Shown here: piece by piece, positions 1 through 64,000 of the stretch
How the letters are laid out: each line of letters opens with the position of its first letter
Position numbering within the stretch: position 1 is the stretch's first letter
DNA from: Aedoeadaptatus ivorii
Lineage (GTDB): Bacteria > Bacillota > Clostridia > Tissierellales > Peptoniphilaceae
Reading direction: 5' to 3'
Assembly: GCF_900638585.1 (NCBI RefSeq)
Contig: NZ_LR134523.1
Span: forward strand, 1,523,772-1,587,771
Length of the DNA: 64,000 nt
The notes under the pieces: generated by a model
Told to the model about the DNA's origin: nothing
What the model saw: only the letters and a program-made list of their open reading frames with translations
Databases searched by the model: none
Program-made: the position numbers and the translations under genes

Positions 1-574
1 CGAGCCCCACGATCAGCGTGTTTTTTTTGTGCGCCTTCAGCGCGCGGCCGACGCCCGTGACCGTGCCGCCGGTTCCGATGCCTGCGACAAAGGCGTCGAT
101 CGCATCGAGTGCTTTGAGGATTTCGGGACCCGTGATCTCCTCGTGGGTGCGGGGGTTGGCGGGATTGTTGAATTGATCGGCCATAAAGTACGCGCCGCTC
201 TCTGCGAGTTCCTTCGCTTTATCGACCGCCGCCTGCATGCCACCCTCTTTGACCAAGAGGAGTTCGGCGCCGAAGGAGCGGATCAGCTTCTTGCGCTCTT
301 CGCTCATCGAAGCGGGCATGACGATGGTCACCGGATAACCCAGTTGCTTGCCGATCATCGCCAAAGCGATGCCGGTATTGCCCGATGTGGGCTCGACGAT
401 CTTCATGCCGGGCTTCAGGGCGCCGCGTTCTATGGCGTCTTCGATCATGGCGCGGGCGACGCGGTCTTTTATGCTCATGGCGGGGTTATTTTTCTCGAGC
501 TTGGCATAAATTCTGCCGCCGCCCATTGAGAGTTGGACCAGAGGGGTGTTCCCTACGGTTTCGATAATTTTCAT
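1..574 (-). CDS. cysK: Cysteine synthase (PLP-dependent), 3' end outside window
   Basis: The minus strand reads from an ATG at 574, with AGGTAGGA just upstream, as MKIIETVGNTPLVQL. It has the PLP-lysine motif NPAMSIKDR (Lys at about residue 36) and the substrate-loop motif EPTSGNTGIALA. This is the fold type II PLP family of O-acetylserine sulfhydrylases, which make cysteine from O-acetylserine and sulfide in the cytoplasm. About 191 codons are visible; the C-terminal third lies beyond the window edge. A cystathionine beta-synthase-like or O-phosphoserine-using relative cannot be excluded from the N-terminal half. The next gene, an ornithine-cyclodeaminase-family protein on the same strand, ends in its own terminator, so the two are probably separate transcripts. 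Confidence 0.85.
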   Translation of the reverse strand, partial: MKIIETVGNTPLVQLSMGGGRIYAKLEKNNPAMSIKDRVARAMIEDAIERGALKPGMKIVEPTSGNTGIALAMIGKQLGYPVTIVMPASMSEERKKLIRSFGAELLLVKEGGMQAAVDKAKELAESGAYFMADQFNNPANPRTHEEITGPEILKALDAIDAFVAGIGTGGTVTGVGRALKAHKKNTLIVGL

Positions 575-742
575 TTCAAATCCTACCTTTCCGCTTCGAA
601 TTACATACGCTCATAGTATACCGAAATATATCATTTGTAAACGGAAAACGAGAATTCCCAAGATCTTTGCACCGATCCCCGTTATAGATCGAAGATCGCC
701 GATGTATTCGCCGGCCGCCGAAAAATTTTTCACCCGAAACGG

Positions 743-770
743 GAAAAAGCGTCCCCCTCGGACGCTTTTA
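743..770 (-). terminator. Rho-independent terminator after the OCD-family gene
   Basis: On the minus strand, AAAAGCGTCC and GGACGCTTTT form a 10-bp stem around a short GAGG-type loop, ending in a T run. It overlaps the stop codon at 768. Confidence 0.8.
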
Positions 771-1763
771 TAGGGCGATCGTACTGCCGATGCCCTTGCT
801 TTTTGCGGTCTGATACAGCGCTTCGGCGGTGACAATGTCGAATACCGCCGAGCCCGTGCTCTTAAATACGGTGATCTCCTCGTCGGATTCGCGGCCCGTC
901 GCCGCTTCGAGCACCAGCTCGCCCAGTTCGTGCTGCAACTTTTCTTTTCCGACGCGGCCGTCTTTTACGGGTTGCATCATGTCCCCCGCCTCGTTCATAA
1001 CGCCGTCGACGGTGTCCAAAAATACCTTGTCCGCCCGCACCACGATCTCGGGATCCAGTTCGATCATCTCGGGCGTATAGGCGCCCATGCCGTTAATATG
1101 GCAGCCCGCCTTTACCTTCGATCCTTCGAATACCGGCTCTTTTGCGGTGGTGACGGCGGTGATGACATCGGCATTCTCGATCACGCCGTCGAGATCCGAC
1201 ACGGCGATCAGCTCTGCACCGTAGGGGGCCATATGCTCTTTTACGCCCTCGACGAAGGCCTCGGCCTTTTCTTGCTTGCGGTTAAACACATAGGCCGTCT
1301 GAATATCGCGCACGGCGAGCACCGCCTCGAGCTGGCTTTCGGCCTGACCGCCGGTGCCGATCAGAAGAAAAGTCTTGGCGTCTTTTCGCGCCAAAAGATC
1401 CGTCGCCGCCCCGGCGAGGGCGCCGGTACGCATTTTTGTGAGTTCCGTTCCGTCGAGAATCCCCTTTACCGCGCCGGTCTCTTTTTCCATCACCAGCACC
1501 GTGGCGGAAAGCGACGGCAGATTGCGCGCTGCATTGTTGGGATAGACCGAGACGATCTTAATCCCCAGCGCGTTTTCCCCTTCGACCACGCCCGGCATAA
1601 AAAGCGCCTGCCCTTCGGCATCTTTTACGTCGATATTCGTCCGCAAGGGAATATCGCATTGCTTCTTCGAATACATCGCCGCCGCGGATTTGTCCGCCTC
1701 GATCCATTCGCGCATCGACATGGCGCCCCTTACTTCGGAACCGTTTAATACCAAAATTTCCAT
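768..1763 (-). CDS. Ornithine cyclodeaminase / mu-crystallin family protein
   Basis: 331 aa, ATG at 1763 preceded by GAGGAGGTCGT. The nucleotide-binding motif LLIGTGGQAESQ is at about 133-144, and the substrate-side segments LTKMRTGALAG (about 108) and FLDTVDGVMNEAGD are also family features. Members use bound NAD(P) for ornithine cyclodeamination, alanine or N-(carboxyethyl) amino-acid dehydrogenation, or ketimine reduction. The sequence alone does not choose between these. Pairing with a cysteine-synthase-like gene recalls the SbnA/SbnB diaminopropionate pair, but here there is a gap of nearly 200 bases, a terminator, and no siderophore genes in view, so I keep the family-level name. It is a single gene with its own terminator. 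Confidence 0.8.
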   Translation of the reverse strand: MEILVLNGSEVRGAMSMREWIEADKSAAAMYSKKQCDIPLRTNIDVKDAEGQALFMPGVVEGENALGIKIVSVYPNNAARNLPSLSATVLVMEKETGAVKGILDGTELTKMRTGALAGAATDLLARKDAKTFLLIGTGGQAESQLEAVLAVRDIQTAYVFNRKQEKAEAFVEGVKEHMAPYGAELIAVSDLDGVIENADVITAVTTAKEPVFEGSKVKAGCHINGMGAYTPEMIELDPEIVVRADKVFLDTVDGVMNEAGDMMQPVKDGRVGKEKLQHELGELVLEAATGRESDEEITVFKSTGSAVFDIVTAEALYQTAKSKGIGSTIAL

Positions 1764-1850
1764 ACGACCTCCTCAATATCCGCATACAATCGTTACTCTT
1801 CTTTCATCATACTACGCCCGAGAAAAAAATTCACGGCGGATTTTTGCACG

Positions 1851-1879
1851 AAAAAGCGCCCCGAGACGAGGCGCTTTTA
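1851..1879 (-). terminator. Rho-independent terminator after usp
   Basis: Minus-strand hairpin: AAAAGCGCC and GGCGCTTTTT arms, followed by T residues directly after the usp stop codon. Confidence 0.8.
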
Positions 1880-1884
1880 CGAAA

Positions 1885-2325
1885 TTAGAGCGTACACTGC
1901 AGCTTGTTCACCAGAACCGGTACCTTGGCGAGGTTCAGCGCCCGATCGGAAACCGAACCCAAGAGGGTCCGCGAGAATCCGCCGAGTCCCCGGCTTCCGA
2001 TGACGATCAGATCTACCTCGTTTTCGTCGGCATGGGCGATAATCTCTTCCGCCGCCTTGCCGATGCGATAGCAGGTGTCGATCTCACCGTCGTATTCCAG
2101 ATATTCGAGGGCTTTGTCCAGCACGTGTTCGCCGCGTACGCTCTGGGCTTTTTTGAAGTCCGTCGTCAAAAAATTGCCCGGATACTGTTCGATCACATTG
2201 ATATCCGTGAGCACGGTTAAAATGTACAGCTTCGAGGAAAATGCCTTGGCGAGCTTTTCCGCTTCCTTCAGGGCACAATACGAGTCCTGAGAACCGTCGA
2301 CGGGCACTAAGATTTTTTCATACAT
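1885..2325 (-). CDS. Universal stress protein, UspA family
   Basis: 146 aa from the ATG at 2325, chosen over a longer in-frame start at 2421 because AAGGAGGG sits just before it and the product begins MYEKILVPVDGSQDSY, the normal N-terminus of the family. The nucleotide-binding pattern near the C-terminus is VIGSRGLGGFSRTLLGSVS, fitting the ATP-binding G-x2-G-x9-G(S/T) signature. UspA-like proteins are small cytoplasmic dimers linked to starvation and redox stress; their client or output is generally unknown. It is a single-gene unit, divergent from the pirin gene, with its own terminator. Confidence 0.9.
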   Translation of the reverse strand: MYEKILVPVDGSQDSYCALKEAEKLAKAFSSKLYILTVLTDINVIEQYPGNFLTTDFKKAQSVRGEHVLDKALEYLEYDGEIDTCYRIGKAAEEIIAHADENEVDLIVIGSRGLGGFSRTLLGSVSDRALNLAKVPVLVNKLQCTL

Positions 2326-2475
2326 AGCTATCCCTCCTTGTACTATACCTATACCCGCACGCGCCAAAAGAAAACCCTTCCACGCCCCAGAAACCGCGAT
2401 CTTTCTGTTTGAAGTGCACATTTTAGAGTATACTCAAAGAGAGAATCTTATGCGAACAAAAGGATGGAGAGAACC

Positions 2476-3327
2476 ATGAAACGAAAAATTTTACGCATCG
2501 CTTCCGGCCAAGCCGGCATCGACGGCGCCGGCGTGGCGCTCAAAAACGTCATGGGAAGAAGCACCATGTACGACGCCGACCCGCTACTGCTCTTAGACGC
2601 CTTCGATTCTTCCGATCCCGCGGAATACGAAAAGGGATTCCCCATGCACCCGCACCGGGGCATCGAAACCATATCCTATGTGGTAGAGGGCACCATGGTC
2701 CACAAAGACTCCCTCGGAAACGAAGACGCCGTATCCGACGGCGGCGTGCAATGGATGACCGCCGGCAGCGGCATCTTTCACGAAGAAATGATGCCCGCCG
2801 TCAAGCGCCTCTACGGCGTGCAGCTCTGGCTAAACCTCGCCAAGAAAGACAAATTTGCGCCCCCCGCCTATAAGGCCATCGATTCTGCAGAAATCGAAGA
2901 CATTCCCTTCGACGGCGGCCATCTGCGCCTATTGGCGGGCGAATACGACGGGCATACGGGCTTTCAATCGCCCTATCAGCCCGTCAACTACTACGACGTG
3001 CACATCGAGCCGGGCCGCAAATTCACGACCAAAGTCGATTCCGACGCCGCCATCACCGTCTTTGCCCTGCGCGGCGCGGTACAAATCGGCGGGGAAACCC
3101 TCCCCCATTTCGAAGCGGCCATCCTCACCGAAGGCGACAAACTCGTCCTCGAAAACCCCGGCGGCGAAGAGATCTCCGTACTCGTCTTCCAGTCACAAAA
3201 AATCGGAGAACCCATCGCCTGGCGGCCCGGTCCCATCGTCATGAACACCGAAGAAGAACTCGATACCGCCTATGACGAAGTCCGAAACGGCGGGTTTATT
3301 AAAGAAAAAATTCATATGGAAAAATAA
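2476..3327 (+). CDS. Pirin family protein
   Basis: 283 aa from the ATG at 2476; an in-frame ATG at 2464 lies in the GGATGGAGAGA ribosome binding region itself. Bicupin protein with the iron-ligand motif FPMHPHRGIETISYVVEG in the N-terminal cupin, then GIFHEEMMP, which supplies the other typical ligands. The C-terminal half has the EYDGHTG and PVNYYDVHIEPG segments of pirins. Family members are iron-binding proteins, and some have quercetin dioxygenase activity; the substrate here is unknown. A second, broken pirin copy lies at 40526-41064 and shares these segments. The gene is transcribed divergently from usp and ends in its own terminator. Confidence 0.9.
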   Translation: MKRKILRIASGQAGIDGAGVALKNVMGRSTMYDADPLLLLDAFDSSDPAEYEKGFPMHPHRGIETISYVVEGTMVHKDSLGNEDAVSDGGVQWMTAGSGIFHEEMMPAVKRLYGVQLWLNLAKKDKFAPPAYKAIDSAEIEDIPFDGGHLRLLAGEYDGHTGFQSPYQPVNYYDVHIEPGRKFTTKVDSDAAITVFALRGAVQIGGETLPHFEAAILTEGDKLVLENPGGEEISVLVFQSQKIGEPIAWRPGPIVMNTEEELDTAYDEVRNGGFIKEKIHMEK

Positions 3328-3352
3328 AAAAGACGCCTCCGGGCGTCTTTCT
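3327..3352 (+). terminator. Terminator after pirin gene
   Basis: AAAGACGCC and GGGCGTCTTT arms with a TCC loop, then TTCTT; immediately after the stop codon. Confidence 0.75.
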
Positions 3353-3391
3353 TGTGCGCGACATTTCCTCATGCCTGCCGGTGGCCGTCAA

Positions 3392-3613
3392 TTACAGAGA
3401 ATCGACAAACGCTCTGAACTCTTCCATAGAATGGCACACCGCGACGACATCGTCGCTCGCCTTGACCAAAAACGGAATCCCCCGCTCCGCCACAACCGCA
3501 TGCACAAAAATGCGAAAAGCGGTAGATTCGCTCATGTCCATCGATTCGCAAATTTCTGCGAATGCCTCCATGCGATCTTCGTCCAATTCGATCGTAACCG
3601 TACGTTTTGCCAT
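3392..3613 (-). CDS. RelB/DinJ-family antitoxin-like ribbon-helix-helix protein
   Basis: 73 aa, starting MAKRTVTIELDEDRMEAFAE. A beta-strand followed by helices, with MSESTAFRIFVHAVVAERGIPF, is the RHH DNA-binding domain of RelB/DinJ antitoxins. The family normally neutralises a RelE/YafQ mRNA interferase encoded directly downstream and autorepresses the operon. No such toxin follows: downstream on the minus strand is the end of the pirin region. It stands divergent to another antitoxin-like ORF (3731-3880). It may be an orphan antitoxin, a remnant, or a stand-alone regulator. Confidence 0.65.
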   Translation of the reverse strand: MAKRTVTIELDEDRMEAFAEICESMDMSESTAFRIFVHAVVAERGIPFLVKASDDVVAVCHSMEEFRAFVDSL

Positions 3614-3730
3614 ACGCCTTCACCTTCGGCACCATCTTATCAGAGCGGAGCGCACTTTTCTTCCCAAATCTTCCATCTGCGCCATTGCTTTTATCCCCAA
3701 ACATGCGATAATGGGGCCAGAGGTGATGAT

Positions 3731-3880
3731 ATGGCAGACAAAAAGAACGACGGAGCGCGTCTCGAAGAAATTCCCAACGAGACCACGATGGCCGCCCTGC
3801 GAGAAGCCGAGGACGACGAGAATCTGTTCGGCCCCTACGACACCATAGAAGAATTGATGGCGGCACTCCAAGCGGATTGA
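3731..3880 (+). CDS. Small RelB C-terminal-like protein (49 aa)
   Basis: ATG at 3731 with GAGGTGAT just upstream; product begins MADKKNDGARLEEI and ends GPYDTIEELMAALQAD. The ETMAALREAE...GPYDTIEELMAAL pattern resembles the C-terminal toxin-binding tail of RelB/DinJ antitoxins, without the DNA-binding RHH part. The adjacent divergent gene (3392-3613) is the mirror case, rich in RHH. No toxin gene follows before the weak hairpin at about 3891-3920. It could be a decayed antitoxin or a small free anti-toxin peptide; function unproven. Confidence 0.5.
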   Translation: MADKKNDGARLEEIPNETTMAALREAEDDENLFGPYDTIEELMAALQAD

Positions 3881-3890
3881 GGCCACTGCA

Positions 3891-3920
3891 AAAAGAACGG
3901 GCAAAAATCTCCCGTCCTTT
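3891..3920 (+). terminator. Probable terminator after the 49-aa ORF
   Basis: AAAGAACGGG and CCCGTCCTTTT arms (one mismatch) around a CAAAAATCT loop, followed by TGTGTTTTT. Confidence 0.45.
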
Positions 3921-3965
3921 TGTGTTTTTGGCCTACTGCCGATAAAAAGATATTGGGTTGTCGTT

Positions 3966-4217
3966 TCACCGAATCCAGTCTTCTAATCGGTACGCTTCAG
4001 GAATTCTGCCTTCTTTTTGGTACTCAATAAATTCTTCTTTCGTCAGCGTATTTATTTTTACATATTTTGTAATCACGTCGTTTTTATTCAATGGATTCGG
4101 TATATTTACCAAAAGTTCGTCGTAGGGCACATCGTCCGGTCGAATTAAATGACTTATATCAGAGGGGACAATGGGTGCATATCCGTCCGCTTCGTGTTGA
4201 AAATCTTTGTTTTTCAT
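3966..4217 (-). CDS. Hypothetical protein, 83 aa
   Basis: Start chosen at the ATG at 4217 (MKNKDFQHEADGYAP), because AAGAGGTGATACT lies directly upstream; the open frame extends to 4313 without an RBS. It is acidic, soluble, with no membrane segment, and ends in PEAYRLEDWIR. I do not recognise a family. It lies between the antitoxin-like ORFs and the decayed CRISPR region and is more AT-rich than the housekeeping genes, which suggests an accessory gene. It could be a mobile-element antitoxin-type protein, but there is no toxin partner beside it. Confidence 0.5.
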   Translation of the reverse strand: MKNKDFQHEADGYAPIVPSDISHLIRPDDVPYDELLVNIPNPLNKNDVITKYVKINTLTKEEFIEYQKEGRIPEAYRLEDWIR

Positions 4218-4317
4218 AGTATCACCTCTTACGATCCTTCTACCCTTTTTCTTCTCACAATCGCACCCTTCGTCCGAAGTGGCATTTCTACGGACACAAA
4301 CTTTTCTACTCAAGGCC

Positions 4318-4465
4318 TTCCGCCCCGGAAATGTGGGAATAACAGACGACAGGATTTGAACCTGCGACCTTACCTTGAATCACCCCCGCGTGTGCGGGAA
4401 TAACGGCGCTTCTTCCCTACGGTTCAAATACTCCCTAGGATCACCCCCGCGTAGGCGGGAATACA
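4318..4465. CRISPR. Decayed type I-E-like CRISPR array (three repeat copies, 61-bp period)
   Basis: Repeat-like units start at about 4318, 4379 and 4440, exactly 61 bp apart, which is the type I-E repeat-plus-spacer period. The middle copy carries ATCACCCCCGCGTGTGCGGG, a form of the well-known I-E repeat; the third has GCGTAGGCGGG; the first keeps only the right part (GTGGGAATAAC). The spacer at 4344-4378 contains, on the minus strand, GGTTCAAATCC inside GCAGG/CCTGT arms, that is, a tRNA T-arm. No type I-E cas genes are in the window. The units are diverging and probably dead. Confidence 0.75.
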
Positions 4466-4726
4466 AATCGATCCAAGTACAAGAAAGAACACCTCCGTTT
4501 GTCTATGCAAAGCCTATATGATCATTATACCGCATATCCCACCGCAAGTGACGAGACTGCCCCCGTCTGCGGCGATAGAGATTTTCGAATCCCACGAGAA
4601 AGCAGCACATCGAAGAAACGGCGTTGATACCGCCCCTACTTTCGCCTATACTGGCCATAAGACAAAGATCGTGGAACAAACACCGGAAAACTCCATAAAA
4701 AATTTATGATCCGTGAGGAGGGCGAC
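4466..4726. other. Intergenic, nothing recognised
   Basis: No further I-E repeat appears at the expected 61-bp steps after 4465. No RNA motif or well-supported gene is seen; open frames here lack a ribosome binding site. Confidence 0.5.
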
Positions 4727-4882
4727 ATGGAAAAGAAAATCAAAGACACAATGACACTGGAAGAATACAAGAAAGCCATCGAACAGCGGTTGTTGGAGTT
4801 CAACAGGAAGGAAAAGACAGAGGGCTTTATGTTGGGGTACGAGGAAGACTTTCAGGATTACTACAACGACGACTGCCTGTGA
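4727..4882 (+). CDS. Small charged protein, 51 aa, unknown
   Basis: ATG at 4727 follows GTGAGGAGGGCGAC, a strong ribosome binding site. The product starts MEKKIKDTMTLEEYKKAIEQ and ends YYNDDCL: lysine- and glutamate-rich, predicted helical N-terminal half, acidic C-terminus, no membrane segment. No family recognised. It is sandwiched between remnants of a type I-E array and followed, 68 bases later, by another tiny ORF of similar style, so the two may be one small operon. Accessory or phage origin is likely by context only. Confidence 0.5.
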   Translation: MEKKIKDTMTLEEYKKAIEQRLLEFNRKEKTEGFMLGYEEDFQDYYNDDCL

Positions 4883-4950
4883 ACGCAGTGGCGACGGCAA
4901 TGGAAATGGGACTATAAAAGTAGATTTGAAAAAATATATGGGGGAATTCT

Positions 4951-5103
4951 ATGAAAAAGGATTATGTGGAATTTCTGGCAGATGATAGAGATCAACTCGA
5001 AACCTTGAGGATGATTCGGAATATGTCAGACGAGGAGTTCGAAGCGCATATTGCAGAGCTTAAGAAACAGGAAGAAAAAGAGTTTGCAGAAGACAAGAAA
5101 TAA
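4951..5103 (+). CDS. Small acidic helical protein, 50 aa, unknown
   Basis: ATG at 4951, with a TGGGGG-type ribosome binding site, ending at the TAA at 5101-5103, where a good terminator begins. The product starts MKKDYVEFLADDRDQLETLR and ends in a D/E/K-rich helix (AELKKQEEKEFAEDKK). One long amphipathic or coiled-coil-like helix is likely. It resembles many small phage or antitoxin-type proteins in composition, but I do not recognise a family. Probably co-transcribed with the 51-aa ORF. Confidence 0.5.
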   Translation: MKKDYVEFLADDRDQLETLRMIRNMSDEEFEAHIAELKKQEEKEFAEDKK

Positions 5104-5142
5104 AAGCGCCAGTAACAGAAAAATGTTGCGGGTGCTTTTTTG
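5102..5142 (+). terminator. Rho-independent terminator
   Basis: GCGCCAGTAAC pairs with GTTGCGGGTGC (one mismatch, two wobbles) around AGAAAAAT, followed by TTTTTT. It closes the unit with the two tiny ORFs. Confidence 0.75.
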
Positions 5143-5202
5143 ATGCAATATAACAAAACTTGCAACTTATAGGCATGCACTAAAAAAGTAGAAATTGGAA
5201 AG

Positions 5203-5229
5203 AATCACCCCCGCGTGTGCGGGAATAAC
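5203..5229. repeat. Isolated type I-E CRISPR repeat
   Basis: Repeats the sequence ATCACCCCCGCGTGTGCGGG seen at 4379, then AATAAC. No neighbour repeat exists 61 bp away on either side. Directly after it begins a piece of a phage head gene (5229 onwards). Confidence 0.7.
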
Positions 5230-5758
5230 CCGACTACCGCGTAATGCAGATGGCGAAAGCACCCGACGTATCGAAAACCAATGCATCAAGACTGTTCATT
5301 ACCGAGACAACCGCCGCAAACGCACGCACCACACAGTCGATGTACGAAGAAATGGGCATAGAGTGCCACCGTATTTCTGCGTCATAAGATACCAAGACGT
5401 CGAGCCTTTCTCTTGGTATGGACGGGAGGGCATCTCGCATCCGTGAATTTATGCCTTGGGTAACGGTTAACCCATCCCACCCAAATTGTCGGGCTACTAT
5501 GGCATCTAGCGAGAGATCGATCAATCTGCCGAAAGATTGATACGTGATCCGAATGTCGGGAAAAGCACATGTGCTCCTTATATGAACTATAAGGAATGGC
5601 ATGTTAAGTATGTAGAAAGTGGCTCTAAACAAGACCATGCAATAGATAATATGGGAAAAAACAGTTTTCTTAATGTATTAGAAAAGGAGCGATGCCAAAG
5701 GCATTCTAAGAGGTATAATGATGTAACAGAACTGTGGTGGATTTTGAAAAACCTTTGA
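5229..5758 (+). pseudogene. Remnant of phage minor head protein (MuF / SPP1 gp7 family)
   Basis: In frame from 5229 the translation runs PDYRVMQMAKAPDVS, RLFITETTAANARTT, QSMYEEMGIE, HRISAS, a TAA stop at 5385, DTKTSS, GMDGR, NPSHPNCRA, and a second stop at 5538. A frame change then gives RDPNVGKSTCAPYMNYKEWHVKYVE from about 5540. Order and motifs (TE...S, Y.E.GIE, LDG-type GMDG, HPNCR, then the MNYKEW...KYV tail) match the C-terminal half of SPP1 gp7/MuF head morphogenesis proteins, which help pack or deliver DNA in tailed phages. The first stop looks like CAA to TAA. The N-terminal half is absent and the sequence butts against an I-E CRISPR repeat. The frame stays open to 5758 with an unrecognised tail. 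Confidence 0.7.
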
Positions 5759-5766
5759 GAAAGTAG

Positions 5767-5955
5767 TTGAAAGAACTATCAGCTCGTAATGGCTTCTATG
5801 TCTTCTCTGTGAAGAACGAAATAAGATTATATGCCTACATGCATTTCAAAAATGAGAATTATTGCGCAGCGTTTTCGGAAGTTTTTGTAAAAATAAGAAA
5901 CGAAACCTTGCGAGGCGAATTACGTAAGAGGATATTCGAGGAGATGATTTTATGA
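5767..5955 (+). CDS. Hypothetical protein, 62 aa, phage-remnant context
   Basis: Open frame from a TTG at 5767 with no clear ribosome binding site, so the start is uncertain; ends MIL with TGA at 5953-5955. Its stop overlaps the ATG of the next ORF as ATGA, a sign of translational coupling. Clearly AT-rich compared with the surroundings. The product is basic in its C-terminal half (RNETLRGELRKRIFEE) and soluble. No family recognised. Position just after a phage MuF remnant would fit a phage-borne accessory or toxin/immunity cassette, but this is context only. Confidence 0.4.
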   Translation: MKELSARNGFYVFSVKNEIRLYAYMHFKNENYCAAFSEVFVKIRNETLRGELRKRIFEEMIL

Positions 5956-6131
5956 TAAATCTTATGAGCGATAGGTTTTTAGAGCTAAGCAAAAAAATAG
6001 ACCCTTACATGGTGTTTAATCTTGAAAAAGATCAGTGGGAATTTGAAGAAAATACGCCTAAAGATATAAAAGCTTTATATCCGGAATATAAAAAATTAGC
6101 TGAAGAAGAATTATGGGATATAAACGATTGA
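5952..6131 (+). CDS. Hypothetical acidic protein, 59 aa, coupled to the previous ORF
   Basis: ATG at 5952 overlaps the upstream stop (ATGA). The product begins MINLMSDRFLELSKKIDPYM and ends EEELWDIND. It is acidic with many aromatic residues, very AT-rich codon use, and ends 26 bases before the first CRISPR repeat. Acidic, small and translationally coupled proteins of this kind are often immunity or antitoxin proteins, but I do not recognise the family and no activity can be assigned. Confidence 0.5.
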   Translation: MINLMSDRFLELSKKIDPYMVFNLEKDQWEFEENTPKDIKALYPEYKKLAEEELWDIND

Positions 6132-6156
6132 GCATATTCCTGTATAACTATCTTTT

Positions 6157-9100
6157 ATTTCAATCCACGCACCCCACACGGGGTGCGACAAACAAAGGGA
6201 TCCCAAGAAAGAGACAAAGATATGATTTTAATCCACGCACCCCACACGGGGTGCGACGGCGACGACATCGAGCGGGCGGTATTGCTGATGATTTCAATCC
6301 ACGCACCCCACACGGGGTGCGACTGGGACAGCCGCCTACATATCAAGTAAGAAGGGGATTTCAATCCACGCACCCCACACGGGGTGCGACTCACCACCAG
6401 CGAGATCGAGGGGCCGAGCTTTCGATTTCAATCCACGCACCCCACACGGGGTGCGACAAGCCTACAAGGCGGGCTACGCATGGGGTCAACAATTTCAATC
6501 CACGCACCCCACACGGGGTGCGACTTGCGTTGCTTGTATTTTCGATTTTTTCTCCCTTAATTTCAATCCACGCACCCCACACGGGGTGCGACCGGTTGGC
6601 TCGGCGTAAGATCTGCACGCCTTCCGGATTTCAATCCACGCACCCCACACGGGGTGCGACCGGTTGGCTCGGCGTAAGATCTGCACGCCTTCCGGATTTC
6701 AATCCACGCACCCCACACGGGGTGCGACCCCCGTATACGCGAGGGTGAGATCGGCGGCAATTTATTTCAATCCACGCACCCCACACGGGGTGCGACTAGC
6801 CACCGCGGTTTTGTTGCTTGGGGGCGCAGATTTCAATCCACGCATCCCACACGGGGTGCGACTAGCCACCGCGGTTTTGTTGCTTGGGGGCGCAGATTTC
6901 AATCCACGCACCCCACACGGGGTGCGACGTGCCTGAGACGACCGACAGTTTGCGGCTTTTTGACATTTCAATCCACGCACCCCACACGGGGTGCGACACC
7001 TCCACCACATCGATTCCAAGCGGCTCGAGTGATTTCAATCCACGCACCCCACACGGGGTGCGACTTGTTTTTCCTCCACAAGATAGACTGCCTCTTGTCA
7101 TTTCAATCCACGCACCCCACACGGGGTGCGACTTTATGCAATATCATCTATGGCACGTATCGGCAGATTTCAATCCACGCACCCCACACGGGGTGCGACA
7201 CAACAAACACGATTATCACTTACGACATAGCGCAATTTCAATCCACGCACCCCACACGGGGTGCGACCTGCAACGCGTAGGCCGCAATACCGCATTAAAC
7301 ATTTCAATCCACGCACCCCACACGGGGTGCGACGGGCACACTGGGGTGTTTTACAAAAAAAAGTCGAATTTCAATCCACGCACCCCACACGGGGTGCGAC
7401 AGCGATCAAAAAACCCGTAGCGCCTAGACCTGGAATTTCAATCCACGCACCCCACACGGGGTGCGACAGCGATCAAAAAACCCGTAGCGCCTAGACCTGG
7501 AATTTCAATCCACGCACCCCACACGGGGTGCGACCCCAGCGACCCGTCCGGGCCGCCCCGTAAAATTGATTTCAATCCACGCACCCCACACGGGGTGCGA
7601 CGGTTGTGGAAGTGCGACGTAAGGTTTAAGAAAGGAATTTCAATCCACGCACCCCACACGGGGTGCGACATAAAGCGATATATAATCACAAATATATAAT
7701 CATAATTTCAATCCACGCACCCCACACGGGGTGCGACGCTATAATGCGCACTCGAGGCGCGCAGCCGTTGTATTTCAATCCACGCACCCCACACGGGGTG
7801 CGACTTACGCTTGTATACAAGCTAGGAAAGTGGCGTATTATTTCAATCCACGCACCCCACACGGGGTGCGACTATATAACAACCGTAGCATCACACAGAT
7901 ATACCCATTTCAATCCACGCACCCCACACGGGGTGCGACCAGGGTTCTCGATGTCGATCTTCGACCAAGAGGTCATTTCAATCCACGCACCCCACACGGG
8001 GTGCGACCATGGTAGCCAAGCCGACACACAGGGCAGCTACAATTTCAATCCACGCACCCCACACGGGGTGCGACCTTGAGACGTTAACAAACCTAGAGCG
8101 TTTGGTAGGATTTCAATCCACGCACCCCACACGGGGTGCGACAAGGTGAACCGGTATATTGCGCTTCTACGTGAGGCATTTCAATCCACGCACCCCACAC
8201 GGGGTGCGACGCCTTTTACGATCAGCTATAGTGTCACAGATGTCATTTCAATCCACGCACCCCACACGGGGTGCGACCCATTTTTTTTAATCAAGATCTT
8301 GCGTAAAAGCAAATTTCAATCCACGCACCCCACACGGGGTGCGACCGATTACACGATTCCGCTAGAGCCTTTGGGAATTATTTCAATCCACGCACCCCAC
8401 ACGGGGTGCGACCTTCCTTCTCGGCGTTCGGCGCCGCATAGTAATGATTTCAATCCACGCACCCCACACGGGGTGCGACCGTCGAGCGTACTCAGAGGCT
8501 TAAAAGGGGGATACATTTCAATCCACGCACCCCACACGGGGTGCGACTAGAAGTTATTGTACTATCCATGTCCATAATGATGGATTTCAATCCACGCACC
8601 CCACACGGGGTGCGACAATCATCTCCCCCGGTAATTACCACGCGACCGCCATTTCAATCCACGCACCCCACACGGGGTGCGACGTGGCGCCTTTTTCGGC
8701 GGTAATGACGAGGACAAATTTCAATCCACGCACCCCACACGGGGTGCGACTCTAATCTTGTCTTTACCATCTCCCGGCTTACGCCATTTCAATCCACGCA
8801 CCCCACACGGGGTGCGACGCGGATCGGCGGTAAAAATATCTCAAAAAAAATATTTCAATCCACGCACCCCACACGGGGTGCGACGAGACGAATGGGACAC
8901 CGCGGGCATGCTCCCGAGTGATTTCAATCCACGCACCCCACACGGGGTGCGACTAGGTGGGGGTATTTAACTACGGTAACGTTTTTCCATTTCAATCCAC
9001 GCACCCCACACGGGGTGCGACGCGGGAGGTATAAAATGACTATTTATAAAGATATAATTTCAATCCACGCACCCCACACGGGGTGCGACGGGCTCAATAA

Positions 9101-9291
9101 TGTGCAAAAGGTAGCCGACGGCATTTCAATCCACGCACCCCACACGGGGTGCGACTCGTCATCAAAAATTATGACGGGCAAGACCTCGGGATTTCAATCC
9201 ACGCACCCCACACGGGGTGCGACCTTTATCGGGGTTTTTATCACAGCCGCAGGATCGGATTTCAATCCACGCACCCCACACGGGGTGCGAC
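6157..9291 (-). CRISPR. Type I-C CRISPR array, 47 repeats and 46 spacers
   Basis: The repeat is 33 bp; on the minus strand it carries the stem GCACCCC-GTGT-GGGGTGC and the tail GCGTGGATTGAAAT, the hallmark of type I-C. Repeat starts run from 6157 to 9259 at 66-69 bp steps, leaving spacers of 33-36 nt. Orientation and the leader at 9292-9447 put the newest spacers at the right end, next to cas2. Repeat variants: 6225 (one C to T in the tail region) and 6830 (one C to T in the stem), both in the old half. Three spacers are tandemly duplicated: 6593-6627/6661-6695, 6797-6829/6863-6895 and 7401-7434/7468-7501. Long near-perfect arrays of this kind are active or recently active. Confidence 0.98.
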
Positions 9292-9447
9292 AGCTATATG
9301 TAGGGGCACGAATGCCACTTGCTCTGCATATAGCGCATTCTCTAGAAACTTTTTTCGTTTCTAATTGCAACTCTTACAATTTTACATACTTTCATCGACA
9401 CTTCCGGGGCGAACCTCCGCGCTTTTTTCTGTTCGCTTAGGGTTCGT
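9292..9447 (-). promoter_or_regulatory. Type I-C leader between cas2 and the array
   Basis: 156-bp non-coding AT-rich stretch between the cas2 stop and the first repeat. On the minus strand an inverted pair CGAACC (from 9446) and GGTTCG (to 9410) flanks a GC-poor loop just after cas2, a motif I associate with type I-C leaders. The leader should hold the array promoter and the Cas1-Cas2 integration signal. No clear consensus -35/-10 pair was found. Confidence 0.7.
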
Positions 9448-9738
9448 CTAAAATATGATCGGATCTCCGGGCGCCAAAACTTCTTTGATTCCATAGTGCA
9501 AAACGGATTGTTTGTAGTTCTTACCCAATTTATAAATCCTTACAGAATCTTCTTTTGCATTATACGTTTCCTGAACTTCTTGTTTTAATTGGAAGAGTTG
9601 TCCCGAATCCAAATCACATTCATAGACGGAGTTTTGCACCCGCTGTCCATAGTTAAGGCAAATTTTTGCCATGCGATTCAATCGTCGTCTGCCTTCTTTG
9701 CTTTGCACGTTAATATCATAAGTGATCAGAATATTCAT
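9448..9738 (-). CDS. cas2: CRISPR integrase subunit Cas2 (type I-C)
   Basis: 96 aa, starting MNILITYDINVQSKEG, with the ferredoxin-like fold's first strand and conserved Asp (YDI) of Cas2. YECDLDSGQL and VRIYKL are further family segments. With Cas1 it forms the complex that inserts new spacers at the leader-proximal repeat. It is the last gene of the cas operon, 8 bases after cas1, with the leader and array directly downstream. Length is normal for type I-C Cas2. Confidence 0.95.
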   Translation of the reverse strand: MNILITYDINVQSKEGRRRLNRMAKICLNYGQRVQNSVYECDLDSGQLFQLKQEVQETYNAKEDSVRIYKLGKNYKQSVLHYGIKEVLAPGDPIIF

Positions 9739-9746
9739 TGATCCTC

Positions 9747-10778
9747 CTATTTCCAGAAAAATGGCGGATAGGCATCCAGGTCTTCACGAAGATATCTCGC
9801 CAATAGCTGCGCCTGAATATACGGGACCAATCCCCACGGCATTTTCTCCTGCAAATACGGATGGGTTAAACTTTCATATTTTTGTTTTTGCCACTGACTC
9901 AGATATTTCTTTCTGGCTTCGTCCGTCAATAATATAGCGCCGGATTCTTGTTCCAAAAAGTCTGGTTCTGTAAATTGTCCTCGATTGATCATGCGTAGCA
10001 CAAATCGATCGCAAATCATTACCCGAAATTCTTCTAGCAAGTCCAATGCAAGCGAAATTCGACCGGGCCGATCTGTATGGTTGAAACCCATATATGCGTC
10101 CAGTCCATTTGCTTCTAGTGCGGCGGCACAGTCGTATGACAGAAGGGAGTAGGCATAGGAAAGTAAAGCGTTGGGAGGATCTAATGGTGGTCTCTTGCTT
10201 CTGCCTCTGAAGTTAAAATACTCCGAATTCGTCAGAATCATATGCGGAAATACGCCGTAATACGTCGCTTGTGCGTCTCCTTCAATGCCGCGGAGTTCTT
10301 CTTTATTACTCGCAACTTTCGTCCGCTCTTTAGATTGTTTCAAATGTGTTATCGCATGGATAAAGACTTCCTCGCGAATGCGTAAAGCATATTGTTTGCG
10401 AAACCGAATCAAAAAGTTTCGCGCATTTATAATCTTTGCAAGAATAATCCATCGGCTGATCTTGAGAGAATCCTCCTGATTCAAGGCAATTTGAGCTTGT
10501 TTTTTCCTTAAAAGAATATTACCGCGACTCATGGAAACAAACCTTCCACAGAGTCTTCCATAATGATTTAGGATGACCACAGATACTTCTCTTTCACTGC
10601 ATTTTTCGAGAAGGGCAGCGCTGATTCCAGAGTAGGAAAAAGCTATGATGGATTCTAAGGCATGCAACGGAATCCGGTGTAAGATTTTTCCGTCTTGTAG
10701 CAATACGACATTTTCTCCTCGCAACCCCAAAAAGTAATCGGGACTGGTCACATACAGCGTGTTTAGTAATTTTTTCAT
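9747..10778 (-). CDS. cas1: CRISPR integrase Cas1 (type I-C)
   Basis: 343 aa from the ATG at 10778 (MKKLLNTLYVTSPDYFLGL); this start overlaps the cas4 stop as ATGA, so the longer in-frame extension to 10877 is not used. Catalytic residues are visible: Glu in GIEGDAQATYYG, His in GFNHTDRPGR and Asp in LALDLLEEFR. It is the metal-dependent nuclease/integrase that joins protospacers to the array. Typical length for the I-C subtype. Translationally coupled to cas4, which trims prespacers and checks the PAM. Confidence 0.97.
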   Translation of the reverse strand: MKKLLNTLYVTSPDYFLGLRGENVVLLQDGKILHRIPLHALESIIAFSYSGISAALLEKCSEREVSVVILNHYGRLCGRFVSMSRGNILLRKKQAQIALNQEDSLKISRWIILAKIINARNFLIRFRKQYALRIREEVFIHAITHLKQSKERTKVASNKEELRGIEGDAQATYYGVFPHMILTNSEYFNFRGRSKRPPLDPPNALLSYAYSLLSYDCAAALEANGLDAYMGFNHTDRPGRISLALDLLEEFRVMICDRFVLRMINRGQFTEPDFLEQESGAILLTDEARKKYLSQWQKQKYESLTHPYLQEKMPWGLVPYIQAQLLARYLREDLDAYPPFFWK

Positions 10779-11425
10779 GACGATTCTTCCTCTAAATGCG
10801 ACCGAATATAGGTAGATGCCGCTTGCCGGTTTCCCAGTTCTGGCAAGCAGATTTCTTTTAGAGAACAAGATCTGCATTTGGCGGTCCGCTTTACTTTTGG
10901 CGTATACGCTTTTCGAAACAGTGTATGCATCTCTCGTACCATTGCTTTAAGATCCGTACGCATCGCTTCGGTAAATACGACATTCTGTCGTCTTTTGATT
11001 TGGTCGTAAAAGATCGCTCCCTCTTCAATATTGGATGCGGTCATCTCTTCCAGACATATCGCCTGCGCCAATAATTGATAAACATCGCTATTGTCTGATT
11101 TCTCTGTGCCCCTCTTGTATTCAACGGGCATAATCTTATAATGACCGTCCCATCGCGGCAGATACACGCCTTTTGAATCCACCGTAAGTTCCACCAAATC
11201 GCACACACCCTCGATCTCTAGTTCTAAAGAGTGCACACGAAGAGACCGCACTTGAATCTGTTCTTTTCTTTTTTCATGAAAATAGGGATCGTCTACCCGA
11301 CTATGCACTTTCTCGCCATGAAGGGTTAAAAAGTTTTCTTTCCATGCCTGCTCGATATGGATCAATGCCCATTGTCTGCGGCAAAACACAAAATGCTGAA
11401 TCCCAGAGATCAGGAGCGCATCCAT
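10775..11425 (-). CDS. cas4: CRISPR exonuclease Cas4 (type I-C)
   Basis: 216 aa, starting MDALLISGIQHFVFCRRQW. Fe-S cluster cysteines: C15 in FCRRQW and the C-terminal CRSCSLKEIC group. RecB-like nuclease motifs: EGVCDLVE (Asp) and PVEYKRG (Glu and catalytic Lys). Works with Cas1-Cas2 in type I-C to select PAM-flanked prespacers and set their orientation. Start overlaps the end of cas7 closely; stop overlaps cas1 as ATGA, showing tight coupling. Confidence 0.95.
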   Translation of the reverse strand: MDALLISGIQHFVFCRRQWALIHIEQAWKENFLTLHGEKVHSRVDDPYFHEKRKEQIQVRSLRVHSLELEIEGVCDLVELTVDSKGVYLPRWDGHYKIMPVEYKRGTEKSDNSDVYQLLAQAICLEEMTASNIEEGAIFYDQIKRRQNVVFTEAMRTDLKAMVREMHTLFRKAYTPKVKRTAKCRSCSLKEICLPELGNRQAASTYIRSHLEEESS

Positions 11426-11426
11426 A

Positions 11427-12290
11427 TCAACGTCCGGAAAGGATTTCGACTCTCATCCCCTTCTCTTCGTATTCTTTTAATTTTTCCGCATTCAGATGCA
11501 CTTGAAATTGCTCATAATCGGAAATTTCTTCGGTAAGATCCATATTCGGATCGGTTTCAAGCAATCGGTGAATCTTACCGGAAGAGGCGACTCCCAGTTT
11601 GTTGGGATGGGTAAACCAAAAGACTTCCTGCACCTCCATACTGCCCTCCGGGCGTGCCGAAGAGGCATCGTTTGCGAAAAGGTCTATCAAGGATTCTTTA
11701 ATACACTCCGCATCCTCTTCCGTAAATCCCGTCTTTTCTGCAAAATACGGGTTAATGGAACCGCAGAATTTGTAAACGCCGTAATCGACGAAACTCTTGG
11801 TCCCCATCGTATCGGAAGATCTTTCTCCCTTTTTTGATTCCATGCCATTGGTCGATCGCGTAATTTGCATCGTCGAAATGGAAATGGGAAGAATCGATTT
11901 TGCCAAGCTCACCGAAACGGGGCCCCGTATTCCGATCGACTTTTTGTCGAAGGTGATGACTTGACCAAAAGCCCGCGTATCGCTCCAGGTGTTACAGAAG
12001 TAGTCGAAAATCTCTTTATCCTCTTTTCCCATTTCCTTTTTATGCGCTTTGTACCGAGCTTCCAAAGAATAATTCCCGTCGTCCACTCGCTCATTCGCTT
12101 GCACAAAAATGGGTTCGCCCAAGTCCTGCATACGGTTTCGGATTTTCCTCTTAATCGATACGTCGCTCATCTCTCCATGCGATGTAATATCCGTACGCGG
12201 CAGATTTCCATTTAGCGGATCTCCATTGGGATTGGCATTCTCTACGGAAAAAGTTACGATAAAATCAATTTTCTTATCCAAAGCGTTCAT
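11427..12290 (-). CDS. cas7: Cascade backbone Cas7 (Csd2, type I-C)
   Basis: 287 aa, starting MNALDKKIDFIVTFSVENANPNGDP, the characteristic Csd2 N-terminus with the RRM strand and NPNGDP loop. GIRGPVSVSLAKSILP and ITRSTNG are further family segments. Several copies coat the crRNA spacer and form the filament of the interference complex. Its ATG shares one base with the cas8c stop (TAATG), so it is translationally coupled. Length is normal for I-C. Confidence 0.95.
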   Translation of the reverse strand: MNALDKKIDFIVTFSVENANPNGDPLNGNLPRTDITSHGEMSDVSIKRKIRNRMQDLGEPIFVQANERVDDGNYSLEARYKAHKKEMGKEDKEIFDYFCNTWSDTRAFGQVITFDKKSIGIRGPVSVSLAKSILPISISTMQITRSTNGMESKKGERSSDTMGTKSFVDYGVYKFCGSINPYFAEKTGFTEEDAECIKESLIDLFANDASSARPEGSMEVQEVFWFTHPNKLGVASSGKIHRLLETDPNMDLTEEISDYEQFQVHLNAEKLKEYEEKGMRVEILSGR

Positions 12291-12769
12291 TATTTGTCCT
12301 CCTTCACATTTTCTGCGGCAATCTTTTGTTCTACTTCTTTGCTATTTTTCTCGGATTCATTTTTCGGTTTCTTTTTATAGAATTCCTGCATTTGGCCATA
12401 ATAACCAAAGAGGAAATTCTCGTCCAACGATTCTCTTTGTCCTTTCTGTTGCACCTCCTGTATTGCATTCATAAGCTTTGTGAGCTCTATTTCATAGTAC
12501 TGGGCAGATCCCGGTCGCGTGTTCCGCAAGCTTTGCATATAGGGTTGGATCTTTTTCGACAAATTAAGATGTATAAGACTGGGCCGATCGATAAACGCCG
12601 CCCAAAGTTTCATGGCATTTGTAGGCCGTGTCGCTTCATTACTGGTCTTTGACGCTTCTGTTCCCTCTGCACTTTTCTTGCTGTAAAGTACATCCCTTTC
12701 GATCTTGTCGTACACCGCCAGTAGTCTTCCATACAAATAAGATCGATCCTTACTTTTCAAATCGAGCAT
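12290..12769 (-). CDS. cas11c: Probable internally translated Cas11c
   Basis: Codon 555 of cas8c is an ATG (12769-12767), and the minus strand has AAAAAGGAGGAAAATTTCGCC directly before it: a full Shine-Dalgarno sequence inside the gene, 11 bases from the ATG. The resulting 159-aa product starts MLDLKSKDRSYLYGRLLAVY, the segment at which internal translation of Cas11c begins in other type I-C systems (established knowledge). Cas11 forms the small-subunit belly of the Cascade that stabilises the displaced strand. The call rests on the ribosome binding site, frame and position; product not shown. Confidence 0.8.
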   Translation of the reverse strand: MLDLKSKDRSYLYGRLLAVYDKIERDVLYSKKSAEGTEASKTSNEATRPTNAMKLWAAFIDRPSLIHLNLSKKIQPYMQSLRNTRPGSAQYYEIELTKLMNAIQEVQQKGQRESLDENFLFGYYGQMQEFYKKKPKNESEKNSKEVEQKIAAENVKEDK

Positions 12770-14431
12770 GGCGAAATTTTCCTCCTTTTTCATGTATTTT
12801 TTGTGATGCGCCGGCAAATCCTTACGGAATTTTTGCAACACTATACAGTCCGTATATAACTGGCTCTGCCAATGATATTTGTAGGCTATTCGGTTCTTTC
12901 CATTGGCCCAAGCACGCATGGCGAGTTCTTTGGGTAGCGGTTGCCGATCCATCATGCATCGCACCGCGTCTTCCATCAAATTTCCCGTAATCTTCTTGTT
13001 TCTCTGCCCCTCAACGACATAGCCTTTTTTTGTATCCTCTCCATATAGTGTATTGATAATCGCAAATATCGGAAGAACGCGTTCTCGATACTTTTCATTA
13101 TTATAGGAATAGTAAGGAAAATTCATCGTATCGTTCCAGTATTGCAGAATATCAATAAATTCAGATTCTGAGAATTTTCGGAAATATTTGATGGCGATCC
13201 GACCATTTGAGGTTTTTTCCAGTAGCAAAATAAAATAGTTGTACCATTTTTCTACATCCGGTTTTCGATTGCCTGTCAAACTTTGCCCCAAATTTTGGGA
13301 TCCGAGTTGCGCAAATATTCTTTCCAGTGTGCTACTTTCTTTCCCATCACCGGACACATCTGAGTCTTCTTCCTCATCACCGAATACATCCGAGTCTTCT
13401 TCCTCATCTGGACCCGATTTTGGGGAGAGCTGGTATGCCGTCGGATCGAATTTCGTCAGGTTTTCAATATCGTTTGAAAACCAATTGACCACGTAAGCAC
13501 CGGACCGAAGCCTGCGCCCCGTATCCTTGTTTTCCAATAGATACTTCAGCATTAAATGGATTTTTTGAGAAGTCTTAAACCCCACTCGAATCAGATCGTC
13601 TGTGGATTGATATAGGCCGCGATATACTTCGTAGCGATTGCTCCCCCCGATGACCTTAGCATTTCCCATTAATCCTCGGTGTTTCGATACACAATATGTG
13701 TATTCTCCAGATATATCGCAGTAATCCTTTTGCTTATCTTTGAGTTTCTCATCCATATAAGCGATGAAATTGTCATGTAGCGCAGTATTTTCTGTGACGG
13801 TGCATGTCGTATTGAATTCCAGATCATTCTCCGCTTGTTCAACGATAACAGCAAATGTTACGAATACTTCCTGCGCCTTCCACTCTTTCTTCTTTTCATC
13901 TTCCAGATAATGGACGGCCCCCTGCTTGTCTACAGAGTATATTTGCTTATTATACAAACTTTTCATGATATCCTTTAACACATCCGTATCCGGATGTAAG
14001 ATATACGCGCCGATTTTCTCTAGAAATGCATTGGGATTCGTTGCGGTATAACTCAGCCAATCCTGCAATTGCTCTCGATAGGCCTCGTGATGGGTATCTG
14101 ACACCCTTTTTGCAGTAGCTTCCGACATCTCTCGGGAGACATATTTTAGTTTGTCTACCAACGGGTGCGGCAGTACACCGTTTGCTCGTCCTATGGATTC
14201 TTCCGAAACCGGAAACTGAATATAGACGTCCTCAGGAACCCACGAAGCTTCTAAAAACTTTCCTTCTTTGTCCAATAAGATTTGGATAATATCTTTCCCA
14301 TTCGAGCGCTTATTATCGTGGTAGACCGGAAGAAGAACCGAGGCACCTTCTGCTGTTTCTTTATGATTATCGACCATGTTGGCTTTTTCCGCCAATTCAT
14401 AGGTTCTATATAAGCTATAAAGTGGATTCAT
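12290..14431 (-). CDS. cas8c: Cascade large subunit Cas8c (Csd1)
   Basis: 713 aa, starting MNPLYSLYRTYELAEKANMV, typical of Csd1/Cas8c. The protein recognises the PAM and recruits Cas3. Family length is usually about 570-700 aa; a D/E-rich insert (SGPDEEEDSDVFGDEEEDSD) around residues 340-360 accounts for some of the extra length and is partly an internal duplication of the EEEDSDV unit. The C-terminal 159 residues are also likely made separately as Cas11c (see next entry). It lies 3 bases after cas5 and overlaps cas7 by one base. Confidence 0.95.
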   Translation of the reverse strand: MNPLYSLYRTYELAEKANMVDNHKETAEGASVLLPVYHDNKRSNGKDIIQILLDKEGKFLEASWVPEDVYIQFPVSEESIGRANGVLPHPLVDKLKYVSREMSEATAKRVSDTHHEAYREQLQDWLSYTATNPNAFLEKIGAYILHPDTDVLKDIMKSLYNKQIYSVDKQGAVHYLEDEKKKEWKAQEVFVTFAVIVEQAENDLEFNTTCTVTENTALHDNFIAYMDEKLKDKQKDYCDISGEYTYCVSKHRGLMGNAKVIGGSNRYEVYRGLYQSTDDLIRVGFKTSQKIHLMLKYLLENKDTGRRLRSGAYVVNWFSNDIENLTKFDPTAYQLSPKSGPDEEEDSDVFGDEEEDSDVSGDGKESSTLERIFAQLGSQNLGQSLTGNRKPDVEKWYNYFILLLEKTSNGRIAIKYFRKFSESEFIDILQYWNDTMNFPYYSYNNEKYRERVLPIFAIINTLYGEDTKKGYVVEGQRNKKITGNLMEDAVRCMMDRQPLPKELAMRAWANGKNRIAYKYHWQSQLYTDCIVLQKFRKDLPAHHKKYMKKEENFAMLDLKSKDRSYLYGRLLAVYDKIERDVLYSKKSAEGTEASKTSNEATRPTNAMKLWAAFIDRPSLIHLNLSKKIQPYMQSLRNTRPGSAQYYEIELTKLMNAIQEVQQKGQRESLDENFLFGYYGQMQEFYKKKPKNESEKNSKEVEQKIAAENVKEDK

Positions 14432-14434
14432 CGC

Positions 14435-15187
14435 TTACTCCTCCCTATACTCCGGCTGATGGAGGGTCTCATCCGCGGTCTCTATGGAATCACCCGCCAA
14501 GTCGGGAATCTGATAATCCGTAACGGCATGATGAATTTCAGTGTCCTCCGGCCGCCTGAAAGAAAGAATACCGTTGATCAATTGGACGCGATCGAAATTG
14601 GCAGTAAGGCTTTCGCCCTTTTCTTCCGATTTGGGATAGTTAAAGGAATGAAACGCGGTGCCGAAATCCAGCTGTTGCCCTTCGTAAGGGCTCGCGAGCG
14701 CCTCATATTCTTCCCGCCGCAATCGTTCAATATATCCCAGACATTCCCTCGTGCCCAGAAAAATATCTCGGCGACCTCCTCGCTCCAGCGATCGCAAGAG
14801 AATTTGTGTGTGTTTAATCTCGTCGCGGTCTTTGTCCAGATCTTTCCGCGCCATGTTCCATTCGAAATGGAATTTCACCCCATACGCCACATCGCTTAAA
14901 TAGGTGTAGTAGTACCGATCCTGCCCGCCTTTATTTAACGGGACTAAAATTCCCTTTGTCTGGCTGCGTATTGGGTTTAGTACTTTTACTTCATCTATGA
15001 TGTATTCCAAGGTAGGTTTCCAGTACGCGGCGCTAATGATTCCCCTCAGCGCTTCAAATGTCGGTAACGAATAGGTGTATTTTTCTCCGCCGCCCTTTGT
15101 CGCAGGATCCGTAAAAAGCGCATAGTCTCCATAGATCCGGCAAAAGAATGGCTTCGATTGAAATTGTTGTTCTCGCGTGTTTACCAT
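14435..15187 (-). CDS. cas5c: crRNA endoribonuclease Cas5 (Cas5d/Cas5c, type I-C)
   Basis: 250 aa from the ATG at 15187 (MVNTREQQFQSKPFFCRIYG), chosen because TTTAGGAGGTACA precedes it; the longer frame to 15208 would place the start on the RBS. RAMP protein with the Cas5 N-terminal segment GDYALF and the glycine-rich ATKGGGEKYTYSLPTFEAL. Type I-C lacks Cas6, and Cas5 cuts the repeat RNA at the base of its stem and stays on the 5' handle. No cas6 is found here, in agreement. It lies 8 bases after cas3. Confidence 0.95.
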   Translation of the reverse strand: MVNTREQQFQSKPFFCRIYGDYALFTDPATKGGGEKYTYSLPTFEALRGIISAAYWKPTLEYIIDEVKVLNPIRSQTKGILVPLNKGGQDRYYYTYLSDVAYGVKFHFEWNMARKDLDKDRDEIKHTQILLRSLERGGRRDIFLGTRECLGYIERLRREEYEALASPYEGQQLDFGTAFHSFNYPKSEEKGESLTANFDRVQLINGILSFRRPEDTEIHHAVTDYQIPDLAGDSIETADETLHQPEYREE

Positions 15188-15195
15188 TGTACCTC

Positions 15196-17844
<2,649 letters not shown>

Positions 17845-17865
17845 ATTACCTCCTGTTTTATTTTC

Positions 17866-17899
17866 TATATATAGTACTCCCCCAATTCCTATTATACAT
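17866..17899 (+). promoter_or_regulatory. Pseudo-protospacer over the cas promoter (TTC PAM at 17863-17865)
   Basis: On the plus strand TTC, the standard type I-C PAM, is followed by TATATATAGTA (17866-17876). The 11-nt element after the solitary repeat at 18002-18012 reads TATATTTAGTA: identity at positions 1-5 and 7-11, with the only mismatch at position 6, a base that is flipped out and unpaired in type I crRNA-target duplexes. A 34-nt protospacer from here covers the cas start site and -10 (17891-17896). Candidate operator for Cascade-mediated autorepression. Confidence 0.65.
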
Positions 17900-17918
17900 A
17901 GATTCCTTTATTATGCAA
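17884..17918 (-). promoter_or_regulatory. Promoter of the cas operon
   Basis: Minus strand TTGCAT (17918-17913), 16-bp spacer, TATAAT (17896-17891), expected start near 17884, then a 40-bp leader with AGGAGGT before the cas3 ATG at 17844. Consensus -10 and near-consensus -35 make this the strongest promoter in the region. Confidence 0.75.
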
Positions 17919-17960
17919 TGGATATAGACAACTTTTTTGTTTTTAGCTATGGAACATCTG

Positions 17961-17969
17961 TGATATACT
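17961..17969 (+). promoter_or_regulatory. Extended -10 promoter for the solitary-repeat RNA
   Basis: TGATATACT fits the extended -10 form TGn-TATAnT. No good -35 at the right distance, which extended -10 promoters do not need. Expected start is about 17976, right at the 5' side of the repeat stem. Confidence 0.55.
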
Positions 17970-17970
17970 A

Positions 17971-18040
17971 TCTTCGCCGCCCAGTGGGCGTGGATTGAAA
18001 TTATATTTAGTATGGCAGCGTATTTATCGCTGCTATTTTT
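17971..18040 (+). ncRNA. Solitary I-C-like repeat RNA with short pseudo-spacer (candidate cas-repressing crRNA-like RNA)
   Basis: The plus strand has a lone degenerate repeat at 17971-18001: its last 14 bases (GCGTGGATTGAAAT) equal the array repeat, while the stem is replaced by CGCCC-AGT-GGGCG, a different sequence that still folds at the same place. Eleven pseudo-spacer bases (18002-18012) follow, then a terminator: GGCAGCG / CGCTGCT stem with a TATTTAT loop and TTTTT at 18036-18040. An extended -10 lies just upstream, so a discrete RNA of about 60-65 nt is expected, divergent from the cas operon. The pseudo-spacer matches a TTC-flanked site in the cas promoter. Known families of cas-regulating crRNA-like RNAs (CreR type) have this design in other subtypes. 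Alternative: a chance leftover of an old array. Confidence 0.7.
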
Positions 18041-18103
18041 ATGCCCTAATTCCGAAATACCTACATATTCCTCTTTCCCTAACGTCGATGGAGCGCTCTC
18101 GTT

Positions 18104-18622
18104 TCACTTCCCCACCTCCGCAAGTGCCTTCTCATATACCGCCTTGGTCTTCTCATCGAACAGCACCCAAATTATTTCCATCTCGTGCCCTTCCGCCAAA
18201 AAATCTCGTGCCGTCTCGACGGCGATAGCCGCGGCTTCTTCGACGGGATAACCGAAAATACCGGTGGAGATCGACGGAAAGGCGATGCTTTTCACCCCGT
18301 TTTGGGCGGCGAGTTCGAGGCTATTCCGGTAAGACGCGCGCAAAAGCTTCGCTTCATTCGCATCGCCTCCGCGCCAAACGGGACCCGGCGTGTGGATGAT
18401 ATATTTGGCGGGCAGGCGAAAGCCGTCGGTGATAACGGCCTCTCCCGTGTCGCAATGGCCGATGGCATCGCAGGCGGCGGCGAGTTCTTTTGCCCCCGCG
18501 GCCGCAAAGATGGCGCCGCAGACGCCGCCCCCGCGCTTCAATCCCTCGTTGGCGGCATTGACGATGGCGTCGACTTCTATTTTTGTGATGTCTCCCAAGC
18601 GCATTTCGATTTTGGATTGCAT
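18104..18622 (-). CDS. Macrodomain protein, probable ADP-ribose / O-acetyl-ADP-ribose hydrolase
   Basis: 172 aa, ATG at 18622 with AAAGGAA before it. Classic macrodomain: DAIVNAANEGLKRGGGVCGA near the N-terminus (NAAN and the glycine loop), GEAVITDGFRLPAKYIIHT in the middle, and SISTGIFGYP near residue 125. YmdB-like members remove the acetyl group from O-acetyl-ADP-ribose or ADP-ribose from proteins in the cytoplasm. No ADP-ribosyltransferase or sirtuin gene is adjacent, so a partner is not indicated. Stand-alone gene, converging on the end of the solitary-repeat RNA. Confidence 0.9.
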   Translation of the reverse strand: MQSKIEMRLGDITKIEVDAIVNAANEGLKRGGGVCGAIFAAAGAKELAAACDAIGHCDTGEAVITDGFRLPAKYIIHTPGPVWRGGDANEAKLLRASYRNSLELAAQNGVKSIAFPSISTGIFGYPVEEAAAIAVETARDFLAEGHEMEIIWVLFDEKTKAVYEKALAEVGK

Positions 18623-18726
18623 ATGCGTTCCTTTCCCGGCATTTGACCGATTCTTTAACAGTTTTTCTATCTAAAGCAAATATATCGCATTTTCCGATAA
18701 AAGCAAGATCTCGTATCGAATTCTCT

Positions 18727-18764
18727 TCCCGTAAGGAATTTTCCCTTACGGGATCTTTATTTTT
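18727..18764 (+). terminator. Hairpin with T tract upstream of the kdp region
   Basis: TCCCGTAAGG and CCTTACGGGA form a perfect 10-bp stem with an AATTTTC-type loop, then TCTTTATTTTT. It points toward the kdp genes, with no plus-strand gene before it. It is either a leader attenuator for the small-ORF/kdp transcript or a terminator of an unseen transcript. Confidence 0.55.
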
Positions 18765-18838
18765 CCCATTTTTTCCTTGCACGCTTTTTATGTCTGCGGC
18801 GGTATGATGCCTACACGAAAGGAAAAGAGGTGACTGTT

Positions 18839-19030
18839 ATGCGTTTCGGCTCTTATTTCATGGCCCTGCATCGCATACTGCAAATGCGTGCGGGACGGTT
18901 TGTGCACCGCCACCCGTTCTTGGGCTTTATCTCGTTATTTTTGGGCGTTCCTCTGTGTCTGATGGGCGGACTGTTTGCAGGCACCGCGGCGGTGATTTTG
19001 CCCATCGCCCTCTTGCTGGGATGGTCTTAA
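18839..19030 (+). CDS. Small membrane protein, 63 aa
   Basis: ATG at 18839, behind AAAAGAGGTGACTG; a GTG at 18830 lies in the RBS itself. The product begins MRFGSYFMALHRILQM; it is basic for about 27 residues (RAGRFVHRHPF) and then forms one long hydrophobic segment (LGFISLFLGVPLC...ILPIALLLGWS) that may be one or two membrane helices. No family recognised. It precedes kdpF by about 95 bases on the same strand, so it may be part of the potassium-transport transcript, but that is not certain. Confidence 0.55.
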   Translation: MRFGSYFMALHRILQMRAGRFVHRHPFLGFISLFLGVPLCLMGGLFAGTAAVILPIALLLGWS

Positions 19031-19125
19031 TACATCTTTATGCGGTCTTTATACGAACTGCTTTTGCCTTATACCGCCTTTAGAAGCCGGGCGATATAGT
19101 ATCGAATCACAGGAGGAAATATGTT

Positions 19126-19218
19126 TTGAAAATTTTGATCGGGTGCATCGCTCTGTGTGCAGTCGCTATGTTGCTTTGGTATGTGTATATTTTGATGAAA
19201 GGAGAGGACGAGGCGTGA
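19126..19218 (+). CDS. kdpF: Potassium-transport accessory peptide KdpF
   Basis: 30 aa from a TTG at 19126, with AGGAGGAAATATG just upstream (the ATG at 19121 leads straight to a stop). Reads KILIGCIALCAVAMLLWYVY, a single transmembrane helix of the KdpF type, followed by a short charged tail (LMKGEDEA). KdpF stabilises the KdpABC complex in other bacteria. Its TGA overlaps the GTG start of kdpA (GTGA), the normal kdpFA layout. Confidence 0.75.
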   Translation: MKILIGCIALCAVAMLLWYVYILMKGEDEA

Positions 19219-21026
19219 ATTCGATTCTTCAGTACATCCTTTATACGGCGATTCTGATCGCCCTGGCCGTGCCATTGGGCGGCTATATAAAACGCGTTAT
19301 GGAAGGAGAGAGAACCTTTCTTTCTCCGCTTCTTTCCCCTTTAGAACGGGGGATTTACCGCTTGACGGGTCTGTCCTTCGAAGAAGAGATGACCCGCAAA
19401 CAGTATGCGGCGAGCGTTGTCGCCTTTTCCGCGGCGGGCTTTCTCTTTCTCTATTTGCTACAGCGCCTACAAGGGGTACTTCCCGGAAACCCCCGCGGGC
19501 TCGGAGCGGTACCGTGGGATCTCGCATTGAACACGACCGCCAGTTTCGTCACCAATACGAATTGGCAGGCCTATGCGGGCGAAGCGACGCTGAGCTATTT
19601 GTCCCAGGCGCTGGGGCTTACGGTACAAAACTTCGTCTCTGCGGCCACGGGGATCGCGGTGTTGTTTGCGCTGATTCGCGGTTTTAACCGGGTACACGCC
19701 GATACGCTGGGGAACTTTTGGACGGATATGACCCGCATTATGGTGCATATCCTCCTCCCCGTAAATCTCGTAATCGCCGTCATGCTTCTGGCGGGAGGCG
19801 TGGTACAAAATCTGAACCCTCCGGTTTCTGTGCCGCTGCTCGAACCCATCGCCGTTCGCGAAAACGGCGAGATCATCGAAAATGCGAAGATCGACCTGAA
19901 AACCGAAACGGTGACGCAAAACCGCAATATCGTTGAAAATGCAAACATCGTAACGAAACAGTTCGTCCCCGGTGGCCCCGCCGCGGGACAAATCGCCATT
20001 AAACAGTCGGGAACCAACGGCGGCGGTTTTATGGGCACCAATTCCGCCCATCCGCTGGAAAATCCCAATGCCTTTACGAATATGACAGAGATGCTCTCGA
20101 TTTTGTGGATCCCCGTCGCGCTCTGTTTTACCTTCGGGGCCGCCGTTAAGGACAAAAAACAGGGAATCGCAATATTTATGGCGATGTTTCTTTTTCTCGT
20201 CGTCTCCATCGGCGCAATCGGCATCAGCGAGCAAGCCGCTACGCCGCAGCTCGCACAAAACGGCGCGGTAGATCTTACGAGCGCGCAGCAGGCCGGCGGC
20301 AATATGGAAGGCAAGGAAGCGCGCTTCGGCATCGCTTCTTCCGCCACCTGGGCGGCCTTTACCACCGCCGCTTCCAGCGGTTCGGTCAACTCCATGCACG
20401 ACAGCTACACCCCCATCGGCGGCATGGTCCCCATGATTCTCATGCAGCTCGGGGAAGTGGTCTTCGGCGGCGTGGGTTGCGGTTTATACGGTATGTTGGG
20501 ATTTGCGATTCTCACTGTATTTATCGCGGGGCTCATGGTGGGACGTACGCCGGAATTTTTGGGAAAGAAGATCGAACCCTATGAAATGAAGTGGGCGGTG
20601 CTCGCCTGCCTCGCCACGCCGATCGCCATTTTGCTGGCCGGCGGGATCGCAGCCGGTGTGCCCGCTGTGATGAACAGTATTCAGGACGACGGCGCCCACG
20701 GATTTTCCGAACTCCTATACGCCTATACCTCCGCCGGCGGCAACAACGGTTCGGCCTTTGCGGGCTTTGACGCAAATACGGTCTTTGTCAATGTTTCCAT
20801 TGCCTTGTCGATGTTGTTTGCGCGTTTTTTGCCCATACTCTCTATCCTCGCCATTGCCGGCAGCCTCGCGCGGAAGAAAAAGATTCCCGCTTCGGCCGGT
20901 ACGCTGTCTACCTCCAATGCCATGTTCGTATTTTTGCTGATCGTGATCGTACTCTTGATCGGCGCGCTCAGCTTTTTCCCCGCGTTGGCCCTCGGTCCAT
21001 TGGCCGAGTACTTCAGCGCAATGTAA
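19215..21026 (+). CDS. kdpA: Potassium-transporting ATPase channel subunit KdpA
   Basis: 603 aa from the GTG at 19215 (MNSILQYILYTAILIALAVP); the open frame to 19143 has no RBS. KdpA is the K+ channel-like subunit of the high-affinity Kdp pump. Filter-type loops are all visible: FVTNTNWQAYAGE, KQSGTNGGGFMGTNSAHP, TTAASSGSVNSM and AYTSAGGNNGSAFAG. Many transmembrane helices. Length is near the family norm. The protein itself looks intact, but its partner kdpB is destroyed downstream and kdpC is absent, so the pump cannot be complete from this locus. Confidence 0.95.
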   Translation: MNSILQYILYTAILIALAVPLGGYIKRVMEGERTFLSPLLSPLERGIYRLTGLSFEEEMTRKQYAASVVAFSAAGFLFLYLLQRLQGVLPGNPRGLGAVPWDLALNTTASFVTNTNWQAYAGEATLSYLSQALGLTVQNFVSAATGIAVLFALIRGFNRVHADTLGNFWTDMTRIMVHILLPVNLVIAVMLLAGGVVQNLNPPVSVPLLEPIAVRENGEIIENAKIDLKTETVTQNRNIVENANIVTKQFVPGGPAAGQIAIKQSGTNGGGFMGTNSAHPLENPNAFTNMTEMLSILWIPVALCFTFGAAVKDKKQGIAIFMAMFLFLVVSIGAIGISEQAATPQLAQNGAVDLTSAQQAGGNMEGKEARFGIASSATWAAFTTAASSGSVNSMHDSYTPIGGMVPMILMQLGEVVFGGVGCGLYGMLGFAILTVFIAGLMVGRTPEFLGKKIEPYEMKWAVLACLATPIAILLAGGIAAGVPAVMNSIQDDGAHGFSELLYAYTSAGGNNGSAFAGFDANTVFVNVSIALSMLFARFLPILSILAIAGSLARKKKIPASAGTLSTSNAMFVFLLIVIVLLIGALSFFPALALGPLAEYFSAM

Positions 21027-21038
21027 GGAGATGTAAAT

Positions 21039-21866
21039 ATGTCTCAAAATAATACCCGTTCCCTAAAAGATACCGCGCTCGTAAGCCGCGCTATCGGGGA
21101 TTCGTTCAAAAAGCTGGATCCCCGCCTGCAGGCGGAAAATCCCGTTATGTTTCTGGTCTTCGTATCGGCCGTGTTGACGACGCTTTTATGGATCGCCTCT
21201 CTATTCGGCATTCAAGATGCGCCGAGCGGCTACACCTTTGCCATTGCCGTGATCTTGTGGTTTACGGTTCTCTTTGCGAATTTCGCGGAGGCCATTGCCG
21301 AAGGCCGGGGAAAGGCGCAGGCGGATGCTTTGCGCTCGTCGAGAAAGGATGTCGAGGCGCGCACGATTCCCTCTCTCGCACAGAGGGATCGGGTCACCGT
21401 CGTTCCCTCCGCCACATTAAAGAAGGGCCAGTTCATGCTGGTCACGGCGGGCGAACAGATTCCCGCCGACGGCGAAGTCGTCGTGGGAGCGGCGACTGTG
21501 GACGAAAGTGCCATTACCGGCGAGTCGGCCCCGGTGATCCGAGAAGCGGGGGGCGACCGCAGTGCCGTCACCGGCGATACCACGGTGCTTTCCGATGAAA
21601 TCGTCATTCGCGTCACCAGCGAAGCGGGGGAAAGCTTTCTCGATAAAATGATCTCCATGGTCGAAGGGGCGGCGCGCAAAAAGACCCCCAACGAAATCGC
21701 CTTGGAGATCTTTCTGATCGCGCTTTCCATCATCTTTATTTTGGTGACCCTCTCCCTCTACACCTTTTCTTCCTTTTCCGCCGCAGCAAGCGGCATCGAA
21801 AACCCCACTTCCGTCACCACCCTGGTGGCCCTATTGGTCTGCCTTGCGCCCACCACCATCGGGTAG
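21039..21866 (+). pseudogene. kdpB: KdpB ATPase subunit, truncated by an insertion sequence
   Basis: Starts MSQNNTRSLKDTALVSRAIG with a proper RBS (AAGGAGATGTAA) and reads the P-type ATPase A-domain with ITGESAPVIREAGGD, but the frame ends with CLAPTTIG and a stop inside the insertion sequence. In KdpB this Thr-Thr-Ile-Gly is followed within about 25 residues by the phosphorylation motif DKTGT, so the catalytic half (P and N domains) is lost. No further kdpB, kdpC, kdpD or kdpE sequence is found after the element. About 275 of an expected roughly 680 residues remain. Broken at the right by an IS3-family element plus a deletion. Confidence 0.9.
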
Positions 21867-21920
21867 CTGGTATAATGATTTTAGACACGGCCTTAGTTAC
21901 CTCAGCAAAGGAGGAGACAT

Positions 21921-22220
21921 ATGTCGAAAGGAAGCAGAAGAGTTTTCACAAAAGAATTCAAACTCGATATCGTGGAAAAGAAGCTGTCAAATATCTACTC
22001 CACGAAAGAAATCTGTGAGATTTATGATCTGAACCGACAGACTGTATGGCGTTGGGTAAAGGAATTTAAGAAAAACGGTCCGCTTGCTTTTGATTCCAAA
22101 GCAGTTGTTCCCGGAAATGAGCTCAAAGCATTGAAAAAAGAAATCGAAGAACTCAAAATGGAGAACGAAATCTTAAAAAAAGCCGAAGCATACTTTGCGC
22201 GCCGACAACAGACAAAATAA
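21921..22220 (+). CDS. IS3-family transposase OrfA (helix-turn-helix)
   Basis: 99 aa, starting MSKGSRRVFTKEFKLDIVEK, AAGGAGGAGACAT upstream. HTH segment (STKEICEIYDLNRQTVWRWVKE), then a leucine-zipper-like coiled coil (ALKKEIEELKMENEILKKAE). It binds the terminal repeats. The stop TAA follows AAAA, and orfB is open in the -1 frame from before this point, so a -1 frameshift giving the OrfAB transposase is likely. Confidence 0.9.
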   Translation: MSKGSRRVFTKEFKLDIVEKKLSNIYSTKEICEIYDLNRQTVWRWVKEFKKNGPLAFDSKAVVPGNELKALKKEIEELKMENEILKKAEAYFARRQQTK

Positions 22221-22252
22221 ACTTTGCCATTGTCCATTTATGCCAATATCCG

Positions 22253-23056
22253 TTGCGTAAAGTATGCGAAATCATAAAAATCCCCCGATCTTCTTACTAT
22301 TATCGTTTGAAACATCCCCTGAAGCCCCTATGTTCCAAAGAAGAGATGCGTCCGGTGATAGAGGCATTTCATCGGCATCACGGGTCTTTTGGTCGTAGAC
22401 ATTTAAAAAAGATCTTGGAAAAGGAAGATTGCCACTATTCGGAATGGAAAATTTCCCGTATTCTGAAAATGAATGGCTTGCAAGCAAAATACGGCAGGAA
22501 GAAAATCCACAATGTCCACACAAGTCCCCATACAAAGCGCTATATTCAGGAAAATCTGTACGCCAAACTTTCTTCGCAGGAAAAGAAGCAAGAAATTTGG
22601 TCCACCGATTTTACGGAAATAAAAGTGGAAAACAAAACGTATTACGTTTGTGGCATTCTTTCGATACAATCGAAAGTCTTGGTGGGATATGCGAAATCCT
22701 CGAAGAACAATACAGCGGTGGCACTGGAAGCATTAAACGATGCCCTCGAACGCTATGAAAAACCGTATATGATCCTTACGGATCGAGGAAGTCCGTTTGT
22801 TAGCAAGAACTTTCATCGGACATTAGAAGAAAATGGAATCCTCCATTCCATGTCCCGGCCGCATCGGCCCGCTGATAACATCTTTATTGAGACCTTTTGG
22901 CAGACGATGAAAGTGGAGATGGGAAAGATATCCGCCTTCACCAAAAACCAAGTGGATATGATGTTCGATTATTACTTTTATTACTACAATCATCTGCGTC
23001 CCCACTCCTCGATTGGATACAAGACGCCGATGGAAGAATGGAATGAACGTCACTAA
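22253..23056 (+). CDS. IS3-family transposase OrfB (DDE integrase core)
   Basis: 267 aa as annotated from TTG; the -1 frame is open from about 22211 (DKINFAIVHLCQYPLRK), so the natural product is probably the OrfAB fusion. HTH_21-type N-terminus (IPRSSYYYRLK), then the rve core with catalytic D in WSTDFTEIK, D in ILTDRGSPF and E in NIFIETFWQTMK. Ends SIGYKTPMEEWNERH, the usual IS3/IS150 C-terminus. Intact, so the element may be active. Confidence 0.92.
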   Translation: MRKVCEIIKIPRSSYYYRLKHPLKPLCSKEEMRPVIEAFHRHHGSFGRRHLKKILEKEDCHYSEWKISRILKMNGLQAKYGRKKIHNVHTSPHTKRYIQENLYAKLSSQEKKQEIWSTDFTEIKVENKTYYVCGILSIQSKVLVGYAKSSKNNTAVALEALNDALERYEKPYMILTDRGSPFVSKNFHRTLEENGILHSMSRPHRPADNIFIETFWQTMKVEMGKISAFTKNQVDMMFDYYFYYYNHLRPHSSIGYKTPMEEWNERH

Positions 23057-23094
23057 AAGTTGGAAAAGTTTGTCCAAAACATTGTACCAATTAA

Positions 23095-23281
23095 GAGCGT
23101 AGCGAAGTCGAAGGATCTCCGTATCCTATTGCGGGTCGACAGTTTGCACGGTACCTATTGCGGAACTTTATGCCGATAACAAAATAAGGCACACCGCGCG
23201 TTCCGACTTCGACCTCGTTGCACACCCATTCTCGCGAAAGAGATTCTTCGACTCGGAATAAATTCCTCGCTCAGAATGACA
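23095..23281. repeat. Intergenic palindromic-type repeat, copy 1 (left end lost at the IS)
   Basis: Contains AGTCGAAGGATCTC, then a roughly 130-bp unit (ATTGCGGGTCGACAGTTTGC...GAGATTCTTCGACTCGG), and ends CTCGCTCAGAATGACA. Nearly the same sequence recurs at 23332-23534. Its left end (TGTCATCCT) is missing: it starts directly at the IS border. Confidence 0.75.
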
Positions 23282-23331
23282 AGGGTGGGGAGGACCGTGC
23301 GCTCCGACAGACGCTATTGCGAATTTTTTCT

Positions 23332-23534
23332 TGTCATCCTGAGCGGAGCGAAGCGGAGTCGAAGGATCTCGAGTACGCTATTGCGGGTCGACAGTTTGCA
23401 CGGTACCTATTGCGGAACTTTATGCCGATAACAAAATAAGGCACACCGCGCGTTCCGACTTCGACCTCGTTGCACACCCATTCTCGCGAAAGAGATTCTT
23501 CGACTCGGAACGAAGTTCCTCACTCAGAATGACA
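23332..23534. repeat. Intergenic palindromic-type repeat, copy 2 (complete)
   Basis: Begins TGTCATCCTGAGCGGAGCG and ends CACTCAGAATGACA, whose reverse complement TGTCATTCTGAGTG matches the start: an inverted-ended element. Inside, AGTCGAAGGATCTC near the left is mirrored by GAGATTCTTCGACT near the right. The TCATCCTGAGCGnAGCGAAG...GTCGAAGGATCT pattern is a widespread intergenic bacterial motif. No coding capacity. The spacer 23282-23331 and the rest of 23535-23564 hold nothing recognised. Confidence 0.75.
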
Positions 23535-23564
23535 GGGGGGATTGTGCAGACCGTCAAGGAATAC

Positions 23565-23593
23565 AAAAACCCCACAGGAAATCCTGCGGGGCG
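23565..23593 (-). terminator. Terminator of the telA operon
   Basis: Minus-strand CCCCGCAGGA-TTT-CCTGTGGGG hairpin followed by TTTTTG. Confidence 0.8.
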
Positions 23594-23614
23594 CGGTATT
23601 TGCTTCAATACGGC

Positions 23615-24748
23615 CTATTGTTCGCCGGTCTCTAAGGCGCGGATCAGCGCGCTCTTTAGGTCGCCTTGGATCTGCACCATCTTTTCTTCTGCGGCGCGGC
23701 GGGTTTCTTTCGCCTTTTTATTGATAGCGATAGAGCCTTCGATCGTCTCGATGAGGTCGCGATTGGCGGCCTCCAAGGTCTCGATGTCGACGATGGAACG
23801 CTGCGCCTCTTCCTGCACGCCCAGGGTGGTCTGCTTCAAGTTCTCCGCATTGCGACGAATGAGTTCGTTGGTCGTCTCGCTCACATCGCGCTGCAGTTTT
23901 AGTGCCTGTTCCTGTTCGGCCAGGCCCAAAGCCATCACGGTTTGAGACTTCCACAGCGGGATGGTGTTGTGAATGGCGTCGCTGATCTTGGTGGCGAGGA
24001 GCTGGTCGTTGTTTTGGATCAGCTTGATCTGCGGCGCGGTCTGAAGCGCCAGGGTCTGAGAGATCTTGAGGTCGTGCACCTTTTTCTCGAAGCGATCCAC
24101 ATTGGCGGCGAGGTCTTTGACGACCTGTGCCGCCATGGCGTGGTCGCTCGCTTTGGCCTGCGCCTCCAAAGAAGGCAGCACCTCTTCGCGCATCTCGCGC
24201 ACTTTTTCTTCCCCGGCGACGATATAGACTTCGAGATCGTGGAAATAGTCCAAATTTTCCTGATATAGACGGTCGAAGACCTCGATATTTTGAAGCAACG
24301 TCTTCTCCTGCATCTGAAGCCGCGCCGCAATGGCGTCGATCTGTTGGGAAAGATCGTCGTACGACGCGAGGTAGCGCTGAATTTCGCCCTTTACGCCGCC
24401 GAAGATCTTTTCGAAGAAATTGGGCTTGTCGGGTTCGTTTACGTTTTTGACCCGCACCAGAAGATCGGTCATCAACGCGCCCACTTCGCCGGCGTCGCGG
24501 CTGCGGACCTGACTCAGAATGGAATCCGAGAACTGGGCGATGCTCTTTTGGGTGCCGACGCCGTAGAGGTTGGTGGCGGCGGAATCCCTGAGGTCGATGT
24601 CTTTCATGACCTTTTGCACTTCCTCCTCGCGCACGGCGGGAAGGCTTTCAAATTGTGCATTGACCGCTTCGGCGACGGCGGCTTCTTCTACGGGTGGGGC
24701 GGCCTGGGGGGCGTCTTTTAATAGATATTCGAGCGAGTATTCGTTCAT
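23615..24748 (-). CDS. TelA / YceH family toxic-anion resistance protein
   Basis: 377 aa, starting MNEYSLEYLLKDAPQAAPPV. The body is mostly helical and matches the TelA family: FGGVKGEIQRYLASYDDL, LDYFHDLEVYIVAGEEKVREMR, WKSQTVMALGLAEQEQAL, VSETTNELIRRNAENLKQ. TelA-like proteins are linked to tellurite and other envelope stresses and to cell-envelope antibiotics, though their biochemistry is unknown. Last gene in a four-gene operon with a membrane SBP-like protein, XpaC and a vWA lipoprotein, directly followed by a terminator. Length is normal. Confidence 0.88.
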   Translation of the reverse strand: MNEYSLEYLLKDAPQAAPPVEEAAVAEAVNAQFESLPAVREEEVQKVMKDIDLRDSAATNLYGVGTQKSIAQFSDSILSQVRSRDAGEVGALMTDLLVRVKNVNEPDKPNFFEKIFGGVKGEIQRYLASYDDLSQQIDAIAARLQMQEKTLLQNIEVFDRLYQENLDYFHDLEVYIVAGEEKVREMREEVLPSLEAQAKASDHAMAAQVVKDLAANVDRFEKKVHDLKISQTLALQTAPQIKLIQNNDQLLATKISDAIHNTIPLWKSQTVMALGLAEQEQALKLQRDVSETTNELIRRNAENLKQTTLGVQEEAQRSIVDIETLEAANRDLIETIEGSIAINKKAKETRRAAEEKMVQIQGDLKSALIRALETGEQ

Positions 24749-24758
24749 ATGCTTCTCC

Positions 24759-25814
24759 TTATTGTATCCCTTTCATCAAAATATCCATGGCCTTTTTGTC
24801 GGGCATGGGCATTACGCGGTCGATCTGCGTGGCAATACCGGGCACGTCAAACTGCTTTTTGTCGGCGCTGCCCGCCGCCATAGTCCGAAAACCGTGGCGC
24901 TTCCAGGCGATGTCTTGTACTTCTTCGGTTTTTAGCGCATCGAGACCCCGCTTTCCCTCTTCGGTGAGCGCAATATATACATGGCTCGACCAAACGGTGG
25001 GCGAAGGATAGAGGATGATAATATCGTCTTTGATCCGCTCGTAAATGTCGGGATCGGTGCGAGAAAACTCCAAAATCTGGTTCTCATACCCCGCGATCAT
25101 GGGGTAGGCCCCCATCCCCTGCTTCATAAACTGGCTGAACATATCGGAGGAGGAGCTCTGCATATAGCCGATCTCGTTGTAGATCTTTCGCACCGGCTCC
25201 ACGACCGACTGCGCCGCCTCGCCCCGCAGCGGCCCGCCGTATAGGCTCGACGCCAAAAGCCCCAAAAACATATTGCCCGAATTCGACTGGTTGGGGTCGG
25301 TGGTATCGACGAATACATTGCCGTAAAGCGTCGGCATGCCCAGATCCGCCCAGGAGGTCCCCGCGGCGATCTTTTCGGCGAGGGCCTTCATATCCACATA
25401 ATAAACCCCGTCCGATTCGGAGGCGAGATTTTGCGCCATCAGCGCGTCCACCACCGCCCGGCGCGAGTACAGAACGATGGGCGTATTGAACACGATGTCC
25501 TGGTCCTCGTAGCTTCCGCCCCGCTCCTTATAAATCTCGAGCGCCAGCTGACTCGACGGAAAGAGATAATCCCGATCGCCGGAATCGCCCTGCACCATCG
25601 CGAGCGAGCCCGCCTTGCGATAGTCCATCCGCAGGCCGTGCTCCTTCTCCAAAAGCTCGCGAAAGGCTTCGTCTTCGAACAGGCCGATCTTCTCGCCGCC
25701 CAAGAGGCCGCTGAGCGTCGCGCGAGCGGGCTTCGTGCCGATAAACGCGGAATACCCCACCGCCACCAGCACCACCAGGGCGAGAAGCCCCAGGCCGATC
25801 CATCTCTTTTTCAT
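24759..25814 (-). CDS. Membrane-anchored extracellular solute-binding-like protein
   Basis: 351 aa. N-terminal MKKRW plus a hydrophobic segment (IGLGLLALVVLVAVGYSAFIG) is an uncleaved or signal-anchor helix; there is no lipobox. The rest has a type 2 periplasmic-binding fold outline similar to extracellular solute-binding proteins: DTTDPNQSNSGNMFLGLLASSL is the Ser/Asn ligand loop seen in the neighbour vWA protein (SATQSNSGASAYLGF) too. No ABC permease or ATPase is adjacent, so a transport role is unproven; a ligand-sensing role together with TelA/XpaC is possible. Stop overlaps nothing; start overlaps the end of the xpaC-like gene by 4 bases. Confidence 0.7.
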   Translation of the reverse strand: MKKRWIGLGLLALVVLVAVGYSAFIGTKPARATLSGLLGGEKIGLFEDEAFRELLEKEHGLRMDYRKAGSLAMVQGDSGDRDYLFPSSQLALEIYKERGGSYEDQDIVFNTPIVLYSRRAVVDALMAQNLASESDGVYYVDMKALAEKIAAGTSWADLGMPTLYGNVFVDTTDPNQSNSGNMFLGLLASSLYGGPLRGEAAQSVVEPVRKIYNEIGYMQSSSSDMFSQFMKQGMGAYPMIAGYENQILEFSRTDPDIYERIKDDIIILYPSPTVWSSHVYIALTEEGKRGLDALKTEEVQDIAWKRHGFRTMAAGSADKKQFDVPGIATQIDRVMPMPDKKAMDILMKGIQ

Positions 25815-26419
25815 AAATCTCCCCCCAGCTTTACGGTTTTATCCAATAAATCCGACTCGACCTCGAGTTCCACAATGGCATCGCGATAATAGCCGTCCAA
25901 TTGGCGGCCGAAAATCGTCTGTAAGTGGTCCAGCGAAGCCAAGGTATCGGTGCGGAGCGTCGCCATCTTTTCGGCCGAAACGCCGGCGCCTTCGAGCTTG
26001 GCATAATTTCCCAAAATGCGGTTTGCCGAGCCCAAATAGTACTCCAAAAAGTGCTCCGACGGCGAGATCGCCTTGGGGTTCTTCTCGAGATACCGAAGGA
26101 TCGCGGTCGCCGATTCCAAAAGGTGTTCTGCCTTGGGCACAAGCGCCGCATCCTCCGTCGCCTTCGTCGCCGTATCGAGCGCCTTCACATCCTCCACCGC
26201 CCTGGCATAGATCGACTCCAACCGCGCCGCTTGGTCGAACCCCTCTAGGGAGGTCTTCCCGATCTTAGGCGCAGACGTCATCGACAACCGCACGCCGGCA
26301 TAGGTCAGCCCCGCCAGCAAAAGCGCTACGACAAGATGCCATTTCAGGAGCAAATAGGTGATGAGAAAGAGCACCGCCCCGGCCGCCCCCGCCGCCAGAT
26401 CGGATCGCTTGGTGTCCAT
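25811..26419 (-). CDS. XpaC-like membrane protein
   Basis: 202 aa. Two hydrophobic stretches near the N-terminus (AAGAAGAVLFLITYLLL and VVALLLAGLTYAGVRL), then a soluble helical body (FDQAARLESIYARAVEDVKAL, EKNPKAISPSEHFLEYYLGSA, LDHLQTIFGRQLDG). This architecture and the partnership with TelA correspond to the XpaC (5-bromo-4-chloroindolyl phosphate hydrolysis) family in Bacillota. The name comes from a B. subtilis phenotype; the molecular function is unknown. Translationally coupled to the SBP-like gene (ATGA overlap). Confidence 0.75.
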   Translation of the reverse strand: MDTKRSDLAAGAAGAVLFLITYLLLKWHLVVALLLAGLTYAGVRLSMTSAPKIGKTSLEGFDQAARLESIYARAVEDVKALDTATKATEDAALVPKAEHLLESATAILRYLEKNPKAISPSEHFLEYYLGSANRILGNYAKLEGAGVSAEKMATLRTDTLASLDHLQTIFGRQLDGYYRDAIVELEVESDLLDKTVKLGGDL

Positions 26420-26431
26420 AGTGTTTCCTTT

Positions 26432-28042
26432 CTAGTTATAGCCCTTGGCCGTCTTAAAGGCGCGGATCAAATCGTCCCTGCCGTCGAATACACGCGCGTT
26501 GGACAGATCCGCCAAATATTCCAGTTCGCCCGGATCCGCGCCGCCGAATTGGATCGAAAAAATCGGCACATCCATGCCCCGCGCCTGATACCGTTTGGCA
26601 AATTCTTTCGGCTGCATCGACCCGTTCGCCTGCCCGTCGGTAAGCACCACCACCGATACCACATAATTCGACAGATCCTCCCGCGCCGCCAACAGATCGA
26701 GCGCCGCATCTACCGCTTCGTACATCGCGGTACCGCCGCCGATTTCCGTGCGCTTCGCCACCGCATACAGCTCGCTCGTATCGGCGCCGTCCGCCTCGGC
26801 AGGCGCGTGCACCTCACTGTGAAAGGGAAGCAATACCGTATGATCGCGCTCCGTGCCCATCAACATATGCGCGCGGGCATTGTCCGGTAAGAGCACCTGT
26901 TCCAAGGCCGATACCATCGCATCCATCCGCTCGCCGTACATCGAGCCGGAATAGTCGAGCACATACACCGTAAACGCGGGTTTCTTAAACGACGTCTGGT
27001 ACAAATCCAGCGCCTGGCGAATCACCTCCGCCTTGGGCAGGCGAATGGGCGAAAGCAGCTTATCGGCGCGAATCCCCCACTCGGTGCGAAACACGCCCCG
27101 ATTGGCTTCGCTCACATTGCCGTAGGCCGATCTCTTGCCGGTTTTTTCGATCGCCGACTGCCCCTCCTCCGATAAGAGATAGGCCTGCAGCTTCAAAAAA
27201 GCTTCCTCCTTCTTATCGTCGCCCGCGTCCACATAGGCGAGGGGCGAATCGGAAATCGAGATGCCGTCTTTGGGATACACCGCATACAGCGGCTCCTTCC
27301 CCTCGGCCTCGAGCTTTTTATTTGCCTGAATAATCAGCGTCTCGTAATTTACCATCGCATCGTAATCGCCCTTTAAGAACAGATCCACCAGCCAATTCGA
27401 CGAGCCCGACGAGCGGTCCACCCCCGAAAGCAGGCGCACAATCTTTTCTCGAAGCGCTGCATCCGCCAAATTCTCCGACGTCAAACCCCCTTCGGGATTT
27501 CCCGAAAGCGCCGTCAAAAATCCCAAATATGCCGACGCGCCCGAATTGGATTGCGTCGCCGAAGTCATACAAAACGAGAGCTTCCCCGATTCGATCGCCG
27601 CCATAATCTCATCCAGAGAGACATCGTCCCTGCCGACAAAACCCAGTTCCTCGGCGAGCGTCTGCCGAATGCCGAAAATCACCGGCGTAATCGACGTCGT
27701 CTCCGCGTGCTTCAACAGGCGGTGCGTATCGCCCAGATCGAGCCAAATCGACGACGCCGGCCATACCGCATCGTACGACACCTCGTTCGATTCGAGCATC
27801 TGCGAAATCTCCAACGATCCGGCGTAGTCCATCTCGATCTTCTGCCCAGAATCCTTTGCGTAGGCTTCGAGCACCGGCTCCAGCTCCTTCATCTCCGAGC
27901 CCGCCACAATGCGAATCACCTCTCCCGAACCCGACGACACAAAGGCGCCGGAATCGGGCGCAGACTCCTCGCCCGCATCGCTGCCACAGGCGACGAGCAC
28001 CATCGACAGGCACAAAATCATCAGACCGAGCCACTTCTTCAC
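26432..28042 (-). CDS. Lipoprotein with solute-binding domain and von Willebrand A domain
   Basis: 536 aa from the GTG at 28042 (MKKWLGLMILCLSMVLVACGSD), behind CGGGAGGTGTTTGT; the longer frame to 28201 is not used. Lipobox LVAC gives a lipid-anchored exported protein. Residues about 45-330 are a type 2 solute-binding domain (SFCMTSATQSNSGASAYLGF); residues about 340-530 are a vWA domain with an intact MIDAS motif DYSGS and TDGQANGS. SBP-vWA fusions form a known but poorly studied family. First gene of the operon that ends with telA; all four members act at the membrane or are stress-linked. Probably senses or sequesters a ligand outside the cell. Confidence 0.85.
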   Translation of the reverse strand: MKKWLGLMILCLSMVLVACGSDAGEESAPDSGAFVSSGSGEVIRIVAGSEMKELEPVLEAYAKDSGQKIEMDYAGSLEISQMLESNEVSYDAVWPASSIWLDLGDTHRLLKHAETTSITPVIFGIRQTLAEELGFVGRDDVSLDEIMAAIESGKLSFCMTSATQSNSGASAYLGFLTALSGNPEGGLTSENLADAALREKIVRLLSGVDRSSGSSNWLVDLFLKGDYDAMVNYETLIIQANKKLEAEGKEPLYAVYPKDGISISDSPLAYVDAGDDKKEEAFLKLQAYLLSEEGQSAIEKTGKRSAYGNVSEANRGVFRTEWGIRADKLLSPIRLPKAEVIRQALDLYQTSFKKPAFTVYVLDYSGSMYGERMDAMVSALEQVLLPDNARAHMLMGTERDHTVLLPFHSEVHAPAEADGADTSELYAVAKRTEIGGGTAMYEAVDAALDLLAAREDLSNYVVSVVVLTDGQANGSMQPKEFAKRYQARGMDVPIFSIQFGGADPGELEYLADLSNARVFDGRDDLIRAFKTAKGYN

Positions 28043-28170
28043 ACAAACACCTCCCGAAAAAACGCGACAGTTTTCCTTTATAAAGAGAATAGCAGAGCCA
28101 CGACCGAGGGGAGATAAATTGCGGTAAGGAATATGTAAAGAATAGAATAGATTCGAGAATCCGCGCATAC

Positions 28171-28199
28171 AAAAACCCCGGGGACAAACGCCTCGGGGC
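28171..28199 (-). terminator. Terminator after the 144-aa hypothetical gene
   Basis: Minus strand GCCCCGAGG / CCCCGGGG arms (one mismatch) with CGTTTGT loop and TTTTTG. Confidence 0.7.
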
Positions 28200-28210
28200 A
28201 AAGTTTTCTC

Positions 28211-28645
28211 TTATTCTTCTATCTCGTACAAAAAATCGCCCGTATAATCGATCTCCATCAGCACCTCCGCAATCCGCTCCCCCGTTGTCACAAAACCCGT
28301 CAGCACCAGCGTTTGGTCCCCGTCGTATTCTCCCATCACATCCATCCGGCTCCGATGCTTCGAAAAATCGACGACAAAATCCGCAAGCGTCATCTTCTTT
28401 CCCGTAAAACTGCCCACATTGCCACACAGCACATCCCGGTAGTGCAAAACATGGACATACGAATCCGAAAACCAAACGTTGCAAATGCGAATGCGCCCCT
28501 TCACCATCTCATCGCGCACCACATCCACAAAACCCGAATCTGTCTCGAGCACCAAATCGTCGCCGTCCCGCACAAAGACCAAAATCCCCGCGTCGTGGAG
28601 AGAAAAACGGTTGTGTGTATGGGGTTCTCGCGTATAAATCTTCAT
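28211..28645 (-). CDS. Hypothetical protein, 144 aa
   Basis: ATG at 28645 (MKIYTREPHTHNRFSLHDAG) with an AAGGAGAAAG ribosome binding site. Predicted mainly beta-strand, acidic, soluble, with no signal peptide. Motifs such as GILVFVRDGDDLVLETDSGF and ends in DYTGDFLYEIEE. I do not recognise a family. It stands alone between the vWA-lipoprotein operon and guaA, with a terminator on each side. Housekeeping-like codon use, so probably a real lineage-specific gene. Confidence 0.55.
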   Translation of the reverse strand: MKIYTREPHTHNRFSLHDAGILVFVRDGDDLVLETDSGFVDVVRDEMVKGRIRICNVWFSDSYVHVLHYRDVLCGNVGSFTGKKMTLADFVVDFSKHRSRMDVMGEYDGDQTLVLTGFVTTGERIAEVLMEIDYTGDFLYEIEE

Positions 28646-28772
28646 ACTTTCTCCTTGGTATAAACAAACTTATTTTTTCTATCTAACCGGCTTTTCTACC
28701 ATCTTACCGCATCTTTACGGACATTTCTTATTCTTAAAATCAAAAGTTTCTTCATACTCTAGATTCGCATAT

Positions 28773-28818
28773 ACAAAAATTCCTCTGCATTTTCATAACA
28801 CAGAGGAATTGAAAAAAC
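28773..28818. terminator. Terminator downstream of guaA (bidirectional hairpin)
   Basis: AAATTCCTCTG and CAGAGGAATT arms around a 12-base loop; T-rich on the guaA (minus) side, and A/T-rich on both flanks. Confidence 0.75.
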
Positions 28819-28850
28819 CGGATTTCTTATATTGTTACAGAACTCTCCCC

Positions 28851-30383
28851 TTACTCCCACTCAATGGTTGCCGGGGGCTTGCTGGTAATGTCGTAGACGA
28901 TGCGGTTGATGTGTTCCACTTCGTTTACAATGCGCACGCTGATGGCGTCTAAGACGTCGTGGGGGATGCGCGCCCAATCGGCGGTCATAAAGTCGGTAGT
29001 GGTGACGGCGCGCAGGGCGAGGGTGTAGTCGTAGGTGCGGAAGTCGCCCATAACGCCGACGGTGCGGTTGTCGGTGAGGACGGCAAAGTACTGGTTGATG
29101 TCGCGATCGAGGCCGGCTTTGGCGATTTCGTCGCGGAAGATGTAGTCGGCTTCGCGCAGGATGTCGAGTTTTTCTTCGGTGATCTCGCCCATAACGCGGA
29201 TGCCGAGTCCCGGCCCGGGGAAGGGTTGTCGCCACACGAGTTTGGGATCGAGGCCCAAGGTCTCGCCGAGTTTTCGCACTTCGTCTTTGAAGAGATCTCT
29301 GAGGGGTTCGATAAGGTCCTTAAAGTCGACGACGGCGGGAAGGCCCCCTACATTGTGGTGGCTTTTGATGACGGCGGCATCGCCCGCGCCGCTTTCGATG
29401 ACGTCGGGATAGATGGTGCCTTGGGCGAGGAAGTCGACGGCGCCGATTTTTCGGCCTTCTTCTTCGAAGACGCGGATAAATTCTTCGCCGATAATTTTTC
29501 GCTTCTGCTCGGGGTCGGTGACGCCCTTGAGTTTTTCGAGGAAGCGGTCTTTGGCGTTTACGTGGATAAAGTGCATATCGCTGTCGGCGAAGGCGGCTTC
29601 TACTTCTTTGCCTTCGTCTTTGCGCATAAGGCCATGGTCGACGAAGATACAGGTGAGTTGATCGCCGATGGCATCGGCGAGGAGTTTGGCGCAGACGGAG
29701 GAGTCGACGCCACCGGATAGGGCGAGGACGACTTTTTTCTTGCCGACTATTTTGCGAATGCTCTCTTTGGCGTATACGGCGTAGTCCGCCATGTTCCAGT
29801 CGCCGCGGGCGCCGCACACTTTTTTCAAAAAGTTATCGATAATCTGATATCCGTTTTCGGTGTGGTTCACCTCGGCGTGGAATTGGATGGCGTATATGTT
29901 TTTCTCTGCATTTTCCATGGCGGCCACGGGGCAGGAATCGGTGGTCGCCACGGTACGAAAGCCCTTGGGCAGCTCTTGTACGTAGTCGATGTGGCTCATC
30001 CAGGTGGTTTGTTCGACTTCGAGCCCTTCGAAGAGTTTGCTGGAAGGATCCACCATGGTCTTGGTCTTTCCGAATTCCCGCTTGTCGGATTTGGTGACGA
30101 TGCCGCCGAGGGTTTTGGCGATCAGCTGCATGCCGTAGCAGATGCCGAGGATGGGGATGCCCAGTTCGAAGATTTCGCGGTCGATGCCGGGGCTGGTCTC
30201 GTCGTATACGCTGTTGGGGCCGCCGGTAAAGATGAGTCCGACGGGTTTTTCCTTTTTGATCGCATCCCACACTTTGCGATAGCTGACCACTTCGGCGTAG
30301 ACGTTTTGTTCCCGTACGCGCCGGGTGATGAGTTGATTGTATTGGCCGCCGAAGTCGACGACCAGAATCTTTTGTCTGTCCAT
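28851..30383 (-). CDS. guaA: GMP synthase (glutamine-hydrolysing)
   Basis: 510 aa from the ATG at 30383 ([20 protein letters not shown]), AGGAGGTTCATCC upstream; the longer frame to 30554 has no RBS. Class I glutamine amidotransferase: Cys in [10 protein letters not shown] and His in [14 protein letters not shown] pyrophosphatase P-loop [16 protein letters not shown]-terminal dimerisation domain ends PPATIEWE. Converts XMP, ATP and glutamine to GMP in the cytoplasm. Full length. Divergent from the XRE-cupin regulator. No purine riboswitch is evident in the short upstream region. Confidence 0.98.
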
Positions 30384-30480
30384 GGATGAACCTCCTATTC
30401 GTCTCTCATTATACCATAGCCCGCCCGGGGTTCCGTTTCGTTTCCCGATTGGAATTTTCGTTCTCTTTGCCTTTCCCTTG

Positions 30481-30502
30481 TGATATACTATGTTTAGTAT
30501 AT
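30481..30502 (+). promoter_or_regulatory. Extended -10 promoter with overlapping palindrome
   Basis: TGATATACT (30481-30489) is an extended -10. An 8-bp inverted repeat, ATATACTA-tgtt-TAGTATAT (30483-30502), overlaps it: a likely operator, perhaps for autoregulation by the XRE-cupin protein that follows. Confidence 0.5.
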
Positions 30503-30530
30503 TGTAAGTATTTTTCGAAAGGGGTGCGGC

Positions 30531-31085
30531 GTGTCTGGTAAATTTTCCGGCCATAAGATTCGCGTCATGCGCAAAGAATTGGGCATGAGCATTAAAGATT
30601 TGGCAGAGGCATCGAATCTGTCGACGGGTTTGATCAGCCAGATCGAGAGGGATCTGGTCTCCCCTTCGGTGAATGCGATGTTGCGGATTGTCGATGCCTT
30701 ACACACGACGATGGGCGAGTTTTTTGAGGACATTCCGCCCCGCAAAAAGCCGCTGATCTTTCGCTGCGGTTCGCACAAGATGATCGATTATGCCGAGGTG
30801 CAGCGCAGGATCCGCATTCTCACGCCGGAAAATGAGCATTTTCAGTTGATCGAGATGCGCTTTGATCCCACCGAAGACCCCAAGAGTCTGATTCCCAAAA
30901 GCCACGACGGCGAGGAATTCGGCTTTATCCTCGCGGGCAGCCTCGAGGTGGTCGTCAACGAAGTCTCCTACCATGTCTCCGCCGGCGACAGCATTTCCTT
31001 TGAGGCAAGCTGGCCACATGTGTATATCAACAATGCCGACGAGCCGTGTCTGTCGATTTGGCTCTATACGCCGCCGGTCTATTGA
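30531..31085 (+). CDS. XRE-family regulator with C-terminal cupin domain
   Basis: 184 aa from the GTG at 30531 ([20 protein letters not shown]), AAAGGGGTGCGGC upstream. N-terminal HTH_XRE ([20 protein letters not shown]) over residues about 8-62, then a double-strand beta-helix cupin ([39 protein letters not shown]). PuuR/YdcN-like proteins of this build sense small ligands such as polyamines or amino acids and repress nearby transport or catabolic genes. Here the neighbours are guaA and Nudix, giving no clear target. Ends in a terminator shared with the converging gene. Confidence 0.88.
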
Positions 31086-31094
31086 GCGAAAAAG

Positions 31095-31118
31095 CAGGGG
31101 TTTGCCCCTGTTTTTTTA
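31095..31118. terminator. Terminator between XRE-cupin and nudix genes
   Basis: CAGGGG-TTTG-CCCCTG stem then TTTTTTT on the plus side; on the minus side the AAAAAGC flank allows some bidirectional use. Confidence 0.8.
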
Positions 31119-31610
31119 TGGCCATTTTTTGAAAAAGTCCTCGTAATAGGAGAGTTTGGTCATGTGATTTTCTTCGGACCAGCTCCGCAGTTCGTCGCGC
31201 GTCAAGAAGACGAAGTCTTCTACTTCTTCGGGATCGGGCCGTATGTCTTCTTCTTTGACGTCTTTTTCGATGCGATAGATATAGTAATGGGCGGGAAATT
31301 CGGTGATGATGCGCTCCAAATCCAGCTCTTCTTTTGTAAGGCGAATGCCCATTTCCTCTTCCATTTCGCGAATCATGGCGTCCTCGGGGCTCTCGCCGGC
31401 GATGACGCTTCCGATGGCGGTACAGGACCAGAAGCCGGGGTAGTTTTTCTTACAGCGCGCCCGCTTCTGGAGGATGTATTTGCCGTCGGGGGTGCGAATC
31501 CATCCTTCCACCACCCGATGGTAACTCCCGCCGGGGATGCGCTTGCCGCGGATGGCGGTCTCGCCGGTGGGCCGGTTGTCTTTGTCGAACAGGTCCCAGA
31601 TTTCGATCAA
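31116..31610 (-). CDS. Nudix hydrolase
   Basis: 164 aa, MIEIWDLFDKDNRPTGETAI. Nudix box GSVIAGESPEDAMIREMEEE in the form Gx5Ex7REuxEExGu. The N-terminal part (TGETAIRGKRIPGGSYHRVV and ILQKRARCKKNYPGFW) resembles the isopentenyl-diphosphate isomerase/YfcD-like branch. Substrate unknown, likely a nucleotide diphosphate derivative. Its ATG overlaps the pyrG stop by 4 bases (ATGA), so it is translated with pyrG; the operon order is glnN, pyrG, nudix on the minus strand. Confidence 0.85.
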   Translation of the reverse strand: MIEIWDLFDKDNRPTGETAIRGKRIPGGSYHRVVEGWIRTPDGKYILQKRARCKKNYPGFWSCTAIGSVIAGESPEDAMIREMEEEMGIRLTKEELDLERIITEFPAHYYIYRIEKDVKEEDIRPDPEEVEDFVFLTRDELRSWSEENHMTKLSYYEDFFKKWP

Positions 31611-33214
31611 GGCTGTACCTTTTTGGCCGCGGCCTCTACAAATCCCTTGAATAGCGGATGGATGGCGTTGGGGCGGGATTTGAATTCCGGGTGGAATTGA
31701 CAGGCGAGGAAGTAGTCGGGTGCGTCCAGTTCGATGATTTCGACGAGGTCCAAATCTTCGTTGGTGCCGGCGATTTTCAGACCCGCCTTTCTGAGTTCGC
31801 CGCGAAAAGCGTTGTTGAACTCGTAGCGGTGGCGATGGCGTTCGCGAATGTCCGATGTCCCGTAAAGGGCGCGGGCGCGGCTCGTATCTTCTAAGTGGCA
31901 GGGGTAGTTGCCCAGGCGCTGGGTGCCCCCCAGGTTTTCCACGCCGACTTGCGATTCCATCAGGTCGATGACGGGATAGGGGGTGTCCACGTCGATTTCG
32001 GTGGAGTGGGCGCCCTTTAAGCCCGCGAGGTTTCTCGCGATGTCGATGACGGCGATCTGCATGCCGAGGCAGATGCCAAAGTAGGGGATGTTCGCTTCGC
32101 GGGCGAATTTCGAGGCGAGGATCATGCCCTCAACGCCCCGCTCGCCGAATCCGCCGGGCACGAGGATGCCGTGCATATCTTTAAGCCGTGTGCAGGTGGA
32201 TTCTTCGTCGGTGAGTTCTTCCGCATCGATATAGTGGATGTTGACGCGCTTGCCCATATCGTAGCCGGCGTCCAACAGCGCCTGGGATACGGAGATATAG
32301 GCGTCGTGGAGCTGGATGTATTTTCCCACCAGGGCGATGTCGACGCGGCCTTTCGCCTTTTTGAAGCGGGCGACCATTTCGCGCCATTCGTCGGAGTTTT
32401 GTTCCTTGGGTTCGAGATGCAGGTGGTTCATAATGATCTCGTCGAGTTTTTGTTCCCGGAAGACATTGGGCACTTCGTAGATCAAGTCGACGTGGCGGCT
32501 TTCGATGACGTCTTCTTCGGAGACGTCGCAAAACAGGGAGAGTTTGCGCTTAATGGAGTCGTCGATCTCTCCGTCGCTTCGGGTAATCAAGATGTCCGCC
32601 TTAATGCCCTGGCTCATCAGCTGTTTATAGCTGTGTTGGGTGGGCTTGGTCTTGAGTTCGTCGGAACCCGGAATGGCGGGAATCAATACGGTGTGGACGT
32701 AGAGTACGTCTTCGGGCGGGTTTTCCGAGTGAATTTGGCGAATGGCTTCGATAAAGGGCAGGCCCTCTATATCGCCGACGGTGCCGCCGATTTCGGTGAT
32801 GATGACATCGGCTTCGGTCTCATGGGCGGCGCGGTAGACGGCGCTTTTGATTTCGTCGGTGACGTGGGGAATGACCTGTACGGTAACGCCGTCGTAGTCG
32901 CCCCGGCGTTCCTTTTGAATGACGCGGGAGTAGATTTTTCCCGTGGTGATCGAGGCGGATTTGGTGAGCTCTTCGTCGATAAAGCGCTCGTAATGGCCCA
33001 GGTCCAGGTCGGTCTCGGCACCGTCGGCGGTGACAAAGACCTCGCCGTGCTGGTAGGGGCTCATGGTCCCGGGGTCGATGTTCAAATAGGGATCGAATTT
33101 CTGCATAAATACGCTGAAACCGCGATTCTTTAACAGTCTGCCGATGCTCGCCGCGCTGATGCCCTTGCCGATGCCGGAAACGACGCCGCCGGTTACAAAA
33201 ATGTACTTCGTCAT
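31607..33214 (-). CDS. pyrG: CTP synthase
   Basis: 535 aa from the ATG at 33214 (MTKYIFVTGGVVSGIGKGIS) with TATAGGAGGCATT upstream. Amidoligase domain with the P-loop GGVVSGIGKGISAAS; C-terminal glutaminase domain with catalytic Cys in YFGICLGMQIAVI and His/Glu in FLACQFHPEFKSR. Makes CTP from UTP, ATP and glutamine. Full length. It follows glnN by 8 bases, which supplies glutamine, a sensible pairing. No pyrG-type attenuator (5' GGGC tract) is seen since the promoter is upstream of glnN. Confidence 0.98.
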   Translation of the reverse strand: MTKYIFVTGGVVSGIGKGISAASIGRLLKNRGFSVFMQKFDPYLNIDPGTMSPYQHGEVFVTADGAETDLDLGHYERFIDEELTKSASITTGKIYSRVIQKERRGDYDGVTVQVIPHVTDEIKSAVYRAAHETEADVIITEIGGTVGDIEGLPFIEAIRQIHSENPPEDVLYVHTVLIPAIPGSDELKTKPTQHSYKQLMSQGIKADILITRSDGEIDDSIKRKLSLFCDVSEEDVIESRHVDLIYEVPNVFREQKLDEIIMNHLHLEPKEQNSDEWREMVARFKKAKGRVDIALVGKYIQLHDAYISVSQALLDAGYDMGKRVNIHYIDAEELTDEESTCTRLKDMHGILVPGGFGERGVEGMILASKFAREANIPYFGICLGMQIAVIDIARNLAGLKGAHSTEIDVDTPYPVIDLMESQVGVENLGGTQRLGNYPCHLEDTSRARALYGTSDIRERHRHRYEFNNAFRGELRKAGLKIAGTNEDLDLVEIIELDAPDYFLACQFHPEFKSRPNAIHPLFKGFVEAAAKKVQP

Positions 33215-33222
33215 AATGCCTC

Positions 33223-35301
33223 CTATACCAGTTTCGTAAATATATCTTCGTAAGTGGGAATTCTCCAGTTTTCTCTGCTGATCATGGACTCCAATTCGTC
33301 GCAAATTTTGCGGATGTGCCCAAAAGCGGGGAGGATTTCATGCTGAAAATACGCCGCCTGTTCGTAGCCCGCAAGCGCCATGGCTTCTTCGTAAGACGCC
33401 TTGAGCGCATCGTGGCGCAGCAATAGCTCCTCGAGGAGCAAATTAAAGGTCTCAATTCGACGGTTGAGCGCCGCGTTTTCGATGCGCCCGGCCACCTCGG
33501 AAAGGTCTTTAATTTCTCGTATAACGGCGGGTTCCACGTCTTTGGTAAGCATCGTTAAAAGCGCCCGGGTCTCGAGGGAGTAGTGATTTGCCACCGACTC
33601 GATTCCGATTTCATAGAGCGCGGCCACCTCCGTCTCACTCAATACCCCGTATTCGTCGAAGATCCGCATAAGTTCGGGGCGCTTGTAGCTTTCCAGCGCG
33701 TCGAAGTAGCTCGCGAAATTGGGAAGCCCGCGCCGCTTCGCCTCTTCTACCCACGCCTGGGAATAGTTGTCTTTGTTGTAGAGAATGCGCTCGTGTTTTA
33801 AAACGATCTCTGCGATCAACTCCCGCGCCTTTTCCGAAAGCGCCTCGGCATCGTCTGCCAGGGGCACGAGGGCATCGGCGATCTTTCGAAGGCTGTGACC
33901 CAGGGCGGTGTTGATGACGATATTCGCATCGGCGCCGGAAATGCTCGAACCCACCATGCGGAATTCGAATTTATTGCCCGTAAAGGCGAAGGGACTGGTG
34001 CGATTGCGGTCGCTCCCGTCGGTGGGGGCATACCCGAGGGAATTGATCTTAAACGCCTTGGGCAGGCGAATGTCGGCGTGGTATTCCTCGTGGGCGATGT
34101 CTTTTAGAATCTCCTCGATCTCGGAGCCCAAAAACATCGAGATAATCGACGGCGGCGCTTCGAGCCCGCCCAGCCGATTGTCGTTCGAAGGGCCGGAAGA
34201 GGCGATCCGCAAGAGAGGGGCGTAATCGTCCACCGCTTCGATCATGGCGGCGGTAAAGAGGAGGAAGGTGAGGTTTTCGGCGGGATTGTCCCCGGGATCG
34301 AAGACGTTCTTGCCGTAATTGGTGGTGAGGGAATAGTTGTTGTGTTTGCCGCTGCCGTTGACGCCGGAGAAGGGCTTTTCGTGCAGCAGGCAGACCATGC
34401 CGTGTTCGCGGGCGGTTTCTTTGAGGATGCTCATAATCAGCTGATTGTAGTCTACGGCGATATTTACATTCTCGTAGAGGGCGACGATTTCGAACTGCCC
34501 GGGCGCCACCTCGTTGTGCTCGGTCTTGGCGAAGATCCCCAAATCCCAGAGCTTGCGGTTGACGTCCTCGTAGAAATCCATCACGCGCCGGGGTATGCCG
34601 CCCAAATAGTGATCGCCCATCTCCTGGCCCTTGGGGGCATCGGCGCCGATCAAGGTGCGCCCGATGCTCTTTAAGTCGCTGCGGGCATTAAAATGCGCCT
34701 CGTCCACGAGGAAAAATTCCTGTTCGAGGCCGACTTTGGGCTTCATGCGATAGGTGTATTCCTCTTTTTCGAAGAGGTTGACCACCTGCGAGCCGTATTG
34801 GCTCAAGAGCTTCATGGACTCCAATAGCGGCCCCTTTTTGTCGAGCTTTTCGCCGTTAAAGGAGACGAAGATCGTAGGGATATAGAGGATCCGGTCGATA
34901 ATAAAGGAGTTGGCGGTCGCGTCCCAATAGGTGTAGCCCCGCGCCTCGAAGGTGCTGCGCATGCCGCCGGAGGGAAAGCTCGAGCCGTCGCTTTCGCCCC
35001 GCACCAATTCCTTGCCCGAAAAGCGGTGGATGGTGTCGTATTTTTCCGTGCGATCCAAAAAGGCGTCGTGTTTTTTGGCGGTGCGTCCGTTTAGCGGCTG
35101 AAACCAATGGCAATAGTGCGTGGCACCCATCTCCAGCGCCCATTCCTTCATGGCGTGTGCGATGGCATCCGCCGTCTCCCGGTCCAAATCCGCTTCGTTG
35201 CGAATGGCGTTTTTCCACCGGTAGTAGATGGCGTGGGGGAGCCGCTCGCGCATCATCTGCTTGTTAAAGGCCATCCGCCCGAAGCCGTTGTCTTTGTCCA
35301 T
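33223..35301 (-). CDS. glnN: Glutamine synthetase, type III
   Basis: 692 aa from the ATG at 35301 (MDKDNGFGRMAFNKQMMRER), with TAGGAGGGAAT upstream. Large GSIII form with catalytic-domain segments GVNGSGKHNNYS, NEVAPGQFEIVALYENVNIA, EFRMVGSSISGAD and SSGPSNDNRLGG. GSIII is a double-hexamer enzyme, common in anaerobic Bacillota and Bacteroidota, making glutamine from glutamate and ammonia. Length is near the usual 700 aa. First gene of the glnN-pyrG-nudix unit; the promoter region is in 35302-35480. Confidence 0.95.
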   Translation of the reverse strand: MDKDNGFGRMAFNKQMMRERLPHAIYYRWKNAIRNEADLDRETADAIAHAMKEWALEMGATHYCHWFQPLNGRTAKKHDAFLDRTEKYDTIHRFSGKELVRGESDGSSFPSGGMRSTFEARGYTYWDATANSFIIDRILYIPTIFVSFNGEKLDKKGPLLESMKLLSQYGSQVVNLFEKEEYTYRMKPKVGLEQEFFLVDEAHFNARSDLKSIGRTLIGADAPKGQEMGDHYLGGIPRRVMDFYEDVNRKLWDLGIFAKTEHNEVAPGQFEIVALYENVNIAVDYNQLIMSILKETAREHGMVCLLHEKPFSGVNGSGKHNNYSLTTNYGKNVFDPGDNPAENLTFLLFTAAMIEAVDDYAPLLRIASSGPSNDNRLGGLEAPPSIISMFLGSEIEEILKDIAHEEYHADIRLPKAFKINSLGYAPTDGSDRNRTSPFAFTGNKFEFRMVGSSISGADANIVINTALGHSLRKIADALVPLADDAEALSEKARELIAEIVLKHERILYNKDNYSQAWVEEAKRRGLPNFASYFDALESYKRPELMRIFDEYGVLSETEVAALYEIGIESVANHYSLETRALLTMLTKDVEPAVIREIKDLSEVAGRIENAALNRRIETFNLLLEELLLRHDALKASYEEAMALAGYEQAAYFQHEILPAFGHIRKICDELESMISRENWRIPTYEDIFTKLV

Positions 35302-35487
35302 ATTCCCTCCTATAAAATAAAAAATTGGTTCTCTCGAAAGATCACCAATATATAAAAAAACTATAACCCTCCCCTTCCGGCTAGGGTGTTTTCTTTTATA
35401 ATAGTCAATCACAGAAAGGCTGTCAAGGCGCGGAAAACCCTTGCTCGCACCTTCCGCGTAAAATTTACATAAAACTTCGCGGAAAAC

Positions 35488-35515
35488 TTGACAAGCGAAG
35501 GGCGGCGGTTATAAT
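35488..35515 (+). promoter_or_regulatory. Consensus promoter for the proS T-box transcript
   Basis: TTGACA (35488-35493), 16-bp spacer, TATAAT (35510-35515). Perfect -35 and -10 hexamers, start near 35522. Confidence 0.9.
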
Positions 35516-35521
35516 AGAGTT

Positions 35522-35745
35522 GTATTATATTTCGACTTTGAAAGAGAAAAGTACCCGCCGGAAGATGCCAGGGAGCCGAATTCATCGATTGCAAGATTCG
35601 GCGATCGGAAGCCGGGGAATCCCGCTCTGCAGTCGCTCGCAAACCGAGCCGTTCATCACGTTACGATGTCGAGAGCTTCTTTTGAAGTTAAATTAGGGTG
35701 GTACCGCGGTTTTTCGTCCCTGGAAAACCGCGGTTTTTTTATTGT
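35522..35745 (+). ncRNA. T-box riboswitch leader upstream of proS
   Basis: Begins after the promoter with the Stem I landmark GAAAGAGAAAAGTACC (about 35537), followed by hairpin arms CCGAATT/GATTCGG, and ends in the T-box sequence TAGGGTGGTACCGCGG (about 35694-35709). Alternative hairpin ACCGCGG...CCGCGGT with a T tract (35703-35741) is the terminator. The leader senses uncharged tRNA and lets transcription go on when charging is low. The target gene proS implies tRNA-Pro; a CCC in AATCCCGCT could be the specifier, but I could not prove this. Confidence 0.92.
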
Positions 35746-35762
35746 CATGCTAGGAGGCATTT

Positions 35763-37205
35763 ATGGCACAGGAAAAATTTGTAAGAGAGATCACGGCGAG
35801 GGACGTCGACTTCGCCCAATGGTATACCGACATCGTCTTAAAGGCGGAAATGGCGGACTACGCACCGGTGCGCGGCTGTATGGTCATTCGCCCCTATGGA
35901 TTTGCCGTATGGGAAAAGATCAAGGAACACGCCGATTCCCGCTTTAAGGCGACGGGCCACACCAACGCCTACTTCCCCATGCTGATCCCCGAATCCCTCT
36001 TGCAAAAAGAGGTCGACCACTTCGAAGGCTTTTCGCCCGAAGTGCTGTGGATCACCCACGGCGGCGACGAAGAATTGGCGGAGCGGCTGATCGCACGGCC
36101 CACCTCCGAGACCATGATCAACACCATGTATTCCAAATGGGTACAGACCTACCGCGACCTGCCGGTTTTGATCAACCAATGGTGTTCGGTATTCCGCTGG
36201 GAAAAGACGACCCGTCCCTTCTTGCGCACGGTCGAGTTCTTGTGGCAAGAAGGCCATACGGTGCACGAGACCTATGACGACGCCCAGGAAGAGACCCTCA
36301 GAATGCTCGAAATCTATCGGCAGGTCATCGAAGACGAGATGGCGGTTCCCGTGATCTTAGGCTTAAAGAGCGAAAGCGAGCGCTTCGCCGGCGCCGATGC
36401 GACCTACACCTTAGAGGCCATGATGCACGACGGCAAGGCGCTGCAATCGGGTACCAGCCACAATCTGGGTCAAAACTTCGCCAATATGTTCGACATCCAG
36501 TTCCAAGACCGCGAAGGCAAGCTCGCCACCGCCTGGACCACCAGCTGGGGCATCTCCACCCGTCTGATCGGCGGATTGATTATGGTCCACGGCGACGACC
36601 GCGGTATGGTGATGCCGCCCCGCGTGGCGCCCACCCAAGTGGTCATCGTCCCCATCGCCCAACACAAGGAAGGCGTAAACGAAAAGGCAACCGACCTCTT
36701 CGACGCATTGAAAGACCGCTTCAGCGTCAAACTGGACGACCGGGCACAGTACAGCCCGGGTTGGAAGTTCAACCAATGGGAGCTGAAGGGCATTCCGTTG
36801 CGGATCGAAATCGGCCCCAAGGACATCGAAAAGAACCAAGTCGTCTTTGTGCGCAGAGACACCAATGAAAAGAGCTTTGTCCCCATGGAAAATATCGCCG
36901 ATGCCGTGGGCGATATGCTCGATACCATCCAAAAAGATATGTTCGAAGCCGCCAAGGCCCGCCGGGAAGAAAAGACCTTTTCCGTCGACAACTTCGACGA
37001 CTTTCAGGCAAAACTCGACGGACAGAATGTATTCTTAAAGGGCATGTGGTGCGGCGATGCAGAATGCGAGGCCGAAATCAAAGAAAAGACCGGCGCCACC
37101 ATCCGCTGCATCCCCTTCGAAGAGGAGCAGGAAGAACTTTCCGATGTGTGCGTCCACTGCGGCAAGCCCGCCAAGCACATGGTCTATTACGCAAAAGCTT
37201 ATTAA
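35763..37205 (+). CDS. proS: Prolyl-tRNA synthetase (short, archaeal/eukaryotic-like type)
   Basis: 480 aa, starting MAQEKFVREITARDVDFAQW, TAGGAGGCATTT upstream. Class II core: motif 2 SVFRWEKTTRPFLRTVEFLW, motif 3 SWGISTRLIGGLIMVHGDD. No editing INS domain; instead a C-terminal extension with CGDAECEAEIKEKTGA and CVHCGKPAKHMVYYAKAY, a zinc-binding-type tail typical of ProS type 3, found in many Bacillota. Charges tRNA-Pro. Full length. Controlled by the T-box leader just upstream and closed by a strong terminator. Confidence 0.97.
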   Translation: MAQEKFVREITARDVDFAQWYTDIVLKAEMADYAPVRGCMVIRPYGFAVWEKIKEHADSRFKATGHTNAYFPMLIPESLLQKEVDHFEGFSPEVLWITHGGDEELAERLIARPTSETMINTMYSKWVQTYRDLPVLINQWCSVFRWEKTTRPFLRTVEFLWQEGHTVHETYDDAQEETLRMLEIYRQVIEDEMAVPVILGLKSESERFAGADATYTLEAMMHDGKALQSGTSHNLGQNFANMFDIQFQDREGKLATAWTTSWGISTRLIGGLIMVHGDDRGMVMPPRVAPTQVVIVPIAQHKEGVNEKATDLFDALKDRFSVKLDDRAQYSPGWKFNQWELKGIPLRIEIGPKDIEKNQVVFVRRDTNEKSFVPMENIADAVGDMLDTIQKDMFEAAKARREEKTFSVDNFDDFQAKLDGQNVFLKGMWCGDAECEAEIKEKTGATIRCIPFEEEQEELSDVCVHCGKPAKHMVYYAKAY

Positions 37206-37207
37206 AA

Positions 37208-37240
37208 ATTAAAAATGCGGACCTTCGGGTCCGTTTTTTG
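37208..37240 (+). terminator. Terminator after proS
   Basis: CGGACC-TTCG-GGTCCG hairpin with TTTTTTG; tight and GC-rich, directly after the stop. Confidence 0.85.
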
Positions 37241-37244
37241 TGCA

Positions 37245-37275
37245 CAAAAAACGCCGCCCTGTACCGGCGGCGTTT
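37245..37275. terminator. Second hairpin after proS
   Basis: AAAACGCCGCC and GGCGGCGTTTT arms around a TGTACC-type loop; A- and T-flanked on the two sides, so able to act in both directions. Confidence 0.65.
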
Positions 37276-37280
37276 TGGGG

Positions 37281-37438
37281 CGTAAAAGACGCCCTTTCGT
37301 CTACACATGACATTTGACAACATAGAATATAGGAAGGAGTGTATCGGGTAGACGATTGACTTTGGAGGTAAATGATATGTTGTATCATCTACTGATTTCA
37401 TGATATCGTCTTTTCCTCGAAATTGCAAGGGGAAATTT
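37281..37438. other. Intergenic 158 bp between proS terminators and the GT-C gene
   Basis: Contains a short inverted pair GTCTAC (37300 region) / GTAGAC (37350 region), an ATGATA-tgttg-TATCAT palindrome near 37373-37389, and GGAGGTAA followed by a start-stop reading of 7 codons. No gene or known RNA is recognised. Confidence 0.4.
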
Positions 37439-38770
37439 TCAAATTCCGAAACTTTTTTTGAGCCGGCGGCGCCGCACCATACGCCCGATTCCGTAGACAA
37501 AGGCGGCAAATCCGAGTCCCAATGCGATATACCGATAGGGCAAGAGCGTCTGCGCATAGCGGTCGAAGACGTAGGCGTAGGCGTACATGTAGACCTGGAT
37601 CCAATACATGAGGAGGACAAATAAGACTTCCTTGACGTACTTTCGGCAGGCGATCGCCACCACGAGGGCGAACATGGACAGGTAAAACTCGACGGTTCGC
37701 GAGAATATGATGGGGTCTTTGGTATGGGGCACCACTTCGTCCCAATAAAAGGTCTCGAAGAGCATCTTCTGCGGCTTGAGCAAGAGATAGCTCCGCAGCA
37801 TGGAATCGCGGTCGTGCTTCCACCAATAGTCCATGCGCAGCCGCGCCCGCGCCTCGTCCCCCTTCATATAGAAGAATCGGAGGTGCTTTTCGCTCATTTT
37901 TCCCTCGTCGTCCACCAGATGGGCGTATTTTTCCATAAGCGGCTCGGTCACCTGCGCATTGTAGTCGAAGGCCTCATCGGGCGGGTAGCCCTCGCCCTGA
38001 TAGGTGCCCAAGAGCAGCGGGTTGCCGATGCCGTATGTAAGGGGGATCCATTCCTCAAAGTGGTAGTAATTGCGTATGCTCCAGGGCACGATAAAGAGCG
38101 CAAGGAGCACCAGGCCGATAAAGCTCTGCAAATACAGCGTCGTCGACGGGTATTTCTTGAGCGCCAAGTAGGGGATCGGCGCCACAAAGTAAAACATCGC
38201 CTGGGCTTTGAGCATCAGACAGCAAAACGCCGCCAAAAAGACGATGACAAAACTGCCCCAGTCTCTGTGCTTCGCCATGCGAAAGACGCCGTAGAGATAG
38301 AGGCATGTGAGCATCATAAAGGGCGTCTCGGACAAGATCAGATTGTCTTGCCAGGCGAAATCGGGGGTAAAGAAAAACAGCGTCGGCAATAGCGCCGCGT
38401 ATTTCGGCGCCCATTCCCGAATGGCGAGATACAAAAACCACGGCGCCAAGGTGCCCATAATGCACCAGAGCACTTTGAGGGCGAGCCACAGCCTCTCTCC
38501 CGTGCCGAAAAAGGGCACAAAGAGCGAGATCAACGCCGGCATGCCCGGCATAATCTGCGCCGATACGACCCCGTGCATGGTGAGGATCTTGGTTTCGTAG
38601 AGGGTAATCCCCGCCTTGACATAGCTCAAATCGTCGCTTTCCAGTGAATATGTAGGGCCCAGGCGAGAGAGCATATACAGGCGTTCAAAGAGGAGGAGCA
38701 GTAGGATCAGGATCATGATCCAATGCTCTCTAAAAAAATGTTTGCGTTTGATGCGTACCGCGCCTTCCAC
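37439..38770 (-). CDS. GT-C type integral membrane glycosyltransferase
   Basis: 443 aa from the GTG at 38770 (MEGAVRIKRKHFFREHWIMI), because AAGGGAAGGGA precedes it; a TTG at 38788 is the outer limit. About 10-12 hydrophobic helices. The first long loop has the acidic motif SLESDDLSYVKAG of the GT-C class (as in ArnT/PMT/GT39 enzymes), followed by WLALKVLWCIMGTL and DFAWQDNLILSETPFMML. Such enzymes move a sugar from a lipid carrier onto envelope polymers or proteins on the outer face of the membrane. Acceptor unknown. Single gene between proS and the CofE-like gene. Confidence 0.75.
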   Translation of the reverse strand: MEGAVRIKRKHFFREHWIMILILLLLLFERLYMLSRLGPTYSLESDDLSYVKAGITLYETKILTMHGVVSAQIMPGMPALISLFVPFFGTGERLWLALKVLWCIMGTLAPWFLYLAIREWAPKYAALLPTLFFFTPDFAWQDNLILSETPFMMLTCLYLYGVFRMAKHRDWGSFVIVFLAAFCCLMLKAQAMFYFVAPIPYLALKKYPSTTLYLQSFIGLVLLALFIVPWSIRNYYHFEEWIPLTYGIGNPLLLGTYQGEGYPPDEAFDYNAQVTEPLMEKYAHLVDDEGKMSEKHLRFFYMKGDEARARLRMDYWWKHDRDSMLRSYLLLKPQKMLFETFYWDEVVPHTKDPIIFSRTVEFYLSMFALVVAIACRKYVKEVLFVLLMYWIQVYMYAYAYVFDRYAQTLLPYRYIALGLGFAAFVYGIGRMVRRRRLKKSFGI

Positions 38771-38899
38771 GGCATCCCTTCCCTTCAAAAAAAATTTCGC
38801 GATTGCGGTAAGACTCTACCATACAGAATACCACCTTTCTTTCAACTATGGTAGAATAGAAGCAGATTTTATATTGACACGAAAGAGGAGATTGCGATT

Positions 38900-40081
38900 A
38901 TGAAACGATATATTGGAACGACGACCCGAGGCATACGCCTGCCCATCGTCCGCGAAGGCGACGACCTGGTAGAGGTGGTCTTCGACTCGGTGGTAAAAGC
39001 CGTAGAATCCGAAGACATCCCCGTTCGGGACAAAGACATCATTTGCGTCACCGAATCCCTGCTCGCCCGATGTCAGGGCAACTACGCCACCGTCGACGAA
39101 ATCGCCGAAGATGTGGCCGGCAAATTCCCCGGCCCCTTCGGCGTCGTCTTTCCGATCCTGTCCAGGAACCGTTTCTCTACGATTCTGAATGGACTCGCCA
39201 AGAGCGGCCGAAAACTCCACATTCTGTTGAGCTTTCCCTCCGACGAAGTGGGCAACCACCTTATGGACGACAACAAGCTCTACGGCGCCAAGATCAACCC
39301 CTATACCGACGTGCTGAGCGAAGAAGAATACAGACGACACTTCGGCGAAGAAGTCAAACACGAATTTACGGGCATCGACTACGTAAAGCTCTATAAACAA
39401 ATCGCGCCTGACAGCGAAATCTACTTCTCCAACGATCCCCGCACCATCCTTTCCTATACCGAGGACATCCTCGTGGCCAGCATTCACAGCCGCAACTTTA
39501 TCAAGCGCGAGCTGAAAGACAACGGCGCCCACCTCGTCTACGGCCTCGACGACATCCTCTCCGATCCCTCCGACGTCCACGGCTATAACGAAGAATACGG
39601 CCTTTTGGGCAGCAATATGGCCGGTGAAGAAAAGGTCAAACTCTTCCCCAGAGACGGCATACCCTTTGTAGAAGAGTTGCAAAAACGCCTGAACGCGCAC
39701 TTCGGCGTGCATATGGAAGTGATGATCTACGGCGACGGCGCCTTTAAGGACCCGGTGGGCAAGATTTGGGAACTGGCCGACCCGGTCGTATCCCCCGCCT
39801 ATACCGACGGACTGGAAGGCACGCCGAGCGAGCTCAAAATGAAGTACCTCGCCGATACCGAACTCAAGGATCTCCCCAAAGAGGAGATGGAAAGGGTCAT
39901 CGTCGAACGGATCCACGAAAAGGATCAGGATCTCTTGGGCAAGGACGAAACCCTGGGCACCACCCCCCGGCGCCTCACCGACCTCTTGGGCTCTTTGGCC
40001 GACCTCACCTCGGGAAGCGGTGACAAGGGTACCCCCGTCGTCCTGGTACAGGGCTATTTCGACAACTATTCCAATATGTAA
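38900..40081 (+). CDS. CofE-like (coenzyme F420-0 : gamma-glutamyl ligase family) protein
   Basis: 393 aa, starting MKRYIGTTTRGIRLPIVREG, GAAAGAGGAGATTGCG upstream. Matches the F420 ligase family fold: DIICVTESLLARCQGNY near the N-terminus, YGDGAFKDPVGKIWELADP, and a PAYTDGLEGTPSELK segment. The family adds glutamate to F420-0 in methanogens and actinobacteria. Bacillota of this type usually lack F420 and the gene is then of unknown role, perhaps acting on another carboxylate. No cofC, cofD, fbiA or cofGH-type gene is seen in the window. Longer than minimal CofE (about 250 aa). Stands alone, with a terminator after it. Confidence 0.75.
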   Translation: MKRYIGTTTRGIRLPIVREGDDLVEVVFDSVVKAVESEDIPVRDKDIICVTESLLARCQGNYATVDEIAEDVAGKFPGPFGVVFPILSRNRFSTILNGLAKSGRKLHILLSFPSDEVGNHLMDDNKLYGAKINPYTDVLSEEEYRRHFGEEVKHEFTGIDYVKLYKQIAPDSEIYFSNDPRTILSYTEDILVASIHSRNFIKRELKDNGAHLVYGLDDILSDPSDVHGYNEEYGLLGSNMAGEEKVKLFPRDGIPFVEELQKRLNAHFGVHMEVMIYGDGAFKDPVGKIWELADPVVSPAYTDGLEGTPSELKMKYLADTELKDLPKEEMERVIVERIHEKDQDLLGKDETLGTTPRRLTDLLGSLADLTSGSGDKGTPVVLVQGYFDNYSNM

Positions 40082-40093
40082 TTTCGAGCATAC

Positions 40094-40121
40094 AAAAGAG
40101 CGACTCCCGTCGCTCTTTTTG
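40094..40121 (+). terminator. Terminator after the CofE-like gene
   Basis: AAAGAGCGAC-TCCC-GTCGCTCTTTTTG, a perfect stem. Confidence 0.85.
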
Positions 40122-40140
40122 TATACGCATCTCCGCACTA

Positions 40141-40174
40141 AAAAACCGCCCCTTTGCAAAGGGGCGGTTTTTGT
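40141..40174. terminator. Bidirectional terminator
   Basis: AAAACCGCCCCTTT and AAAGGGGCGGTTTT arms with a short GC loop; serves the converging CC-motif gene on the minus strand. Confidence 0.8.
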
Positions 40175-40178
40175 ATCT

Positions 40179-40484
40179 TCAGTATTCCGATTCGGCGTTG
40201 GCGACATAGAGGGTGGTGATGCCCAAAAATCGCTCCGCGTCGATGCGCACCACGCCGTCGTCGACATTGGTGTAATAGGGATAGTATACGTCGATGCCGT
40301 CGAAAGTGGTCTTTTTGTAGACATTGGCATCCCGCGTGGGCTTGCCCTTCGAGACCGAAGCATTTCGGATGCCCGGGGCGCCGCAGCAGCCGGAAGCGAT
40401 CACGTCTACGGAGATGGCGTCGATGCCTTTTTTCTTCAAATATTCCATGGCGGCCGGTGCGATGGCCGCGTCTTTTGCCAACAT
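40179..40484 (-). CDS. CC/Se-motif-type small protein (HesB/IscA-like)
   Basis: 101 aa, starting MLAKDAAIAPAAMEYLKKKG. The central VIASGCCGAPGIR holds a Cys-Cys pair where related family members may have Cys-Sec; then GKPTRDANVYKKTTFDGIDV and VYYPYYTNVDDGVVRID follow the spacing of the CC/Se motif (HesB-like) proteins of anaerobic Bacillota. Function of that family is unknown; roles with selenium, redox or Fe-S are guesses. No SECIS-like element is claimed. Its neighbour on the same strand is the pirin pseudogene. Confidence 0.55.
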   Translation of the reverse strand: MLAKDAAIAPAAMEYLKKKGIDAISVDVIASGCCGAPGIRNASVSKGKPTRDANVYKKTTFDGIDVYYPYYTNVDDGVVRIDAERFLGITTLYVANAESEY

Positions 40485-40525
40485 AGTGCTACTCGTTTCC
40501 GTTCGGCGAAATCTATGCGCCGGAT

Positions 40526-41064
40526 TTACTTCGTCTCGGTTTCGTAATCGGCCTTTTGGCGAATAAAGTTGCCGCTCCGCAAGTCGGAAAACGCCTCTTG
40601 AATCTCTTCGTCGGTGTTCATAACGATGGGCCCGCCCCAGGCGATGGGCTCTTTGAGGGCGAGGGAGCTCATAAAGAGGATATAGCTCTCGTCGCTGAGA
40701 CCTTCGACGGTGATCGAATCGCCCTCGGACACCTTGACCGCGGTTTTTTCGGGGATCTCTTCACCGGCGATCTTCGCGTCGCCCAAGAGGGTAAAGAGCA
40801 TTACCGAACGCGCGGGGTCGGTTTCGATGGTGAGGGATTTCCCCTTTTGAATGTGGATGTCGTAGTAGTCTAGGGGCAAATACTCGCTTTGATGGCCCGT
40901 ATGCCCGCCCGATAGTCTTCCGGATTTTCGCTGTCGAAGGAATCGAGCATCAAAATGGGGTCGAAGGCCTCCATGGTGCCCGGGCCGAGTACGCGTACCA
41001 AATGCACGCCGGCGCCGTCGATGGCCGCCTTACCGCGAACTTTTTATGTTACTTTTCTTTCCAT
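40526..41064 (-). pseudogene. Broken second pirin gene
   Basis: From the ATG at 41064 (GGAAGGGAG upstream) the minus strand reads MERKVT, a TAA stop, then KAAIDGAGVHLVRVLGPGTM, FDPILMLDSFDSENPEDYRAG, and then jumps, with a frame change, to HTGHQSEYLPLDYYDIHIQKG and an intact C-terminal cupin (ending ADYETETK at 40526). The parts match residues 1-45 and about 160-283 of the intact pirin at 2476-3327. The middle with HPHRGIET and the metal site is deleted. The 117-aa 3' ORF (40526-40879) alone would be a cupin without metal ligands. A dead copy with one nonsense and one deletion. Confidence 0.8.
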
Positions 41065-41155
41065 TGGTATACTCCCTTCCGTTGCTTATCAGTTGTACAT
41101 CACTTATACCCTTTTCGTGGAGATTTAACCGCGGCGAAAGGGCGCGCCGGTGGCC

Positions 41156-41187
41156 ACAAAAAAACTCCGCCCGAAGGCGGAGAGTAT
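41156..41187 (-). terminator. Terminator after murJ
   Basis: Minus-strand CTCCGCC-TTCG-GGCGGAG hairpin and TTTTTTT. Confidence 0.85.
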
Positions 41188-42746
41188 TAAGCGGCTTTTC
41201 GCTGCAAGTATTTGATGCGCACGATCTTTTTGATGTCCTTGGCTTCTTTGAGGCCCAAGAAGTCGAGGATTACAAAGTACAGTACCGCGGAGAGGCCGAC
41301 GGTTACGAGGAAATACAAGAGCTTTAGGCTCGTGCTCGTTCCGATAAAGCCCGCGCCGAAATTGTAGAAGTAGTAGGCGAATACGCCCATAATCGCCGAT
41401 GCGATCACGGTCTTTGCGGTGATCTTGACATAGCTTTTCATGCCGATATGGCCGAGCTTCTTCCACAAGAGATAGAAGGAGACGCCGGTGACGACGGTCT
41501 GGGCGATCGAGACGGAAAGCGCCAGGCCGTTGATCCCCATAAACCGCACCAGGACGAGGTTGCAGCCCACGTTAAACAATACATTGATGACCCCGAGATA
41601 GAAGGGCGTCTTGGTATCTTCCAAACTGTAGAAGACCCGGTTCTGCACATTGTTCACCGAAATCGAGACCAATGCCAGGGTGTAAAAGCGCAGGCAGATC
41701 GCCGTCGCGTCCGCATCCGCCGGGGTAAAGGCGCCGCGCATAAAGGCGAGTTCCACGATGGGACGCGCGAGGACGATCAGTCCCGCCATGGCGGGAATGG
41801 TGATGAGGAGCACGGAACGCACGGAGCCGTTCATGATCTTTTTGCCCTTCTCCATATCGCCCTCGTCGAATGCCTTGCTCATGGCGGGGTAGATGACCGA
41901 GGTGATGGCGGTGATAAAGATTCCGATCACCAGTACATTCAGCTTGTTGGCGTAGTCCAGCCGGCTCATAGAACCCGATACCAAACCCGATGCCAGAGCG
42001 CGGTTGACCAGGGTGTTGATATTGTTGACGCTGACGGTGATAATGGCGGGAATCGCCAGCAAAAGCGTCTGCTTGGTGTGCCGATCCGACAGGTCGAGTA
42101 TGGGCCGAAACCGATACCCGGTGCGGTACGAACCGTAGATGACGGCGATAAACTCCGCCACCACCGCGAGCACCGAGACGACGGTAAGCCCGTAGATGCC
42201 GAATTGCGAAGACATGGTGAACAGATACACCAGGTAGACCGTATTCAGCCAGATGGGGACCGATGCGGCGATGCCGAAGCGATTGTGAAAGTGGAGATAG
42301 CCGGTAAAGATCCCCTCGTAGGCGGAAAAGACGATGACCGGCATACCCAGCTGAATGAGCTGTATGGTCAGCGCCTTGGTGCGCGGATCAAAGCGCGGCC
42401 CCACCAACATGGCGAGAAACGGCGCCCCGACGATGCCCAGAAGCATTATGCCCAAGGTAAGTAAGCTCACGATCACAAATATGTTGTTGGTAAAGCGGTG
42501 TTTTCCCTCTTCGCCCTGTTCCGAAAACACCGATTGGAGTCCGGGGATAAAGACCGTACTGATCCCCATAACGATGTACATACTGACGGTGGACGTGGCG
42601 GATTGTGCCGCCACAAAGGCGTCTTTTTCGTATCCCGCGCCGAATACCGCCGCTACGAGGGACTCCCTGCCGAATCCCATCATCTTCCCGATCAGGGAAA
42701 ATAGGATAATCAGCCCCGTAGACTTTGCGATGGATGTCTTTTTCAT
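41187..42746 (-). CDS. murJ: Lipid II flippase MurJ
   Basis: 519 aa, starting MKKTSIAKSTGLIILFSLIG, GTGAGGAGGCAGT upstream. About 14 membrane helices of the MOP/MVF superfamily. Typical segments: FGRESLVAAVFGAGYEKDAF, YEGIFTGYLHFHNRFGIAAS and FYTLALVSISVNNVQNRVFY. Moves lipid-linked peptidoglycan precursor across the membrane. Full length with a terminator directly after. Stands next to a muramidase-type gene, both envelope-related. Another MOP-family exporter is possible, but MurJ fits best. Confidence 0.88.
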   Translation of the reverse strand: MKKTSIAKSTGLIILFSLIGKMMGFGRESLVAAVFGAGYEKDAFVAAQSATSTVSMYIVMGISTVFIPGLQSVFSEQGEEGKHRFTNNIFVIVSLLTLGIMLLGIVGAPFLAMLVGPRFDPRTKALTIQLIQLGMPVIVFSAYEGIFTGYLHFHNRFGIAASVPIWLNTVYLVYLFTMSSQFGIYGLTVVSVLAVVAEFIAVIYGSYRTGYRFRPILDLSDRHTKQTLLLAIPAIITVSVNNINTLVNRALASGLVSGSMSRLDYANKLNVLVIGIFITAITSVIYPAMSKAFDEGDMEKGKKIMNGSVRSVLLITIPAMAGLIVLARPIVELAFMRGAFTPADADATAICLRFYTLALVSISVNNVQNRVFYSLEDTKTPFYLGVINVLFNVGCNLVLVRFMGINGLALSVSIAQTVVTGVSFYLLWKKLGHIGMKSYVKITAKTVIASAIMGVFAYYFYNFGAGFIGTSTSLKLLYFLVTVGLSAVLYFVILDFLGLKEAKDIKKIVRIKYLQRKAA

Positions 42747-42822
42747 ACTGCCTCCTCACGAACCTCCATTATACCAAAAACCCCCGCGGCGATTCCTAAA
42801 ATCTCCCTAAGATCTGCGCAAA

Positions 42823-42851
42823 AAAACCGAATTCGCTGGGAATCCGGTTTC
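42823..42851 (-). terminator. Terminator after the NamZ-like gene
   Basis: AACCGGATTCCC / GCGAATTCGGTT imperfect hairpin, then TTTTTTT. Confidence 0.65.
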
Positions 42852-42856
42852 GGGTG

Positions 42857-44482
42857 CTATTGATACAGCAGATAGGGCGCCCGCTCGGCGCGAAATGCCT
42901 CCACATCGCTTTGGTAGGCCGCGACGATCTCCTCGGGACTCTTTCGGGCGCGGAACATCTCGGCGATGGTCTCGGAGCCCTGAATCAGATAAAACATACT
43001 GTAGGGCTTTTTGAGCGTCGGCACGTTGATGGGCCGCATCTGATTGGCCACCGCCAGGGTGTAGATGCCCGTACGGGCGGGGTTAAAGCTGTGGGGATCG
43101 GTGACCTCTACGCGTACGCCGCCGCGGGATCCCTTGGGTGCCGCCACAAAGCGCACGCCAGGAAGGTTCTTCGCGTTCAGCCGCCTTGCGTATTCGGCGG
43201 AGTTCATGTTTTTTCCGCCGACCCAGTGAAACTTTTCGTCCTGGCCGATACCGGTCTCTTCGCCGCTCCCCGTAGCCATATACAAAAAGGCGCTGGAGAG
43301 GTTGGGAATATTCGGACTGGTCTGGGCGAAAGGCAGGCCCGTGTCCTGCCACACCATATCGCGGCGCCAGTTCTTTAAGGGCACCACGGTGAGATCGGCG
43401 CCGATCTCGCGATTGAAGAACTGCCCCAACTCGCCGGCGGTCATGCCGTGGGCCATGGGCATCTTGTCGATCCCCACAAAGCTCTTAAAGCGCGTCTCGC
43501 GCAAAAAGCCCTCGACGATCTCGCCGCCCAGCGGATTGGGGCGATCCAGTACGACGATGGGAATGCCGTTTTCTTTCGCCGCCACCATGGCGTTTTGTAG
43601 GGTGGAGATATAGGTATAGGTGCGGCTCCCGATGTCCTGCATATCGTAGAGGAGCACATCGATGCCCTTGAGCATTTCCTTGGAGGGCTTGCGGGTGGGC
43701 CCGTAGAGACTGTAGACGGGCAGATTCATATTTTTGTCGAAATAGCTCGCCACATAGGCGCCCGCCTTCTGCTTGCCGTCGAGGCCGTGCTCGGGGCTAT
43801 AGAGGGCGACGAGTTGTGCACCGGGATACGCCTTCAGCTTTTCGGCGACCGGGCGCCCTTCGGCGTCCACCCCGGTCTGGTTAGTGATCAGTCCGACGCG
43901 CTTTCCGTCGATAAGGTGCTTGTACTCGGTCAACAGCCGCTCGTTTCCGAGAACCACGCGTCCCGCCTCCGGTGCGGGTTGGGGCGCGGGGTCGTTCTTG
44001 GGAACGTAGGACGGCGTCTCGACGATAGCGCGGTTATTCGCCTTGTCGTAGCGAACCCTAAAGCCCAAAATCTCGCCCATATCCCGCAGGCGGAAATAGT
44101 TAAAGCCGTGGATATTGTAGCAGGCCTGCATGCGGTCTTGGGGAGATTTGCCCAGGACGATCAGCTGCATCTCTTTTTTGAGCGCCCGCTCCCGTGCGCC
44201 GCCGGACCGGTCGCCGGGGAAAGAGCGGTAGGGTTCTTCGGTGTTTACGGTGATGACGCGATTGTTGCCGTCGAGGGAAAAATCGAGCTTTCCCGCAAAA
44301 ACCGCCGCGAGATCCCGCAGGCGGTAATAGTTGTTGTCGTGTATGTTGTAGCCCTTCAGATCCGTCACTTCGCCGTCTACGACGAGGGTCTGGGGGCTCT
44401 GAATTCCCTCTGCGCGCTCCGCCCGCACCGTTACGGGGAGCAGGAGGAAAAACGCGAGGAATATGGAAAATAATTTCTTCAT
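42857..44482 (-). CDS. Exported DUF1343 (NamZ-like exo-muramidase) protein with stalk domains
   Basis: 541 aa, starting MKKLFSIFLAFFLLLPVTVR with a cleavable signal peptide. Residues about 30-160 contain two copies of a copper-amine-oxidase-like N-terminal unit (YNIHDNNYYRLRDLAAVFA and YNIHGFNYFRLRDMGEILG). Residues about 185-541 are DUF1343/NamZ: RVGLITNQTGVD, LYSPEHGLDGKQKAG, YDMQDIGSRTYTYIS. NamZ of B. subtilis releases N-acetylmuramic acid from muropeptides outside the cell. The stalk domains probably anchor it to the wall. Next to murJ, but opposite regulation; its own promoter lies after 44482. Confidence 0.85.
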   Translation of the reverse strand: MKKLFSIFLAFFLLLPVTVRAERAEGIQSPQTLVVDGEVTDLKGYNIHDNNYYRLRDLAAVFAGKLDFSLDGNNRVITVNTEEPYRSFPGDRSGGARERALKKEMQLIVLGKSPQDRMQACYNIHGFNYFRLRDMGEILGFRVRYDKANNRAIVETPSYVPKNDPAPQPAPEAGRVVLGNERLLTEYKHLIDGKRVGLITNQTGVDAEGRPVAEKLKAYPGAQLVALYSPEHGLDGKQKAGAYVASYFDKNMNLPVYSLYGPTRKPSKEMLKGIDVLLYDMQDIGSRTYTYISTLQNAMVAAKENGIPIVVLDRPNPLGGEIVEGFLRETRFKSFVGIDKMPMAHGMTAGELGQFFNREIGADLTVVPLKNWRRDMVWQDTGLPFAQTSPNIPNLSSAFLYMATGSGEETGIGQDEKFHWVGGKNMNSAEYARRLNAKNLPGVRFVAAPKGSRGGVRVEVTDPHSFNPARTGIYTLAVANQMRPINVPTLKKPYSMFYLIQGSETIAEMFRARKSPEEIVAAYQSDVEAFRAERAPYLLYQ

Positions 44483-44601
44483 GAACGACTCCTTTCCCGT
44501 CTATTATAAGCCCTTTTTTCGAAAAAGATGTCGAACGAGCCGGTTTGACTTAAATTTGAAATGAAAAATAGTCTATGTAGAGACGGAAAGGCGAACACGC
44601 C

Positions 44602-45090
44602 TTAGCGGTTTTTTCTGCGCCGGCGCCGCTGTTCGTCGCGCACTTCGCGGAGGCGGTCGGATTCGTTAAAGAGCTCGTCGACGGTCTCCATGGACTTCAG
44701 CAAAAACCGAAGATCGCCGTCGGTAAGATACTCGCCGAGCTTGTCGTAGAGCGGCGCGAGCATGGAGCGAAACTCCTCCACATAGCCATCGCCCTTTTCG
44801 GTCAAAAAGACATAGACGATGCGCGAATCCTCCGTCGATCGCTCGCGGTATACGAAGCCCTTTTCTTCTAGCACCGTACAGATCTTCGAGATATTGCCGT
44901 GATCGCGGTGCAGGGATCGGGCGATGGAGCGGATCGAGGTATCCTCTAGAGCGTCGATCTGTCCCAAGACGAGAAACTGCAACTGCGTAAGGGAGTAGCG
45001 AGCGGAAAAATAGTCGGTCAGCGCACTCCGGGTGTCGCATGCCTCTTTAATCAGCCGCCAATAGGTCCACATAAATTCTCTTGTATCCAC
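44602..45090 (-). CDS. MarR family transcriptional regulator
   Basis: 162 aa from a GTG at 45090 (MDTREFMWTYWRLIKEACDT) with AAGGGGGACATT upstream. Winged HTH: LTQLQFLVLGQIDALEDTSI, RSIARSLHRDHGNISKICTV, YRERSTEDSRIVYVFLTEKG, the DxR wing. Basic C-terminal tail of RRRRRKNR. MarR proteins are ligand-released repressors; the target is not known. An inverted repeat that may be its operator lies at 45124-45140. The nearest divergent gene is absent on the plus strand, so it is likely autoregulatory or acts in trans. Confidence 0.85.
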   Translation of the reverse strand: MDTREFMWTYWRLIKEACDTRSALTDYFSARYSLTQLQFLVLGQIDALEDTSIRSIARSLHRDHGNISKICTVLEEKGFVYRERSTEDSRIVYVFLTEKGDGYVEEFRSMLAPLYDKLGEYLTDGDLRFLLKSMETVDELFNESDRLREVRDEQRRRRRKNR

Positions 45091-45123
45091 AATGTCCCCC
45101 TTCTTCAGTGTGAAATTTATAGA

Positions 45124-45140
45124 AATTATTCTGAATAATT
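45124..45140. promoter_or_regulatory. Perfect inverted repeat upstream of marR
   Basis: AATTATT-CTG-AATAATT, a 7-bp arm palindrome 34 bp before the marR start and overlapping an AT-rich promoter region. Suits a MarR operator. The stretch 45141-45276 is AT-rich with no recognised gene. Confidence 0.5.
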
Positions 45141-45276
45141 ATATACGTAATCTCTATTGGATTATATCATACGGGGTAGCGAAAAAAATATGTTTTTACC
45201 CCGATTTCTTTCTATTTTTTTATATATTCTTGTTAAATACCGCCTTTCCTTCGGCTCTCTGTCCGAAAAAGGTGAT

Positions 45277-45310
45277 AAAAATAGAACATGCAGATACATG
45301 TTCTATTTTT
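45277..45310 (-). terminator. Terminator of the suf operon, overlapping the sufU stop
   Basis: Perfect 14-bp stem AAAAATAGAACATG / CATGTTCTATTTTT with a 6-base loop. The TAG stop of sufU (45303-45305) lies inside the stem. Confidence 0.9.
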
Positions 45311-45728
45311 CCAATATGCCTTTGAGCGTATACCACGGGAGGACGGCGCACTTAACCCGAGCGGGCAATTGTGCCACGCCCTGAAACGCCATGGCATCTT
45401 CCAGCTCCTCTTCTTCGTCTTCGGAGAGCGAGACGCCTTTGATCATATCGATAAAGGTATCGGCGAGCGCCAAGGCCTTTTCTTTGGTCTTGCCGCGCAC
45501 GGTGTCGATCATAATAGAAGTGGACGCCTGAGAGATGGCGCACCCCCTGCCCGTATAGGACAGGTCTTTGAGGATATCGCCGTCCATTTTGATCTGCAGA
45601 GTGATCTCGTCGCCGCAACTGGGGTTGTGGCCCAGTTCGCAGTAGTCGGGATCGTCCAGATCTTTTTTGTTGTGTTCGCTGCGCGATTCTTCCATAATCA
45701 GCGTGGTGTAGATTTCATCGAGTGCCAA
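45303..45728 (-). CDS. sufU: Fe-S assembly sulfur-transfer protein SufU
   Basis: 141 aa, starting MALDEIYTTLIMEESRSEHN. Zinc/Fe-S ligand cysteines are in NPSCGDEITL, GRGCAISQAS and RVKCAVLPW, all normal for SufU. SufU accepts sulfur from SufS in Bacillota and passes it to the SufBCD scaffold. Overlaps the end of sufS by 14 bases. Last gene of the operon; the stop is in the terminator hairpin. Confidence 0.95.
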   Translation of the reverse strand: MALDEIYTTLIMEESRSEHNKKDLDDPDYCELGHNPSCGDEITLQIKMDGDILKDLSYTGRGCAISQASTSIMIDTVRGKTKEKALALADTFIDMIKGVSLSEDEEEELEDAMAFQGVAQLPARVKCAVLPWYTLKGILEK

Positions 45729-46962
45729 GGCCCATCACCCTCCTGACTTCGTCGAGGCTCTTGATAAAGTATTCGACTTCTTCCATGGTGTTGTAGACCG
45801 CAAAGGACGCGCGGCACGAGAAATACAGATCGAAACTGCGGTGCAGGGGCTGCGCACAGTGGTGGCCGCTGCGAATGGCGACGCCCTTGGAATCGAGAAT
45901 CGACGCCACATCGTGGGGGTGCACTTCCTTAAAGTTAAAGGTGATCAGCCCGCCCCGCGGCCCCTCCGGCCGGGAGAGGATGTCGATGTCGTCCATCTTC
46001 GACATCTCGTCGTAGGCGTGGTCCAAAAGATGGCTCTCGTATTCGTGGATATTTTCCATGCCGATGTTTTCCAGGTATTCGATCGCCGCCGGCAAACTCG
46101 AGGCCGCGCCCACATCCTGGGTGCCCGCTTCGAAGCGCGCCGGCGCATCGAGGAAGGTCGCCCGGTCTTCGTAGACGTATTCGATCATGTCGCCTCCGTA
46201 CATATAGGGCTTTAAGGTGTTTAGGAGATCGAGCTTGCCGTAGAGGACGCCCGCGCCCATAGCGGCGAGCATTTTATGCCCGCTAAATACGAAAAAGTCG
46301 CAGTCCAAATCCCGCACGTCGACGGGCATATGGGGCGTGGATTGCGCCCCGTCGACCACCGCGCGCGCCTCGGGGCTCACGGTTCTGAGATGCGCGATCA
46401 TCTTTTTGACATCGGGCATGGTCCCCAGCACATTGGAGCTCTGGGTAATGGCGAGGAGTTTGGTCTTTGACGTAATTTTTTCTTCCACTTCGGAGAAGGG
46501 AATCGTCTTTTTGTCGTCGATATAGAGATAGACGAGCTTGGCACCGGTCTTTTCGGCGACATATTGCCAGGTAACGAGATTGGCGTGGTGTTCCATGATT
46601 GAGAGGACGATTTCGTCGCCCGCTTTGATATTCTCGAGCGCCCAGCTATAGGCGATGAGGTTTAAGGCTTCGGTGGCGTTTCGCGTAAAGACGATCTCTT
46701 TTGCGTCCTTTGCGCCGATAAAGTCCTTAACCTTCTCCCGCGCGCCTTCGTACACTTCGGTCGCCGCCATAGACAGGCGGTGTGCGCCCCTGTGGGGCCC
46801 GCCGTTTTGATAGCTATAGTAGCGGTTCATGGCATCCAAGACCTGCCGCGGCTTTTGGGTCGTGGCCGCGGAGTCCAAATAGACCAAGGGTTTGTCTTTT
46901 GTCGACAGTTCTAAAAAGGGGAAATCCTTTCGGATCTCCATAATTTCGCTATGCTGTAACAT
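45715..46962 (-). CDS. sufS: Cysteine desulfurase SufS
   Basis: 415 aa, starting MLQHSEIMEIRKDFPFLELS. PLP lysine in FSGHKMLAAMG; active-site cysteine in RSGHHCAQPLH, the class II type. SMEHHANLVTWQY holds the PLP-stacking His. It takes sulfur from cysteine and hands it to SufU. Full length. Position between sufD and sufU is the usual Bacillota order sufC-B-D-S-U, though here sufB comes before sufD and after sufC in transcription order C, B, D, S, U. Confidence 0.96.
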   Translation of the reverse strand: MLQHSEIMEIRKDFPFLELSTKDKPLVYLDSAATTQKPRQVLDAMNRYYSYQNGGPHRGAHRLSMAATEVYEGAREKVKDFIGAKDAKEIVFTRNATEALNLIAYSWALENIKAGDEIVLSIMEHHANLVTWQYVAEKTGAKLVYLYIDDKKTIPFSEVEEKITSKTKLLAITQSSNVLGTMPDVKKMIAHLRTVSPEARAVVDGAQSTPHMPVDVRDLDCDFFVFSGHKMLAAMGAGVLYGKLDLLNTLKPYMYGGDMIEYVYEDRATFLDAPARFEAGTQDVGAASSLPAAIEYLENIGMENIHEYESHLLDHAYDEMSKMDDIDILSRPEGPRGGLITFNFKEVHPHDVASILDSKGVAIRSGHHCAQPLHRSFDLYFSCRASFAVYNTMEEVEYFIKSLDEVRRVMGLGTR

Positions 46963-46963
46963 C

Positions 46964-47965
46964 CTATCGCCTCCCCATACTGTAGTCGAGTTCTCGGTAG
47001 ATGCGCTCGCGCTCTTCTTCGTAGACGATGCCGTCGATCACCGGCGCAAATTTCGCGTCGACGATCATGCGTTCCGCCGTCTTTTCGTCAAAGCCGCGGG
47101 TCATAAAGTAAAAGAGCAGTTCCTGGTCGATCCGCCCCGCACTGGCGGCGTGGTTGCCTTCGACGTCGTGTTCGTGGCTCAACAGCGCCGGCACCGACAG
47201 GCTGCGGGCGGTGGAGTCGAGGAGGATGGCAAATTCTTCCTCGTTGCCGCGGCTTTCGGCCGAGCCTTCCAAAAAGTCTACCCGACTCTTAAAGACTTTG
47301 TAGCTCTCGTCCATCAAGGCGCCGTCTACGATCAGATTCGAGGTGGTGTTTTTCCCCGCGTGGATCATATCGTATTGGAAATCGTATTTCTGTGCGCCCT
47401 TGCCCAAAAAGATGGACTGCACGCTCCCCAAGGCGCCGTCGCCCACGAGATTGCAACGCACATTGGAGATTTCGTTCCCGTCGCCCATATGGAACACAAA
47501 GGCGTCGAGTTTTGCGCCTTCTTCCACCACGGCGATCAGGGACAGGTAGTTTTCCACTTCGCTGCGGTCCAAATTGGCAAAGTACAAGCGGGCGGTGGCG
47601 CCTTCTTTGACGTGGATGCGCCCCAAGAGCGAGCGGTACCCGCCGGTCTTGTTCGAGGAGAAGTAGCCGGTCATATGGCACCCGGGCTCTACGATAAAGT
47701 CCAGGGTCACCACGGCGTCGTCTTCTCCTTCCATTCGGAAGATACCCAAATCCACGTCTTCTTTCGCTTCAAAGCGCTTATATTTCGTAGAGGCGCTCTC
47801 GTGCAGCTCGCGGAGCTCGGCACTTACGCCATAGGGCCCCGTAAATACCGCATCCGCCGGTGCGGGGGTGCTTCCCTTTACATCGGTCGCGGGGATATTG
47901 CGTTCGTTTACATTCAAATAATGATAGGTTTTGTATTCCAGTATATTTCCCTTGTGCGCTTTCAT
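46964..47965 (-). CDS. sufD: Fe-S scaffold component SufD
   Basis: 333 aa, starting MKAHKGNILEYKTYHYLNVN. Shorter and more divergent than SufB but with the beta-helix core and the C-terminal segment AILLDSTARSLSVPALLSHE, then DVEGNHAASAGRIDQELLFY (the HxA..G conserved turn) and YSMGRR. SufB2C2D complexes build Fe-S clusters. Its start overlaps the sufB stop by one base (coupled). Confidence 0.9.
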   Translation of the reverse strand: MKAHKGNILEYKTYHYLNVNERNIPATDVKGSTPAPADAVFTGPYGVSAELRELHESASTKYKRFEAKEDVDLGIFRMEGEDDAVVTLDFIVEPGCHMTGYFSSNKTGGYRSLLGRIHVKEGATARLYFANLDRSEVENYLSLIAVVEEGAKLDAFVFHMGDGNEISNVRCNLVGDGALGSVQSIFLGKGAQKYDFQYDMIHAGKNTTSNLIVDGALMDESYKVFKSRVDFLEGSAESRGNEEEFAILLDSTARSLSVPALLSHEHDVEGNHAASAGRIDQELLFYFMTRGFDEKTAERMIVDAKFAPVIDGIVYEEERERIYRELDYSMGRR

Positions 47966-49371
47966 CAGCCGATGCTCCCTTCCAATTCCAAAGAGATGAG
48001 ATTGTTCATTTCCACGGCATATTCCAGGGGCAGTTCCTTGGCGATGGGATCGGCAAAGCCGCGCACGACCGTCGCCCGCGCCTCTTCTTCGGAGATGCCC
48101 CGGGTCATCAGGTAGAAGATGACTTCATCGGAGATCCGGCCGATCTTGGCTTCGTGGCCGAAGTCCACATCCCGATTGTTGATGTCGATGGAGGGAATGG
48201 TGTCCTGGCGGGATTCGCTGTCGAGCATCAAAGATTCACAGGATACCGTGGACTTGGAGTCCTCGGCGTTTTCGGTGACCTTGACCAGGCCGCGATAGGT
48301 TCCGATGCCCCCGCCCTTGGAGATGGACTTGGACTGAATGGAACTCTTGGTGTGGTTGGCGGCGTGAATGACTTGGGCGCCGGTGTCGATGTTTTGTCCC
48401 GCGCCGGCAAAGCTGATGCCGGTGTATTCGTTCTGGGCGCCGTCTCCGGCGAGGACAGAAGTGGGATAGAGCATGCTCACCTTGCTGCCGAAGGAACCCG
48501 AGACCCATTGGATCTTGGCGTCCTTGCCGACGATGGCGCGCTTGGTGTTTAGGTTATACATATTTCTCGACCAGTTTTCGATGGTGGAGTAGCGCAGGGT
48601 GCCGCCGTCTTTGATAAAGAGCTCGACCGCCCCGGCGTGGATGTTGAGCGCATTGTATTTGGGCGCGGAGCAGCCCTCGATAAAGTGGCACTTCGCCCCC
48701 TCTTCGATAATAATCAGGGTATGCTCAAACTGGCCCGCCCCCGGCGCGTTTAGGCGGAAGTAGGACTGCAGCGGCACGTCTACGTCGACCCCTGCGGGCA
48801 CATAGACGAAGCTCCCGCCGCTCCAAACCGCATAGTGGAGCGCCGCATATTTGTGCAGACTCGGCGAAATGCACTTGCCGAAATAGGCGCGCACGATGTC
48901 TTCGTATTCTCTCAGCCCCGTTTCGAAGTCGGTGTAGACCACGCCCTGATCGGAGAGATGCTTTTGAATGCTGTGATAGACCACTTCGGAATCGTACTGC
49001 GCGCCCACGCCCGAGAGGAAGGATTCCTTTTCCGCTTCGGGGATGCCCAGCTTGTCGAAGGTCTCGCGAATCTCCTCGGGCACGTCGTTCCAGTCGCCGG
49101 CGAGGTCGGCGTCCGGGCGGATATAGGTGATGACCTTGTTCATATCCACCTCGGAAAGATCCGGTCCCCATTCGGGATTTTGCTTTTCGTTAAAGATCGC
49201 CAAGGCCTCCAGCCGCTTTTCGAGCATCCATTCGGGCTCGTTCTTTTCCTTCGAGATCTCTCTTACGATCTCTTCGCTGAGTCCCTGTTCGGTCTTCTTT
49301 CTATACGTGAAGGGGTTCTTTTCGTCGTAGACCCCCCGATCCATTTCTTGAATATCGCTTTTTTTACGCAT
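47965..49371 (-). CDS. sufB: Fe-S scaffold component SufB
   Basis: 468 aa, starting MRKKSDIQEMDRGVYDEKNP. Classic SufB: PSLHKYAALHYAVWSGGSFV, YVPAGVDVDVPLQSYFRLN, HFIEGCSAPKYNALNIHAGA (conserved Cys), and ISDEVIFYLMTRGISEEEAR. SufB is the main scaffold for cluster assembly. Overlaps the end of sufC by 8 bases. Full length. Confidence 0.97.
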   Translation of the reverse strand: MRKKSDIQEMDRGVYDEKNPFTYRKKTEQGLSEEIVREISKEKNEPEWMLEKRLEALAIFNEKQNPEWGPDLSEVDMNKVITYIRPDADLAGDWNDVPEEIRETFDKLGIPEAEKESFLSGVGAQYDSEVVYHSIQKHLSDQGVVYTDFETGLREYEDIVRAYFGKCISPSLHKYAALHYAVWSGGSFVYVPAGVDVDVPLQSYFRLNAPGAGQFEHTLIIIEEGAKCHFIEGCSAPKYNALNIHAGAVELFIKDGGTLRYSTIENWSRNMYNLNTKRAIVGKDAKIQWVSGSFGSKVSMLYPTSVLAGDGAQNEYTGISFAGAGQNIDTGAQVIHAANHTKSSIQSKSISKGGGIGTYRGLVKVTENAEDSKSTVSCESLMLDSESRQDTIPSIDINNRDVDFGHEAKIGRISDEVIFYLMTRGISEEEARATVVRGFADPIAKELPLEYAVEMNNLISLELEGSIG

Positions 49372-50110
49372 GGGCCTCTTCCTTAATCCAGCCGAACCCT
49401 TCGGATTCGATGCGGTCGATAATTTCGTCGCCGCCCTCTTTTACGATTCTGCCGTCGTTGATGACGTGCACATAATCGGGTTCGATCTCTTTTAATATCT
49501 CCCGGTGGTGGGTGATGATAATGACGGAGTTTTCACCGTTCAGATACGCCTTCAGACCGCGACTCACCGTGGCCACCGCGTCGACGTCGAGGCCGGAGTC
49601 GGTCTCATCCAAGATCGCCAGCTTGGGATTGAGCATCAAAAGCTGCAGGATCTCGGTCTTTTTGCGCTCGCCGCCCGAAAAGCCGACATTCAAATAGCGC
49701 TCTGCGTATTCGGGCTTCATATCGAGCATTTTCATTTCTTTGTCGACGGCCTTCTTAAACTTCAAAATGGAGGTCTTTTCGCCCCGGGCGAGCTTGGCCT
49801 GGCGAATAAAGTTTTCCACGCTGATGCCCGGCACTTCGTGGGGCGTCTGAAAGCTCAAAAACAGGCCCTTTTGCGCCCGCTTGTCGGTGGAAAGATCGGT
49901 AATGTCCTCCCCGTCGAAGACGATCTTGCCTTCGGTCATGGTGTAGGCGGGGTTTGCCATAATCACATTTGCCAGGGTGGACTTTCCGCTGCCGTTGGGC
50001 CCCATAATTACGTGGACTTCGCCCTTACCGACCTCGAGGTCGATTCCCTTTAAGATTTCTTTTTCTTCTACGGAAGCGCGTACGCCTTCCACTCGCAGTA
50101 AAGCATCCAT
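49364..50110 (-). CDS. sufC: Fe-S assembly ATPase SufC
   Basis: 248 aa, starting MDALLRVEGVRASVEEKEIL, AGGAGGAATTTTCAATAG upstream. ABC ATPase: Walker A GPNGSGKSTLA, signature GFSGGERKKTE, Walker B PKLAILDETDSGLD, His switch IITHHREIL. Drives SufBD conformational change. First gene of the operon; promoter in 50111-50200. Confidence 0.96.
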   Translation of the reverse strand: MDALLRVEGVRASVEEKEILKGIDLEVGKGEVHVIMGPNGSGKSTLANVIMANPAYTMTEGKIVFDGEDITDLSTDKRAQKGLFLSFQTPHEVPGISVENFIRQAKLARGEKTSILKFKKAVDKEMKMLDMKPEYAERYLNVGFSGGERKKTEILQLLMLNPKLAILDETDSGLDVDAVATVSRGLKAYLNGENSVIIITHHREILKEIEPDYVHVINDGRIVKEGGDEIIDRIESEGFGWIKEEAHA

Positions 50111-50213
50111 CTATTGAAAATTCCTCCTATATCCTATTGATTTTGTATGATATCTGTTTTTTAACTATAACACGATCCGCGAACACCGTCAATATGCCGT
50201 TTTTTGCCCCTTT

Positions 50214-50222
50214 TGTTATAAT
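50214..50222 (+). promoter_or_regulatory. Extended -10 directly before the mutY ATG
   Basis: TGTTATAAT (50214-50222), an extended -10 with a consensus hexamer, ends 6 bases before the ATG at 50229. Transcription would start at or near the A of ATG: a leaderless message. No Shine-Dalgarno is present. Confidence 0.55.
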
Positions 50223-50228
50223 AGGAAC

Positions 50229-51257
50229 ATGTCTGTTTCAGAAAAAATTTTACAATGGTACAACCCCCACAAGCGGGGGTTGCCCTGGCGAAATACCCGA
50301 GACCCCTACAAGATATGGGTATCGGAGATTATGCTCCAACAAACCCGCGCGGCGGCCGCGGTTCCATATTACGAACGATTTATCGAACGCTACCCCACGG
50401 TCGAGGCGCTGGCGGAAAGCGACGAAGATGAGTTGTTAAAACTTTGGCAAGGATTGGGCTACTACTCCCGCGCCAAAAACTTGCGAAAAGCAGCCATGCG
50501 CGTCGCAAAAGAGGGCATGCCGAAGGATGCCAAAACCCTCGAAACCCTCCCCGGCATCGGCGCCTATACCGCCGGCGCCGTGGCATCGATCGCCTATGGC
50601 GAGCCGGTCGCCGCCATAGACGGCAATCTCCTTCGCATCTTTAGCCGGCTCTATGCGGTAGAAGCGCGGATCGACGAGACGGCGGGCAAAAAAGAGATCG
50701 CCGCCCTCGCCGCCGCCGAGATCCCCGAGACGGCGCCCGGGGACTTTAACCAGGCGCTGATGGACCTGGGAAGCGAGATCTGTACGCCCAAGCGCCCGCG
50801 CTGCCTCGCCTGTCCGCTCCATGCGGACTGCATCGCCTTTCGAGAGGGTCGGCAAGAGGAATTTCCGCACAAAAAGCCGAAAAAGGGAAAGACGCGGGAA
50901 CAGTACCTGGCCCTCGCCATACGCCATAACGGCGCATACCTCGTCGAAAAGCGGACCGAGGGCCTCTTGTCCTCGCTCTGGGGCTTTCCGCTTCTGCCCG
51001 GCCGGTGGAAGAAAGAGGATGTGGAGAAGTATCTCGCGGAGCGCGCCATCGTCGCCAAAGAAATCCGCTTCGGCACGCGCTACGAGCACGTCTTTACCCA
51101 CAAGATTTGGGAGATTACCGTGGTCGTGGCGACGGCCGAGGCGGTATTTACAGAGGCGGAGGAACACACTTGGGCCGATGTAGACGCCCTTCGGGAAAAA
51201 TATGCGATCCCTTCGGCGTTTCGGCCCGTATTGGAGGAAATCTATGGATTGGATTAA
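50229..51257 (+). CDS. mutY: Adenine DNA glycosylase MutY
   Basis: 342 aa, starting MSVSEKILQWYNPHKRGLPW. HhH-GPD glycosylase: catalytic Glu in WVSEIMLQQTR, HhH LPGIGAYTAGAVAS, Asp in VAAIDGNLLRI. Fe-S loop C-x6-C-x2-C-x5-C in CTPKRPRCLACPLHADC. C-terminal Nudix-like domain (YLVEKRTEGLLSSLWGFPLL) that recognises 8-oxoG. Removes A opposite 8-oxoguanine. Leads a plus-strand unit with a Nudix gene and a DUF1275 gene, both overlapping. Initiates probably from a leaderless mRNA. Confidence 0.96.
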   Translation: MSVSEKILQWYNPHKRGLPWRNTRDPYKIWVSEIMLQQTRAAAAVPYYERFIERYPTVEALAESDEDELLKLWQGLGYYSRAKNLRKAAMRVAKEGMPKDAKTLETLPGIGAYTAGAVASIAYGEPVAAIDGNLLRIFSRLYAVEARIDETAGKKEIAALAAAEIPETAPGDFNQALMDLGSEICTPKRPRCLACPLHADCIAFREGRQEEFPHKKPKKGKTREQYLALAIRHNGAYLVEKRTEGLLSSLWGFPLLPGRWKKEDVEKYLAERAIVAKEIRFGTRYEHVFTHKIWEITVVVATAEAVFTEAEEHTWADVDALREKYAIPSAFRPVLEEIYGLD

Positions 51258-51786
51258 AACCTACGAACCGCAAAATGCACAAGAGGCGGAAGACAGAGAA
51301 CATTTGCTCCGCCTGAATGGAAAACTGATCGGCACCGATCGCGCCGATCCCTACCACTACACCACATCGTCGATGGTCTTCGATCGAGAAAAAGGCGCCC
51401 TGCTGATGATCTACCATCCTATTTATAAGAGCTGGTCCTGGCCCGGCGGACACGTGGAGCCGGAGGAGGACCTGTTGTATGCTGCACTCCGGGAACTGTA
51501 CGAGGAGACCGGCATACAATATGTCAAGCCGGCGAAAAAGGCGCCCATCGGCATGCAGCTATTGGCCGTCAAGCCCCACAAACGAAAAGGCGTGCCGGTG
51601 GATGCGCACTTTCACATCAATTTTACCTTCGGTTTTTTCGGGAAGACCGAAGATACCCTCCTCGTCGAGGAGAAAAATCGCCTATGGGTGCCGGAAGGCG
51701 CCCTCGAAACCTTCGTCACCGAAGACCATATGCTCCCCATTTACCGCGAAATGCTCGAAAGGCTGAAGCGCTATGGCGCGGCGTGA
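51244..51786 (+). CDS. Nudix hydrolase (MutT-like)
   Basis: 180 aa from the ATG at 51244 (MDWIKTYEPQNAQEAEDREH), TTGGAGGAAATCT upstream; it overlaps the mutY end by 14 bases. Nudix box GGHVEPEEDLLYAALRELYE followed by EETGI. The placement right after mutY would suit 8-oxo-dGTP or other damaged-nucleotide cleaning (GO system), but the length and N-terminal extension are not those of MutT itself. It also overlaps the next gene by 14 bases. Substrate inferred only from context. Confidence 0.8.
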   Translation: MDWIKTYEPQNAQEAEDREHLLRLNGKLIGTDRADPYHYTTSSMVFDREKGALLMIYHPIYKSWSWPGGHVEPEEDLLYAALRELYEETGIQYVKPAKKAPIGMQLLAVKPHKRKGVPVDAHFHINFTFGFFGKTEDTLLVEEKNRLWVPEGALETFVTEDHMLPIYREMLERLKRYGAA

Positions 51787-52435
51787 AGTCTCGGAATCGC
51801 TGATCTTCGCCACCTTCCTGACGCTGGCGGGCGGCCTGCAAGACAGCTATTCCTATGCCCTTAGGGGCAAGGTCTTCGTCAACGCCCTTACGGGGAATGT
51901 GGTGCTCCTCGCGCTGAATGTCGTGGAGGGGAATGGGGCGCAGATCCTTCACTTTCTTTTCGCCATCCTCTCCTTCGCTCTAGGGGTCTATGTGTCCGCC
52001 CACTTCGGATTTTTGAAGCGACGGGCGCTAAAGCTCAAGTGGCAGCAACAGGTTCTGTTTTTTGAAATTCTGATTCTTTGCGCGGTGGGGTTGATCCCCG
52101 TCGCCTTTAACGACATCGCCAACGGCATGATGGCCTTCTCCTGCGGCATGCAGGTCAATGCCTTTCGCGAATTCGCCGACATCCGCTTTGCCACCACCAT
52201 GTGCGTGGGCAATATGCGCACGGTCATGGACAATCTGGCGGGCTTTCGGCTGACCAAAAAGCGCAGCCATCTTAAAAAAAGCGGCGTGGTCTTTTATATC
52301 GTCTTTGTCTTTTTTACCGGCGCGGCTTTGGGAGGACTCCTCTTTTCCCATATGGGGCTGAAGACCATATGGGTTTCCGCGCTTTTTCTTGCCATCGCCT
52401 TTGTGCTTCTGATGAAAGACGAGACCGTTTTATAA
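51773..52435 (+). CDS. DUF1275 (YoaK-like) membrane protein
   Basis: 220 aa, starting MARREVSESLIFATFLTLAG. About six hydrophobic helices; segments GGLQDSYSYALRGKVFVNAL, TGNVVLLALNV and SCGMQVNAFREFADIRFATT match the DUF1275 family, whose function is unknown. Third in the mutY unit, coupled by a 14-base overlap. Ends before a pair of hairpins shared with the converging ArsC-like gene. Confidence 0.8.
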   Translation: MARREVSESLIFATFLTLAGGLQDSYSYALRGKVFVNALTGNVVLLALNVVEGNGAQILHFLFAILSFALGVYVSAHFGFLKRRALKLKWQQQVLFFEILILCAVGLIPVAFNDIANGMMAFSCGMQVNAFREFADIRFATTMCVGNMRTVMDNLAGFRLTKKRSHLKKSGVVFYIVFVFFTGAALGGLLFSHMGLKTIWVSALFLAIAFVLLMKDETVL

Positions 52436-52447
52436 GCCATTCTCCAT

Positions 52448-52507
52448 AAAAAAAGGGATATGCGACCGCATACCCCTCTCGCGCCCTTCGGGGCGCTATT
52501 TATTTTT
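52448..52507. terminator. Two hairpins forming a bidirectional terminator
   Basis: GGGATATGCG-acc-GCATACCCC (strong for the minus strand, TTTTTTT follows it in that direction) and GCGCCC-TTCG-GGGCGC with TATTTATTTTT on the plus side. Confidence 0.75.
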
Positions 52508-52853
52508 CTTCCTCGGCCCATTGCTTCCATACATCCGGCGCATGGCCCAGTACGGCGCGCTTTTTGCTGCGCACGATCGGCAGCTTCATAATTTCCGGAT
52601 GGTCGATAATATAGGACTCTTTGCTTTCTTCGGTGGCATATTTTACATAGGCGAGGCCGTCCTTGTCCTTGCTCTTTTCGTCGATCCAGGCGTCCAAACC
52701 GCCGATCGAAGCGGTGATGGAGTCGAATTCGCCCCAGCTCAGTTCCTTTTCCATCAGATCTACGAATTGAAAGGAAATGCCCCGTTCCTTAAAGAACCGC
52801 TGTGCCTTTTTGGTGTCGTTGCTCTTTTTGGTGCCGAAAATTTGAATGCTCAT
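52500..52853 (-). CDS. ArsC/Spx-family protein lacking the usual cysteine
   Basis: 117 aa from the ATG at 52853 (MSIQIFGTKKSNDTKKAQRF), GGAGCGGT upstream. Thioredoxin-like ArsC/Spx fold: DLMEKELSWGEFDSI, HPEIMKLPIVRSKKRAVLGH. The position of the reactive Cys (normally C-x2-C or C in GxxxCxT) is filled by Ser (KKSNDTKK), so arsenate-reductase chemistry is unlikely. It might be an Spx-like RNA-polymerase-binding or merely structural protein. Single gene. Confidence 0.75.
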   Translation of the reverse strand: MSIQIFGTKKSNDTKKAQRFFKERGISFQFVDLMEKELSWGEFDSITASIGGLDAWIDEKSKDKDGLAYVKYATEESKESYIIDHPEIMKLPIVRSKKRAVLGHAPDVWKQWAEEEK

Positions 52854-52869
52854 ATCCACCGCTCCAATC

Positions 52870-52878
52870 TGTTATACT
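52870..52878 (+). promoter_or_regulatory. Extended -10 directly before the nuclease ATG
   Basis: TGTTATACT (52870-52878) ends 6 bases before the ATG at 52885. No Shine-Dalgarno: a leaderless message is expected, as for mutY. Confidence 0.55.
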
Positions 52879-52884
52879 ATTCTT

Positions 52885-53544
52885 ATGAAGAATTTACGTA
52901 ATATTATCATAACCTGTATCGTACTTTTTGCCGCCGCTTTGCTTTCCTGTGACGACGTCGGCCCGGCCGATGCCGCCACCGTGACCCGCGTGGTCGACGG
53001 CGATACGATCGTCGTTCGAAATACCGAAGAATACCGCGTGCGCCTGATCGGCGTCGATACGCCGGAAACCGTGCATCCCAACGGCATCGTAGAACCTTGG
53101 GGAAAAGAAGCGTCGGACTTTACGAAGAAGGAACTCACCGGAAAACAAGTGTACTTAGAATACGACGAGGAACCCAAGGATCGCTATGGGCGCCGCCTCG
53201 CCTATGTGTGGACCGAGCCGCCGGAGGGCAGCGAAAAGAAGAAGGAAGACATCCTCTTTAACTGCCGTCTGGTGCGCGAAGGCTATGCCCGCGAGCGCTT
53301 TTACCCGCCGAACAAACGGCATCAGGCGCTCCTGCAGGCGGCGGAAGAACGCGCCATGGAGGAGAACAAGGGCTTGTGGCATATCGAAGGCGAGGAAGGC
53401 CCCGCCAAGGGCAATCGTCGCAGTAAATTATATCATATGCCCGGCGATCCCCAATATGACAACATCTCCGAGAAAAACGTCATCTACTTCGACACCGCCA
53501 AAGACGCGGAAAAAGCCGGATATCAGCGTGCGTTTCGCCGCTAG
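52885..53544 (+). CDS. Exported thermonuclease (SNase-like), probable lipoprotein
   Basis: 219 aa from the ATG at 52885 (MKNLRNIIITCIVLFAAALL). Signal ends near LLSC, possibly a lipobox. SNase fold: VVDGDTIVVRNTEEYRVRLI, GVDTPETVHP, GKEASDFTKKELTGK, PKDRYGRRLAYVW, LVREGYARERFYPP. Catalytic Arg/Asp/Glu set is present. C-terminal extension (YHMPGDPQYDNISEKNVIYF) resembles the Ada-metal-binding-like tail of related nucleases with Asp in place of a usual Cys. Degrades DNA/RNA outside the cell with Ca2+. No RBS; likely leaderless. Confidence 0.88.
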   Translation: MKNLRNIIITCIVLFAAALLSCDDVGPADAATVTRVVDGDTIVVRNTEEYRVRLIGVDTPETVHPNGIVEPWGKEASDFTKKELTGKQVYLEYDEEPKDRYGRRLAYVWTEPPEGSEKKKEDILFNCRLVREGYARERFYPPNKRHQALLQAAEERAMEENKGLWHIEGEEGPAKGNRRSKLYHMPGDPQYDNISEKNVIYFDTAKDAEKAGYQRAFRR

Positions 53545-53564
53545 CTCCCAGACAGCTCTAAAAA

Positions 53565-53599
53565 ACACGACCTTGTAGGCACAGGGTCGTGTTTTTTAT
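53565..53599 (+). terminator. Terminator after the nuclease gene
   Basis: ACACGACC / GGTCGTGT arms with a TTGTAGGCACA loop and TTTTTTATT. Confidence 0.8.
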
Positions 53600-53615
53600 T
53601 GTTCCACGTGGAACA
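53600..53615. promoter_or_regulatory. parS: parS-like ParB site (CACGTG core)
   Basis: TGTTCCACGTGGAACA, a perfect 16-bp palindrome with the central CACGTG of the bacterial parS consensus (TGTTnCACGTGAAACA in B. subtilis). Sits between the nuclease terminator and the stop of the cyclodeaminase gene, 1.5 kb from parB. Confidence 0.85.
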
Positions 53616-54230
53616 TTATTGTTTTTGGCTGGTATCATCGAGCAAAGGCGCCGAAACGAGAATCGCTGCATGCAGCGCTTGCACCTGCTCGGCCGCCGTC
53701 TGCACGCGTTCTTCATAGCTACGACGGCGCGCGTCGTCTTTTAGTGCGTCGATATTCAGCTTCGCCGTATACCCCGCGCTGCGAAAGGCCGTAAGGGCAA
53801 GATCGGCGGCGATATAGAGGTCGCTGACGGCGTTTTTGGTGATTTGTGCTTTGCAATCATTGAGCAAATTCAAAATCTTTTCGGCCGCCCGCATCGTCGA
53901 AATGGGTACTTCAATGGCGCGGATATAGCCCTTTTCAATGGCCTCACGGCGCAATGTCTTTTCGCTTTCCGTCTCTTTCGGCAGGCGAAAGGCGGCGAGC
54001 ACGCCATCGAAAGCGTGGCCGTCGGCATCGATATTGTCTTCGGCATCCAGTGCGATCTCCGCCAGGGCGCCCGAAGCCGGGCCGTCGACGCGGCTGAGCT
54101 TTAGGATCATAATGCCGAGAGAAGCCGCCAAGGCCGCGTTTAGGGCGGCTACAGATCCGCCGCCCGGAAGCGAAGAGGTGTCCATCGCCTTTTCGATATA
54201 GCGACGGACGGGCAGATCGACGAGTTTCAT
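53616..54230 (-). CDS. Cyclodeaminase/cyclohydrolase family protein (FchA-like)
   Basis: 204 aa from the ATG at 54230 (MKLVDLPVRRYIEKAMDTSS), whose ATG overlaps the phzF-like stop (ATGA). Segments SSLPGGGSVAALNAALAASL and MRAAEKILNLLNDCKAQITK match the formiminotetrahydrofolate cyclodeaminase fold (FTCD_C). Family members act on formimino-THF or methenyl-THF in one-carbon metabolism. No ftcD or fhs neighbours here, so the substrate is unproven. Coupled to the PhzF-like gene. Confidence 0.85.
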   Translation of the reverse strand: MKLVDLPVRRYIEKAMDTSSLPGGGSVAALNAALAASLGIMILKLSRVDGPASGALAEIALDAEDNIDADGHAFDGVLAAFRLPKETESEKTLRREAIEKGYIRAIEVPISTMRAAEKILNLLNDCKAQITKNAVSDLYIAADLALTAFRSAGYTAKLNIDALKDDARRRSYEERVQTAAEQVQALHAAILVSAPLLDDTSQKQ

Positions 54231-55111
54231 AGGCGCAAAATCCCTTCCATCACGATGCGCGCGGTGCCGCCGACGAATATGTGGCCGTCTTTTTCGGAGA
54301 CTTCGATCTCCGAAGGCCGGCCGACTTCCTGTCCCTGGCGGGCGCGGAGGCGGTTCTCCGATAAAATTCCGTTTTCTTTCATATAGAAATAGGTACAGCC
54401 GCTTCCGGTGCCGGATCCCGCTTCTTCCCATACACTCACCGAAGGGGAGAAGTTCCGCTGCTCTACGATTTTTTTCTCCTCGTCGTAGTAAAACAGGTGA
54501 AAGGACTTACAGTGGTATTTTTCGGAAAGCATGGCGAGGTTGCGCCGCTTGGGGTAGACTTCGTGCAAATCCGCCGCCTTTTTGAGCGGAATGATCATCG
54601 TCTCTACGCCGCCGTCGACCACTGCCGGAATTAAATTCACATCTCCCGTGCCGATATGGTCCGCGTCCACCTCAAAGGCCTCCGCCAGCGCCTCCAAGTC
54701 TTCGACCGCGCTCGTCACCTTCATTTCGGGAAGCTGCACGTCGACGAAGTCGACCTCGCCGCCGCGAAAACTCAAATACACGCAGAGGGGTCCGGCGCCG
54801 GTATACTGCAACACCTTTTTCTTCGATTCGCTGCTGCCGATGTAGCCGAATTTGGCGAGGGTCCAAAAAGTGGCGAGGGCCGCGTGCCCGGAGATCTTGA
54901 TCTCCTCGGTGGGCGTAAAGTAGCGGGCGCTGTAAATATCGCGGTCCAGCTTTCGGATGCAGATGGTCTCGGGATGGTTGAGCTCCCGCGCGGCCTTTTG
55001 CATTTCGTTGTCGCTCATATCGCCCTTGGTGAGTACGATTCCCGAGGGATTTCCCACAAACGAGCGGTCGGTAAAGGCATCGGTAATAAAAAATGTATAT
55101 TCTCTAGTCAT
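54227..55111 (-). CDS. PhzF family isomerase
   Basis: 294 aa, starting MTREYTFFITDAFTDRSFVG. Conserved catalytic Glu in NHPETICIRK, SGHAALATFWTLAKFGYIGS and GSGTGSGCTYFYMKENG are the family landmarks. PhzF-like enzymes isomerise or epimerise small carboxylic compounds; the substrate of most is unknown. It starts 8 bases into the parB end and leads into the cyclodeaminase. No phenazine genes are in the window, so the name does not imply phenazine synthesis. Confidence 0.85.
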   Translation of the reverse strand: MTREYTFFITDAFTDRSFVGNPSGIVLTKGDMSDNEMQKAARELNHPETICIRKLDRDIYSARYFTPTEEIKISGHAALATFWTLAKFGYIGSSESKKKVLQYTGAGPLCVYLSFRGGEVDFVDVQLPEMKVTSAVEDLEALAEAFEVDADHIGTGDVNLIPAVVDGGVETMIIPLKKAADLHEVYPKRRNLAMLSEKYHCKSFHLFYYDEEKKIVEQRNFSPSVSVWEEAGSGTGSGCTYFYMKENGILSENRLRARQGQEVGRPSEIEVSEKDGHIFVGGTARIVMEGILRL

Positions 55112-55928
55112 CCAGCTCTCCCCCCATAATCATCTCTACGATGCGGGACAGATCGTCCCCGGAATAGTACTCGATCACCAGGCGCCCCTTTTTGCCGTTG
55201 CCCTTGAGTTGTGCCTTGGTGCCCAATCGATCCATCAGTTGTTCTTCGATGCTCCGGTAGTAGGGCGAGATTTTTTGCTCCCGCGGTGCCTCTTTGCGGC
55301 TCTGTTCGATCGTCTGTTGTTCGCGAATCATCTTTTGTGCGCGCTTGATCTGCTCCCTGCCGTCTTTGATGCCGAGTAGCAGCTTTCCCTGGCTGATGGT
55401 GAGATCCCGATTGCGGAGCATTTCCTGCACGGCGGGCTCGAGCTTCATCAGGCGCATGCTGTTGGCCACATAGGGGCGGGATTTGCCCACCAGATTGGCG
55501 AGCTGCTCCTGGGTATAGCCGTACTTTTTTCGGAGCGCTTCGTAGCCTTCCGCCTCTTCCATGGGATTGAGGTCTTCCCGCTGGATGTTTTCGATCAAAG
55601 AAATGCGGTCCTGTTCTTCCTCGTTCACGTCGATAAAGCGTACAGGCACATCTTCCAGTCCCGCTCTCTTGGCGGCGCGCAGTCGCCGTTCTCCGGCGAT
55701 CAGGCGAATTTCTTCGCCTTCCCTTTGTACCAAAAGCGGTTGCAGAACGCCCACCGCCTCGATACTGCGGGCGAGTTCCTTAATCCCTTCTTCTCCGAAT
55801 CGCTTGCGCGGTTGCTCGGGATTGGGGCGAATTTCCGTAATCGGCAAGGTGTCCGGTTCCTTACTGTCCAAAGGCACGGTGTTGAAAAAGTTATCCAGAC
55901 CGCGACCCAAACCACGCTTCTTCTCCAT
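55104..55928 (-). CDS. parB: Chromosome partitioning protein ParB (Spo0J)
   Basis: 274 aa, starting MEKKRGLGRGLDNFFNTVPL. N-terminal ParB/Srx CTPase fold: RLIAGERRLRAAKRAG (CTP-binding GERR), SLIENIQREDLNPME; then KYGYTQEQLANLVGKSRPYV, the HTH that contacts parS; C-terminal dimer domain. Loads on parS sites as a CTP-dependent sliding clamp. Overlaps parA by one base (TAATG). parS-like sites at 53600 and 56736-56824 are in reach. Confidence 0.97.
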   Translation of the reverse strand: MEKKRGLGRGLDNFFNTVPLDSKEPDTLPITEIRPNPEQPRKRFGEEGIKELARSIEAVGVLQPLLVQREGEEIRLIAGERRLRAAKRAGLEDVPVRFIDVNEEEQDRISLIENIQREDLNPMEEAEGYEALRKKYGYTQEQLANLVGKSRPYVANSMRLMKLEPAVQEMLRNRDLTISQGKLLLGIKDGREQIKRAQKMIREQQTIEQSRKEAPREQKISPYYRSIEEQLMDRLGTKAQLKGNGKKGRLVIEYYSGDDLSRIVEMIMGGELDD

Positions 55929-56677
55929 TATGCGTCCCTCCCGATCAATTCTTCCGCCAAGGCGATATAGGCCTTCGCGCCCCGGCTCTTGGCGTCGTAA
56001 TCCAATATGCTTTTCCCGTAAGACGGCGCCTCCGCCAATCGTACATTGCGGGGAATCACCGTCGAAAATACTTTGTCCTTAAAGTACGATTTGACTTCTT
56101 CGACCACGAGCATACTTAAATTCGTACGCCCGTCATACATAGTAAGCACCACACCTTCGATCTCGAGCGAAGGATTAAAACCGTTTCGCACCAGCTGAAT
56201 GGATTCCATCAACTGTGATAAGCCCTCTAAGGCATAGTATTCGCACTGCACGGGAATCAAGATGCTGTCGCAGGCGGCGAGGGCCGATATGGAGAGGATC
56301 CCCAAGGACGGGGGACAGTCCATCAAAATATAATCATAGCCCTCCAATTGTTTGAGGCGTTCCTTGAGAATCATCTGCCAGCCTTCCGTTTGCGCGAATT
56401 CGATTTCGATACCCGCAAGAGTGGAACCGGAGGGGATGAGATCCAGATTTTCTTTGATATGCACCACGGGGTCTTCTTCGGACCCCAATAGAAAATCGTA
56501 AATCATATTTTCCCGATCTTTTTCTACGTTCAAACCGCTGGTGGCGTTTCCCTGGGGATCCAAATCCAGAATCAGGACTTTCTTTCCGCCAAATGCCAGC
56601 GCATCCGCCAGATTGACCACCGTCGTGGTCTTTCCGACCCCTCCCTTTTGATTAAATACAGCAATATACTTTCCCAT
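55928..56677 (-). CDS. parA: Chromosome partitioning ATPase ParA (Soj)
   Basis: 249 aa, starting MGKYIAVFNQKGGVGKTTTV. Deviant Walker A KGGVGKTT, switch LDLDPQGNATSG, ILMDCPPSLGILS, and PRNVRLAEAPSYGKSI near the end. Works with ParB in origin segregation and, in B. subtilis, on DnaA. Full length for chromosomal ParA. Its promoter region (56690-56720) sits next to three parS-like palindromes. Confidence 0.97.
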   Translation of the reverse strand: MGKYIAVFNQKGGVGKTTTVVNLADALAFGGKKVLILDLDPQGNATSGLNVEKDRENMIYDFLLGSEEDPVVHIKENLDLIPSGSTLAGIEIEFAQTEGWQMILKERLKQLEGYDYILMDCPPSLGILSISALAACDSILIPVQCEYYALEGLSQLMESIQLVRNGFNPSLEIEGVVLTMYDGRTNLSMLVVEEVKSYFKDKVFSTVIPRNVRLAEAPSYGKSILDYDAKSRGAKAYIALAEELIGRDA

Positions 56678-56719
56678 GATTCCACTCCTTTCCTACCCAT
56701 AGTATCAAATACCGGGACA

Positions 56720-56760
56720 AATAAAAAGAGAGGAATGTTCCACATGGAACATTCCTCTCT
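56720..56760 (-). terminator. Long palindromic terminator containing a parS-like site
   Basis: 16-bp arms AGAGAGGAATGTTCCA and TGGAACATTCCTCTCT around CA, followed on the minus strand by TTTTTATTT. It ends the gene at 56825-57196. The stem holds TGTTCCACATGGAACA. Confidence 0.75.
56736..56751. promoter_or_regulatory. parS-like palindrome 2 (CACATG core)
   Basis: TGTTCCACATGGAACA; one base away from the perfect palindrome at 53600. Confidence 0.6.
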
Positions 56761-56775
56761 GGTGCCTATATGTTT

Positions 56776-56791
56776 TGTTCCATATGGAACA
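56776..56791. promoter_or_regulatory. parS-like palindrome 3 (CATATG core)
   Basis: TGTTCCATATGGAACA, perfect palindrome with the two central bases changed from CG to TA. Confidence 0.5.
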
Positions 56792-56808
56792 GTTTTCGGA
56801 AACAATAG

Positions 56809-56824
56809 TGTTCCATATGGAACA
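56809..56824. promoter_or_regulatory. parS-like palindrome 4 (CATATG core)
   Basis: TGTTCCATATGGAACA, ending exactly at the stop codon of the 56825-57196 gene. Same sequence as the site at 56776. Confidence 0.5.
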
Positions 56825-57196
56825 TTATTTCTTTCCCTTGCGCACGTATAACACTTTCTCTTCTTTATTTTTCATATCTTTAACGATGATTTTTTCGCGC
56901 TCTTCGGCGCCAACGACTTCGTTTCCGCCCGATCTATGACGGGTGATACGGCGTTTCTTTAAATATTCTCGCTTGGATTCCCGCATTTCTTTATGGGACA
57001 AATATAAAAACAGAAGGACACATAACACCAGCGCCACCAAAGCGCCCGTTTTCACCGAGGGAATAAAGTAATCGTAGAGATTCGCATAATACGCGGCACA
57101 CAAACACAGGATCGGGATCAGCATACCCGTCGCTATACTTCTGTCTTTCCACAGACGATAGAGAAGAGCCGCGAGGGCGACGGCAAAGACAATCAT
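56825..57196 (-). CDS. Small membrane protein, 123 aa
   Basis: ATG at 57196 (MIVFAVALAALLYRLWKDRS). Three hydrophobic stretches in the first 75 residues, then a strongly basic and charged cytosolic tail (EMRESKREYLKKRRITRHRS, ending VLYVRKGKK). No family recognised. Lies between rsmG and parA on the same strand, as one extra gene in the conserved origin-proximal block. Three parS-like sites lie just after its stop. The role is unknown; lineage-specific. Confidence 0.65.
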   Translation of the reverse strand: MIVFAVALAALLYRLWKDRSIATGMLIPILCLCAAYYANLYDYFIPSVKTGALVALVLCVLLFLYLSHKEMRESKREYLKKRRITRHRSGGNEVVGAEEREKIIVKDMKNKEEKVLYVRKGKK

Positions 57197-57204
57197 AGGC
57201 GCAC

Positions 57205-57906
57205 CTACAGAGGATTTTTGCGGGGTTTTCCGCCCCCGCGGGGATATTTTTTGGGCGTCGGCTTGCTCTTTTCGATCACCACGAGGCTCCGCTCGTCGCC
57301 GCCGGGCAAGTGGATCTCTTTGATTTCGGCAACGGTTCCGCCCAGGATGTCGATGGCGCGCTTGGCTTCCTTTACTTCCTCGCGGCCTTCGGCGCCCTTC
57401 ATGGCGATCAAATGTCCGCCGACTTCCACAAAAGGCAGGCAGTATTCCGCCAAAATAGGCAACCGCGCCACAGCGCGGGAGAGTACGATCTCGTACTGCT
57501 CCCGAAAGGCCGGATCGCGGCCTTCTTCTTCCGCACGTCCGTGATAGGTCTTTACATTCTCAACGCCCAGTGCTTCGATCACAGCGTCCAAGAAGCTGAT
57601 GCGCTTATTCAAGCTGTCCATCAAATGGACATCTCTATCGGGGAGGGCGAGGGCAAGCACCATGCCGGGAAAGCCGGCGCCGGTCCCTAAGTCCAAAATC
57701 TTTCCGTCGCCCTGCATTTCCTCGAGCAATAGCGGAGTCAGGGAATCGATAAAGTGCTTATCGATCATCTCTTGCTCCTCGGTAATACGGGTTAGATTCG
57801 TGTGCTGATTCCACTCCAAAAGGATCTCTGCATAGCGATCGAATGCCGAAAGCGGTAGCGGCAACCCGAACGCTTCCAATGTGTCTTTACGCGTCGTCCA
57901 ATCCAC
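57205..57906 (-). CDS. rsmG: 16S rRNA (guanine-N7) methyltransferase RsmG
   Basis: 233 aa from a GTG at 57906 (MDWTTRKDTLEAFGLPLPLS). SAM motif I ILDLGTGAGFPGMVLALALP and following LMDSLNKRISFLDAVIEALG, EIVLSRAVARLPILAEYCLP. Methylates G527 of 16S rRNA. The GTG overlaps the mnmG end by 20 bases. Full length. Confidence 0.96.
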   Translation of the reverse strand: MDWTTRKDTLEAFGLPLPLSAFDRYAEILLEWNQHTNLTRITEEQEMIDKHFIDSLTPLLLEEMQGDGKILDLGTGAGFPGMVLALALPDRDVHLMDSLNKRISFLDAVIEALGVENVKTYHGRAEEEGRDPAFREQYEIVLSRAVARLPILAEYCLPFVEVGGHLIAMKGAEGREEVKEAKRAIDILGGTVAEIKEIHLPGGDERSLVVIEKSKPTPKKYPRGGGKPRKNPL

Positions 57907-59794
57907 TTTCTCGCTCCCTTCTCTGTTGTTCCAAATAGATTAACAATACATTGATATCCGCCGGCGATACCCCACTGATGCGGCCCGCCTGGCCCACGGA
58001 ATCGGGTCGAATGCTACTTAGTTTTTCTTTGGCTTCGTTTCTGAGGCCGCGGATGGCCATATAGTCCAGGTCCTTGGAGAGGTGTTTATTCTCCATCTTT
58101 CTCGACTTTTGAATTTGTGCCTGCTGCTTTTCGATATAACCCTTATAGCGAATCTCAGTCTCCACCTCCGTTATCACGTCTTTGGAAAGCGTCGGTCGAT
58201 GGGGGTCGAAGACGGCGAGGTTTTCGTAGTTCAACTCCGGTCGCTGCATAAGATGCAAAAGCGAGATGGCGTTTTTCAGCTCTGCAGAGCCGAGGGTCGC
58301 CAGAATGCGGCAGTTTTCTTCGGTGGGATTGATCTGAATCCCCAAAAGACGCTCCCGTTCGCGTTCGATCGCGTCCTTTCGTTCCTGAAACAGGGCGTAT
58401 CGGGCGTCGTCGACCAGTCCGATTTCGCGCCCGATTTCGGTCAGCCGCAAATCCGCATTGTCTTGGCGAAGGGTTAAACGGTACTCGGCGCGGGCGGTCA
58501 TCATGCGATAGGGTTCGCGCGTGCCCTTGGTCACCAAGTCGTCGATTAAGACGCCGATATAGGCCTGGTCGCGGCCCAAGATCAAAGGTTCTTTGCCTTC
58601 GATGCCCAACGACGCGTTGATGCCCGCCATAAGACCCTGTGCCGCCGCCTCCTCATAGCCGCTGGATCCGTTGATCTGACCGGCCATATAGAGATTCGGA
58701 ACGTCCATGACCTCTAAGGACCGATGCAGCTTGGTCGCATCGATCGCATCGTATTCGATGGCGTAGGCCGGGCGCATAAATTCGCAGTGCGAAAGCCCCT
58801 CGATCTCGCGATACAAGCGAATCTGCACTTCCAGCGGCAGGGAAGAGGAGACGCCCTGTACGTAGATTTCCTTGGTGTGCATGCCTTCCGGCTCCAAAAA
58901 CACCTGGTGTCGATCGCGGTCGGCAAAGCGCACCACCTTGTCCTCGATCGAAGGACAGTAGCGGGGGCCTTTGCCCTCGATATCGCCCAGCGCCATGGCG
59001 GAGCGGTGAATGTTCTCGCGAATAATATCGTGGGTAGCGGGGGTGGTATAGGTCAAATGACAGGAAATCTGCTCTTTGTCGGAATAGTCTTTTTGAAAAT
59101 TCAGAAACGAAAAGGGATGAATCTCCGCATCGCCCTTTTGTTCCTCCAAATGCGTATAGTCGATGGAATCCCGATGCACCCGCGCCGGTGTACCGGTCTT
59201 CATGCGAAGGGTGGGGATTCCCAGGGCCTCGATGCGATCCGTTAGCGCATTCGCCGGCTGCATGCCGTCGGGCCCACCGGAATAGTTGACCTCGCCCATA
59301 AAGATGCGGCCCCGCAGATAGGTGCCGGTGGCGAGAATGACCTTTTTTGCCTTATATACCGCACCACTCTTACAGACGACACCGCAAAGGGCATCGTCTT
59401 CGAAGGAAAAGGTGATCACCTCGTCTTGAATAAGATGGAGCCTGTCTTGGTCTTCCAGCGCCGATTTCATGGCGGCATGATAGTCCCACTTGTCAGCCTG
59501 GGCGCGCAGAGAGTGCACCGCCGGGCCCTTGGAGGTATTGAGCATTCTGGATTGAATAAAGGTCTTGTCGATATTTTTTCCCATCTCGCCGCCCAATGCG
59601 TCGATCTCGCGCACCAGATGCCCCTTGCCCGTGCCGCCGATATTGGGATTGCAGCTCATGGCGGCGATCGAGTTGAGATTCATGGTCAAAAGCACCACAG
59701 TATGGCCCATCCTCGCCGCCGCCAGGGCCGCCTCACAGCCCGCATGGCCCGCGCCGACGACCGCCACATCGGTCTCTTTTGCTAAAAATTCCAT
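57887..59794 (-). CDS. mnmG: tRNA U34 carboxymethylaminomethyl-modifying enzyme MnmG (GidA)
   Basis: 635 aa, starting MEFLAKETDVAVVGAGHAGC. FAD-binding GAGHAGCEAALAAARMG, then MSCNPNIGGTGKGHLVREID and the C-terminal QINGSSGYEEAAAQGLMAGI. With MnmE it modifies wobble U34 of tRNAs. Full length, 9 bases after mnmE. Confidence 0.98.
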   Translation of the reverse strand: MEFLAKETDVAVVGAGHAGCEAALAAARMGHTVVLLTMNLNSIAAMSCNPNIGGTGKGHLVREIDALGGEMGKNIDKTFIQSRMLNTSKGPAVHSLRAQADKWDYHAAMKSALEDQDRLHLIQDEVITFSFEDDALCGVVCKSGAVYKAKKVILATGTYLRGRIFMGEVNYSGGPDGMQPANALTDRIEALGIPTLRMKTGTPARVHRDSIDYTHLEEQKGDAEIHPFSFLNFQKDYSDKEQISCHLTYTTPATHDIIRENIHRSAMALGDIEGKGPRYCPSIEDKVVRFADRDRHQVFLEPEGMHTKEIYVQGVSSSLPLEVQIRLYREIEGLSHCEFMRPAYAIEYDAIDATKLHRSLEVMDVPNLYMAGQINGSSGYEEAAAQGLMAGINASLGIEGKEPLILGRDQAYIGVLIDDLVTKGTREPYRMMTARAEYRLTLRQDNADLRLTEIGREIGLVDDARYALFQERKDAIERERERLLGIQINPTEENCRILATLGSAELKNAISLLHLMQRPELNYENLAVFDPHRPTLSKDVITEVETEIRYKGYIEKQQAQIQKSRKMENKHLSKDLDYMAIRGLRNEAKEKLSSIRPDSVGQAGRISGVSPADINVLLIYLEQQRRERESGLDDA

Positions 59795-59803
59795 AGGCCC
59801 TCC

Positions 59804-61162
59804 TTACTTGCCGATACAAAACTTGGAAAATACGTGGTTCAACACCTCTTCGTCGGCGGTCTGCCCGGTGATCTCGCCGAGCTTTGTAAAGGCGTCTTCG
59901 ATATAGATCTCGGCCAGATCGAGCCCCACGCCCGCTTCGAGATCCGCGATGCCCTTATCGAGCGATTCGATGGCCGCCTGCAAGAGGTCTCGGTGGCGCA
60001 GGGAAGTGAGAAATACGTCGTCCGTGCGGATATCGCCCGCCAAAAACCACGATTCTATCTTTTCTTCCACCGCAGCGAGGCCCTCTTCTTCGCGAAAACT
60101 GGTCTCGATCACCGCACCGGGAAAATATTCTTCCATTTCTTCGGCGGAGACGGCGCTTCCCAAATCACGCTTGTTCAACAGACACAGCGCCCGCTTGTCC
60201 CGCACGCCTTCGATAATTTTCAGGTCCGTTTCCGTCAAGGGATTGGAGGCGTCGAAGATCGCGATTACCAGATCCGCATCCTCCATGCTCTTCAGCGCCC
60301 GCTCGATCCCCAATTTTTCTACCACGTCTTCGGTTTCGCGAATGCCCGCCGTATCCTGCACCCGCAGGTGGATGCCGTTTAGGGAATATGACGCTTCGAG
60401 GACGTCGCGGGTGGTGCCGGGAATCTCGGTGACGATCGCCTTGTCCTCCCGCAAAAGGGCGTTCAAAAACGAACTCTTACCCACATTGGGCTTGCCGACG
60501 ATGGCGGTGGCAATGCCTTCTTTGACGAGTTTTCCGCGATGAAAGGTCTCCAAAAGGCGCTGCATTTCTTCGCGGATTTTCGTCGCGGTATCGATCAAAA
60601 CCTCGACCCCCACCGGCTCCACTTCTTCGGTCGAAAAGTCGATCTCCGCCACCAGCTGCGCCAAGGTATCCTTTAGAGACGCGCGAAACCCTTCGATCTT
60701 GCGGTACAGAGCGCCGGTGAGTTGGCGAACCCCCTGTTTTTGGGCCGAGACGCTCTCCGCCTCGATCATATCCATAATGCCTTCGGCTTCGGTAAGGTCG
60801 AGTTTGCCGTTCAAAAACGCGATCTTGGTAAACTCCCCGGGCGTTGCGCCCACGCAACCCGCCTCCAAAAAGGCGGAAAGAATACGCTCGAGTCCTACGC
60901 TGCCGCCGTGCGCCTGAATTTCGACCATATCCTCGCCGGTGTAACTGCGGGGGCCGCGAAAGGCGACCGCCAGCACCTCATCGTAGACCTCGCCGTCCTT
61001 CACGAAGTGGCCGTAGAGGAGCTTTCGGTCGTTGGCGGGATCCGACAAAGATTCCCGCCCGGAGAAAAATCGCTCGCCCATTATAATCGCGTCCGTTCCG
61101 CTCAGCCGTACGATCCCGATGCCCGCCGGCGCCTTAGCCGTAGATATCGCTGCAATGGTCAC
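59804..61162 (-). CDS. mnmE: tRNA U34-modifying GTPase MnmE (TrmE)
   Basis: 452 aa from a GTG at 61162 (MTIAAISTAKAPAGIGIVRL), AAGGTGATAGC upstream. N-terminal folate-binding domain, GTPase: G1 VGKPNVGKSSFLNALL, G3 VQDTAGIRETED, G4 CLLNKRDLGS; ends in the catalytic CIGK motif. Partner of MnmG. Full length. Confidence 0.98.
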   Translation of the reverse strand: MTIAAISTAKAPAGIGIVRLSGTDAIIMGERFFSGRESLSDPANDRKLLYGHFVKDGEVYDEVLAVAFRGPRSYTGEDMVEIQAHGGSVGLERILSAFLEAGCVGATPGEFTKIAFLNGKLDLTEAEGIMDMIEAESVSAQKQGVRQLTGALYRKIEGFRASLKDTLAQLVAEIDFSTEEVEPVGVEVLIDTATKIREEMQRLLETFHRGKLVKEGIATAIVGKPNVGKSSFLNALLREDKAIVTEIPGTTRDVLEASYSLNGIHLRVQDTAGIRETEDVVEKLGIERALKSMEDADLVIAIFDASNPLTETDLKIIEGVRDKRALCLLNKRDLGSAVSAEEMEEYFPGAVIETSFREEEGLAAVEEKIESWFLAGDIRTDDVFLTSLRHRDLLQAAIESLDKGIADLEAGVGLDLAEIYIEDAFTKLGEITGQTADEEVLNHVFSKFCIGK

Positions 61163-61176
61163 GCTATCACCTTCCT

Positions 61177-61207
61177 ATAAAAAAGCCTTCATAGAGACTA
61201 TGAAGGC
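61177..61207 (-). terminator. Terminator overlapping the end of khpB
   Basis: Minus strand AGCCTTCATAG-tct-CTATGAAGGCT then TTTTTTATAGG. The khpB stop at 61198 lies inside the hairpin. Confidence 0.85.
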
Positions 61208-62058
61208 TGAGATGTTTCTTTATGAATGACGACCCGACGATGCGGATCCTTTCCCTCGCTCCGGGTGCGGACGCCCTCTACATTGGCGAGGCAGGCGTGA
61301 ATTACGCGCCGCTCCTGGGCATCCATCGGTTCGAGTTTAGCGGACTTGCCGGTCTTTAAGACCTTATTGGCCGTCTTTCCGGCGATCCGCTTTAAAGTGG
61401 CCTCGCGCTTTTTGCGATAGCCGCTACAGTCGACGATCACGCGCCGAAATTCCCGGCTGCGCTGGTTGATCATCGCCGAAAGCACCGTTTGAATGCCGTT
61501 TAGGGTAGAGCCGTGCTTGCCGATCACAATGCCCGTCTCTTCCTGTTTGCCGTCGATGGCAACCTCGATATTTCGATCCCGAAAATCCACCGAGAGGGTA
61601 TAACCCAGCTCCAGCGTGGTGAGGATCTGATCGACGTATTCGCGGATAAAGGCTTCGATTTCGTCGTCGTCTTCGAAAAACTCCGCCTCCCGGCGCTCCT
61701 CTGCGTCGAATTCCGCTTCCTCGTCGTCTTCTTCGTCGCCTTCCTCGTTCGCCCTATCGATAGACGGCGATGGGGTATCGACGATGGTCGGTTCGGGTCG
61801 CATCTTCTGTGTATCCGACGGATCCGGCGCGGCGTCCTTTGTCAGCTCATCGCCCAAAATCGCATCGACGATGTCTTTGCTGTCGATCTTCTCGGAAACC
61901 TTGACGATGGCGTCTTTTCCCCCGATCAGCCCTAAAAATCCCTTCGAGGGTTCTTCAATGATCTCAACTTCCGCGCGATCGCGATCGATGCGCAACTCCG
62001 CTAAGGCTTTTTCGACGGCTTCTTCTACCGTCTTGGCCGATTGGATGGAAAAACTCAT
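61198..62058 (-). CDS. khpB: RNA-binding protein KhpB (Jag / SpoIIIJ-associated)
   Basis: 286 aa, starting MSFSIQSAKTVEEAVEKALA. Jag_N domain (residues 1-50), an acidic linker (EEGDEEDDEEAEFDAEERRE), KH domain with the GKHGSTLNGIQTVLSAMINQ GxxG-type loop, and C-terminal R3H (MDAQERRVIHACLANVEGVR). Binds RNA with KhpA and affects cell division and envelope expression in Bacillota. Follows yidC by 2 bases. Confidence 0.93.
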   Translation of the reverse strand: MSFSIQSAKTVEEAVEKALAELRIDRDRAEVEIIEEPSKGFLGLIGGKDAIVKVSEKIDSKDIVDAILGDELTKDAAPDPSDTQKMRPEPTIVDTPSPSIDRANEEGDEEDDEEAEFDAEERREAEFFEDDDEIEAFIREYVDQILTTLELGYTLSVDFRDRNIEVAIDGKQEETGIVIGKHGSTLNGIQTVLSAMINQRSREFRRVIVDCSGYRKKREATLKRIAGKTANKVLKTGKSAKLEPMDAQERRVIHACLANVEGVRTRSEGKDPHRRVVIHKETSQPS

Positions 62059-62060
62059 AC

Positions 62061-62774
62061 CTACGCCTCCGCTTCTTTCTCGACGACCTTATTGCTGATC
62101 ATCTGTTGCAGTATAGAGAAAATGCTCCCGGTGATCCAGTAGAGGACCAGACCGGCGGCCATTCTTCTCGCAAAGATCAAAATCATCAAGGGCATCATTA
62201 TGCTCATCGTGCGCATCATCTGCTCCGAAGATTCTGTAGAGGGCGCCTTATTGTTCTTCTGTACTATATAGGTAGACAACCAGGTGAAGAATGCGGCCAC
62301 AATCGGGAGCGCCAAACCGGTGGGATCCGGATGATCCAGACTCTGAATAAAGAAGAAGTTCTTTTGAATCGCATCGTAAAATCCGGCGTCCTGGAAGGCG
62401 AACTTCGTGGGAAATTGGAAAATACGATAAAATGCGATCAATACGGGGAACTGGACCAACATGGGCAGACAGCCGCTCAGCGGATTGAATTCCGCCTCTT
62501 TATAGAGCTGTTGCTGTTTCTGCGCGAGAAGTTGCGGATCGTTTCCGTACTTTTTCTGTAATTTTTGTCGTTCCGGTTCCAATTTCGCCATCTTGAGCTG
62601 GTTGCGCGTCTGCATAATATTCAGCGGCAAGAGGGCGAAGCGGAAGAGCAGCGTCGTCAAAACAATGGCGATGGCATAAAAGGAGATGGCCTTCGGCTCG
62701 GCACCCATAGCCGATACGAAATCGTATACGCCGCGCAGAAGGGTTCCTAACAGTCCCGCTAAGAAATTAATCAA
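62061..62774 (-). CDS. yidC: Membrane protein insertase YidC (SpoIIIJ type)
   Basis: 237 aa from a TTG at 62774 (MINFLAGLLGTLLRGVYDFV), because CTAGGAGGAAGTTTAC precedes it and no ATG fits. Five membrane segments; NIMQTRNQLKMAKLEPERQK (cytosolic hairpin), MLVQFPVLIAFYRIFQFPTK, MMPLMILIFARRMAAGLVLY. Gram-positive form without the large periplasmic P1 domain. Inserts membrane proteins, alone or with Sec. Confidence 0.95.
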   Translation of the reverse strand: MINFLAGLLGTLLRGVYDFVSAMGAEPKAISFYAIAIVLTTLLFRFALLPLNIMQTRNQLKMAKLEPERQKLQKKYGNDPQLLAQKQQQLYKEAEFNPLSGCLPMLVQFPVLIAFYRIFQFPTKFAFQDAGFYDAIQKNFFFIQSLDHPDPTGLALPIVAAFFTWLSTYIVQKNNKAPSTESSEQMMRTMSIMMPLMILIFARRMAAGLVLYWITGSIFSILQQMISNKVVEKEAEA

Positions 62775-62791
62775 GTAAACTTCCTCCTAGT

Positions 62792-63007
62792 CTATGGAAG
62801 TGGGTCATAGCCGCCCTTGTGGAAGGGGTGGCATCGTAAAATGCGCCTTATACTCAAATAAAGCGCCTTTAAGAACGGATATTTAGAAAAAGCCTCGTAA
62901 CTGTACTGGCTGCAGGTCGGGTAAAAGCGGCAGTGCGCCCCGACGAGGATATAGCGGGAAATGTAGTTCTGATAAAAACGGATGGCCTTAAGCGCCGCTT
63001 TTCTCAC
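62792..63007 (-). CDS. yidD: Membrane protein insertion factor YidD
   Basis: 71 aa from a GTG at 63007 (MRKAALKAIRFYQNYISRYI), GGAGGGAAACATC upstream; the longer frame to 63088 overlaps rnpA fully and is not used. Landmark HCRFYPTCSQYSYEAFSKYP and ILRCHPFHKGGYDPLP. Small amphipathic protein that helps YidC. Its start overlaps the rnpA end by 20 bases. Normal length. Confidence 0.93.
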   Translation of the reverse strand: MRKAALKAIRFYQNYISRYILVGAHCRFYPTCSQYSYEAFSKYPFLKALYLSIRRILRCHPFHKGGYDPLP

Positions 63008-63353
63008 GATGTTTCCCTCCCCGAGCGAGTTTCGATACGCGAAAGATATGTTCAAAGGCGGATTGCATGCCCCGAAAATCCAATCCACTCACATTGTCCT
63101 TAACCACGAGTACCAGATCGTAGCCGGGGCGCAGGCGGGGATAGATCTCTCCATAAAGATGACGTAATCTGCGTTTTATGAGATTGCGAACAACGGCCTT
63201 TCCCACCTTTTTGTTGATGGAAAAACCCATCCTCGAATGGTCCAGACCGTTTTTCTTTACGTAGAGAGTAAAATTTCGATTCCCGAAAGTATGTCTCTTC
63301 CGATACACTTTTTTAAAATCCTGATCTTTACGGATAAAATACTTTTTTTCCAT
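62988..63353 (-). CDS. rnpA: Ribonuclease P protein component
   Basis: 121 aa, starting MEKKYFIRKDQDFKKVYRKR. Strongly basic. FGNRNFTLYVKKNGLDHSRM, KKVGKAVVRNLIKRRLRHLY (the RNR signature). Binds the RNase P RNA and helps cut tRNA 5' leaders. Follows rpmH by 4 bases, the usual order. Confidence 0.96.
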   Translation of the reverse strand: MEKKYFIRKDQDFKKVYRKRHTFGNRNFTLYVKKNGLDHSRMGFSINKKVGKAVVRNLIKRRLRHLYGEIYPRLRPGYDLVLVVKDNVSGLDFRGMQSAFEHIFRVSKLARGGKHREKSGA

Positions 63354-63357
63354 GAAT

Positions 63358-63492
63358 TTAAGCGGAAAGTTTCTTTCTTCCCTTCAATCTGCGTGCGCGC
63401 AAGACCTTACGGCCGCCGCGGGTTCTCATGCGAGCGCGGAATCCGTGTTCTCTTTTGCGTTGTTTACGCTTCGGTTGATACGTTCTCTTCAC
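63358..63492 (-). CDS. rpmH: 50S ribosomal protein L34
   Basis: 44 aa from a GTG at 63492, AGGAGGAGGTGTAGCACT upstream. Reads [20 protein letters not shown] and [20 protein letters not shown], then KLSA, a complete L34. Many arginines and lysines. First gene of the leftward origin block. Confidence 0.97.
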
Positions 63493-64000
63493 AGTGCTAC
63501 ACCTCCTCCTGTGGGATATAAAAGTGCCTAAAAGGCCTATTTTTAAAATACACTCTATATATTATAGGGACCGGAAGGGATTTCGTCAATGTTTTTCGGC
63601 GATTTCGGGCAAAAATACGACTCTATTTGTCTATCCCGGGAAAACTTGTTTTCCTAAATAGTGAAATTCAGTTGCCCTTATGAGATGTGGCGACCTGTTG
63701 ATAACTGTTTTTTGATTGTGTATAATTATTTACAGCTTGTGAATAAAAAAATGGGCTGTGGATACTTTGTGAGTTATGCACAGTTTGTGGATATCTTGTG
63801 CATAACTCTTGTGCTTTTCTATACATTTCCGAAATTTGAACGAAAATCGGGTCTTTTTATGCACAGTTTCCACAAGTTCACCCTGTTTATACTTTTTTAT
63901 TCCCCACAATCCACAGCTTTGTGGATTGTTTTATCCGCAATGCATTGTTCCACATGTGCATATGTTAATACATTCGAAAGCCAAAGACCGGGAGTGAAAT
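63493..64000. other. Origin region: DnaA-box cluster (oriC / dnaA upstream)
   Basis: 508 bp without a gene. Boxes matching TTATnCACA or its complement: TGTGTATAA (63717-63725), TGTGAATAA (63738-63746), TTATGCACA (63774-63782), TGTGCATAA (63797-63805), TTATGCACA (63857-63865). Near-matches TGTGGATAC (63757) and TGTGGATAT (63786). Both orientations are mixed, spaced 15-60 bp. Together with rpmH to the left this marks the chromosomal origin; dnaA probably starts to the right of the window on the plus strand (a GGGAG tract is at 63990-63994). Confidence 0.85.

What the first reader, a model, noticed from the sequence alone, without database searches (positions are those of the whole stretch)
17863..18040. 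Candidate crRNA-like RNA that would turn the type I-C Cascade onto its own cas promoter
Seen: a solitary degenerate I-C repeat (17971-18001) stands divergent to cas3, with an extended -10 (TGATATACT, 17961-17969) just upstream and a terminator hairpin (18013-18040) right after. Its 3' 14 bases equal the array repeat; its stem is a different but still paired sequence (CGCCC-AGT-GGGCG). The 11 bases after the repeat (TATATTTAGTA) match TATATATAGTA at 17866-17876, and that site is preceded by TTC, the known I-C PAM. The only mismatch is position 6, which type I crRNAs leave unpaired. The protospacer covers the start site and -10 of a strong cas promoter (17891-17918). Established knowledge: cas-regulating crRNA-like RNAs (CreR) with degenerate repeats repress cas promoters by short seed matches. 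Inference: this is such an autorepressor for a type I-C system, with a terminator instead of a second repeat. It could also calibrate Cascade level or relieve repression under phage attack.
Basis: partly seen in the sequence, partly recalled or inferred. Interest (0 to 1): 0.95.

Follow-up and report, generated by a model that had tools for sequence, protein, structure and literature searches.

The report
CRISPR system's self-silencing guide RNA
Beside the type I-C CRISPR genes of this bacterium lies a single worn-down CRISPR repeat that likely makes a small guide RNA predicted to steer the CRISPR machinery onto its own gene switch and turn it down; the same guide-and-target pairing recurs in dozens of other bacteria of the phylum.

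Summary
A solitary, degenerate I-C repeat (17971-18001) is followed by an 11-nt guide matching, except at position 6, a TTC-flanked site (17863-17876) in the cas3 leader; that TTC+guide motif occurs once in the 1.59-Mb genome. I tested the idea on 148 type I-C loci plus 80 named ones. Of 85 solitary handles in the first set, 26 have a 10/10 match (positions 1-5, 7-11) to a TTC site within 450 nt, against 0 of 425 shuffled and 0 of 425 swapped guides; in the named set 29 of 196 against 0 of 980. Among the 51 such elements, positions not used to choose them show Cascade's 6-nt rhythm: 13-15 match in 46-48, while 6, 12 and 18 stay near background. The sites lie beside cas5 or cas3 in 57 of 59. 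Guides and sites differ between species but stay matched. This works like a CreR autorepressor, in subtype I-C. The window's copy has only the minimal seed known from I-B; no transcript or repression was shown. I could not read the 2023 survey that may already list I-C cases.

The parts
17971..18001 (+). Solitary degenerate type I-C repeat (psi-repeat): hairpin CGCCC-AGT-GGGCG (17978-17990) plus handle TGGATTGAAAT (17991-18001)
18002..18012 (+). Guide (pseudo-spacer) TATATTTAGTA; positions 1-5 and 7-11 match the target
18012..18036 (+). Terminator-like hairpin with T-rich tail, in place of a second repeat
   Evidence: prediction
17961..17969 (+). Extended -10 (TGATATACT) of the predicted CreR promoter; predicted start about 17976
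   Evidence: sequence; best -10 hexamer lies 22-25 nt before the handle in several relatives, scattered in others; not listed by the strict scan
17863..17865 (+). TTC PAM on the non-target strand
   Evidence: TTC in 26 of the 30 10/10 sites of the first set
17866..17876 (+). Target site TATATATAGTA in the cas3 leader
   Evidence: unique in the genome
17891..17918 (-). Predicted cas3-operon promoter: -10 TATAAT (17896-17891), -35 TTGCAT (17918-17913), 16-nt spacer; start about 17884
   Evidence: sequence; not listed by the strict scan
15196..17844 (-). cas3, first gene of the operon; overlaps cas5, so there is no gap for a separate cas5 promoter
14435..15208 (-). cas5c, the predicted processing nuclease and handle binder
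12290..14431 (-). cas8c
11427..12290 (-). cas7c
10775..11425 (-). cas4
9747..10877 (-). cas1
9448..9738 (-). cas2
6157..9291 (-). CRISPR array, 33-nt repeat, about 47 copies (46 with the exact handle); ends approximate

Best explanation
The element at 17971-18036 is a likely type I-C CreR: a solitary degenerate CRISPR repeat whose 11-nt guide matches, except at position 6, a TTC-flanked site in the cas3 leader, and which is predicted to bring Cascade there and repress the cas operon. Steps: (1) an RNA of about 65 nt would start near 17976 and end at the terminator near 18040 (inferred from consensus elements). (2) Cas5c would cut at the base of the CGCCC/GGGCG hairpin, leaving the UGGAUUGAAAU handle (inferred; the handle is identical to the array's). 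(3) Cas5c, Cas7, Cas8c and Cas11c would assemble on it, probably as a short complex, since the terminator stem begins at about guide position 11-13 (inferred). (4) It would bind the TTC site by the seed pairs 1-5 and 7-11 and block transcription of cas3-cas5-cas8c-cas7-cas4-cas1-cas2 (the match is shown, the effect inferred). (5) The pairing is too short to be expected to trigger Cas3 cleavage (inferred from CreA). (6) More Cascade would mean more repression; drawing Cascade away by crRNAs or an anti-CRISPR would relieve it (inferred by analogy with CreR).
For: 10/10 seed match at a TTC site, unique in 1.59 Mb; chance 2 of 125,980 mock guides. First survey: 26 of 85 solitary handles have a 10/10 TTC match within 450 nt, 0 of 425 shuffled and 0 of 425 swapped guides (10/10 at other PAMs: 3 of 85 observed, 2 and 3 of 425 in the controls). 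Named survey: 29 of 196, four of them in loci already counted, against 0 of 980 shuffled. PAM not imposed: of 30 10/10 sites in the first set 26 are TTC and 2 TTT, the two PAMs that PMC10865793 (passages) gives for a I-C Cascade. Rhythm in the 51 elements with 10/10 at TTC, at positions not required for choosing them: 13 to 17 match in 48, 48, 46, 39, 28; 6, 12 and 18 in 14, 11 and 15; swap backgrounds 0.27-0.43. 57 of 59 sites lie beside cas5 (38) or cas3 (19). Family: 15 distinct guide cores in 18 elements, own match 9-10 of 10, cross match mean 4.8. Perfect stems of at least 4 bp abut the handle in 21 of 32 matched against 10 of 53 unmatched handles. The same seed (1-5, 7-11, TTC PAM) was shown by mutation to be needed for CreA-guided repression with a type I-B Cascade (PMC8501985, passages). 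A I-C Cascade without Cas3 lowers expression when its spacer overlaps a -10 (PMC10865793, passages).
Against: No transcript or repression data. The window's own pairing is the shortest class: the run of matches ends at 11 in only 3 of 59 (window, L063, L075), while 36 of 59 end at 15-17. The paired stretch lies downstream of the predicted start site. Both predicted promoters have weak -35 boxes and neither is listed by the strict scan. Aedoeadaptatus urinae, a genus-mate (L079), has a I-C locus in which no such handle was found, and 10 of 28 family loci have no matched element. At least five authentic-looking solitary repeats in the first set have no 10/10 site nearby (judged by eye).
Confidence: 0.88

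Rival explanations
1. The RNA acts as an ordinary antisense small RNA on the cas3 leader mRNA, next to the ribosome-binding site, without Cascade.
For: In the window the guide is complementary to the cas3 mRNA leader, as it is in 36 of the 57 elements with an assigned gene.
Against: In 21 of 57 (20 without the ambiguous L086) the guide has the same sense as the mRNA and cannot pair with it, yet these too sit at TTC sites. A PAM and free positions 6 and 12 have no meaning for RNA-RNA pairing.
Confidence: 0.05
2. A decayed single repeat left from a lost array; the seed match is chance.
For: Solitary repeats can arise by array decay; the matched stretch is AT-rich and low in complexity (shuffle chance 4.6e-4).
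Against: Matches recur with 50 different guide cores in 59 elements and 10/10 TTC matches never appear in the shuffles; 18 of 20 hairpin-bearing handles in the family match.
Confidence: 0.04
3. An RNA antitoxin of a CreTA or CrePA module that represses a toxin, not the cas genes.
For: CreA has the same anatomy, including a one-repeat form with terminator (PMC8501985, passages).
Against: The target site lies 21 nt before the cas3 start codon, with no room for a gene between. In 57 of 59 elements the assigned gene is cas5 or cas3.
Confidence: 0.02
4. A Racr: a repeat mimic brought by a phage to jam the I-C system.
For: Racrs are solitary repeats, also for I-C (PMC10651486, passages).
Against: It lies between cas3 and a macro-domain gene followed by kdpA and has a guide-target match, which a Racr does not need. 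I did not scan the whole window for prophage genes.
Confidence: 0.01

Closest known systems
CreR (cas-regulating RNA), reported for type I-B, I-E and V-A (PMC13131331, passage; primary paper not read)
   Same: crRNA-like element in the cas locus with a guide partly matching the promoter region of its own cas operon; no toxin gene.
   Different: Subtype I-C, which has no Cas6: predicted processing by Cas5c; one repeat plus terminator; in relatives the site may be on either strand, and one locus (L099) has two elements, for cas3 and for cas5.
CreA of haloarchaeal CreTA modules, type I-B (PMC8501985, passages)
   Same: Seed 1-5 and 7-11, TTC PAM, unpaired 6 and 12; the H. hispanica form has one repeat and ends in a terminator.
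   Different: Target here is the cas operon, not a toxin; different subtype and processing enzyme.
Racr, solitary repeats of phages (PMC10651486, passages)
   Same: One repeat unit, crRNA-like, one tested for I-C.
   Different: Here in a cas locus, with a guide that matches the cas leader.
Long-form tracrRNA autorepression of Cas9 (recalled; seen only as a reference title and one review sentence)
   Same: Effector repressed through a natural RNA guide on its own promoter.
   Different: Class 2, unrelated RNA.

Membership tests
CreR | Repeat-like sequence outside an array, degenerate, stem kept | tested here: met
CreR | Guide with partial (seed) match to a PAM-flanked site at the promoter region of the cognate cas operon | tested here: met
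   10/10 core, TTC, unique in genome; the pairs lie in the leader, just downstream of the predicted start
CreR | Guide and site kept as a pair in related loci | tested here: met
CreR | Own promoter and 3' end | tested here: inconclusive
   extended -10 by eye, terminator hairpin by scan
CreR | Small RNA made, processed and bound by the effector | not testable with these tools
   needs small-RNA sequencing or pull-down
CreR | Represses cas expression with the effector | not testable with these tools
   needs a reporter
CreR | No toxin gene coupled to it | tested here: met
   site 21 nt before cas3 ATG, no room for a gene between
CreTA / CrePA | Guide represses a toxin gene next to it | tested here: not met
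   the gene at the site is cas3
Racr | Carried by a phage, plasmid or other mobile element | tested here: not met
   immediate neighbours are cas3, a macro-domain gene and kdpA; the wider window was not scanned for phage genes
Mini-CRISPR array | Two repeats flanking the guide | tested here: not met
   only one exact handle on this strand; a terminator hairpin follows. A strongly diverged second repeat was not searched for beyond this.

The most novel reading that the evidence does not exclude
Type I-C systems of Firmicutes commonly carry a one-repeat, terminator-ended guide that builds a truncated Cascade too short to call Cas3, so that the immune complex meters its own production; some loci split the control, with one guide for the Cascade operon and another for cas3 (as in L099), letting the cell set the DNA-binding and DNA-cutting parts separately.
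Probability: 0.35. Interest if true: 0.78.

Novelty: new variant of a known kind. Interest (0 to 1): 0.64.

Why it matters
If true, guide-RNA autorepression of cas genes extends to type I-C, a common subtype without Cas6. The 59 natural guide-target pairs show, from evolution alone, which guide positions a I-C Cascade appears to read (1-5, 7-11, 13-17) and which it ignores (6, 12, 18), and they give ready-made reporters for testing how cas expression responds to crRNA supply and anti-CRISPRs. Several carriers are named species (for example Streptococcus cristatus, S. thoraltensis, Heyndrickxia ginsengihumi, several Paenibacillus).

Tried and rejected
Length of the guide set by the terminator: I expected the match to end where the terminator stem begins; over 34 elements there is no correlation (rho -0.15, P 0.39), so this is dropped as a rule. 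The window has the earliest terminator start of those 34 and a short match.

-10 boxes upstream of the hairpin: perfect TATAAT in 20 of 59 against 6% of shuffles, but best-hexamer positions scatter, so this is only supporting.

Rfam: no family at gathering score in the whole window.

Parallel guide/site changes (140 parallel, 4 one-sided over 70 non-independent pairs): for positions 1-11 this is partly forced by choosing matched elements; only positions 13-15 are free of that, and the pairs share ancestry. I do not count it as evidence.

Rows dropped or added before counts: L197 (10/10, PAM GTG) was left out of the first set; from the named set four duplicates of loci already counted and four 10/10 hits with PAM TAA, GTA, CTC, CCC. 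Kept in the 59: six elements at 9/10 and two with PAM TTT. Four of the six 9/10 elements were kept only with at least 13 of 20 matches, and ties between sites were broken by total matches, so the rhythm is quoted from the 51 elements with 10/10 at TTC. In an earlier count I ran only 18 of the 28 family loci, picked from the listing; the full count over 28 loci is 18 of 20.

Literature: the 2023 survey of CRISPR-derived RNA elements (10.1093/nar/gkad495) is not held; its abstract is recalled only. No listed title of nine searches described a I-C CreR (some lists were capped at 15-25 of thousands). PMC11417383 and PMC11288051 were searched for passages and gave nothing relevant.

Full report
What is there. 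The window is the end of a 1.588-Mb single-contig genome. The window holds a complete type I-C system, cas3-cas5c-cas8c-cas7c-cas4-cas1-cas2, all on the minus strand, with an array of about 47 repeats of 33 nt. Between cas3 and a macro-domain gene, on the opposite strand, stands one degenerate repeat with an extended -10 just before it and a terminator-like hairpin just after the guide.

The match. The handle ends at 18001. The next 11 bases, TATATTTAGTA, equal the site TATATATAGTA at 17866-17876 except at position 6, and TTC precedes the site. TTCTATATNTAGTA occurs once in the genome, here. Of 125,980 mock guides taken from the rest of the window, 2 hit any TTC site of this intergenic region at 10/10; shuffling the guide's own letters gives 4.6e-4. 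Beyond position 11 the window's guide does not match, apart from scattered letters. This is exactly the seed (1-5 and 7-11, TTC PAM) that was defined by mutation for a haloarchaeal CreA with a type I-B Cascade (PMC8501985, passages).

First survey. I searched whole genomes for Cas8c (PF09709) in family, order, class and phylum (28 of 130, 31 of 249, 61 of 391 and 102 of 398 genomes; the groups overlap) and fetched 147 loci. Not every hit was fetched: places too near a contig end or broken were skipped, as were some phylum hits. With the window this makes 148. They hold 85 solitary GGRTTGAAR handles in 66 loci. For each I looked for the best site within 450 nt, with any PAM. 26 have a 10/10 core match at TTC, 3 a 10/10 match at another PAM, 4 a 9/10 match at TTC. 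Five rounds of shuffled guides gave 0 of 425 at 10/10 TTC, and so did guides swapped between loci; at other PAMs they gave 2 and 3. Listing every 10/10 site gives TTC 26, TTT 2, TAC 1, GTG 1. TTC and TTT are the PAMs used for a type I-C Cascade from Neisseria (PMC10865793, passages).

Family without selection on the match. In the 28 family loci I took all solitary handles with a perfect stem of at least 4 bp: 20. 18 have a 9/10 or 10/10 site; the exceptions are a second handle in L063 and one in L082. Of 17 of these checked one by one, 14 sites are at TTC, 2 at TTT, and L086 has TAC on the expected strand and TTC on the other. So 18 of 28 family loci carry a matched element. Ten do not, among them A. 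urinae of the same genus (L079) and some broken or short loci (L066, L067, L078).

Second survey. A Cas7 alignment found 80 named loci, kept as the best 80 of 564; seven share sequence with the first set. They hold 196 solitary handles by a wider pattern; 29 have a 10/10 TTC match, against 0 of 980 shuffled; four of the 29 are in loci already counted. Carriers include Streptococcus thoraltensis, S. cristatus, Veillonella intestinalis, Enterococcus sp., Aquibacillus, Heyndrickxia, Halalkalibacter, Pullulanibacillus, Natribacillus, Salibacterium and several Paenibacillus.

Joint set. After dropping duplicates and odd PAMs 59 elements remain, 51 of them with 10/10 at TTC. In these 51, positions 6 and 12-20 were not required to match. 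Matches at 13, 14, 15, 16, 17 are 48, 48, 46, 39, 28; at 6, 12 and 18 they are 14, 11 and 15. Swap backgrounds, computed on the 59, are 0.31-0.43 for 13-17 and 0.34, 0.27 and 0.33 for 6, 12 and 18. This is the every-sixth-base rule of type I complexes (stated for I-B in PMC8501985, passages; for I-C inferred). 38 sites lie beside cas5 and 19 beside cas3; two have no gene assigned. The element seems to follow the promoter: in L003, L005 and L006 it lies in the gap between cas3 and cas5; in the window the two genes overlap and it lies before cas3. L099 carries two elements, one for each promoter region, with different guides.

Mechanism. In 36 of 57 elements the guide is antisense to the cas mRNA and in 21 it has the mRNA's sense (one of them, L086, ambiguous), which excludes RNA-RNA pairing for those and points to DNA binding. 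L118 is an example: the TTC overlaps the end of a predicted -10 (TATATT) and the seed runs over the predicted start site on the coding strand. A I-C Cascade lacking Cas3 lowers expression of a gene when its spacer overlaps the -10 (PMC10865793, passages). Cas5c and a Cas7 clamp the 5' handle in the I-C Cascade structure and seven Cas7 span a full crRNA (PMC7684278, passages); Cas5 does the processing in I-C (PMC10651486, legend passage). From these I infer that the CreR RNA is cut by Cas5c and loads a Cascade that sits on the cas promoter region. The stem of the repeat differs between species: 19 different perfect stems in the 36 elements that have one of at least 4 bp, for example CAGC/GCTG, CAGAG/CTCTG, CTAGT/ACTAG, CGTAGT/ACTACG, CGCCC/GGGCG, while the handle stays. 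Repeat degeneration is known to make CreA specific to its own locus (PMC9458426, abstract and passages).

What is weak. No RNA or repression was measured. Promoters and terminator are consensus predictions. The window's pairing is minimal: only 3 of 59 elements have a run of matches ending at 11. Its paired stretch is in the leader, so the block may act on early elongation or promoter escape rather than on RNA polymerase binding. One-repeat CreA is less abundant and represses less than two-repeat CreA in haloarchaea (PMC8501985, passage), so repression here may be mild. In 23 of 59 elements no perfect stem of 4 bp abuts the handle, so those repeats are imperfect or some are not functional.

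Novelty. A 2026 review names CreR for I-B, I-E and V-A (PMC13131331, passage); [quoted passage not shown] No listed title of nine searches describes a I-C CreR. The survey of Shmakov and colleagues (2023) could not be read and from memory covers mostly type I, so I-C cases may be in its tables; in that case this would be a new member rather than a new variant. I file the element as working like a CreR, with the sequence features that I could test met, its promoter inconclusive and its RNA and effect untested.

Noticed in passing
window 6560-6693, 6764-6895, 7366-7499: Three pairs of neighbouring array units carry the same spacer (units identical or 98% alike), a sign of tandem duplication in the array.
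   Followed up: no
L099 2990-3040 and 5380-5440: One I-C locus has two separate CreR-like elements, one matching the cas5 promoter region and one the cas3 promoter region, with different guides and stems.
   Followed up: partly
L002 3970-4719 (same locus as L075 and L208): The matched site lies 751 nt before cas3; ORFs listed between are all under 60 aa, so a CreT-like RNA could hide there.
   Followed up: partly
L176:5293-, L181:3215+, L190:3609+, L195:3126-, L203:540+: Authentic-looking solitary I-C repeats without a 10/10 site within 450 nt (judged by eye; scanned-strand coordinates); they may have other targets.
   Followed up: no
family elements: In 12 of 18 family elements guide position 6 is T opposite A in the site; a free position should vary more, though shared ancestry may explain it.
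   Followed up: no
L118 2985-3020: The CreR terminator seems shared with the gene on the other side, as one hairpin with T-runs both ways.
   Followed up: no
window 18104-18622: A macro-domain (ADP-ribose binding) gene lies directly beyond the CreR, then kdpA; no link to the CRISPR locus was tested.
   Followed up: no
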